From a bacterium (GTDB lineage: Bacteria; Bdellovibrionota_C; UBA2361; RFPC01): a stretch of DNA of 33,631 bases. Both the position numbers and the translations under genes were made by a program. The notes beneath the pieces were generated by a model. The model searched no databases and was not told where the DNA came from. It worked only from the letters and a program-made list of their open reading frames with translations. The stretch covers positions 1 through 33,631 of the forward strand of contig RFPC01000022.1 of the NCBI GenBank assembly GCA_009926305.1, in the 5' to 3' direction. This document shows positions 1 to 33,631 of the stretch, piece after piece (the first letter of the stretch is position 1; each line of letters opens with the position of its first letter).

Positions 1-1110
1 GTCGCCTATTTGACGAAAAGTATGCGGGCTGATGCAGGAGTGATGATTTCCGCCTCTCATAATCCTTTTGAGGATAATGGGATAAAGATTTTTGGCGCTG
101 ATGGCTTCAAGCTGCCTGATGAGACGGAACTCGAAATAGAGCGACTTATGACTGATGGTCCTTCACCAGAGTTTCGTGCCGAAGCTGGAAAAGTAGGCAA
201 GGCAAAACGAGTTGATGATGCACTAGGACGATATACCGTTTTCCTCAAGGAGAACTTCCCGCGCGAACTTTCCATTGAAGGACTACGAGTTGGTTTTGAT
301 TGTGCGAACGGGGCCGCCTATCAACTAGCGCCACAGACCTTTCGAGAACTTGGCGCTGAAGTCATGGCACGTGGCATTAGCCCGAATGGACGCAATATTA
401 ATGCGGGATTTGGGAGTCTTTATCCAGAGATTGTTCGCGAGCTCGTGATGGAGAACAATCTTGATATTGGAATCGCGCTTGATGGAGATGCCGATCGAGC
501 TATCTTCGTTGACGAGAAGGGCAACGTGCTTGACGGAGACGTTATTTTAGCCATCTGTGCTATCGATCTGCATACCCGCGGAGCACTAACGGGGGAGACC
601 GTGGTGGCTACCGTGATGTCGAATCTCGGCCTTCAAGAGGCACTAAAACAAGAGGGGATAAATCTCGTTCGTGCTCAAGTTGGTGATCGCTACGTTCTGG
701 AAGAAATGATAAAAAGCGGCTACGTGCTTGGAGGGGAACAATCAGGCCATACGATCTTTTCAGACGTTTCAACGACGGGAGACGGCACGCTTTCCGCGCT
801 GAAGGTCGTGGAGGTCATGAGGCGTACTGGGAAGCCACTCTCAGAACTCGCTAAGGTGTTTCGTCACTTTCCTCAGAAGTTAATCAACGTCGCCGTTAGA
901 GAAAAGCCCGACTTTGAAACACTTCCGTCGGTTACTGAAGTGCTTCATCAGGTCGAGGACGAGCTTGGTGAAAGTGGTCGTGTCCTCCTGCGCTACTCTG
1001 GCACTGAGAATAAGGCACGTGTAATGGTGGAATGCGAACAAACCGAAAAGTGTAAAGAATACGCAAGCCAGATTGCTTCAGCGATAGAACGAGAGATCGG
1101 CTCTGTCTGA
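1..1110 (+). CDS. glmM: Phosphoglucosamine mutase GlmM (5'-truncated by window edge)
   Basis: Interconverts glucosamine-6-phosphate and glucosamine-1-phosphate in the cytoplasm, on the route to UDP-GlcNAc for peptidoglycan and LPS. The reading frame is open from base 1, so the N-terminal part (roughly 80 residues by family length) lies outside the window. Visible in order: the phosphoserine loop ISASHNPFEDNG near the start, the metal-binding DGDADRAIF, the sugar-binding GGEQSGHTIF, and the C-terminal phosphate-binding RYSGTENKARV. These are the four hallmark sites of the alpha-D-phosphohexomutase family, and the spacing fits GlmM better than ManB. The next gene, nnr, follows 23 bp downstream on the same strand, so the two are probably co-transcribed. 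No sign of decay. Confidence 0.95.
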   Translation, partial: VAYLTKSMRADAGVMISASHNPFEDNGIKIFGADGFKLPDETELEIERLMTDGPSPEFRAEAGKVGKAKRVDDALGRYTVFLKENFPRELSIEGLRVGFDCANGAAYQLAPQTFRELGAEVMARGISPNGRNINAGFGSLYPEIVRELVMENNLDIGIALDGDADRAIFVDEKGNVLDGDVILAICAIDLHTRGALTGETVVATVMSNLGLQEALKQEGINLVRAQVGDRYVLEEMIKSGYVLGGEQSGHTIFSDVSTTGDGTLSALKVVEVMRRTGKPLSELAKVFRHFPQKLINVAVREKPDFETLPSVTEVLHQVEDELGESGRVLLRYSGTENKARVMVECEQTEKCKEYASQIASAIEREIGSV

Positions 1111-1133
1111 ATTCGGAATCGGTAGGACAAGGG

Positions 1134-2741
1134 ATGAAAGAGGCATTAATTCCTACTGCGCAAGAGATGGCTGCGCTTGATGCTTTTTTCATGGACCAGT
1201 CTGGTATTCGCTCACTCGAACTTATGGATCGAGTCGGTAGAGAGATTGCAAGAAGGCTGGATACTTATGGAATTTTTACTCAACTTCCTCCTGAGTTTGG
1301 GCGAAGAACAGTCGTTTTGGTAGGTCCTGGGAATAATGGCGGAGATGGCCTCGTTTTAGCCCGCTGCTTACGTGAAGCTCACCGGGTCCCCGTGGCGGTG
1401 ATTCTTACCCAAAGCTCGGGGCTCTCGTCTGATTGTCAGAAAATGCTCTCTGCATATCTCTCCATAGGTGGCGAATGTTACGTTCTGGACGATAACACCA
1501 ACGGGAATATTCGCCGTATCGGGAGGCATAGAGATTACATAGCATCGGAACGGCCATTACGAGCGCTCTTCTCTCGAGCTGCTGTTATAGTGGATGCACT
1601 ACTTGGAACAGGTCAGTCCGGAGCTCCACGGGGAAATATCAAGAATATCCTTGGCTTCGTGAAAGATTATCGAGCTCATACGCCAGAACAGAAAACCCTG
1701 TATCTTTCTATCGATGTGCCCACTGGAATATCGGGCGATAGCGGAGAAGTATTCGAAAGTGCATTCAAGGCCGATATTACGCTTACAGTCCAACATCTGA
1801 AACTTGGCATGACTCAAGGGAGTGCACCGCTGCATTGCGGAGAAATCCTTCTGATTGATGGGGGAATTAAGGTGCCGGAGTGGCGGTCTCAATTTGTTAC
1901 GGTAGACAGTGATGTATGCAATGCATTGCCGCCCCGAACAGGAGCGAGTCATAAAGGGACGTTTGGACATGTCTTAATTATTGGTGGTTGTGAGGCGATG
2001 CCTGGAGCAGGAATTCTGGCGTCACAAGGCGCATTCGCTACGGGAGCCGGAAAGGTCTCACAGTTGCGATATTCCAGCACTATGGGCGTTCCGCCCGAGG
2101 TAATGCAGATTCCTGTTTCAAGCGAAGTCTTCACTCCATCTGCACTTTCGACTCTCATCTCGAGAATCGAGGCGGGCGAGTTCGAATCGGTGGTAATTGG
2201 GCCAGGGCTTGGCACGTCCGATCAAACCCGCGATGCCGTCATGTCTCTTCTTACGACTCTTCACGATAGACAAATCCCGTGTGTTCTCGATGCTGATGGC
2301 CTGAATATCATTAGTGCCACGCGAGCGGCTCAATCCAACCACCTCTTGCGTGGTATGGTTTTAACTCCTCACCTGAAGGAAGCCGCCCGACTCCTGAATG
2401 TTTCTACTGAAGCAGTACAGAGAGACCGAGTGGGTTCCGTTCAGCGTTTGCATGATGCCTTCGGAGCTACGATTCTCTTAAAAGGAGGTGGGTCACTCGT
2501 TTGGAATGGGGTAGAAGGGCGAGTAAATACCGTCAGCGCTCCGTTTCTCGCCACAGCTGGTTCAGGAGATGTGCTTTCGGGAGTGATTGGAGGGCTGTTA
2601 GCCCAGAGATTGTCGTTACTAGATGCAGCTTCCTTCGGGATGCTCCTTCATGGTTTGGCAGCCAAGGAGCTCGGAGAGCGCCCCTTCGGCTCTTCCGAAC
2701 TTGCAGGAGAGATATCAAGAGTTTTGGCGAGAATGATATGA
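1134..2741 (+). CDS. nnr: Bifunctional NAD(P)H-hydrate epimerase / ADP-dependent dehydratase
   Basis: Repairs damaged, hydrated NADH and NADPH. The N-terminal YjeF_N half epimerises the R and S hydrates, and the C-terminal ribokinase-like half dehydrates the S form using ADP. In the 535-aa product the N-domain (about 1-250) shows GPGNNGGDG at residues 64-72, DALLGTG near 155 and SIDVPTGISGD near 195. The C-domain (about 260-535) shows GHVLIIGG, VIGPGLGTS, LDADGLNII and the catalytic ATAGSGDVLSG. The length fits the fused bacterial form. Its stop overlaps the next start (tsaE) by 4 bases, the common nnr-tsaE arrangement, which implies translational coupling. Confidence 0.95.
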   Translation: MKEALIPTAQEMAALDAFFMDQSGIRSLELMDRVGREIARRLDTYGIFTQLPPEFGRRTVVLVGPGNNGGDGLVLARCLREAHRVPVAVILTQSSGLSSDCQKMLSAYLSIGGECYVLDDNTNGNIRRIGRHRDYIASERPLRALFSRAAVIVDALLGTGQSGAPRGNIKNILGFVKDYRAHTPEQKTLYLSIDVPTGISGDSGEVFESAFKADITLTVQHLKLGMTQGSAPLHCGEILLIDGGIKVPEWRSQFVTVDSDVCNALPPRTGASHKGTFGHVLIIGGCEAMPGAGILASQGAFATGAGKVSQLRYSSTMGVPPEVMQIPVSSEVFTPSALSTLISRIEAGEFESVVIGPGLGTSDQTRDAVMSLLTTLHDRQIPCVLDADGLNIISATRAAQSNHLLRGMVLTPHLKEAARLLNVSTEAVQRDRVGSVQRLHDAFGATILLKGGGSLVWNGVEGRVNTVSAPFLATAGSGDVLSGVIGGLLAQRLSLLDAASFGMLLHGLAAKELGERPFGSSELAGEISRVLARMI

Positions 2742-3163
2742 AAGCACGTGAGTATCAGCTCTCAGAGCTACCAACGGTAGTCAGGGAGTTTTGTTCGCAT
2801 ATACATCCAGGAATGGGTATTGGATTTTCTGGGAGCCTCGGTAGTGGTAAGACGACCTTTATCAAAGAACTGGTGTCACAGTTAGGCTCCTCTGAAGAGG
2901 TAACTTCACCGACCTATACTCTTGAGCATATATACTCTGCAGCAGCACCATACCAACGTATTCACCACTGGGACTTATATCGAGTTTCTGCAGCTCCGAT
3001 GGAACTCTTTGAAACATTACACGATGTGAGTCAACCTCTAACGCTCGTTGAATGGGCTGAAAATGCACCTGAACTTCTTGACCATCTTGAGCTCGTAGTG
3101 AACTTCTCGATCACGAGCGCGACCAGCCGTCATATTCAGGCAACAACCCGACAGATGAAGTGA
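2738..3163 (+). CDS. tsaE: tRNA threonylcarbamoyladenosine biosynthesis ATPase TsaE
   Basis: ATPase partner of TsaB-TsaD in making t6A37 on ANN-decoding tRNAs. The open frame reaches upstream to 2501, but the family N-terminus and the 4-base overlap with nnr place the start at the ATG at 2738, giving 141 aa, a typical length. Residues seen: P-loop GSLGSGKTT near residue 30, SPTYTLEHIY (switch region), HWDLYR, and the C-terminal LVEWAENAPELL, all characteristic of TsaE. It ends the glmM-nnr-tsaE block, and an opposite-strand gene ends just downstream at 3189. TsaB and TsaD are not in the window. Confidence 0.93.
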   Translation: MKAREYQLSELPTVVREFCSHIHPGMGIGFSGSLGSGKTTFIKELVSQLGSSEEVTSPTYTLEHIYSAAAPYQRIHHWDLYRVSAAPMELFETLHDVSQPLTLVEWAENAPELLDHLELVVNFSITSATSRHIQATTRQMK

Positions 3164-3188
3164 TAGGCGATTGGTCACCTGATTCATT

Positions 3189-3626
3189 TTATTGGGGTAG
3201 TCTCGTGTAGTTGGACCGCATACAACTGGGCGGCTGAAGGAATTTTCTAAGAATTTCTGCCCTCTTATCACCAACTCCCCGAGTTTGCTCCCATTTCCAT
3301 TCGGGTCTGGTCTCTGGGGATATAGCGCAGTATTCTTTTGCCTTAACCAGTAAGGCTTGTACCACACGAGAAGGAACACCGCGTATTTCCTCCAAGAGAT
3401 CCTCAGGCGGGAGATCAACGGGCAGAGAATGTCCAAAGGCGAAGGAGGATTCCGGGTCTGTGGCGACTGTAGGTATAGTAAAATTGAGGGCGGAAGCAGG
3501 ACCGAGAATCCGCGAAGCACTACCGGTGAGAATGAGCAAGAAAGTTGAGATGATGACGTAAACATGGAATGAAGATAAGGTTTCTGGATGTTCTCGGGAT
3601 GTTGTGGAATGAGATGTGGACTGCAT
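3189..3626 (-). CDS. Small membrane-anchored protein with helix-hairpin-helix-like motifs
   Basis: Hypothetical protein of 145 aa from the ATG at 3626; an in-frame GTG at 3683 would add 19 residues. Neither start has a clear Shine-Dalgarno site. After about 20 polar residues there is one hydrophobic segment (VYVIISTFLLILTG), so a single N-terminal anchor or uncleaved signal is likely. The C-terminal half has two segments resembling HhH turns: EEIRGVPSRVVQALL and TRGVGDKRAEILRKFL. The layout of one membrane segment plus HhH motifs recalls ComEA-like DNA-binding proteins, but the spacing is not classical and the resemblance is only suggestive. It fills an otherwise empty gap and is divergent from the E1 dehydrogenase. 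Confidence 0.55.
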   Translation of the reverse strand: MQSTSHSTTSREHPETLSSFHVYVIISTFLLILTGSASRILGPASALNFTIPTVATDPESSFAFGHSLPVDLPPEDLLEEIRGVPSRVVQALLVKAKEYCAISPETRPEWKWEQTRGVGDKRAEILRKFLQPPSCMRSNYTRLPQ

Positions 3627-3675
3627 AATGAATAATCGGATGGTGGAGGCAAAAGTTTCCGGTTTGAGAAGTGGA

Positions 3676-5634
3676 ATGTACACGGTGGGTTGGATGCAAG
3701 AGAGCTACAAGGCTCTTGTAAGGCCCCGTCTAATAGAAGAGCAGATGCTTCTGCTTTTAAAGCAAGGCAAGATCTCAAAATGGTTTTCAGGGATCGGTCA
3801 AGAAGCAATTGCTGTTGGTGCGACACTGGCTATGAAGCCAGAGGAATATATTCTCCCTCTTCATCGTAATCTCGGCGTCTTTACCACACGGGGTGTTCCT
3901 TTAGAGCGACTATTTTCTCAATTCATGGGTAAGCAACGCGGGTTTACTCAGGGCAGAGACCGCTCTTTTCACTTCAGCTCTAGAGATCATCATATCATTG
4001 GAATGATATCGCACCTCGGGCCACATTTTTGTACGGCACTCGGGATTGCCCTTGGATATAAGTTAAGAGGAGAAGAAAAAGTTGTTCTCGCCATCGGTGG
4101 CGACGGGATGACAAGCCAGGGAGATTTTCATGAAGCCTTAAATGTTGCCTCTGTTTGGGAGCTTCCAGTCCTATTTATCATTGAAAATAACGGCTATGCG
4201 CTCTCTACCCCTGTCCACGAACAATATGCTTGTGAGAGGCTCTCTCTCCGAGCGGGATCGTACGGAATGTACGGAGAAACGATAGATGGTAATCGCTTTG
4301 AAGGCGTTCTTGAGGCCGTTCAACGGATGAGAAAGCTGGTTCTCGCGCGTAAAAAACCAGTTTTACTCGAATGTCAAACCTTCCGCGTCCGTGGTCATGA
4401 AGAAGCTTCGGGAACCAAATATGTTCCAGCGCCCCTCATAGCGGCTTGGGAAGCGAAGGATCCTGTTACAAGATTTGAGAATTTCATCACCTCATCAAAG
4501 TCATTGACTCCAGATGAGCTTACCCTGATTCGTTCGGAGATTCAGGGAGAAATTGAGGAAGCGTTGGATGCTGCATTCCTAGACCAACATCCAGTACCCA
4601 GCTCGTTTAGAGAAGAGTCAGAAGTTTTTGAGCCATTCCTTCCAAACCTGCTGAACGAGCCGTGCTCAGAACTCATCGAGCTTCGGTTTGTGGACGCAAT
4701 TCGAGAGGGGCTGTATCAAGCAATGGAGCTCGATCCAGAGCTCATCTTCATGGGACAAGATGTTGCTGAGTATGGTGGGGTATTTAAAACATCACTGGAC
4801 TTCGTCGAGAGCTTTGGTCGACACAGAGTCAGAAACACCCCGCTATGTGAATCGGCGATAGTGGGAGCCAGTGTGGGATTAGCCGTTGAGGGAATCCCAT
4901 CAGTGATCGAAATGCAGTTTTCTGACTTTGCTTCAACCGCATTTACACAAATCGTGAACAACCTGGCAAAGAAACGTTATCGGAGTGGAATCCCGATGCC
5001 TGTTGTTATTCGCATGCCATGTGGCGGCGGTGCCTCTGCTGGGCCATTCCATTCGCAAACATCAGAGTCGTGGTTTTTACACTCGCCGGGATTGAAAGTG
5101 GCTTATCCGTCAAATCCTTACGACGCAAAAGGTATGCTCCTTACGGCTATACAGGATCCGAACCCAGTCATGTTCTTTGAACACAAACTCCTCTACCGGA
5201 GAGAGAAAGACCTTGTTCCATCTGCAATGTATCAGGTTCCTTTTACTGCGAACTTCGTCTCACGTGGGACTGACTTTTCGATTATCACGTATGGTGTTGG
5301 AGTCAGATGGGCGAAAGAATTTCTCGAGCTTCATCCAGAGTTGTCTGTTACGCTGTTAGACCTTCGATGGCTTAATCCTCTTGATATAGAGGCGATAGGA
5401 AAAGCTGTGCGGGATACACATCGAGTTCTCGTATTACACGAAGCTTCACTTGTAGGAGGATTCGGAGGAGAATTAGCAGCTCTCATTGGAGAGAGGTTTT
5501 TTCAGCACTTAGATGCCCCTGTTATTCGCTGCGGCAGTCTCTCTACGCCTGTGCCTTTTGAACAAGGATTAGAATCCAATTACATGGCAAAAAGTCGACT
5601 AGAGGAGTGTGTCAGAAATCTGCTGGAATACTAG
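3676..5634 (+). CDS. Fused alpha/beta 2-oxoacid dehydrogenase E1 component
   Basis: Thiamine-diphosphate-dependent E1 of a branched-chain 2-oxoacid (or related) dehydrogenase complex, which decarboxylates the 2-oxoacid and acylates the E2 lipoyl domain. About 652 aa. The alpha half (about 1-310) contains FSGIGQEAIAVG, the ThDP/Mg motif GGDGMTSQGDFHE with ENNGYALSTP, and HRNLG. After a linker the beta half (about 340-652) contains MGQDVAEYGGVFK, NTPLCESAIVG and GPFHSQTSESWF. Single-chain E1 proteins occur in several phyla. The open frame extends to a GTG at 3616, but the family N-terminus favours 3676 or 3694, which also leaves room for a promoter facing the minus-strand neighbour. No E2 or E3 gene lies nearby, so the substrate cannot be decided; branched-chain 2-oxoacids are the best guess. 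Confidence 0.88.
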   Translation: MYTVGWMQESYKALVRPRLIEEQMLLLLKQGKISKWFSGIGQEAIAVGATLAMKPEEYILPLHRNLGVFTTRGVPLERLFSQFMGKQRGFTQGRDRSFHFSSRDHHIIGMISHLGPHFCTALGIALGYKLRGEEKVVLAIGGDGMTSQGDFHEALNVASVWELPVLFIIENNGYALSTPVHEQYACERLSLRAGSYGMYGETIDGNRFEGVLEAVQRMRKLVLARKKPVLLECQTFRVRGHEEASGTKYVPAPLIAAWEAKDPVTRFENFITSSKSLTPDELTLIRSEIQGEIEEALDAAFLDQHPVPSSFREESEVFEPFLPNLLNEPCSELIELRFVDAIREGLYQAMELDPELIFMGQDVAEYGGVFKTSLDFVESFGRHRVRNTPLCESAIVGASVGLAVEGIPSVIEMQFSDFASTAFTQIVNNLAKKRYRSGIPMPVVIRMPCGGGASAGPFHSQTSESWFLHSPGLKVAYPSNPYDAKGMLLTAIQDPNPVMFFEHKLLYRREKDLVPSAMYQVPFTANFVSRGTDFSIITYGVGVRWAKEFLELHPELSVTLLDLRWLNPLDIEAIGKAVRDTHRVLVLHEASLVGGFGGELAALIGERFFQHLDAPVIRCGSLSTPVPFEQGLESNYMAKSRLEECVRNLLEY

Positions 5635-5650
5635 CAGTGAGAACAGTTTC

Positions 5651-5935
5651 CTACGCTACCGTAAGCAGCTTTTTTTTCTTGCCCAGGCCATCTTCACTCG
5701 TTTCCGTGGCAGCGCCCTCCTTTTCTGGATCGAGAGCCTCCGTTTCAAATGTCGGATCTACTTTCTTCTGCTTACTTGCACCTCGCCCCTTCGACAGCGC
5801 TCGTCCTTCCTGCACCTTATCCGTATTAAGCTGAAGAGAGGATGCCGCCTGACCGGAGCTCGTCGCCGTTGCAGAAGGATTAGTAACCACCTTTGCTGCC
5901 GCCGTAGCGGTATTTGTCAAAAGAGCTGAACGCAT
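5651..5935 (-). CDS. Small low-complexity hypothetical protein
   Basis: 94 aa, not recognised. Composition is Ala/Thr/Ser-rich in the first half (ATAAAKVV, SATATSSGQAASS) and charged in the second, with a KKKK patch near the C-terminus. This suggests a disordered protein without a signal peptide or membrane segment. It lies entirely in the gap between the E1 gene and the cysteine desulfurase, on the opposite strand. Just upstream of the ATG there is only a weak purine-rich stretch (TAGGTAG). The ORF could be real or a chance open frame; the absence of any other candidate in the gap mildly favours it. Confidence 0.4.
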   Translation of the reverse strand: MRSALLTNTATAAAKVVTNPSATATSSGQAASSLQLNTDKVQEGRALSKGRGASKQKKVDPTFETEALDPEKEGAATETSEDGLGKKKKLLTVA

Positions 5936-5985
5936 TTATAACTACCTACTTACAATATCGTGTAATTTTCGGGATTGATGAGATT

Positions 5986-7215
5986 TTGAAGCTAAAAAGT
6001 CAGAAACGCCTGTATTTGGATGCGAATGCAACGTATGGCCTTCTCCCTGAGGTCACAGATTCTCTTACGCAATTCTTGGAGAATTTTCGCTCTAAACCGT
6101 TCCTTAACCCCAGCTCCATTCATCTCGAAGGTCAGTCTCCTCGAGCAATCGTCGATGAGGCTCGCAGTCAGCTGTACGTCCAATGCGGGTTACAGGAGAA
6201 TACTCATCGAATCTTTTTTACCAGTGGTGCTACAGAAGGAAATAACCATGCACTTGCGTATCCATTTCGGGATCTCGATACTCCTGACCGACACCCTCGA
6301 AAAGTAGTAACTACATCAGTGGAACACTCCTCAGTCGAAGAACCTATGCGTCAGCTAGAGCAAAGGGGTGTTGAGATTATTCGCATTCATCCCGAGGAGG
6401 AAGACACGCTATCTGTTGATGATGTCTTGGCAGCTGTAGACGAGGATACTCGACTGTTATCCTTAATCTGGGCGAACAACGAGACTGGCATTATTCATCC
6501 CGTTCCGGAGATATTTCGGCGTGTGCGAGAGCGATATCCGAACTGCTTGCTTCACACAGATGCTGTTCAAATGTTCTCTAAATGTAAGGTCAATCTCAAA
6601 AGCTTTCCTTTTGACTTTTTGACGATAGCTCCCCATAAGTTTGGTGCATTACCTGGCATCGGTGTAAGCATAGTAAATGCCCAACGAGAGCTTGGTGCGC
6701 TTTTAGTTGGTGGTGCGCAGGAGCTCAAGTGGCGCCCTGGTACTGAAAATCTTCTCGGGATCGTCAGTACGTCTTCAGCTTTGAAAGTCCTTCCAAAAAT
6801 CCTGCAGAGCTATGAAAACTCTATCCGGTATATACGTGACGAATTTGAACAGTCCATCACTGAGCGCTATTCCTCCATCTCTATTGTAGGTGGAGATTGT
6901 GAGGAACGGCTTCCAAACACCTCCATGCTCTATATTCCAGGGGTCTCTACTGAAGATCTCGTCGTAGCATTGGATCTTGAGGGCCTCGCCTGCTCGCGAG
7001 GCTCTGCGTGCTCTTCTGGTAAGCAGCTTGGTTCGCACGTATTAGGTGGAATGAGTTACCCGAAATCCGCAGCGACTGAGGTTCTTCGCTTCAGCTTTAG
7101 GGCAGATTTCCCAAAAGAGGAGTTAAAAACTGTTTTAGAGCGACTTTTTCTCTGTTTAGACCGCTCAGGAGTCGCGACTACCGTCGAAGAATCTGCTACT
7201 CTTTCCCCCCAGTAA
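5986..7215 (+). CDS. Cysteine desulfurase (NifS/IscS-like, class V aminotransferase fold)
   Basis: PLP enzyme that removes sulfur from L-cysteine as an enzyme-bound persulfide. The family motifs are LDANATYG at the N-terminus, TSGATEGNNHAL, the PLP lysine in PHKFGALPG (near residue 216) and the active-site cysteine loop RGSACSSG (Cys near residue 342). About 409 aa from the TTG at 5986. The open frame extends to 5914, but family members usually begin about 5-10 residues before YLDANAT, and the longer form would overlap the divergent small ORF, so 5986 is preferred with moderate certainty. mnmA starts 27 bp downstream, and this pair is the natural sulfur relay for tRNA 2-thiouridine. No IscU-type scaffold is nearby, so tRNA thiolation is a more likely role than a dedicated Fe-S operon. 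Confidence 0.88.
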   Translation: MKLKSQKRLYLDANATYGLLPEVTDSLTQFLENFRSKPFLNPSSIHLEGQSPRAIVDEARSQLYVQCGLQENTHRIFFTSGATEGNNHALAYPFRDLDTPDRHPRKVVTTSVEHSSVEEPMRQLEQRGVEIIRIHPEEEDTLSVDDVLAAVDEDTRLLSLIWANNETGIIHPVPEIFRRVRERYPNCLLHTDAVQMFSKCKVNLKSFPFDFLTIAPHKFGALPGIGVSIVNAQRELGALLVGGAQELKWRPGTENLLGIVSTSSALKVLPKILQSYENSIRYIRDEFEQSITERYSSISIVGGDCEERLPNTSMLYIPGVSTEDLVVALDLEGLACSRGSACSSGKQLGSHVLGGMSYPKSAATEVLRFSFRADFPKEELKTVLERLFLCLDRSGVATTVEESATLSPQ

Positions 7216-7242
7216 TAGCTATTCAAACCACTACTCGTACAT

Positions 7243-8400
7243 ATGGAAAATACCGTGCTTGAAGGAAAAGTCGTCGTTGCTATGTCGGGAGGTGTCGATT
7301 CCTCGGTTGCTGCGCTTATTCTCGCTGAACAGGGCCTGGATATTGTTGGGGTTTCGATGCAGGTCTGGGACTACCGAAACCATGGAGGCTGCAGTTCGAA
7401 AGCCACGTGCTGTGCTCCAAGTGACTTTGCTGACGCTCGTTCAGTAGCGGACAAACTTGGTATCCCGTATTATGTCTTTGATTTCGAAGAGAAGTTTCAC
7501 GAGAAGGTTATCTCCAAGTTCTTGAGCACCTATCAGCGCGGTGAAACTCCAAATCCATGCGTCGACTGTAATAATGAGGTCAAGTTCCGCGAACTCCGTG
7601 GAAGAGCGTTATCACTTGGATGCACCTCTGTAGCAACGGGGCACTACGTTTCCGTAAAGCATGATAGCGACGGATACCATGTTTATCGTGGATCTGATGA
7701 TCGTAAAGATCAGAGTTATTTTCTCTATGGTCTTTTGCAGGAAGAGCTTGCTCAAACTCTCTTTCCCCTTGGAGAGCTCACGAAGTCCGAAGTTCGTCAG
7801 ATAGCGAGAGATGCAGGAATTAAGACAGCAGACAAGCCAGAAAGCCAGGATATCTGCTTTGTTTCGGGACCACTCGGAGACTTTGTTGGAAAAAGGCTTG
7901 GAAGTGATAAGAAACCTGGTGTTTTTGTAAACAGGTCAGGCGCCGTAATAGGAAAACATGACGGCATTCATCAATTTACCATAGGACAAAGGAAGGGACT
8001 CGGTATTTCTGGTCATGAAGCTCCACTGTATGTTGTAGATATCGACCACGAGAGTGGGGAAGTTCTCATCGGACCGCGAGAAGAGCTAGAGGTACCTGGA
8101 TTCTCTGTCGGTGCCCTGAACTGGATACATCCAACCTACGCAGCACACGGCGGTCCGGTAAATGAGATTGATGTAATTGCACAAGTTCGGCACAAACATA
8201 AAGGTGTACGCGCACGATTACGAATGGATGGCGATGTAGCAAAAGTCACATTCATAGATGAGTGGACATCTCCAGCGCCGGGGCAAGCTGGAGTTTTTTA
8301 CGACTTACAGAATAAAGAGCTCCTGGGTGGAGGGCGAATCCTACCCGGCTGTACGAATAGAGCTTCCCTGAATATTCTACCTGAGGAGGCTCGATGGTAA
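7243..8400 (+). CDS. mnmA: tRNA-specific 2-thiouridylase MnmA
   Basis: Catalyses ATP-dependent thiolation of U34 in tRNA-Lys, -Glu and -Gln. 385 aa, typical length. The PP-loop SGGVDSS is at residues 15-21, the first catalytic cysteine in NPCVDCNN (C106), the second in ESQDICFV (C205), and the tRNA-contact DQSYFLYGL lies between them. The C-terminal beta-barrel region includes IGQRKGLGI. The gene follows a cysteine desulfurase that can supply persulfide sulfur, and overlaps the start of rnc by 7 bases. Start chosen at the ATG 17 residues before the PP-loop, as usual for the family. Confidence 0.96.
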   Translation: MENTVLEGKVVVAMSGGVDSSVAALILAEQGLDIVGVSMQVWDYRNHGGCSSKATCCAPSDFADARSVADKLGIPYYVFDFEEKFHEKVISKFLSTYQRGETPNPCVDCNNEVKFRELRGRALSLGCTSVATGHYVSVKHDSDGYHVYRGSDDRKDQSYFLYGLLQEELAQTLFPLGELTKSEVRQIARDAGIKTADKPESQDICFVSGPLGDFVGKRLGSDKKPGVFVNRSGAVIGKHDGIHQFTIGQRKGLGISGHEAPLYVVDIDHESGEVLIGPREELEVPGFSVGALNWIHPTYAAHGGPVNEIDVIAQVRHKHKGVRARLRMDGDVAKVTFIDEWTSPAPGQAGVFYDLQNKELLGGGRILPGCTNRASLNILPEEARW

Positions 8401-9107
8401 AAAGGGAGCAACTGGACGAAGCGCTGAGAGAGGCTCTGCAAGAAAGGATCGGCTATGTTTTTGAGTCGAGCTCTCTTTTAACGTACGCCCTCACACATTG
8501 TTCAGCCACTTCGGGGGATAAGCCGGACTACGAAAGGCTCGAGTTCTTAGGAGACGCGGTTCTTGATCTCGCTGTAGCGGATCTTCTTCTTCTCGCCCAT
8601 CCCGCCTTACGAGAGGGAGATCTTTCGAAGATGCGAGCTGCCTTGGTGAATACGGCCTCACTGGCAGAGATCGCCAGAGAGCTGAAACTTGGAGATTGTA
8701 TTATTCTCAGTAGAGCCGAGAGGGCTCAAAAGGGGCATGAACGTGATTCAATTCTCGCTGATGTGCTGGAAGCGCTGATCGGGGCCTTGTATAGAGAAGC
8801 AAATTTTGAAAAAGCAAAGCATGTTATCTCTGCCCTTTTTGGTGAACGCATACTCACGGTTGACCCCCGAGATCCCAAAACTGAGCTGCAAGAAATACTA
8901 CATCAGCTAGGAAAAGACGCGCCAGAATATCTACTCGAATACACCGAAGGACCCGAACACGCTCCTCTGTTCATTTCGGTTGTTCAAAGCGAAGGTAAAA
9001 TTCTCGGTCGGGGAGAAGGGAAAACAAAAAAGTCATCGCAACAGGAAGCTGCTCGAGAGGCCTTAGGAAAACTCGAAGATGGCTCACAGGAACCAAACGA
9101 ACTATGA
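8394..9107 (+). CDS. rnc: Ribonuclease III
   Basis: Double-strand-specific endoribonuclease that processes rRNA precursors and structured mRNAs. 237 aa. The catalytic domain carries the signature ERLEFLGDAVLDLAV (from residue 48), whose acidic residues bind magnesium, and a second acidic site in ADVLEALIGALY. The C-terminal double-stranded RNA-binding domain starts around DPKTELQEILHQ (about residue 158) and ends with the conserved KKSSQQEAAREAL helix. Its ATG lies inside the end of mnmA (7-base overlap) and is preceded by GAGGAGG-like bases (CTGAGGAGGCTCG). Its end overlaps der by 4 bases, so mnmA-rnc-der form one coupled operon. Confidence 0.96.
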   Translation: MVKREQLDEALREALQERIGYVFESSSLLTYALTHCSATSGDKPDYERLEFLGDAVLDLAVADLLLLAHPALREGDLSKMRAALVNTASLAEIARELKLGDCIILSRAERAQKGHERDSILADVLEALIGALYREANFEKAKHVISALFGERILTVDPRDPKTELQEILHQLGKDAPEYLLEYTEGPEHAPLFISVVQSEGKILGRGEGKTKKSSQQEAAREALGKLEDGSQEPNEL

Positions 9108-10468
9108 AGAAAGCACCCAAGATAGCGCTTATTGGACGAACCAATGTTGGAAAGTCAACATTATTTAATGCCCTCTGTAAAAAGAATCGAAGCATTACCG
9201 AAGATATTGCTGGCGTTACACGAGATCGCTCTTATGCGCTCGTCAATATTAAAGAGCACATGGCAACTTTGATCGATACCGGCGGGATTCTGGGTGAAAC
9301 CGAAGATCCGCTTGCCGCTGCGGTACATGAGCAAAGCGCTCTCGCTATTGATGAGGCAAGTATCATTATTGCGGTTCTTGACGGAATGCACGGAGTCCAC
9401 CCAGATGATGCGGGGCTAGTGCAACTCATGAGAAGGACAGAAAAGCCGGTAATCTGGGTGATAAACAAGTGTGAGAAACCTTCATCACGCGAGGAAGCAG
9501 TCGAGTTTCATCAATTAGGAATAGAAACTTACATCTGTCTGAGCGCTGCCCATCGTCAAAATCTTCATGAGTTAACAGGAGCACTGGTGGAAGCGCTCGA
9601 AGTGCTAGCAGCTGGCGATACGGTATCACAGGATGAGACGGAACCCTCGGCTATTAGAATTGCTATTGTTGGAAAGCCGAATGTTGGGAAATCTAGCCTC
9701 GTCAATAGGCTCATTGGTTCAGAACGCGTAATCGCCTCTGAGATACCGGGAACAACCCGCGATAGTATTGATGTTGAGCTCACGCGCGATCAACAGAGCT
9801 ATGTTTTTGTTGATACAGCGGGACTCAGGAGAAAGAGTCATATACCAGAGGAATCTCTGGAGAGATATGCGAATGTGAGAGCTTTGAAGGCTATCGCGCG
9901 TTGTGATGTAGCGCTGCTACTGCTGGATGCCACGCAAAAGCCCCTGGTAAGTGATCAAGAGCGAAGGATAGCAGACCTTCTTCACCGTCGAGGAATTCCG
10001 TTCCTTGTTGTTGTGAACAAATGGGATGCGATTGAAAAGGATAACAAGAGCGTAAAGCAGTATACGGAAGAAGTGTATGAACGGTTAAATTTCTGTCGAT
10101 ATGCACCGATAGTATTTCTATCGGCGAAAACTGGTCGTCGCTGCCCGAAAATCTTTGAGGCGGTGAAAGAGGTACATGAGTCTGCTGCTAAGCGTGTGAA
10201 AACCTCTGAGCTCAATCGCGTGTTGGGGCAGGCATTCGTAAAAAATCCCCCTCCTGTGCATCGAGGACATCCCATTAAGCTCTATTTTGCGACTCAAGTT
10301 ACCACAACTCCACCCACTATCTTGATTTTTGTAAACTATCCACAGAGTATTGGTCGGAGTTACGAACGATATCTCAAGAGAAAACTTCAGGAGCATTTCG
10401 CTTTTTCGGGAACGGATGTAAAGATTCAAGTACGAAAAAGAAGAAATCCATTGAATGAGATGTCTTGA
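9104..10468 (+). CDS. der: Ribosome-assembly GTPase Der (EngA)
   Basis: Tandem-GTPase factor needed for 50S subunit maturation. 454 aa. The first G domain has the P-loop GRTNVGKST (residues 11-19), DTGG and a VINKCEKP-type G4 motif. The second has GKPNVGKSS (near 192), DTAGLRRKS and VVNKWD. A C-terminal KH-like domain follows (about 370-454) with the family motifs PPPVHRGHPIKLYFATQ and FVNYP. The two-GTPase arrangement is unique to this family. The ATG overlaps the end of rnc. A 69-bp gap follows before guaA, which may hold a separate promoter. Confidence 0.97.
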   Translation: MKKAPKIALIGRTNVGKSTLFNALCKKNRSITEDIAGVTRDRSYALVNIKEHMATLIDTGGILGETEDPLAAAVHEQSALAIDEASIIIAVLDGMHGVHPDDAGLVQLMRRTEKPVIWVINKCEKPSSREEAVEFHQLGIETYICLSAAHRQNLHELTGALVEALEVLAAGDTVSQDETEPSAIRIAIVGKPNVGKSSLVNRLIGSERVIASEIPGTTRDSIDVELTRDQQSYVFVDTAGLRRKSHIPEESLERYANVRALKAIARCDVALLLLDATQKPLVSDQERRIADLLHRRGIPFLVVVNKWDAIEKDNKSVKQYTEEVYERLNFCRYAPIVFLSAKTGRRCPKIFEAVKEVHESAAKRVKTSELNRVLGQAFVKNPPPVHRGHPIKLYFATQVTTTPPTILIFVNYPQSIGRSYERYLKRKLQEHFAFSGTDVKIQVRKRRNPLNEMS

Positions 10469-10537
10469 GGTCAACTATCAGGGTATAAGACGAGTGTTCT
10501 CGGGACGAGGGCGTTTGATCTGATGAGGGAGAAGTCG

Positions 10538-12094
10538 ATGGCAAACTATGATAGAGTTCTGATACTAGATTTTGGCTCTCAGTATACACAACTTATTGCG
10601 CGGAGGGTCAGGGAACTCGGGGTGCATAGCGAGATTCATCCCTGCACCACCTCAGCAAGTGATTCACAGTTTGATGACGTAAAGGCGATTATACTATCAG
10701 GGGGACCGAATAGTGTCTTGGACGAGAATCGCCCAGATTTTGACGAAAATTGGCTGAAGCGTGAGGTTCCAATTCTTGGAATCTGCTATGGAATGCAACT
10801 GCTGGCGCAGCACTATGGAGGAAAGGTGGCACGTTCTACCAGACGTGAATACGGGCGGGCTGATTTTCGCCTCGTAGAGCCATCACTGCTTTGTAAGGGG
10901 TTACCAGAACAGGAATCTTCTCAGGTATGGATGAGTCACGGTGACCACGTAGAGGCGCTGCCAAAAGACTTTGCTACCATTGGAGCGAGTGACACCCTAC
11001 CAATAGCAGCCATGGCGCATAATACAAGACCGATGTATGCCCTCCAATTTCATCCTGAAGTTGCTCATAGTGAACATGGGATAAAGCTCATTGAAAACTT
11101 TCTTTTCGAAATAGCAAAGCTGAACCGAGACTGGGACGCATCGCATTTTATCCATCAAGCAGTCGAGACTATCTCTCATACTGTGTCAGAAAGTGAGCAG
11201 GTGGTGTGTGGCCTGAGTGGTGGCGTTGATTCCACAGTCGCGGCAGTACTCGTACACCGAGCTATTGGTTCACGTCTTCATTGCCTTTTTGTTGACAACG
11301 GGCTCCTTCGAAAGGGAGAAGCAGAGGAGGTAGAGCGCGTTTTAGGAGCGCAGGGATTAGGCCTCCCACTGCATCGAATAGACGCGAAGAGTGAATTCTT
11401 AACGGCGCTTGAAGGCGTTAGTGATCCAGAAGAAAAAAGGAAGATCATCGGACGGGTTTTTATCGAGGTGTTTGAGCGTGAAGCCAAGCGCTTTGAAAAT
11501 GTAAAATATCTCGTTCAAGGCACCCTCTATCCGGACGTAATCGAGAGCGTTTCGCCAAATGGTGGACCTTCAGTAACGATAAAGAGTCACCATAATGTTG
11601 GCGGTTTACCAGAAAAGATGAATTTAAAACTCATTGAACCACTACGTGACCTTTTTAAGGACGAAGTTCGAAAGTTTGGGGAACAGCTGAATATTCCATC
11701 TGATCTTTTATGGAGACATCCATTCCCAGGACCAGGGCTTGCAGTCAGAGTGCTTGGACCGGTATCCGAGGACCGGCTTGCAATTCTCCGAGAAGCAGAT
11801 GCGATTTTTATCGATGAACTGCATTCAACTGGTTTATACAATGAAATCTGGCAGGCATTTACCGTCCTTCTACCAATTCACAGTGTTGGAGTGATGGGAG
11901 ACGAACGCACCTATGAGAATGTGCTTGCTCTGCGTGCCGTAACATCACAAGACGGAATGACGGCAGACTGGTACTACCTGCCGCAAGATGTCCTTAAGCG
12001 CCTGAGCAATCGGATTATCAATGAAGTAAAAGGGGTGAATCGGGTCGTAATGGACGTCTCAAGCAAGCCGCCTGCCACGATTGAGTGGGAGTAG
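10538..12094 (+). CDS. guaA: GMP synthase (glutamine-hydrolysing)
   Basis: Converts XMP to GMP using glutamine and ATP. About 518 aa. The N-terminal class I amidotransferase has its nucleophile in GICYGMQLL (C83) and the catalytic His in [10 protein letters not shown]. The ATP-pyrophosphatase domain has the PP-loop [10 protein letters not shown] (near residue 227), and the C-terminal dimerisation domain ends with the conserved KPPATIEWE. An in-frame ATG at 10523 exists, but the purine-rich AGGGAGAAG (10526-10534) sits correctly upstream of the ATG at 10538, and [15 protein letters not shown] matches the usual N-terminus. Converges with the minus-strand HTTM gene, only 21 bp away. Confidence 0.97.
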
Positions 12095-12115
12095 CAATCC
12101 GCTGAGCAGAATCAG

Positions 12116-13675
12116 TCATTCACTGTTCAGAGGTGCTTTCGCTTCTTCAAAACAGTAGTGATTCCAAAGAATCACTTCCTCGGGTTCAGCTTCACTTCCA
12201 TCAGGCTGAGTCTGCTCCCACATGAATACCATCTTAAATGTCATGAGCTGTTTGTCTGTGGCATGTCTACTATTCCAAGACCTGCACAAATACCTTCCAT
12301 AATAGAGCCTGTGTCGTTCATTCTCTTTCTGCCACAGGTTCATCATATACTTTCGCCAACGCTGACTGGGATACGTTCTTGATACATAGAGCGGTTTTTT
12401 ATAGGGGATAGGAGATTCCGGATTCATTACGTTAACAGAGGAATTGTCTCTCAATTTCCCTTCGATAATATACCAGCCATCATCAATGAGAGGAAAAGGC
12501 GAAAACATATCCCACATCTGATCAATTCGTAATAGTTCTCCATACCAGTTCACGGAGTGCGGAAAGTATGTCCAGTTACTCTTCGGAAGTAATCCACGGA
12601 TATTCCAAAGACTTATATAGAGAATCGTTATAAGGATAAAAAGATTTCTCGCGATATTGAGACCGCTGACACGAGGCCGTTCGATACCTGCCTCTTGGGG
12701 GCAACATCGGCTCCAAAAAGAAAGCCGCGCTTTCAGGACAGAAGTGAGATACTTCATTGAAGGCATCTCCCAGAACAGTGCTGGAAGGAAGGCTAACCAG
12801 GCTATAGCACAGATCCATGGAAAGAGCCCCAATTCCATTGTGGTATGCAATCCCAGTACGTGAAATCCAATTAAGAGAAGAGCTCCTACCAATCTCGACT
12901 GTGGGATAAAAAACGGATTGATGAGACAAATAACTGCGACCCACTCTATGAAAAGAGCAAGTATCGTCATAATACGAATAAGCTCTGGATAGTCGAGGAG
13001 AAAGTAGCCAAAGGGCTTGGTAAACTGATCGATGAGGAGCGCTTGCTCAACGGCAGTGTACGAATTGTACCAGGTAGGATGCAGCTTCAAGAGCACGGAG
13101 AAAAGATACATACTTGCAACTTGAATAAGAAGCGCAAAGGAAGCGAGGCGAGGTGCAGAAGAGGCTTCCTTTCTCTCTGACTTCGCTCTATCAATCGAGC
13201 AATATGCCCCCAAAGGAAGGAACATCGCCCAGAATAAAAGCACACGGAGCAGAACATCTCCTCCCTGGAGTACCATTGGATTTCGCGTATGAAGTGATAC
13301 CAGTAGCAACCAACTGACGACCGTTGATGTGCGAGTATAGAAACCGAAGAGTAATGAGAGGGCAAAGGCAAACGCCAACGTAAAAAGGAGCCCTTGAAAG
13401 AAAACACTGCCGTTAATGAGATGCAGTGAAAATAACCAGTCAGAGTACGTAAACTCTGATAGGAGAGCGCCCCGAGGAAGCACTCCAAAATCGGTATAGT
13501 GTGCGCTCAGATAAGAGCCTCGATTTACAAGGTCGAGAAGTAGAACCAAACCAAGCGACATACGAAACAGCGCTAGCGACCGAAGGTCTAACGAGCAATA
13601 TGCAGAGAGCCATTTCATAGAAATACGCCGCAAGAAAATGAGCAGATGATAGCCACAGGTTACAAAACCTAGCAT
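12116..13675 (-). CDS. HTTM-domain (vitamin K-dependent gamma-carboxylase-like) membrane protein
   Basis: Large polytopic membrane protein of 519 aa. The first 300 residues contain several hydrophobic helices. Segments such as LALFRMSLGLVLLLDLV, HTRNPMVLQGGDVLLRVL and LLFWAMFLPLGAYCSIDRA match my recollection of the HTTM domain shared with eukaryotic gamma-glutamyl carboxylase. The C-terminal 200 residues are soluble, with a Trp/Tyr-rich segment after LPKSNWTYFPHSVNWYGELL. The substrate of bacterial HTTM proteins is mostly unknown and true carboxylase activity should not be assumed. The start at 13675 has GAGGG 4 bases upstream. The ATG at 13618 (beginning KWLSAYCSLD) is an alternative, closer to where family members begin. 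It follows a second minus-strand membrane gene by 115 bp. Confidence 0.8.
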   Translation of the reverse strand: MLGFVTCGYHLLIFLRRISMKWLSAYCSLDLRSLALFRMSLGLVLLLDLVNRGSYLSAHYTDFGVLPRGALLSEFTYSDWLFSLHLINGSVFFQGLLFTLAFAFALSLLFGFYTRTSTVVSWLLLVSLHTRNPMVLQGGDVLLRVLLFWAMFLPLGAYCSIDRAKSERKEASSAPRLASFALLIQVASMYLFSVLLKLHPTWYNSYTAVEQALLIDQFTKPFGYFLLDYPELIRIMTILALFIEWVAVICLINPFFIPQSRLVGALLLIGFHVLGLHTTMELGLFPWICAIAWLAFLPALFWEMPSMKYLTSVLKARLSFWSRCCPQEAGIERPRVSGLNIARNLFILITILYISLWNIRGLLPKSNWTYFPHSVNWYGELLRIDQMWDMFSPFPLIDDGWYIIEGKLRDNSSVNVMNPESPIPYKKPLYVSRTYPSQRWRKYMMNLWQKENERHRLYYGRYLCRSWNSRHATDKQLMTFKMVFMWEQTQPDGSEAEPEEVILWNHYCFEEAKAPLNSE

Positions 13676-13790
13676 ATTGCCCTCAGTAGGCAGACATCAA
13701 GAGAGATAATTCATGGCAAATCAGAGTCAGGAATGCCCAATGAAAGGAAGTAAAGTGCACCGAAGCATTTCTCGGTAAATGCAGTACCTC

Positions 13791-14555
13791 TCAATAGAAC
13801 GATATCTGTGCTTCAACACGCCGGCTACCAAAGTCATGAAGAAAGCTGAGTAAGATACAGCTGGTACCAATCATTTCGATACACTCTTCTAATGATTTTG
13901 CGAAGTGGCGAACCGTATAGTCACTCACTTTCAGATACGCCTGTATGAAGTCATGACCACCACTCATTCCCTCGATAAAATCGAGCGCGATAGCGATAGC
14001 AAAAAATGAAAGACCTGCTAAGAGTAAAAATTTGGCTCGATCTGATCTGAGGTCTCGAAACAAGAACCAAAACATGAAGACCCCAAATAACGCAAAGAAG
14101 GGCCCAACAATCAGTTGCCACGGATAGCTCGGGAAAGCATCAAGAATATGAGTGAAAAATCCCTCGTATCCAGAACGCCTTAAATCTTTAGCGAATACTT
14201 TATAAACAGAACCGAGTCGTTCGTGAATTTCAGCGGCATCATCAGCAGAGATAAAGAGGAAGAAAAGAGCGATGAGGATCCATCCAAAAACAGAAAGCCG
14301 TCCCTCTTTACGAACAGCACGTACCCAGGCGGTAAATCCAGCGACACAAGAAATCAGGAATGCGAGAATAACCGAGAACCAGCTTGGCACGCTGTCTTCT
14401 CTTGCAATATTAAACATGCGACGAAATTGGCCAAACCCGGTGACATCTCTATAATTTATGACGTAGTCCAAGAAAACGAAGCTAATCGACAAGAATACCA
14501 ACGCAAACAGCGCTTTGCTCACAAGCGAGTCACAATCAATGCGTAGCTGATGCAA
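13791..14555 (-). CDS. Polytopic membrane protein of unknown function with intramembrane acidic motifs
   Basis: 254 aa, function not recognised. Five or six hydrophobic helices are visible (around residues 13-33, 58-80, 88-106, 143-167, 176-195 and 222-240). Acidic or histidine-containing motifs sit at helix ends: SADDAAEIHERLG, ALDFIEGMSGGHDF and LEECIEMIGTS. Such D/E/H clusters could bind a metal or form a catalytic site, but that is inference. The start is a TTG at 14555 supported by GGGAGG (14561-14566 on the plus strand as CCTCCC) five bases upstream; no ATG lies nearby in frame. It is likely co-oriented with the HTTM gene downstream, though the 115-bp gap leaves operon membership open. 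Confidence 0.78.
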   Translation of the reverse strand: MHQLRIDCDSLVSKALFALVFLSISFVFLDYVINYRDVTGFGQFRRMFNIAREDSVPSWFSVILAFLISCVAGFTAWVRAVRKEGRLSVFGWILIALFFLFISADDAAEIHERLGSVYKVFAKDLRRSGYEGFFTHILDAFPSYPWQLIVGPFFALFGVFMFWFLFRDLRSDRAKFLLLAGLSFFAIAIALDFIEGMSGGHDFIQAYLKVSDYTVRHFAKSLEECIEMIGTSCILLSFLHDFGSRRVEAQISFY

Positions 14556-14560
14556 AATAA

Positions 14561-14566
14561 CCTCCC
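14561..14566 (-). promoter_or_regulatory. Ribosome-binding site deciding a TTG start
   Basis: GGGAGG on the minus strand, five bases upstream of the TTG at 14555. It is the only good Shine-Dalgarno match near the 5' end of the polytopic membrane protein and is the reason that start was chosen. Confidence 0.6.
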
Positions 14567-14640
14567 GAAATTGAACTATGGCGAGTATAGGAAATTGAAG
14601 GGCAGAGCGGTAGCTATGATTGGGCCTGCGTGCTTACCGC

Positions 14641-14723
14641 TACAAGAAAAAAAGGTGGCGGCAACTCCGATACTTCGGAATAGGCATGCAGGGAGCGCTC
14701 CTCATATCGGAGTCCGCACCTTT
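14641..14723 (-). terminator. Long-stem intrinsic terminator of the 81-aa gene
   Basis: Two arms, 14651-14672 and 14705-14723, are near-complementary. On the minus strand, AAAGGTGCGGACTCCGATA pairs with TATCGGAGTTGCCGCCACCTTT with a small bulge, giving a stem of almost 20 bp. The second arm runs directly into a stretch of seven T residues on the minus strand (14648-14654 as A on the plus strand). The intervening sequence itself holds the perfect 10-bp palindrome GGAGCGCTCC. It begins 9 bases past the stop codon of the minus-strand gene ending at 14732, exactly where a Rho-independent terminator belongs. The stem is longer than usual. Confidence 0.72.
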
Positions 14724-14731
14724 ATTGTTCT

Positions 14732-14977
14732 CTATACCACGACATCAAGCGTACCGATTCCTCGCTTTCGTACGCTCGATTCCTGATCTAGATTTTCTCC
14801 ATTTTCGGCATTTTCCGCCTCTTCTTCTTGGCTCAAGTCAAAGTGTCCTCGCTGTTTGCGACTTGAATACCTTTCTCTGTGAACGGCCTGTGAGAGTCGA
14901 GTTACCCGCTTCATTTTTTTTGAGCGTTGGGAACTCGTAACCCACGAGACCTGGTCTCGTAGTGTTTCTATCTTCAT
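14732..14977 (-). CDS. Small highly charged protein, unknown function
   Basis: 81 aa, not recognised. The N-terminal half is strongly basic (SSQRSKKMKRVTRLSQ, RERYSSRKQRG), the middle is an acidic stretch (SQEEEAENAENGENLDQE), and the end is short and mixed. No membrane segment, signal or cysteine is present. It is very probably a real gene: a near-perfect Shine-Dalgarno site (AAGGAGG) lies six bases before the ATG, and a strong intrinsic terminator follows nine bases after the stop. It stands as its own transcription unit, divergent from the small acidic protein gene at 15285. The charge pattern would suit binding to nucleic acid or a partner protein, but that is speculation. Confidence 0.72.
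   Translation of the reverse strand: MKIETLRDQVSWVTSSQRSKKMKRVTRLSQAVHRERYSSRKQRGHFDLSQEEEAENAENGENLDQESSVRKRGIGTLDVVV
14944..14960. repeat. Perfect 8-bp inverted repeat inside the start of the 81-aa gene
   Basis: ACGAGACC-T-GGTCTCGT, two perfect 8-base arms around one central base. It spans about codons 6-12 of the minus-strand 81-aa gene. The position just past the start codon could serve as an operator. With a one-base loop it is more likely a protein-binding site in DNA than an RNA hairpin. It could also be coincidental within coding sequence. Confidence 0.5.
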
Positions 14978-15284
14978 TTTGCCCTCCTTGGCATTACAAA
15001 AGAGCTCGCTTCCATTGTGAGCCTCATAGAAGAACGTGTTTCTTCTTCTACAATTTGCTTATCGAACCGCTAGGAAAATACCTTAAGTACATTGTGGAAA
15101 ACGAATGTAGGTAGCCGTATTTACTGATAGAATATCTGTTCCGCTGTTTTCTCAAAAAAAACACCCCTCTTATTTATTTCACAGCATCGTAATTAAGCCA
15201 TCGGTCATTTCAGTCGATACTACATGTTGAGACGAAGGGTTACCCACGCAACTCGCACAGTGAAGGTTTTAGGAGCAGACAGAG
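14978..15284. other. Divergent intergenic region
   Basis: 307 bases between two divergently transcribed small genes. It holds the AAGGAGG ribosome-binding site of the minus-strand gene (14983-14989) and an AGGAG-type site for the plus-strand gene (about 15271-15275). It also holds a short hairpin AGAAGAA-cgtgt-TTCTTCT at 15028-15046 with no T-run positioned to make it a terminator. The DNA is A/T-rich around 15120-15190, where promoters are expected, but I found no convincing -35/-10 pair. No open frame with coding character is visible. Confidence 0.5.
14983..14989 (-). promoter_or_regulatory. Strong ribosome-binding site of the 81-aa gene
   Basis: AAGGAGG on the minus strand, about six bases before the ATG at 14977. 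This is the best Shine-Dalgarno match noticed in the window and the main reason for calling the small downstream ORF a gene. Confidence 0.75.
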
Positions 15285-15605
15285 ATGAAAAGAGACGAGA
15301 AAAACACTGCAATTTATGTGGCGAACGAGGAGTATGTTCCCTGGGATCCCGCTGAACCGGAGAGAAACCTGTTGAGAGCTATTCTCATGTCTGCGCTGAA
15401 TGATATACAGAAACAGGGGACTCTGCATGATGATGCAAAAAATTTCTTCATGAATGATGAAGAGGACTATGTGTTTTCCTTCCGGGCCATCTGTGATCAC
15501 TTAGAGATCGATCCAAAACAGATTCTCATCCTCGCTGGACTCGCTGAATCGATGCGGGATACATCGCTGTCTCTGGATCGTTCCTTTCCTCTTAAGTTCG
15601 TATAG
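15285..15605 (+). CDS. Small acidic cytoplasmic protein, unknown function
   Basis: 106 aa, cytosolic, without signal or membrane segment. An AGGAG ribosome-binding site lies about nine bases upstream of the ATG. The central part (RNLLRAILMSALNDIQKQ, then AKNFFMNDEEDYVFSFRAICDHL, then LEIDPKQIL) resembles a widespread type of small protein in which a helical segment is followed by a W/F-FSF-x-x-ICe-x-LglDP pattern. I recognise that pattern but cannot attach a function. The last part (FRAICDHLEIDPKQILILAGL) could form a helix-turn-helix-like end. It is followed by the esterase after 40 bp and could be co-transcribed with it. Confidence 0.7.
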   Translation: MKRDEKNTAIYVANEEYVPWDPAEPERNLLRAILMSALNDIQKQGTLHDDAKNFFMNDEEDYVFSFRAICDHLEIDPKQILILAGLAESMRDTSLSLDRSFPLKFV

Positions 15606-15645
15606 AGTCCAAAGAAACTCGAAAAATAGCCTGCTCTTGAACTAG

Positions 15646-16317
15646 ATGATTTCATCTAATTCATTTACAGTATATTTCATGGAGATTTACACCGAGCTAG
15701 AGCGGGGTTCCTCCGCGGAAGCGCCTCTATTTTTTTTCGTGCATGGGAAGGCTGGGCATAAGGATATTATGCGCATTTTCTCAAGAGGAGTTCCCGAGGG
15801 TTCGCATAAAATCTTTGTTCAAGCACCGTATCCAGACCCGAGGGGAGGCTTCAGCTGGTGGGATACAGATCTCGCTTCGTTCCCAGCAACCCAGTTCACT
15901 CAGGCCGCAACCGCTCTTGCCAATGCCATCACCTCTGTACCATTGCAGTATGGAATTGCGCCAAAAACGGTAGCTGCGCTCGGATTTTCTCAGGGGTCGG
16001 GCATTCTCTCTCATTTACTTCTCTCCAAGAAAATCACCCTGAATGCACTGATCGTTCTGGCTGGCTTTATTAAATGGCCAGATCCTGTCCCAACTCAGCT
16101 GAATGATCAGAAAATATTCTGGGCACACGGTGAACATGATGACGTTATTTCCATTGCTCGTGCTCAATCGGATATTGCTCAACTACAAAACCTCGGCGCA
16201 CAGGTAGATTTTATCTTCGATCCAGTGGGTCATAAGATCGGCACTTCAGGAATGCGTGCACTAAAGTCTTTTTGTTCTTCCCTTGACGATGAGTCTTACG
16301 ACGCCAGTAGCAGCTAA
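15646..16317 (+). CDS. Alpha/beta-hydrolase of the phospholipase/carboxylesterase family
   Basis: Serine hydrolase of 223 aa (212 from the alternative ATG at 15679, which removes a non-conserved N-terminus). Visible are the oxyanion-hole segment FFFVHGKAGH, the nucleophile elbow GFSQGSG, the acid in HGEHDDVI and the catalytic histidine in VGHKIG. The order Ser-Asp-His matches the LysoPLA/carboxylesterase group, which cleaves acyl esters or thioesters. No signal peptide, so cytoplasmic. Its last 57 bases overlap the end of the convergent DUF2156-like gene. The substrate cannot be told from sequence. Confidence 0.8.
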   Translation: MISSNSFTVYFMEIYTELERGSSAEAPLFFFVHGKAGHKDIMRIFSRGVPEGSHKIFVQAPYPDPRGGFSWWDTDLASFPATQFTQAATALANAITSVPLQYGIAPKTVAALGFSQGSGILSHLLLSKKITLNALIVLAGFIKWPDPVPTQLNDQKIFWAHGEHDDVISIARAQSDIAQLQNLGAQVDFIFDPVGHKIGTSGMRALKSFCSSLDDESYDASSS

Positions 16318-17193
16318 CGTTTCAACAAAGATCGCATACCCTCGTTCCTTCGGAATCAGCCAGTAAATTGGCTCCCATCGAGGTGAAAATTTATCCTTAA
16401 AGTTAAAAAGCCCTCCAGCAGAGTAACCTGGTTGTAAAATCCACTTCCCACATTGATTGATTAATCGAAGGAAACGTCCTGAGATGCTCGGGTTTGAGCC
16501 GTCATATTCCTTGGGCAGCACGCACGGCACTTCACCGAGACTCAAGGTTTGAAACCCACTCTCTTGCGCAAAGTGAATGGCCCTCAACAAGAGCGCCTCC
16601 ATGGCTCCGGTCGAAGCCCTGTCAGAGCGTTGGAGCTGCTCAAGGTGCATATGATATTGACCTCTACGAGTCAGAGAAATCCAAGCTGATAATGCGCTAT
16701 CCTTCGATTCAGTAAAGGAGAAGAAATATTGCGATTTTGTGGGAAAACGACGAAATAGCCCCCGTAAGGGGGCCTCACGCTGAAGATCCTTCATGGGGGG
16801 CAATGCAGACGGATAGGCCTCGCCTTGACCGCCTCCAATTGTTCCTTTTCTTAGCCCCCGCTGGGCTATTTGCCGTACGGAGTCGGATGGCGCATAAGAG
16901 GATACATCCAAAATTGCCTCACTCCCAAACGGGATAGCCACATAGCTCGAGAGGAGAATAAGCTCTCGAAGCGACTCTGGAATTCCTCTCACAATTGTGG
17001 GTATTCTATGCAGCTCTGGAACCAGCTGATTCGCAAGCTCTTCTCGGGATTGGAATGCGTGCATTCCAAAGGGGATAAATCTCGAGGTACTATCGATCTT
17101 GATGCTTTTGAGCTGAAGTGAAGTAGACTGAGCGGATCTCGAATACGTCGGGATATAGGACCAGCTTAAAGGGGTAAAACAGGAGAGCGTCAT
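16261..17193 (-). CDS. DUF2156-like (LPG-synthase C-terminal / GNAT-fold) acyltransferase
   Basis: 310 aa, soluble. The C-terminal part resembles the catalytic domain of phosphatidylglycerol lysyltransferase (MprF) and related FemAB/GNAT-fold proteins. The similar segments are ASTGAMEALLLRAIHFA, FQTLSLGEVPC and, near the end, GGLFNFKDKFSPRWEPIYWL, the last of which is typical of this group. No membrane domain is attached, so it is a stand-alone enzyme, and both acceptor and donor (an aminoacyl-tRNA or an acyl thioester) are unknown. It converges on the esterase gene with a 57-base 3' overlap and is divergent from the epimerase gene 65 bp away. Confidence 0.7.
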   Translation of the reverse strand: MTLSCFTPLSWSYIPTYSRSAQSTSLQLKSIKIDSTSRFIPFGMHAFQSREELANQLVPELHRIPTIVRGIPESLRELILLSSYVAIPFGSEAILDVSSYAPSDSVRQIAQRGLRKGTIGGGQGEAYPSALPPMKDLQREAPLRGLFRRFPTKSQYFFSFTESKDSALSAWISLTRRGQYHMHLEQLQRSDRASTGAMEALLLRAIHFAQESGFQTLSLGEVPCVLPKEYDGSNPSISGRFLRLINQCGKWILQPGYSAGGLFNFKDKFSPRWEPIYWLIPKERGYAIFVETLAATGVVRLIVKGRTKRL

Positions 17194-17258
17194 AATAGAA
17201 GTGTGAAAGATTCGCGTTAGGGCGTCTTCATCATAAAAATACTAGGGTTGGAATTACA

Positions 17259-18296
17259 ATGCAAAAATCGAATGGAATTGTGCTGATCACTGGTGCAGCA
17301 GGTTTTGTAGGCTCCTATGTGGTGAAAGAGTTCCTCGAAAGCGGACATACTGTTCGAGCATTCGTCCGCAGCTCATCCAACCTAGCGCAACTCGCGAGGG
17401 TCTTAGGGGTTGCTGAGGAGGGACTCGCTGATGTTGCGGGGCTATCCTTTGCAGTTGGCGACATAACTGAGTTCAATTCGCTCGATCAGGCGATGGATGG
17501 AGTTGCTACTGTCATTCATATAGCCGCGCTTTTTCGTGAAGCGAAGCATGGTGAAGATATGTATCGTCGAGTCAATATCGAGGGAACAAGGAACGTGCTT
17601 GAGGCTGCCGAAAGGGCAGGGGTCGCCAAAGTGGTACATTGTAGCACAGTAGGAGTTCATAGCCACATTCCTAACCCTCCAGCAAATGAAGACGAAGAAT
17701 ATCGTCCTGGTGATATCTATCAAGAGACCAAGTGCGAGGGAGAAAAAGTCGCACTCGACTTTTTTCAGAAGTCTCGAGTCAATGGAGTCGTTATCCGCCC
17801 AGCCATGATTTGGGGTCCAGGTGATGAGCGAACCTTAAAATTATTCAAGGGAATTTTAAAAGGAAGATTTCCATTTATTGGATGGGGCAAAACCTACTTG
17901 CACTGGGTCTCAGTGATAGATTTGGCGAAAGCTTTTCGCTTAGCAGCTGAAACAGAGATTCCATCAGGAGAGGTATTCATTATTGCTGGAAAGGAGTCGA
18001 TTCTGCTCAAGGATCTTCTGGGCAAAATCGCTATGATGCTGGGACGAACACCCACTCGCTTACGTCTCCCAGCATTACCATTTCAAGTAGCGGGAACGCT
18101 CTGTGAACTTTTGTGCCGTCCGCTGGGAATTGAGCCACCTCTGCATCGGCGACGGGTAGATTTTTTTACAAAGACTCGCGCCTTTTCCACCATGAAAGCG
18201 GCAGAACTGCTCCAATACGAACCGCGAGGGTCCATTGATGATGAGATAAGAGAGATCATCCAATGGTACGAACAACACGACTGGCAGGTCTGTTAG
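17259..18296 (+). CDS. NAD(P)-dependent epimerase/dehydratase (extended SDR)
   Basis: 345 aa. The N-terminal Rossmann motif GAAGFVGSYVV begins at about residue 12. The catalytic Tyr-Lys pair is in YQETKCEGEKV, with the upstream Ser/Thr in HCSTVGVHS, and the substrate-domain motif RPAMIWGPGD is also seen. This places it in the extended SDR class that includes sugar-nucleotide epimerases, 3-beta-hydroxysteroid dehydrogenase-like enzymes and the hopanoid-associated HpnA type. The C-terminal region (LPALPFQVAGTLCELLCRPL) suggests membrane association as in the 3-beta-HSD/HpnA-like branch, but the substrate is not decidable. It precedes sucA by 134 bp and is probably a separate unit. Confidence 0.82.
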   Translation: MQKSNGIVLITGAAGFVGSYVVKEFLESGHTVRAFVRSSSNLAQLARVLGVAEEGLADVAGLSFAVGDITEFNSLDQAMDGVATVIHIAALFREAKHGEDMYRRVNIEGTRNVLEAAERAGVAKVVHCSTVGVHSHIPNPPANEDEEYRPGDIYQETKCEGEKVALDFFQKSRVNGVVIRPAMIWGPGDERTLKLFKGILKGRFPFIGWGKTYLHWVSVIDLAKAFRLAAETEIPSGEVFIIAGKESILLKDLLGKIAMMLGRTPTRLRLPALPFQVAGTLCELLCRPLGIEPPLHRRRVDFFTKTRAFSTMKAAELLQYEPRGSIDDEIREIIQWYEQHDWQVC

Positions 18297-18430
18297 CACC
18301 AGAGGAGCACCACTTTGACAGGTCCCCGCTGAACCCTTCTCTCTGAAATAGCCTGGTTCGCTCAGATATTTCTTGTTTCAGGGGTATAGGAAGCGAGACT
18401 GGATTCTGATATTCTGAGTTTTCACGAGTA

Positions 18431-21367
18431 ATGAGGAGAAGAAGCACTGTGTCTTGTATACCATCTCAGCCGATTTCAGGCTCGTCCGAAGAAGAAGGTT
18501 CTGAACAAGAGAAAAATATTCCTTGGTTTTGTGATATCGGCCCCAATGATGCGTATGTCCAGGAGATGTTTCGTCTTTACCAACAGGATCCTGCTCTCGT
18601 TGGCGAAGTTTGGACTCATTATTTTGAAGATCTCGCTCGTACACATGCCGTTCAAGGAGATGAACAGCAGAATCAAAATTCTCACTCCCATACGAGCTCG
18701 AACGAGGGGTCAAGTGCCTCTGCTTCAGAGCCCGCTCCCTTTAACCAGGTAAACGGTTACTACACCGCTCCATCGGGATCACCAGCGGCTCAGGAGCGCG
18801 TCTATCGCATGATCAGTGCTTTCAGAGGCAGGGGACACTTTAAGGCAAAGATTAATCCACTCACCCAAGGAGTACTGCACCTTCCAGAGGTCGAGGACGT
18901 GAACGTAGATTTTTATCAGTTTAGCCCGGAACAACTCTCAGAGCGATTTTTTTGCTCTGGATTAGCGCTCCGTGAGCAAATGACCTTACAAGAGATTATC
19001 GATAAGCTGGACGAATCCTATTGTGGCTCGATTGGATTTGAGTTCACGCACCTCCTCGATCAAGACGAAAGACTTTGGCTTCAAGAACGAATAGAAAATC
19101 GATTTGAGAGAGGATATCGCCTCACCAGGGCCCAGCGAGTACAGCGATTAAAAAAAGTTATTGAGGCGGAAGCATTCGAATCAGAACTCCATAAAAAATA
19201 CGTCGGGCACAAGCGATTTTCGCTCCAGGGAACGGAAACCTTAATCCCCATGCTTGACAACTTACTTGAAGAAGCAGCTTCCGGTGGAGTACAGAAAATT
19301 GTCATCGGTATGCCTCATAGAGGTCGCCTGAACGTGCTTGTCAATATCGTTGGAAAACCACTCGAGGAAGTGTTCTCCGAATTTGAAGATCAAAGCGTTC
19401 AAACAGCGCTCGGGTCTGGTGATGTGAAGTACCATATGGGATTTGAATCAACCCATACAGACATCAATGGGCGGGAAATTCAATTACAGCTAGCACCGAA
19501 CCCGTCTCACCTTGAGTTTGTAAATCCAGTCGTGGAGGGAATTGTACGCGCAGCTCAGGATAATGAGCATAATCGCAACAGAAAGGCTGTTCTGCCAGTT
19601 CTCATGCATGGGGATGCCGCGTTTGCTGGTCAGGGTGTCGTATTCGAGACCTTGAACATGTCCCTTGTGAGGGGCTATCGCGTTGGTGGAACCGTCCACA
19701 TTGTAGTGAATAATCAGATTGGTTTCACTACGGATCCGGAAGATTCACGTTCTTCGGTCTACTGCACTGATATGGGTAAAGCAGTGCAAGCCCCTGTATT
19801 TCATGTGAACTGTGAGGACGTCGAAGCTTCATGTTGGGCGATTAAGACGGCGCTTGATTTTCGAAATGAATATGGACGCGACGTGATCATAGATCTGTAT
19901 GGTTACCGAAAATACGGCCATAATGAAGGAGATGATCCGAGCTTCACTCAGCCAGTCTCCTACAAAGAAATCACAAAAAAAACGAATATAGCAGAGATCT
20001 ATACCAACGAACTCATCAATGAAGGGACCGTAACTCGCGAAGAAGCAGATGCTCTCCTGAAGGAGTTTAAGGATAAATTCTCTTCAGCCAACATTGAGCC
20101 ACGGATGGAGGCAATTGGCGATGCGCCAGCAGAGAGTCCTGCTGATTTCCAGACCGAGCCTCAGACTCGCGTTTCAATGGATACACTTGAAATGGTTGCT
20201 ACCTCGTTGATTGATTATCCAGAATCCTTCGTTCCGCATCCCAAATTAACGCGAATTCTGGAGAAGCGAGTGGCGAGTCTCCAAGAGGCTGGTGGAATTG
20301 ATTGGGGTTTTGCAGAAGCGCTCGCATTTGGAGCCTTGCAACTGGACGGAGTCAGCGTTCGACTCAGTGGTCAAGACAGTGGCCGAGGCACTTTTAGCCA
20401 GAGGCACCTTGCTCTCAATCATCACGAAAGGCAGGAACGATTTTTCCCGTTGCAACGGCTACAGGAGACTCAGGGTGGTGCTCCAAACGTTGGAGGATTT
20501 GAAGTTGTCAATAGCACCCTATCAGAAGCAGGGGTGCTCGGCTTTGAGTTTGGGTATTCAACGATCGCGAGAAAACATCTTGTTCTGTGGGAAGCTCAGT
20601 TCGGTGATTTTGCGAATGGTGCACAGGTGCATATTGACCAGTTCCTCGTGAGCTCAGAATCAAAATGGGGTCAACGCTCTGGTCTTGTCTTGTTGTTACC
20701 GCATGGATATGAGGGACAAGGACCTGAGCACTCCAGCGCCCGCCTGGAACGCTTCCTTCAACTGTGCGCTGAAGAGAATATAACCGTTGCTTACCCGAGT
20801 TCAGGTGCTCAGCACTTCCATCTTCTTCGAAGACAGGGGCTCACAGAGAGCAAGCGCCCATTAGTCATCATGACTCCCAAAAGTTTACTCCGCTTGCCTG
20901 AGGCAGGCTCATCGGTTGAGCAGCTGACCGATGGAGCCTTTCAACCGATCATCAGTGAAAAAATTGGAGACCCTCAAAGCTCGTCTCGGTGTGCGGTCCT
21001 TCTTTCCGGAAAAATCTATTACGACGTGCGGAAAAAGTTAGAGCAGATGTCCTCAGAGATGAAAGATAAGACCTTTACCCTCTGTCGTATAGAACAGCTC
21101 TACCCATTTCCGAGACAAGAGCTCCAGTCCATTATTGAAAAGGATGACATTCATAATTGCTTCTGGGTTCAAGAGGAGCCTGAGAACATGGGGGCTTGGA
21201 GATTTGTTAACAACAACTTTCAGCAGTCACTCGGCGTAGACCTTCATTTCATCGGTCGTTCCGCCTCTGCGAGCACAGCCACTGGGTCAGCGAAGCGCCA
21301 TGCTCTCGAACAGGCAAATATTGTTCAACACGTAGTAGATAGTGTGGTCAACGCAGACGGAGACTAG
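18431..21367 (+). CDS. sucA: 2-oxoglutarate dehydrogenase E1 component
   Basis: Thiamine-diphosphate-dependent decarboxylase of the TCA-cycle 2-oxoglutarate dehydrogenase complex. About 978 aa. The N-terminal E2-binding/assembly region has NDAYVQEMFRLYQQDP. The alpha-like ThDP domain has GMPHRGRLNVLVN and GDAAFAGQG (near residue 394) with VNNQIGFTT. The transketolase-like middle domain has SGQDSGRGTFSQRH, and the C-terminal domain has the RPLVIMTPKSLLR segment. Length and order match SucA/OdhA. The ATG at 18431 gives the longest form; a GTG at 18449 lies behind an AGGAG and is an alternative. sucB and lpd, which often follow, are absent, so E2 and E3 must be elsewhere. Confidence 0.95.
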   Translation: MRRRSTVSCIPSQPISGSSEEEGSEQEKNIPWFCDIGPNDAYVQEMFRLYQQDPALVGEVWTHYFEDLARTHAVQGDEQQNQNSHSHTSSNEGSSASASEPAPFNQVNGYYTAPSGSPAAQERVYRMISAFRGRGHFKAKINPLTQGVLHLPEVEDVNVDFYQFSPEQLSERFFCSGLALREQMTLQEIIDKLDESYCGSIGFEFTHLLDQDERLWLQERIENRFERGYRLTRAQRVQRLKKVIEAEAFESELHKKYVGHKRFSLQGTETLIPMLDNLLEEAASGGVQKIVIGMPHRGRLNVLVNIVGKPLEEVFSEFEDQSVQTALGSGDVKYHMGFESTHTDINGREIQLQLAPNPSHLEFVNPVVEGIVRAAQDNEHNRNRKAVLPVLMHGDAAFAGQGVVFETLNMSLVRGYRVGGTVHIVVNNQIGFTTDPEDSRSSVYCTDMGKAVQAPVFHVNCEDVEASCWAIKTALDFRNEYGRDVIIDLYGYRKYGHNEGDDPSFTQPVSYKEITKKTNIAEIYTNELINEGTVTREEADALLKEFKDKFSSANIEPRMEAIGDAPAESPADFQTEPQTRVSMDTLEMVATSLIDYPESFVPHPKLTRILEKRVASLQEAGGIDWGFAEALAFGALQLDGVSVRLSGQDSGRGTFSQRHLALNHHERQERFFPLQRLQETQGGAPNVGGFEVVNSTLSEAGVLGFEFGYSTIARKHLVLWEAQFGDFANGAQVHIDQFLVSSESKWGQRSGLVLLLPHGYEGQGPEHSSARLERFLQLCAEENITVAYPSSGAQHFHLLRRQGLTESKRPLVIMTPKSLLRLPEAGSSVEQLTDGAFQPIISEKIGDPQSSSRCAVLLSGKIYYDVRKKLEQMSSEMKDKTFTLCRIEQLYPFPRQELQSIIEKDDIHNCFWVQEEPENMGAWRFVNNNFQQSLGVDLHFIGRSASASTATGSAKRHALEQANIVQHVVDSVVNADGD

Positions 21368-21542
21368 AACTTGCTCGCTGGGACTTCAGGACTAGCAAGC
21401 ATTCGTCACTGAAAGCCATAACTCTCTGAAAGTATTATAGTGCTCGTGAATGCTGGCGACCGTTTAACCTTCGGATTTTATTCGCTTTCCTCGAATGAAA
21501 GGAGAGGGTACGCTAAGTACTCAGGGTTAAGAGGAAGTTTAC

Positions 21543-22196
21543 GTGAAAGAGAGCAATGAGCAAGTAGAAGCTCTTCTGAGTGAAGTATACTCGCTACCTT
21601 CGGTTGTAAGAGCGAAAGAATATCTCTGTCGCAGTCCGATTTCCGAACTTCCCTATCACAACGAAAACCATACGCTCGATGTTGTTCGAGAGGCTGTTCT
21701 CTTTGCTCTTACCGAGGAAGTTGAAAAAGAGGATATTCTCATTCTTTCTATTGCCGCAGCTTGGCACGATGTCGGCTTCAGTATCTCCGCGATTGAGCAT
21801 GAAGAACATAGTGCGAGACTCTTCAATGAAGATTTCGATAAGGCACAATGGAAAGAGATTAGGGGCTCTTCGAGAGAATACATCACACAGATGATACATG
21901 ATACGAAGGTCCAGTTTTTGCCGATGGGAAGTGGTTCTCAACAGTTCGCTCGAACAGATCTGTCGCGATATTTACTAGATGCCGACTTGAGTAATCTTGG
22001 ACGTGAAGACTTCTTTGAGTCATTTGCAGCCCTCTTACAAGAGACAGGTGCTGAAGAATACACCTTTTCAGTCGCAACCCTTGGTCTCATCTCTCGACAC
22101 CGCTGGCATACAGAGGCAGCCGAATTACTTCGCCTGGAGCAGGAGATGCGTAATGCTCGAGAGCTCGTTGTCCGCATCAAGAGCCTTCGTCTCTAA
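21543..22196 (+). CDS. HD-domain metal-dependent phosphohydrolase
   Basis: 217 aa cytosolic protein. The HD signature is present: His in PYHNENHT (H39/H43), the HD pair in AAAWHDVGF (residues 75-76), and a downstream acid in LLDADLSNLG. This matches the HD superfamily that hydrolyses phosphomonoesters, nucleotides or signalling nucleotides; the substrate is unknown. The GTG start at 21543 has AGAGGAAG upstream. The stop lies 12 bp before the MFS transporter gene, so it opens the likely transcription unit that continues into the lipid-modification genes. Whether it works in that pathway is unclear. Confidence 0.8.
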   Translation: MKESNEQVEALLSEVYSLPSVVRAKEYLCRSPISELPYHNENHTLDVVREAVLFALTEEVEKEDILILSIAAAWHDVGFSISAIEHEEHSARLFNEDFDKAQWKEIRGSSREYITQMIHDTKVQFLPMGSGSQQFARTDLSRYLLDADLSNLGREDFFESFAALLQETGAEEYTFSVATLGLISRHRWHTEAAELLRLEQEMRNARELVVRIKSLRL

Positions 22197-22208
22197 AAGT
22201 TTTATCTT

Positions 22209-23576
22209 ATGTTGACCCGTTTCAATCAGGACCATGAGCAGCCCATGGAACTTTCGAGGGCGAACACGCTCTGGGTTACCTTTTTGTACTGCCTTCCCGC
22301 AATTCCGCTTTCAGCGATGGGAATCATTTTCTTTGTGCACTTGCCAAAGTTTCATTCCGAAAGTCTGGCGATAGGACTACCAGTGATATCTCTCACCCTC
22401 TTGATGAGTCGATTCTGGGACGCGCTGACAGATCCGCTGATTGGATACCTCAGTGATCGAATCCAGGCCCCGGTCATGAGAAGACCTGTCTGGCTCTTCC
22501 TTGGGTCTCTCTTAGGAGGAGGCGCTTTCCTCTGGCTGTGCTCTGAAACCTCGATGCTTCTTTTTGGAACTGGTTTTTATCAGTATTTGCTCCTGCTCCT
22601 TATTTTCTTTTCCTGTTACACCAGTGCCATGATCCCCTATGAATCATGGGCGCTTGAGATATTTCCTCACGAAAAGGATCGGACTCGGCTCGTCATGTTA
22701 CGAGAAGGTGCAGCTCTTATCGGTACTATTGTTGCGGGGGCAGTGCCAGTTTTTCTCGCAATAGAGGGAAGGACACAGAGCGACGTTTTTCATCTTAGCG
22801 GTGTGATAACAGTCTCTTTGCTTGTATTATTTTCGGCAGCCGCATTTTATTTTGTTCCTGCACCCCAAACGATTAACTCACCCTCGCTCCCAAAGGGATT
22901 AGGCGGTGCACTACGGGCTACTCTTGAAAACAAAAACTTCCGTTTACTCTTGGCTGCCTTCTGCTTAACCACTATTGCAGCGCAAATTCCAGCCGCCCTG
23001 ATACTGTTTTTCGTCGAAGATGTGCTCCTCTTGAGCAACCCCTCCACCTATGTCCTCTATTACTTTGTGGGTGCTGCTCTGGGGTTTCCACTATGGCTCT
23101 CGGCTATTCGGAGAGTGAACAAACCGCTCCTGTGGGCTTTCGGCATATTCATCAACACAGGCTGCTTCTTGTTTGTGTTTTTCATTGATGCAGGTGATGT
23201 GGTGAGCTTCTCTCTTAGTGTTATTGGGTCTGGCATAGGACTCGGTGGCGTGCTGGCTGTACCTGCTGCAATTCAGGCAGATTTAATTCATGAAGATACC
23301 GAGACGACAGGACAACGGAGAGAGGGGAGTTTCGTTGGAGTTTGGGCAATCGTTCGAAAAATGGCAGCCGCACTCGGTGTCGCGGGGGTCCTTTGGATTC
23401 TTAGCACTCAAGGATATGTACCAGCGAATGGAGGTGAAAGAGATCTGCTTTCGAGCGATCTCACGGTTCTCATGCGCTACCTCTACTGCATTCTTCCGTG
23501 TATACTGAATGTTGCGGCCCTACCATTCATCTTTCCGCTTAAACGTAATTTTTATGATCAACTCAGAACCAAATAA
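22209..23576 (+). CDS. MFS transporter of the GPH / MelB-like type (MFS_2)
   Basis: 455-aa inner-membrane transporter with about twelve hydrophobic segments. The region SRFWDALTDPLIGYLSDR is the family-specific loop after the first helices, also present in melibiose-type cation symporters. The charged loop FPHEKDRTRLVMLREG and the second-half loop GQRREGSFVGVWAIVRK fit the same group. The substrate is unlikely to be a sugar here: relatives in this genetic context (next to SDR, FAD oxidoreductase and Cfa genes) are annotated only by family, and lysolipid-transporting homologues (MFSD2-like) show that this fold can move lipids. An internal ATG at 22245 is an alternative start. Its 3' end overlaps the start of the chalcone-isomerase-like gene. 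Confidence 0.85.
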   Translation: MLTRFNQDHEQPMELSRANTLWVTFLYCLPAIPLSAMGIIFFVHLPKFHSESLAIGLPVISLTLLMSRFWDALTDPLIGYLSDRIQAPVMRRPVWLFLGSLLGGGAFLWLCSETSMLLFGTGFYQYLLLLLIFFSCYTSAMIPYESWALEIFPHEKDRTRLVMLREGAALIGTIVAGAVPVFLAIEGRTQSDVFHLSGVITVSLLVLFSAAAFYFVPAPQTINSPSLPKGLGGALRATLENKNFRLLLAAFCLTTIAAQIPAALILFFVEDVLLLSNPSTYVLYYFVGAALGFPLWLSAIRRVNKPLLWAFGIFINTGCFLFVFFIDAGDVVSFSLSVIGSGIGLGGVLAVPAAIQADLIHEDTETTGQRREGSFVGVWAIVRKMAAALGVAGVLWILSTQGYVPANGGERDLLSSDLTVLMRYLYCILPCILNVAALPFIFPLKRNFYDQLRTK

Positions 23577-24174
23577 AGGTTTCATACTGAAACGAATTCA
23601 TTATCTCGTATCTCTATTCTTGATAGTGTGCTTCATCCATACCTCAGTAAGCGCAGAAGAAGAGACGCACGTGAAATGTCTCTCACAAGCATGCTTCTCG
23701 CTGAGCAAACGATCTTCCCAGGGCGAGGAGCTCTCCATCGTGGGTGGAAGCAGATATCGATTTTGGGGGTTTTCTGTTTATACGGTTGCTCTGTATCTTA
23801 AAAAGGAAGGGAAGCCAAAAGAATGGTGGAATGAGGCTCTCGCCTTTGAGCTTTACTATCACCGCTCACTAAAAGCCTCTGATTTCACCAAGACGGCGAG
23901 AAAGCTTATGGCAGAGAATCCTGCCTATGGTGAACAGGTGTCGAGCGATGTCTTTCAGGAATTTGCTTCCTATATAGCATCCGTCAGCGAAGGAGACCGC
24001 TACACCCTTCTCTATTCACCGGATGGAACCCTTGAACTCTTGTTCAACGGAACCTCTCGTGGGAAAGTGATAGATAAGAGCTTTGCACAGGCGTATATCG
24101 GCATGTGGCTTGGAGAATATGCGGTCAAGGAAAGCAATAGGGATCAGATACTCGCTGGCAAATTTGAAGGCTAA
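23554..24174 (+). CDS. Exported chalcone-isomerase-like protein
   Basis: About 206 aa from the ATG at 23554; the open frame extends to 23509 but within the MFS gene. A signal peptide is visible (RIHYLVSLFLIVCFI followed by HTSVSAEEE), so the protein is probably periplasmic. The mature part has the pattern of bacterial chalcone-isomerase-like proteins (PF16036): VGGSRYRFWGFSVYTVALYL, then ALAFELYYHRSL, and near the end the AYIGMWLGE segment. These are not true flavonoid enzymes; fatty-acid binding or isomerisation has been proposed for the fold. It overlaps the MFS gene by 23 bases, indicating coupling, and is followed by a 191-bp gap. Confidence 0.78.
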   Translation: MINSEPNKGFILKRIHYLVSLFLIVCFIHTSVSAEEETHVKCLSQACFSLSKRSSQGEELSIVGGSRYRFWGFSVYTVALYLKKEGKPKEWWNEALAFELYYHRSLKASDFTKTARKLMAENPAYGEQVSSDVFQEFASYIASVSEGDRYTLLYSPDGTLELLFNGTSRGKVIDKSFAQAYIGMWLGEYAVKESNRDQILAGKFEG

Positions 24175-24365
24175 GGACCCCCGACGAATCAATGACTATG
24201 CCCCCCCTACAGGTGCTGCCTCCTACAGGTCGATCAATCTCTCAAATACCGAATCAATAGGATTGTACCGCATGACACACAGGCCTCGAAGAGGCGCATC
24301 AACGCTCTTTTCACCCGCATGTTTTTTGTGACAAAATCGTGGTTTGAACGGAAGGAATACGCTCT
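24175..24365. other. Intergenic region before the SDR gene
   Basis: 191 bases. A short perfect hairpin GCCTC-gaa-GAGGC sits at 24283-24295 but has no adjacent T-run. The 9-mer CCTACAGGT occurs twice (around 24207 and 24230). A promoter for the downstream SDR-FAD-Cfa genes could lie here, but I could not identify a sigma-70 or ECF-type pair with confidence. No gene is visible. Confidence 0.4.
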
Positions 24366-25187
24366 GTGAATAATCATTCGACCGAAGTCATTTGGATAAC
24401 TGGAGCCAGCAGTGGCATCGGAGAGGCCCTGGTGAAACGGTTTGCTCGACGCAATATTTCAGTGGCAATCACGGCGCGTAACGAAGAGAAACTTCGAGCA
24501 CTGGCACTTTGGTGTCAAAACGAGAATCAGGATCAAGAAGCTCGCGCTGACATCCGTATCTTTCCGTGCGATGTTACCGAACCCCTGGCAAATGAAAGAA
24601 TTGCAAAGCAAATTAAGGAAGAGTTCGGAAATCCAATAACAATTTTCATTCCTTGTGCTGGTACGTATAGGACATCTGACAGTCATCAGTCGTTCAGTGC
24701 TCGCGAACACCGGGAGATAATGGAGCTGAACTATTTTTCTTTACTCGATGGAATTCAAGCAGTGCTTCCCGACATGCTACGAACACAACGTGGGCAAATT
24801 ATTGGAGTGGCGAGTCTTGTTGGATATTTTGGTCTTCCCAGAGCCCTTGGATACTCAGCATCAAAGGCGGCTATCATCAACGCACTGCAAAGCCTTCGCT
24901 TTGAGCTAAGAGGGACAGGGGTTCAGGTGAAGGTCATTAATCCAGGATTTGTAAAAACTCCTCTTACTGATAAAAACGATTTTCCAATGCCATTTCTCGT
25001 TTCTGCGGAAGAGGCAGCAATACGTATCGAAGAGAGTCTCATGAACTCAAGGTTTGAGACTCATTTCCCACGTAAACTTTCACTCCTATTCAAAATCTTT
25101 CGTATTTTACCTCAGCCTCTCTTTGAGTTTCTCATTTCGCGTCTCGTGTATGGGTCTCATGGAAATGCTAATCAGAAGGAGCAATGA
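24366..25187 (+). CDS. Short-chain dehydrogenase/reductase
   Basis: 273 aa classical SDR. The NAD(P)-binding TGASSGIGEAL is at about residues 14-24, followed by the adenine-binding CDV. The catalytic Ser is in VASLVGYFG with the YxxxK pair in GYSASKAAI. The C-terminus has hydrophobic segments typical of SDRs acting on lipid substrates. GTG start with AAGGAA about nine bases upstream. It stops one base before the FAD oxidoreductase start, and that tight coupling suggests a joint role in lipid modification. Confidence 0.85.
   Translation: MNNHSTEVIWITGASSGIGEALVKRFARRNISVAITARNEEKLRALALWCQNENQDQEARADIRIFPCDVTEPLANERIAKQIKEEFGNPITIFIPCAGTYRTSDSHQSFSAREHREIMELNYFSLLDGIQAVLPDMLRTQRGQIIGVASLVGYFGLPRALGYSASKAAIINALQSLRFELRGTGVQVKVINPGFVKTPLTDKNDFPMPFLVSAEEAAIRIEESLMNSRFETHFPRKLSLLFKIFRILPQPLFEFLISRLVYGSHGNANQKEQ
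25176..25181 (+). promoter_or_regulatory. Ribosome-binding site deciding a TTG start
   Basis: AAGGAG at the end of the SDR gene, seven bases before the TTG at 25189. It overrides the upstream in-frame ATGs (25150, 25159), which lack such a site, for placing the start of the FAD oxidoreductase. Confidence 0.55.
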
Positions 25188-25188
25188 A

Positions 25189-26526
25189 TTGACACAGAAG
25201 CGTATCGCCGTCATTGGCTCTGGAATCGCTGGGATTTCAGCTGCTTGGTACCTCCGGCAAGAATACCATGTCACTCTCTTTGAGAAACGAAGTCGTCTTG
25301 GAGGACATACCCATACAATAGTAGTGCAAGATTCACGCTCTGGAGCAACTCCAGTTGATACGGGGTTCATCGTGTGCAACGACAGAACCTATCCGTATTT
25401 TCATCGTTTCCTCGAAGAGCTCTCCGTTCCAGTCAGAGGCGCAGATATGTCCTTTGGCTACTATGATGAGAGCACCGGATTTAGCTATGGTGCCACTAGC
25501 CTACAAGGCCTAGTCCCGTCTCTCAGACACCTCTTCAATCGGCAATATATGGGAATGTGGCGAGCACTCCCTAAATTCAACAGAAACGCATTGAGAGATT
25601 TAGAAGAGGGGCATCTGAAAGGACTCACTCTTCGAGAGTATTTAAAAGAACGGAAAGTACCAAAAAGCTTTATCGAGTTATTTCTTGTGCCGATGGGAGC
25701 TGCAATCTGGTCTAGTGGAGATGATGTCTTACTGGATACTCCCGCAGAAACTTTTCTCGCATTCTTTAAAAACCACGGACTACTCACAATACTTGACCGC
25801 CCCCAGTGGCAGACCGTTGTTGGTGGAAGTCATTCATATCTTAAAGCGTTTACAAGTCAGTTTCATGGTGACATCAGGCTTTCCACGGGCGTTCGCTCAG
25901 TCAGAAGGACTGCCGATGGTGTGCTCATTGCTAGTGAACAAGGTGAGCAACAGGAGCGATTTGATGCAGTAGTTTTTGCGTGCCATGCAGACCAGATACT
26001 CCCCATGCTCTTGGATGCGAGCGCACAAGAGAACGCGCTCTTTTCGCCTTGGAGGTATCACTCTAACGCAACGATTCTGCACACTGATGTGAGTTATCTT
26101 CCTCCAAATAAAAGAACCTGGGCATCTTGGAACTATAGACGGGAGTGCGGAGAACGCGGCTCCGAGCCTCTCTCTGTGACCTATCATATGAATCGGCTTC
26201 AAGGGCTTGATTCTGCCAAGGAGTACTGTGTAACACTCAATCCGCGTAAAGAAATCTCGACTCAAGAGATAATCAAAGAACTGCATTACATGCATCCGAT
26301 GTATACGCTCGATAGTGTTGCTACTCAGCAAGAGATCTATCAGCACAGTGGCTCGAACCGCACCTTTTATGTTGGAAGTTATCTGGGGTGGGGGTTTCAT
26401 GAAGATGCAATCCGCTCTTCATATCAAACCGTAACGCGTCTTCTGGGAACATCTGGACAAGATTACTTTCGCCGAGCCCAAGCAGAGGCTGTATCTGTTT
26501 TTCAGGAGTCTCCGAATGCTTTCTAA
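25189..26526 (+). CDS. FAD/NAD(P)-dependent oxidoreductase (COG2907-like, amine-oxidase fold)
   Basis: About 445 aa flavoprotein. The N-terminal dinucleotide-binding motif VIGSGIAGISAAW is followed by FEKRSRLGGHTHTI and DTGFIVCNDRTYP, a pattern typical of the COG2907 group found beside cyclopropane-fatty-acid synthases. Further family segments are FLVPMGAAIWSS and, near the C-terminus, GSYLGWGFHEDAIRS, which contacts FAD. The TTG start is chosen because of the AAGGAG site; the frame is open to 25054 but that part lies in the SDR gene. It overlaps the downstream DUF1365-Cfa gene by 11 bases. Family context suggests it oxidises or desaturates a methylated or cyclopropanated acyl chain; the exact reaction is not shown by sequence. 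Confidence 0.86.
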   Translation: MTQKRIAVIGSGIAGISAAWYLRQEYHVTLFEKRSRLGGHTHTIVVQDSRSGATPVDTGFIVCNDRTYPYFHRFLEELSVPVRGADMSFGYYDESTGFSYGATSLQGLVPSLRHLFNRQYMGMWRALPKFNRNALRDLEEGHLKGLTLREYLKERKVPKSFIELFLVPMGAAIWSSGDDVLLDTPAETFLAFFKNHGLLTILDRPQWQTVVGGSHSYLKAFTSQFHGDIRLSTGVRSVRRTADGVLIASEQGEQQERFDAVVFACHADQILPMLLDASAQENALFSPWRYHSNATILHTDVSYLPPNKRTWASWNYRRECGERGSEPLSVTYHMNRLQGLDSAKEYCVTLNPRKEISTQEIIKELHYMHPMYTLDSVATQQEIYQHSGSNRTFYVGSYLGWGFHEDAIRSSYQTVTRLLGTSGQDYFRRAQAEAVSVFQESPNAF

Positions 26527-28483
26527 AGAAATCCTCGGGGAGGTATTCCATGAGCGATTTTCTCCCCTAAAACATGGCTTTCGATATTCAGCTCGCTATT
26601 TGCAGCTTGCATTAGAAGAACTCCCAGAACTCAATAAGACTTTATCGGGATTTGGCTACAATCGATTCTCACTTGTCTCAGTTTGGGATAAGGATTATCT
26701 CGGGAACGAATCGGGCTCAATCATGGAGAAGCTCCAGAAAAAGGTGAAAGAGAAATTTCCAGATGTAGCTGTCAGCAAGGCCATTCTCGTAACAGCACCG
26801 CGATATCTTGGATATGTATTCAATCCCGTCAGTTTCTTCTGGTGCTATGATAGTACGGGACGGTTTGTGGCGTTTGTTGCTGATGTGAATAATACCTATG
26901 GTGATGGGCACTCCTATGTTTGCTCCCCGAAAGTCTCAGACAAGCGGGGGTTTGAGTTCACTGACCGCCAAAAAAAGACTTTTCATGTATCGCCATTCTT
27001 TGACAGAAGTGGTGATTATGAGTTCCATTTTGAAGACATCATTCAAGCGTTTGCTGTTCGTATTTCGATTATGCGGGGGGATCACCGCGATTTTGTAGGA
27101 GAGACAATCGGAGTATCAAGACCTCTTCTCTCTTTCGGATTGGGAGTTTCTTTTGTAAAACAGATAGGGCTTGGGGTTTTAACGATGCCCCGCATTTTAT
27201 GGCAGGCAGCAAGATTACGCTATCAACGGAGATTACAAGTGTACGCAAGACCTATTCCTGATGTAAGAGATACGCACACGGTAAGGGGTCCCACTTGGCT
27301 TGAGCGAATCTGTATGCACATCGTCTTTCAAGCGCTCAGTAAGCTTCAAGGCGGCCGTATCTCTTTTCACCTCCCAGATGGCTCAAAAAAGGTATTTGGC
27401 TCTCTCGGGGAGGGGGAGACTCTCATTCCAGAGATATACGTAAGGCACTATGCATTCTTCTCACGCATTGTGCTGGGAAGCGAGGTGGCCGCTGGTGAGT
27501 CATATGTAGAGGGAGAATGGGACACACCTGATCTCGTTTCGTTATTATCTCTTTTTGCCATCAATAAGGAGCAATTCACTTTTCGTCGTAAGTGGCTCAG
27601 CGCCCTTTATCGTTACTTCGATCGCTTCGCTCACCTGATGAGAGGGAACTCAAAGAGCGGCAGCAGAAAAAACATTTCAGCTCATTATGACCTCAGCAAT
27701 GAAATGTTCTCCGTATTCCTCGATGAGTCCATGACGTACTCATGCGGTATTTTTGAGCCCGAGAATAGCTCCCTCGATGATGCACAACAAAAAAAACTCT
27801 CCGAAATTCTTCGACTCAGTGAAGCAACTCAAGGGGATCATATCTTAGAGATAGGGTGTGGCTGGGGTGGCCTCGCAATCAAAGCAGCGCTTGAATACGG
27901 ATGCAAAGTTACCTGTCTTACGCTCTCAGCTCAGCAAAAGGAGTGGGCAGAGCAAAGGGTACGAGAAGCGGGAGTGGACCATTTAGTCTCCATTCGTCTG
28001 GAAGATTACCGTGATGTGCAAGGTGAGTATGACCGAATTATCTCTATCGAGATGATTGAGGCTGTCGGAGAAGAATATCTCTCAGAATACTTTCGTGCCT
28101 GTGAGCGCCTATTAAAACCAGGAGGAAAAGCTGTCATTCAGGCAATCACGCTTCGTGATGAGCGTATGAGTCTTTACCGGAAAGGGTGTGACTGGATTCA
28201 AAAGCACATCTTTCCTGGATGCTTCGTGCCTTCGCGCGAATTACTCATGAAAAATGTTCGCGAAAATACGAAACTGCAATGGATTTCTGAAAGAGCAATT
28301 GGCCCTCATTATGCGAAGACGCTGGCTATATGGGCAGAGCGTTTCAATGGGAGTCGCTCTGCCATTGAAACGCTGGGATTTACCCAGCAGTTCATCCGCA
28401 AATGGCTCTACTACTTTGGATACTGCGAAGCTGGTTTTGCTACTGGAGAACTCAATACCTATCAAATAGTTCTTGAGAAATGA
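26516..28483 (+). CDS. DUF1365 - cyclopropane-fatty-acyl-phospholipid synthase-like fusion
   Basis: 655 aa in one frame. Residues about 1-235 are a DUF1365 domain (RYLGYVFNPVSFFWCYD and DVNNTYGDGHSYVC are its hallmark). After a connecting segment, about 260-655 form a Cfa-type SAM-dependent methyltransferase: ISAHYDLSNEMF near 387, the conserved cysteine in MTYSCGIF near 410, the SAM-binding LEIGCGWGGLA near 445, the glutamate in SIEMIEAVG near 514, and GPHYAKTLAIW toward the end. The EMIEAVG and VIQAIT segments place it in the plant/proteobacterial subgroup. This enzyme methylates or cyclopropanates unsaturated acyl chains in membrane phospholipids. DUF1365 and Cfa are normally adjacent separate genes, so the fusion is unusual. 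It overlaps the upstream FAD oxidoreductase gene. Confidence 0.9.
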   Translation: MLSKEILGEVFHERFSPLKHGFRYSARYLQLALEELPELNKTLSGFGYNRFSLVSVWDKDYLGNESGSIMEKLQKKVKEKFPDVAVSKAILVTAPRYLGYVFNPVSFFWCYDSTGRFVAFVADVNNTYGDGHSYVCSPKVSDKRGFEFTDRQKKTFHVSPFFDRSGDYEFHFEDIIQAFAVRISIMRGDHRDFVGETIGVSRPLLSFGLGVSFVKQIGLGVLTMPRILWQAARLRYQRRLQVYARPIPDVRDTHTVRGPTWLERICMHIVFQALSKLQGGRISFHLPDGSKKVFGSLGEGETLIPEIYVRHYAFFSRIVLGSEVAAGESYVEGEWDTPDLVSLLSLFAINKEQFTFRRKWLSALYRYFDRFAHLMRGNSKSGSRKNISAHYDLSNEMFSVFLDESMTYSCGIFEPENSSLDDAQQKKLSEILRLSEATQGDHILEIGCGWGGLAIKAALEYGCKVTCLTLSAQQKEWAEQRVREAGVDHLVSIRLEDYRDVQGEYDRIISIEMIEAVGEEYLSEYFRACERLLKPGGKAVIQAITLRDERMSLYRKGCDWIQKHIFPGCFVPSRELLMKNVRENTKLQWISERAIGPHYAKTLAIWAERFNGSRSAIETLGFTQQFIRKWLYYFGYCEAGFATGELNTYQIVLEK

Positions 28484-28599
28484 GTTTTTCTGAGGTTCTA
28501 GCTATTTGGTAATTCCCTGTTTCGTGGGATACTTGCATTGCCAACTCGTATACTGGCGAGAACAGACAATAAATTATTTTTAGAGTTGATGAGGAAAGA

Positions 28600-29160
28600 A
28601 TGAAAGGCATTGAAATACGAAAAGGGGTGGTGATTCTTCATAATGGAGCACCTCACAAAGTTATGGAATTTCATCACCACACGCCCCCGAAAACGAAGGC
28701 GATGGTACAGACAAAGCTTCGAAACCTTCTGACCGGGACACAAACTGAAGTGCGATTCAGCTCAACGGAAGATGTAACAGAGGCGGATGTATTCACTGTT
28801 GGCGCTACGTATCTCTACTCTGATACCAGTGGATTTCACTTTATGAATGGCGATACCTATGAACAGGTTACTTTTGATGAAGAGACCCTTGGAGATGCCC
28901 GCTATTACCTCCAGGATGGAATGGCTGTTCAAATAACGCTCTATGAGGAGCAACCCATTGGAATTCAATTGCCAACAACGGTAATTCTTACAGTGGTAGA
29001 AACAGAACCTGCAATCAAGGGCGCCACTGCCACTAACTCTCCGAAGCCAGCAAAAACCGATACGGGACTGACGGTGAGCGTACCTCCGTTCGTAACAGAG
29101 GGAGAGAGAATAGTGATCAATACCTCTGAAGGAACGTATGTGAGCCGGGCTGACTCGTAA
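28600..29160 (+). CDS. efp: Elongation factor P family protein with a non-canonical loop
   Basis: 186 aa with the three-domain EF-P layout: KOW-like N-domain with KLRNLLTGT (about 39-47), middle OB domain, and C-terminal OB domain ending VPPFVTEGERIVINTSEGTYVSRAD. EF-P relieves ribosome stalling at polyproline. The loop that normally carries the modified residue (PGKGQAF in E. coli, K34) reads TPPKTKAM here, with K31 aligned to K34 and a second lysine two residues later. ETEPAIKGATAT is the usual family motif. The loop is unlike classical EpmA-type, rhamnosylated-Arg or EfpL (YeiP) loops, so the subgroup and modification are open. A GATGAGGAAAGA purine run precedes the ATG. Monocistronic, 116 bp after the Cfa fusion. 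Confidence 0.88.
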   Translation: MKGIEIRKGVVILHNGAPHKVMEFHHHTPPKTKAMVQTKLRNLLTGTQTEVRFSSTEDVTEADVFTVGATYLYSDTSGFHFMNGDTYEQVTFDEETLGDARYYLQDGMAVQITLYEEQPIGIQLPTTVILTVVETEPAIKGATATNSPKPAKTDTGLTVSVPPFVTEGERIVINTSEGTYVSRADS

Positions 29161-29252
29161 CCGGTAGGAGACGCTTCCGAGAGGAATCGTAGCATAGAAG
29201 GGGAGCTGCTCTAGATAGTCGTCACGGAAGAAACCTGGCGAACTGAACCCCT

Positions 29253-29615
29253 CTACTGATTCTCATGGAGGTGCTTACGAATCCTTTCCTGAGCCTCAGG
29301 GGTGAGTTGGTGCGCAGGATTATTGCCACTTTGCAACGACTCCTCTGCTAGCGCCTGCCCAGCTCTGTGGATAGTACGCAGTTGGCGATCAAACCGCCGA
29401 CACACCATGCAGATGACATGATGGAACCAGTAACAGAAGGCTTCAAAAAAAGACAACGGCTCATCTAACCGCTTGGATGACAACCGCGAGTATTCACGAC
29501 ATGAGATAAGAGTCGTAGCACAGAAGGGCACGCACGAAGCATTGTTGCATGTGCTGCCATGTCCACCGTCAATTTCGGCTCTCTCTTCTGGCTTTGGTTC
29601 TTCAGACGAACTCAC
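29253..29615 (-). CDS. Small zinc-finger (ZAS-like) anti-sigma factor, Cys-rich
   Basis: 120 aa soluble protein immediately downstream of an ECF sigma gene with a 4-base overlap. It carries H65-x3-C69-x2-C72 (HHVICMVC), the zinc-binding core of ZAS anti-sigma factors, preceded by C39 in ISCREYSRLSSKRLDEPLS, which supplies the fourth ligand in zf-HC2 proteins. There is no membrane segment, so it would act in the cytosol. An N-terminal extension holds H19, C23, C28 and C32, which could form a second metal or redox site. By family knowledge it would hold the sigma factor inactive until a signal, often oxidative, releases it; the signal is not visible. Start at the ATG overlapping the sigma stop. 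Confidence 0.78.
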   Translation of the reverse strand: MSSSEEPKPEERAEIDGGHGSTCNNASCVPFCATTLISCREYSRLSSKRLDEPLSFFEAFCYWFHHVICMVCRRFDRQLRTIHRAGQALAEESLQSGNNPAHQLTPEAQERIRKHLHENQ

Positions 29616-30364
29616 GAATCTTCTCCTTCTTCACTGGGTACTCCAAGGGCTGGAGTTGCCCAGTTCTTTTCAAGACACTCTCTCAAATTCATCCTACAAC
29701 GATGAAGGAGTACCCACAGGTTAGACGGCGTAATATCGAGAATCTTACAAACTTCCTCTGATGACGTATTTTCAAAGGTCTTTAACATGAATGCTCTACG
29801 GGCCTTCCGAGGGACTTTCCGAAGACATCCTTCAAAGGTCTGCATAAACTCCCGACGTTCCAGAATTTGATTCGGATCACTCGCCCAATTCGGGAGAATT
29901 CGATTCCAAATCCCGAACCGATTAAAGTGCCGGTCTAGAACCTCCGAATCATCTTCAAGAACCTCTTTTCGCTCCTTGCGAGAAGCCCGTCGCAAATAGT
30001 CGATGATTTTATTTTTCATTATTCCAACTAACCACGTCTTGAGAGTAGAACGTCCCTCAAAATTTGAGCGGCCTCTGTAAGCAGCGAGCAATGTTTCTTG
30101 AACAAGATCCTCGGCAACTTCACGAGAGTTGATTCGCATAAACGCATACCGGTACAGATAATCTCCATACTCCTCAAGCCAGAGTTCTGGAGAACCGAGA
30201 TCGTGAACGGAATCTCCTTGGCCAGCTTCATCGTTGGCACCTGAGCCCTGAGACCCAGAGCCCTGAGACCAGGTTGACGGATCCGTAGCTGGTTCTTGCT
30301 CCGCTGCTACTGCGTCTCGACTTCCTCGTTTCGTCACGTTCTTACCGCTCCCGTTCCCGTCCAA
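29612..30364 (-). CDS. ECF (extracytoplasmic function) RNA polymerase sigma factor
   Basis: 250 aa. Region 2 covers about residues 65-135, with ELWLEEYGDYLYRYAFMRI, AEDLVQETLLAAYRG and TLKTWLVGIMKNKIIDYLRR, the last being the core- and -10-binding segment. Region 4 is near the C-terminus (FEGCLRKVPRKARRAFMLK, then SSEEVCKILDITPSNLWVLLHRCRMNLRECL, the helix-turn-helix that reads the -35). No region 3, as usual for ECF factors. The first 50 residues form a non-conserved extension with a short tandem repeat. The start is uncertain: TTG at 30364, or GTG at 30337 with a better-spaced GGGAG. Overlaps its anti-sigma gene by 4 bases and is divergent from rlmN. Confidence 0.88.
   Translation of the reverse strand: MDGNGSGKNVTKRGSRDAVAAEQEPATDPSTWSQGSGSQGSGANDEAGQGDSVHDLGSPELWLEEYGDYLYRYAFMRINSREVAEDLVQETLLAAYRGRSNFEGRSTLKTWLVGIMKNKIIDYLRRASRKERKEVLEDDSEVLDRHFNRFGIWNRILPNWASDPNQILERREFMQTFEGCLRKVPRKARRAFMLKTFENTSSEEVCKILDITPSNLWVLLHRCRMNLRECLEKNWATPALGVPSEEGEDS
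30243..30272. repeat. 15-bp in-frame tandem duplication in the ECF sigma gene
   Basis: Two near-identical 15-base units sharing the first 13 bases, GAGCCCTGAGACC, in direct tandem. They encode a repeated SQGSG in the non-conserved N-terminal extension of the ECF sigma factor. Length 15 keeps the frame, so this is a slipped-strand variation in a disordered tail. Confidence 0.7.
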
Positions 30365-30527
30365 CTCTCCACACCTCAGTAGTGCTAAGTGACGTAAAAA
30401 TCTTACATTTTCAGCCGATTGACCCCCGAACTCTCGACCACATCAACCTCATTGCCTCTCTGTAGCTATCTTAACTCATAGGATTATTATACACTTAGAT
30501 GCTTGATGACACCCCCAGAGACATACC

Positions 30528-31652
30528 ATGAGTGACTTCTTTTCTTACACAAGAGCTGAGTTAGAGGACTTTCTCACCTCCACACTATCACTCCCACGTT
30601 ATCGAGCAGATCAGCTATTTCAATGGATTTATCAAAAACGAGTATTTAATCCTGAGCAGTGGACGAATATCGGTAAGCATGATCGGGCTCGGCTAGCAGA
30701 TGCCTTCACCTTTCCTCGATTAGAGCCGAAATATCGTGCGCTGTCATCTGATGGAACACGGAAATACCTGTTCTCGGTTGGAAGTGAGGATGAGGTTGAA
30801 TCAGTGATGATAAAACAACCTGCACGGATGACTCTCTGCGTATCCTCGCAGGTCGGCTGTGCCCTGGGATGTAAATTTTGTCAGACCGGAACCATGGGGC
30901 TCAAGCGCCACTTATCACAGAGTGAGATTCTCTCTCAGGTTATGGGGGTTGTGGTAGATTCGACTCAAAACTTTCAGGATATGTTTTCGAATATGGTTTT
31001 CATGGGAATGGGAGAGCCGTTCCACAACTATGACGGTGTTACAAGAGCTATTAGTATTTTAAATGATGTTCACGGGCTCGCTCTGCCAAGTCGTAAAATT
31101 ACGGTGTCTACTGCTGGACTTGTTCCAGCCATAAAGCGGTTCTTCGAGGAGGGAGTTGGGGCCAATCTCGCGATATCGCTCAATGCCACTACTAACAAAG
31201 TTCGTGATGAGATTATGCCCATCAATCAACGCTATCCACTGGAAGAGCTCTTAGGCACCCTCCGTAGCATTGATGTTCCACCGAGAAAGCGTATTACGAT
31301 GGAGTATGTAATGCTGCGTGGAATAAACGATACCGAAGAAGACCTGAATAGACTCCCGTCCTTGCTAAAAGGCATTCCGTGCAAGATAAACCTCATTCCC
31401 TACAACTTTAACACGGGCCTTGGATTTGATGCTCCAACTGAAACGACTTTACACCGCTGGCAGAAAGCACTGATGAGGCACAACTTCGTTGTGACGATTC
31501 GTTGGTCGAAAGGACGCGACATTGATGCGGCATGTGGGCAGCTCGTGACGAAAAGCCGTAGGGAAAAGCGGCAGCACAAAGTTGACGCTCCCCCTTCAGT
31601 TCAGGGAAAAGCACCTGAAAGCAGTAGCCTCTCGGTTCTTAACTCGCGATAG
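30528..31652 (+). CDS. rlmN: Dual-specificity 23S rRNA / tRNA adenine C2-methyltransferase RlmN
   Basis: Radical-SAM enzyme that methylates C2 of A2503 in 23S rRNA and A37 in some tRNAs. 374 aa. The 4Fe-4S motif C-x3-C-x2-C is in GCALGCKFCQTGTMG (C111, C115, C118). The two methyl-carrying cysteines are present: C104 in TLCVSSQVG and the C-terminal one in DIDAACGQL (near 337). Also seen are FMGMGEPFHNYD (SAM-binding GEP) and ISLNATTNKVRDEIMPIN. The last 30 residues after QLVTKSRREKR are a non-conserved tail. Divergent from the ECF sigma gene across 163 bp; no operon partner on its strand. Confidence 0.96.
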   Translation: MSDFFSYTRAELEDFLTSTLSLPRYRADQLFQWIYQKRVFNPEQWTNIGKHDRARLADAFTFPRLEPKYRALSSDGTRKYLFSVGSEDEVESVMIKQPARMTLCVSSQVGCALGCKFCQTGTMGLKRHLSQSEILSQVMGVVVDSTQNFQDMFSNMVFMGMGEPFHNYDGVTRAISILNDVHGLALPSRKITVSTAGLVPAIKRFFEEGVGANLAISLNATTNKVRDEIMPINQRYPLEELLGTLRSIDVPPRKRITMEYVMLRGINDTEEDLNRLPSLLKGIPCKINLIPYNFNTGLGFDAPTETTLHRWQKALMRHNFVVTIRWSKGRDIDAACGQLVTKSRREKRQHKVDAPPSVQGKAPESSSLSVLNSR

Positions 31653-31845
31653 TGCAGCCATATCTCCGAATTCCTTTCTGAATCCTCGAGTCGCCCACCT
31701 TAGTTCCTACAGAGAAGTCAGAAAATATCGAAAAATACCAATATTATTAGCGAGATACTCATCTGAATTCATATCAGGAAACTCTTTTCGCTAAGTGGTG
31801 ATTAACTCCTGTACGTGGTCACGTGCGTACTTGGGGGGATGTTTC

Positions 31846-32403
31846 ATGAATACAGTACCTGAAATGGATGACGAGTATAGTAATGAATATGAGCAATACC
31901 TTTTAATCGTAAAGCGGTACGCACAGAAGTTCTCTTCCCGCTCCTCGCACCCAGAAGAGCTCAGAGAAGAGCTTTTCTCGATAGGGACCCTTGCCTTTTT
32001 AGAAGCCTTTGAGCGGTACAAATCTTTCACAGAAATTCATCGAATCAGAGCTTTATCACTGAGAATAAGAGGAGAGATGATTGATTATCTCGCTAAATCA
32101 AAAAGACAGCGAGAACGCTTTATTAGTACAGAGTCCAAAGAGTCTGCTTCAAGGAGAACCGGTCCAGAATATCGTCATATCCTTTCTGACATTCGTTCGA
32201 AATTAGAAGCTGGATTTCAAAATCTCACCTATGAAGAGCGCTTGATTCTTCAGAACTTTCTAACCGGTAAAGAAAAATACCGGGTGAGAGAGATCTCGCC
32301 GTCAAGTAGAACAAAGATAAAGCAAAGAGCCTTTAAGAAACTCCGGAAGCATCTTTCTTTTAAGTACGAGAAAACTGAACTATTCAGCATACTGGCTGAG
32401 TAG
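31846..32403 (+). CDS. Short sigma-70 family protein (FliA/WhiG-like region 2, degenerate region 4)
   Basis: 185 aa from the ATG at 31846, preceded by GGGGGA; the open frame reaches 31795. The first half resembles sigma region 2, with LREELFSIGTLAFLEAFERYK (core-binding) then RIRGEMIDYLAKSKRQRERF, close to the RIRGaiLDeLR segment of FliA and SigB-like factors. There is no convincing region 3. The C-terminal part (NLTYEERLILQNFLTG, then SPSSRTKIKQRAFKKLRKHL) looks like a reduced region 4 in which the -35-recognition helix is basic but divergent. It may be an alternative sigma factor or a sigma-like regulator. No anti-sigma gene is adjacent, and there are no flagellar or sporulation genes in the window. 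Confidence 0.72.
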   Translation: MNTVPEMDDEYSNEYEQYLLIVKRYAQKFSSRSSHPEELREELFSIGTLAFLEAFERYKSFTEIHRIRALSLRIRGEMIDYLAKSKRQRERFISTESKESASRRTGPEYRHILSDIRSKLEAGFQNLTYEERLILQNFLTGKEKYRVREISPSSRTKIKQRAFKKLRKHLSFKYEKTELFSILAE

Positions 32404-32460
32404 CGGCTCCTCCCACGGCATCCTCACTATCGCCTCAGGGACGTAGGGTGAATCCCCTAC

Positions 32461-32491
32461 AAAAAAAGAAGCTGCTACCTGATTACTGGGG
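32461..32491 (-). repeat. REP-like repeat, copy 1
   Basis: On the minus strand it reads CCCCAGTAATCAGGTAGCAG followed by a short stretch ending in seven T residues. It matches copy 2 (32776-32806) at 27 of 31 positions in the same orientation. It lies exactly where the transposase remnant loses similarity to its family, so it probably marks one end of the element. Confidence 0.65.
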
Positions 32492-32727
32492 ATATTCTCA
32501 ATGAACTCATCACTATTACCCCGAGGGGCTTTAATAAGTAATAAGGAGGTGCATGTGGTTTGAAAGGATAGTGTAGGCGTATATCTCTATCCCGAGGAGC
32601 TCTTGGTAGCGAGCCATGATGCCTCCTATGAGCTTTGTATTCTTAGCAGTAGGCATACAGCTCGTACCGTGCGGGTGGTAATGAGGCGGTAAAGAGACGG
32701 GTCTTTGGTTCGTAGTGGATTTCCCAT
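32461..32727 (-). pseudogene. Decayed RAYT-like (Y1/HUH) transposase remnant
   Basis: Read on the minus strand from the ATG at 32727 the frame gives MGNPLRTKDPSLYRLITTRT and then loses the family pattern. The pattern resumes in another frame as LIGGIMARYQELLGIEIYAY followed by TILSNHMHLLI, where HMH is the HUH metal-binding pair. A third frame gives IKAPRGNSDEFIEN. The second shift is explained by a 7-base tandem duplication (TTATTACTTATTA). The sequence ends abruptly in a repeat, so the C-terminal half with the catalytic tyrosine is gone. The order of motifs matches REP-associated tyrosine transposases as I know them. It cannot make a working protein. Confidence 0.7.
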
Positions 32728-32775
32728 GACAGAGTGTTAATCGGAGGGGGTCCTCTGATAGTTCGTGAGTATGAG

Positions 32776-32806
32776 AAAAAAAGATGGTGGTACTTGATTA
32801 CTGGGG
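32776..32806 (-). repeat. REP-like repeat, copy 2, at the broken end of the GNAT gene
   Basis: On the minus strand it reads CCCCAGTAATCAAGTACCAC followed by a short stretch ending in seven T residues. It is 27/31 identical to copy 1, in direct orientation. The acetyltransferase gene loses family similarity precisely at its CCCC and stops at the TAA within it. It lies 48 bases upstream of the transposase-remnant ATG. Confidence 0.65.
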
Positions 32807-33184
32807 GACACGAAAGATCTCTTTTTGTGCTAGGGCGAGTCTGACGAGATGACGCGCTGCTTCGGTGGCATAACCATTTCCCCAGAAACGTTTGGCGATC
32901 ACGTAGCCAATTGTTACGGAATGGTCCTCTGGAACGAGTGAAATCGCTCCTAGGAGCATAGAGTCAGAGCTCCTTACTATGAAATATTCGAAGCACTCGT
33001 TCCTGTCCCATTGGTTGAGCATCTCTGCCAAATATTCCCTCGTATCTTCTCTAGTAGTCGGAGATGGCCATGCGACATAGGTGGTAACGTCTGGATCTGA
33101 GGCATAGTCAAACACAAAGTCTGTCTCACTCAATACAATCTTTCGAAGAATTAGCCGTTCTGTTGTGAGTCGTGTTGGATACAT
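32798..33184 (-). pseudogene. GNAT acetyltransferase (RimJ/RimL-like), C-terminally truncated
   Basis: 128 aa from the ATG at 33184 (the frame opens at 33274 but YPTRLTTERLILRK is the usual N-terminus). N-acetyltransferases of this group transfer acetyl from acetyl-CoA to a protein N-terminus or small molecule. The acetyl-CoA loop is present in a divergent form (YVIAKRFWGNGYATEAARHLV). The protein stops right after LALAQKEIFRVPQ, where relatives run on for about 40-50 residues with the last strand and the N-x-x-S-x-x-x-x-E-K-x-G motif. The missing end coincides with a repeat copy, so an insertion probably truncated it. Function is doubtful. Divergent from proS. Confidence 0.75.
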
Positions 33185-33352
33185 CGTATTACTGGCACGA
33201 AAGTCTCTAAGTGGTGAGTAGTTCGCATTCAAGCGAAGTACAAAATAGCATGAAATCACCCTCATCAGAAGCAAGCAATCATTTTATAATTGCAGTCCTA
33301 ATTTTTTACTGTCAGTATCTCAAGTTTCACTTGCCGAGGAGGCTAGACTGAT

Positions 33353-33631
33353 ATGCGCCAATCGAGACACATTGGGAGGACTTCGAGGGATGTCCCCCGA
33401 GACGCTCGCACAGCCTCACACCAACTCATGTTGCGTGCTGGCTACATGAAACAGATTTCAGCAGGTGTCTACTGTTACCTTCCGTTACTTCATCGAACCC
33501 TTATGAAAATCTCGAATATAGTTCGAGAGGAGATGGATGCGGCTGGTGCACAAGAACTTCTCATGACAGCACTACAACCGAAGGAGCTTTGGGAGGAGTC
33601 GAAGCGATGGGAACGATACTCAGATATTGAT
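33353..33631 (+). CDS. proS: Prolyl-tRNA synthetase, N-terminal fragment (continues past window)
   Basis: Class II synthetase charging tRNA-Pro. The frame is open to the last base (93 codons). The start is the ATG at 33353, with AGGAGG ten bases upstream. Residues [20 protein letters not shown] and [20 protein letters not shown] are the typical bacterial ProRS N-terminus, including the class II motif 1 helix, followed by [14 protein letters not shown]. The editing (INS) domain, if any, would lie beyond the window. It is divergent from the truncated GNAT gene across 168 bp from that gene's preferred start. Confidence 0.93.

Follow-up and report, generated by a model that had tools for sequence, protein, structure and literature searches.

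Organization of the locus

Near the right end of the window (by which we mean the whole stretch of DNA analysed, 33 631 nucleotides), rlmN and a sigma-factor-like gene are followed on the minus strand by the remnant of a RAYT-like transposase gene and by a GNAT acetyltransferase gene, and then by the start of proS, a name given by homology to a protein encoded on contig C25 of the same genome (Table 1). Two 31-base repeats, R1 and R2, lie on either side of the remnant and its leader in direct orientation, with 27 of 31 bases identical (87%), just as the original prediction had described them, and with a start-to-start spacing of 315; the outer tip of R1 (32491) abuts the truncated transposase frame and the tip of R2 meets the GNAT frame. 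Two different proS genes are present in the bin (78% amino acid identity over 93 residues), one at the end of the window's contig and one complete on C25 (L021:11098-12840); either a paralogue or a mixed bin would account for the pair.

Table 1. Features at the right end of the window (positions in the window)
Feature	Position	Strand	Remarks
rlmN	30528..31652		
Sigma-factor-like gene	31795..32403		
R1, left repeat, solo-type end unit	32461..32491	-	on the minus strand: CCCC tip, AGTAATCAGGTAGCAGCTTC, T-run
RAYT-like (Y1/HUH) transposase remnant	32492..32727	-	first ~80 codons from ATG 32727; stops short of the catalytic tyrosine
Open piece of the transposase with the HUH motif	32531..32656	-	41 aa
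7-base tandem duplication	32532..32545	-	shifts the transposase frame
HUH motif NHMH in the remnant	about 32549-32560	-	
Short deletion	32657..32661	-	second frameshift; relative to the C112 and C25 sister copies, in which the frame is open
Transposase leader	32728..32775	-	from end repeat to start codon; conserved at least partly on C112, C25 (two), C141, C96 and C132
R2, right repeat, transposase-side (left) end of the element	32776..32806	-	on the minus strand: CCCC AGTAATCAAGTACCACCATC T-run, with one tail unit
GNAT acetyltransferase gene, C-terminally truncated	32798..33184	-	128 aa from ATG 33184; last codons and stop from R2
proS, start	33353 onward		

The GNAT product covers positions 1-112 of the 138 positions of the Acetyltransf_3 profile, and five out of six aligned relatives extend about 55-65 residues further (the sixth lies within a 370-residue frame). 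Its similarity to these proteins ends at the outer tip of R2 and the stop codon lies inside this repeat, confirming the earlier claim that the gene is truncated exactly there. A residual GNAT C-terminus was sought in 31701-32830 and none was found (the best chance match had an E-value of 0.19). The gene is patchy in its distribution, with a match at E<=1e-8 in 6 of 17 genomes (own genome counted) but in 0 of 4 other genomes of the genus or family; among these relatives no intact orthologue of the window gene was found. On C25, a left-end piece of the element (L021:11001-11127) abuts the 3' end of the proS gene and apparently gives it its last codons and stop, like R2 at the GNAT gene.

In profile searches, the 41-aa open piece of the transposase matches Y1_Tnp with an E-value of 0.0036, which is below the curated cut-off, and the read-through 80-mer matches Y1_Tnp (E 5e-4) and REP_Tyr_transpos (E 5.5e-5), both again below cut-off; the 80-mer is 46-63% identical to full-length proteins of related genomes. 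A RAYT-like remnant with an HUH motif, broken by two frameshifts of which one is a 7-base duplication, had been proposed from the letters of the DNA, and this description holds, the other frameshift being a short deletion. Because the remnant stops at about codon 80, ahead of the catalytic tyrosine (position 119 in the full-length homologue L133), the copy in the window is dead.

A dispersed family of end repeats

The original prediction expected the repeat to occur many times in the genome, and it does: the core GGTACCTGATTACTGGGG, allowing up to 3 mismatches, is found at 33 sites in the genome of the window (G000; 2.99 Mb in 281 contigs), versus 0 for a reversed-pattern control. The similarity between R1 and R2 is therefore no chance: both are confirmed members of a dispersed, genome-wide repeat family. 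BLAST of 32440-32830 against the same genome gave 40 matches at E<=10, ranging from the region itself down to similarity no better than chance. Sister copies of the leader and transposase N-terminus account for the longer matches, on C112, C25 (two), C141 and C96; C132, with a shorter match, carries the leader alone. The C-terminal half of the transposase (residues 81-309 of a relative) was found nowhere in the assembly save in a distant paralogue on C2. Since the assembly has no full-length copy of the transposase, the element can be seen entire only in other genomes. The ends of several contigs fall within it (C112:1, C96:8273, C132:1 and C111:5910), so an intact multi-copy version was perhaps lost in assembly or binning. 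The C2 paralogue (L130:2279-3241) is itself complete (320 aa) and shares 29% identity with the full-length homologues L072 and L133. Contigs C85 and C136 have identical 99-base starts (L023:1-99 and L033:1-99) and diverge at the end repeat, marking assembly branch points.

The two repeats in the window represent two end types. The type of R1 (the GCAGCTTC side) is the one seen in solo copies, and the type of R2 (the CACCATC side) is the one seen on the RAYT leader. Short solo units with the R1 end type (GGTAGCAGCTTC) are found on C111, C88 (two), C51, C96, C110 and C136, and the exact R1 31-mer recurs on C111 (2375-2405) between unrelated flanks; the same end type also precedes transposase genes of the clade in G011 and G043 (the G043 frame runs off its contig). 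Given their different end types and shared direction, R1 and R2 do not make up the pair of ends of a single element: R2 is the element's own transposase-side end, and R1 is a separate short end unit of the same family in the same orientation.

In the genome of the window the leader-side end reads, on its strand, CCCC-(N)-TCARGTACCACCATC-TTTTTTT. A right-end family has the opposite orientation and terminates in the same sequence; its bodies carry GTGTATCTA in a GGGAGAG..CTCTCC setting, and in other genomes 4 of 13 full-length loci have this motif 13-18 bases past the stop codon, compared with 2 of 443 control windows. The 31-base repeats are the ends of an element flanked by inverted repeats (GGTACC-A[CG]..TC-T5). 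Mini-elements with two opposed ends are found on C112 (~340 bases, with two right-type ends), C132 (~250 bases) and C141 (~400 bases), and also in G004.

The end motif GGN[AT]CCA[CG] is present in outward orientation within 150 bases upstream of 7 out of 17 clade loci (missing in 10) and in inverted orientation within 300 bases downstream of 8 out of 13 loci with a stop codon, five of these 13 having it on both flanks; among control windows, each of 150 bases, 14 of 274 have it. L133 has the left one with one mismatch. The motif was derived mainly from the repeats of G000, and some of the counted loci had been seen beforehand. In G043 only one of six loci has it. In G004 (JAUIIO010000003.1) the region from 143.3 to 148.8 kb holds one full element (C44:147523-148783) together with further copies of the ends and short left-right pairs. 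At this locus (L133; G004:C44:143300-148800) the element and end copies are crowded within ~5.5 kb of the transposase gene, and more copies lie on C24; the crowding resembles the local gatherings of REPs near rayt genes reported in PMC2817692.

Tandem tails and folding

Beyond the GTACC border, the outer 14-18 bases are present two or three times in 13 of the 30 judged ends of the genome. These 30 were what was left, by eye, of 38 regular-expression matches (14 with repeated tails) after ends with no tail or core had been dropped (C22:709, C22:5662, C25:10372 in the numbering of L021, C96:4334, C110:5116, C68:4195, and both C39:3502 and C39:2541 in the numbering of L132). Tail units are 0.94 identical within a copy (16 pairs) versus 0.59 between copies (703 pairs), the latter value being lowered because all 38 ends entered the calculation. 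Tail units have thus been multiplied locally. Longer tandem units are also seen: 44 bases on C88, 54 bases on C96 and 40 bases in G004.

Single repeats do not fold (R2, 0 kcal/mol; R1 with flanks, z -0.28), and on this ground a REP hairpin is rejected for the 31-base repeats. The claim that they are REPs did not survive in its strict sense: single copies have no hairpin, there is no GTAG-plus-palindrome arrangement, and inverted ends flank the full-length relatives. Doubled tails show weak folding: among five multi-unit stretches that were folded, three gave z-scores of -2.9 to -4.0 and two gave -0.6 and -1.3. A foldback of 4-6 bp is possible in many, not all, of the doubled GGTACC tails (those on C32 and C136 have no palindrome), which leaves a hairpin function as no more than a suggestion. 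A search of 32200-33631 against Rfam gave no match to a structured RNA at E<=1.

Full-length transposases in other genomes

Full-length homologues of the remnant, 287-319 aa long, are found in related MAGs and reveal what the window copy is missing. Homologues at E<=1e-5 occur in 19 of 45 same-class genomes (own genome included and distant ones counted), the closest being 59-63% identical over the remnant piece. A scan of named genomes with L133 as query gave 13 loci, of which 10 share 41-100% identity with it; the titles of these genomes call them MAGs of Oligoflexia, Deltaproteobacteria, Pseudomonadota or just a bacterium. The HUH and tyrosine residues (N59, H60, H62 and Y119) are invariant in 10 sequences of the family. 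Three out of five full-length relatives score above the cut-off of Pfam Y1_Tnp, and four relatives reach 52-67 bits against NCBIfam REP_Tyr_transpos, below its cut-off of 80.

The Escherichia coli TnpA-REP structure (4er8) is the best solved relative by sequence (E 3.7e-7) and ranks first by fold in Foldseek; its VIA-align alignment with the predicted model (mean pLDDT 83.2) has a Z of 15.0 and an rmsd of 2.5 over 157 aligned residues, and the next listed row has 8.8. Five full-length proteins, searched whole, gave no Pfam match at E<=1 to Bac_DnaA_C, HTH_23 or HTH_28, the C-terminal HTH domains expected of TnpA-Y1 subclass 2.1; the model has long helices at 187-211 and 248-273. The clade is marked by a W motif, W[GSA], and a Y motif that is mostly Y[IVT]xxN[PAS].

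Comparison with known systems

Systems of the RAYT/REPtron and REPIN kind (Nunvar et al. 2010, PMC2817692; see also Bertels and Rainey 2011, PMC3116915) share several traits with the clade: the transposase fold (4er8), inverted repeats on the two sides of the gene, a clustering of repeats in its neighbourhood and, as proposed, mobilization of repeats in trans. They differ in their ends, those of the clade being without a GTAG tag and without a hairpin. In the surveys, RAYT genes have inverted REPs on their flanks (Nunvar et al. 2010, PMC2817692); TIRYTs are a subset of RAYTs with other inverted repeats, which sometimes form moderately abundant families whose copies stand singly, in pairs or in groups (Di Nocera et al. 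2013, PMC3733652); and most TIRYTs fall in TnpA-Y1 subclass 2.1, in which no REPs were found (Quentin et al. 2018, PMC6006769).

The TIRtron/TIRYT is the nearest kind in the literature, and the clade would, by its sequences, work like a TIRtron: both have a RAYT-like tyrosine transposase gene between inverted repeats that lack GTAG, and both form dispersed families of single, paired and grouped copies. They also differ. The motif GGGGWSAS, given for some published TIRs, shows no enrichment in the clade (0 of 17 upstream regions, 1 of 13 downstream regions and 2 of 27 own-genome copies; control, 7 of 274); the clade ends have GGTACCA[CG], a T-run and tandem tails of 14-18 bases, although the same type may be among the sequences of Figure 9 of PMC3733652; and the two repeats of the window copy are direct, not inverted. 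Within the TnpA-Y1 classification (PMC6006769), the clade has a class 2-like core, a long protein with a C-terminal extension like subclasses 2.1 and 2.3, and, in common with 2.1, lacks REPs. Its W and Y motifs differ from those of subclass 2.1 (YIELNP or Y[IV]HLNP, with W[EQ]/FQ), and no row of Table 1 of that survey fits. IS200/IS605 transposases share the HUH motif and the single catalytic tyrosine, but here the protein is long, the end repeats are inverted, and the structural match is weaker (Z of 8.8 or less versus 15.0 for TnpA-REP).

In the published literature, with supplements and figures outside its scope, our search found nothing on GGTACC-type ends or tandem tails. The 2013 and 2018 surveys (PMC3733652 and PMC6006769) leave the targets of REP-less RAYT relatives open. 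Taken by itself, the copy in the window would be nothing more than a common dead remnant. Little is understood of RAYT relatives that lack REP hairpins, and ends, border hexamer and tandem tails that can be read in several genomes offer a concrete candidate cleavage site; the window also shows such elements eroding neighbouring genes.

History of the locus

The feature is probably a degenerate 5' piece of a mobile element of the RAYT/TIRYT type (an HUH single-tyrosine transposase gene with outward-facing inverted end repeats on its two sides), seated where the 3' end of a GNAT gene is broken off. By analogy with its family, the intact transposase would cut single strands beside the border GGTACC in the end repeats, joining them to new sites; acting in trans, it might move complete elements, mini-elements with internal deletions, and solo end units. 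We favour as the most economical history one in which the element would have landed in or at the GNAT gene, a solo end unit (R1) would then have landed in its transposase gene, and one deletion from behind R1, ending 57 bases from the sigma-like gene, would have taken the 3' part of the transposase, the far end of the element and the 3' part of the GNAT gene. The original prediction of an insertion into the GNAT gene with later loss of the 3' half thus stands as to the truncation at the repeat, and is not supported as a simple insertion: since no GNAT C-terminus was found beyond the repeats, the gene must either have undergone an extra deletion or have been broken before the element arrived. 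None of 36 relatives, one of the same genus included, has a DNA match to the locus, and a degenerate repeat pattern gave no match in genome_contigs or viral_contigs (records of the own genome may be left out of these).

Several other explanations bear on the same observations. A classical REPtron, with the 31-base repeats as REP palindromes of a canonical RAYT, would agree with the RAYT-like transposase, with the REP_Tyr_transpos scores of its relatives and with repeats that are multi-copy and sometimes clustered; we hold it to be quite unlikely, as the single repeats do not fold, no GTAG-tagged palindrome is seen, those scores stay under the cut-off and the ends are inverted repeats with GGTACC. 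Unequal exchange or slippage could have made the direct repeats, the piece between them being a chance remnant and the GNAT gene degenerate beforehand. Their direct orientation suits this origin, as do the 40-54-base tandem units on C88, C96 and in G004, which tell that local duplication occurs; R1 and R2, however, are of two end types, differ at 4 positions, and have exact or near-exact twins elsewhere with unrelated flanks, so that they look like independent arrivals, and we find this origin improbable.

We give about the same low weight to one-ended transposition, by which pieces anchored at the transposase-side end would be inserted directly, with variable far ends (~113, 199 and 315 bases), no far end repeat and no later deletion. 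The two C25 copies and the window copy do share this end, differ in where they stop inside the element and have no far end nearby, and G004 has a 134-base left-end piece; but the C141 and C132 copies, with similar inner breaks, have a far end and are explained by ordinary internal deletion, and the break in the window falls exactly at the tip of another repeat. An assembly artefact, a misjoin at a repeat, is very unlikely: repeats did break the assembly, as the contigs that end inside the element indicate, and the bin has two proS genes, but the junctions on the GNAT side and on the sigma-gene side lie in unique DNA and both repeats lie within one 33.6-kb contig. Beyond the favoured history of insertion, solo-unit landing and one deletion, a broader joint reading can be put forward, which we consider doubtful as a whole: the non-palindromic ends would grow by reiterating the 14-18 base tail between GTACC borders, end units multiplying in place; the HUH clade responsible would stand outside the published TnpA-Y1 subclasses, here in MAGs of Oligoflexia/deltaproteobacterial type; the doubled GGTACC tail could fold back on itself over a short length; and pieces anchored at the transposase, their far ends variable, would be inserted without a second end, in a one-ended, rolling-circle-like manner.

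Distribution of the end pattern

Across 45 genomes of the class, a general end pattern (up to 2 mismatches) is at or near its reversed control in most, G010 being below it (8 versus 29), and it is therefore no class-wide feature. Counts are clearly above control in G000 (31 versus 4), G004 (31 versus 5) and G034 (20 versus 4), and more weakly so in G043 (17 versus 5), G044 (12 versus 3) and G003 (9 versus 2). In G034, which belongs to another family, end-like sites (GGTACCAGCCTCTTTTT) are found on many contigs and the transposases are only distantly alike.
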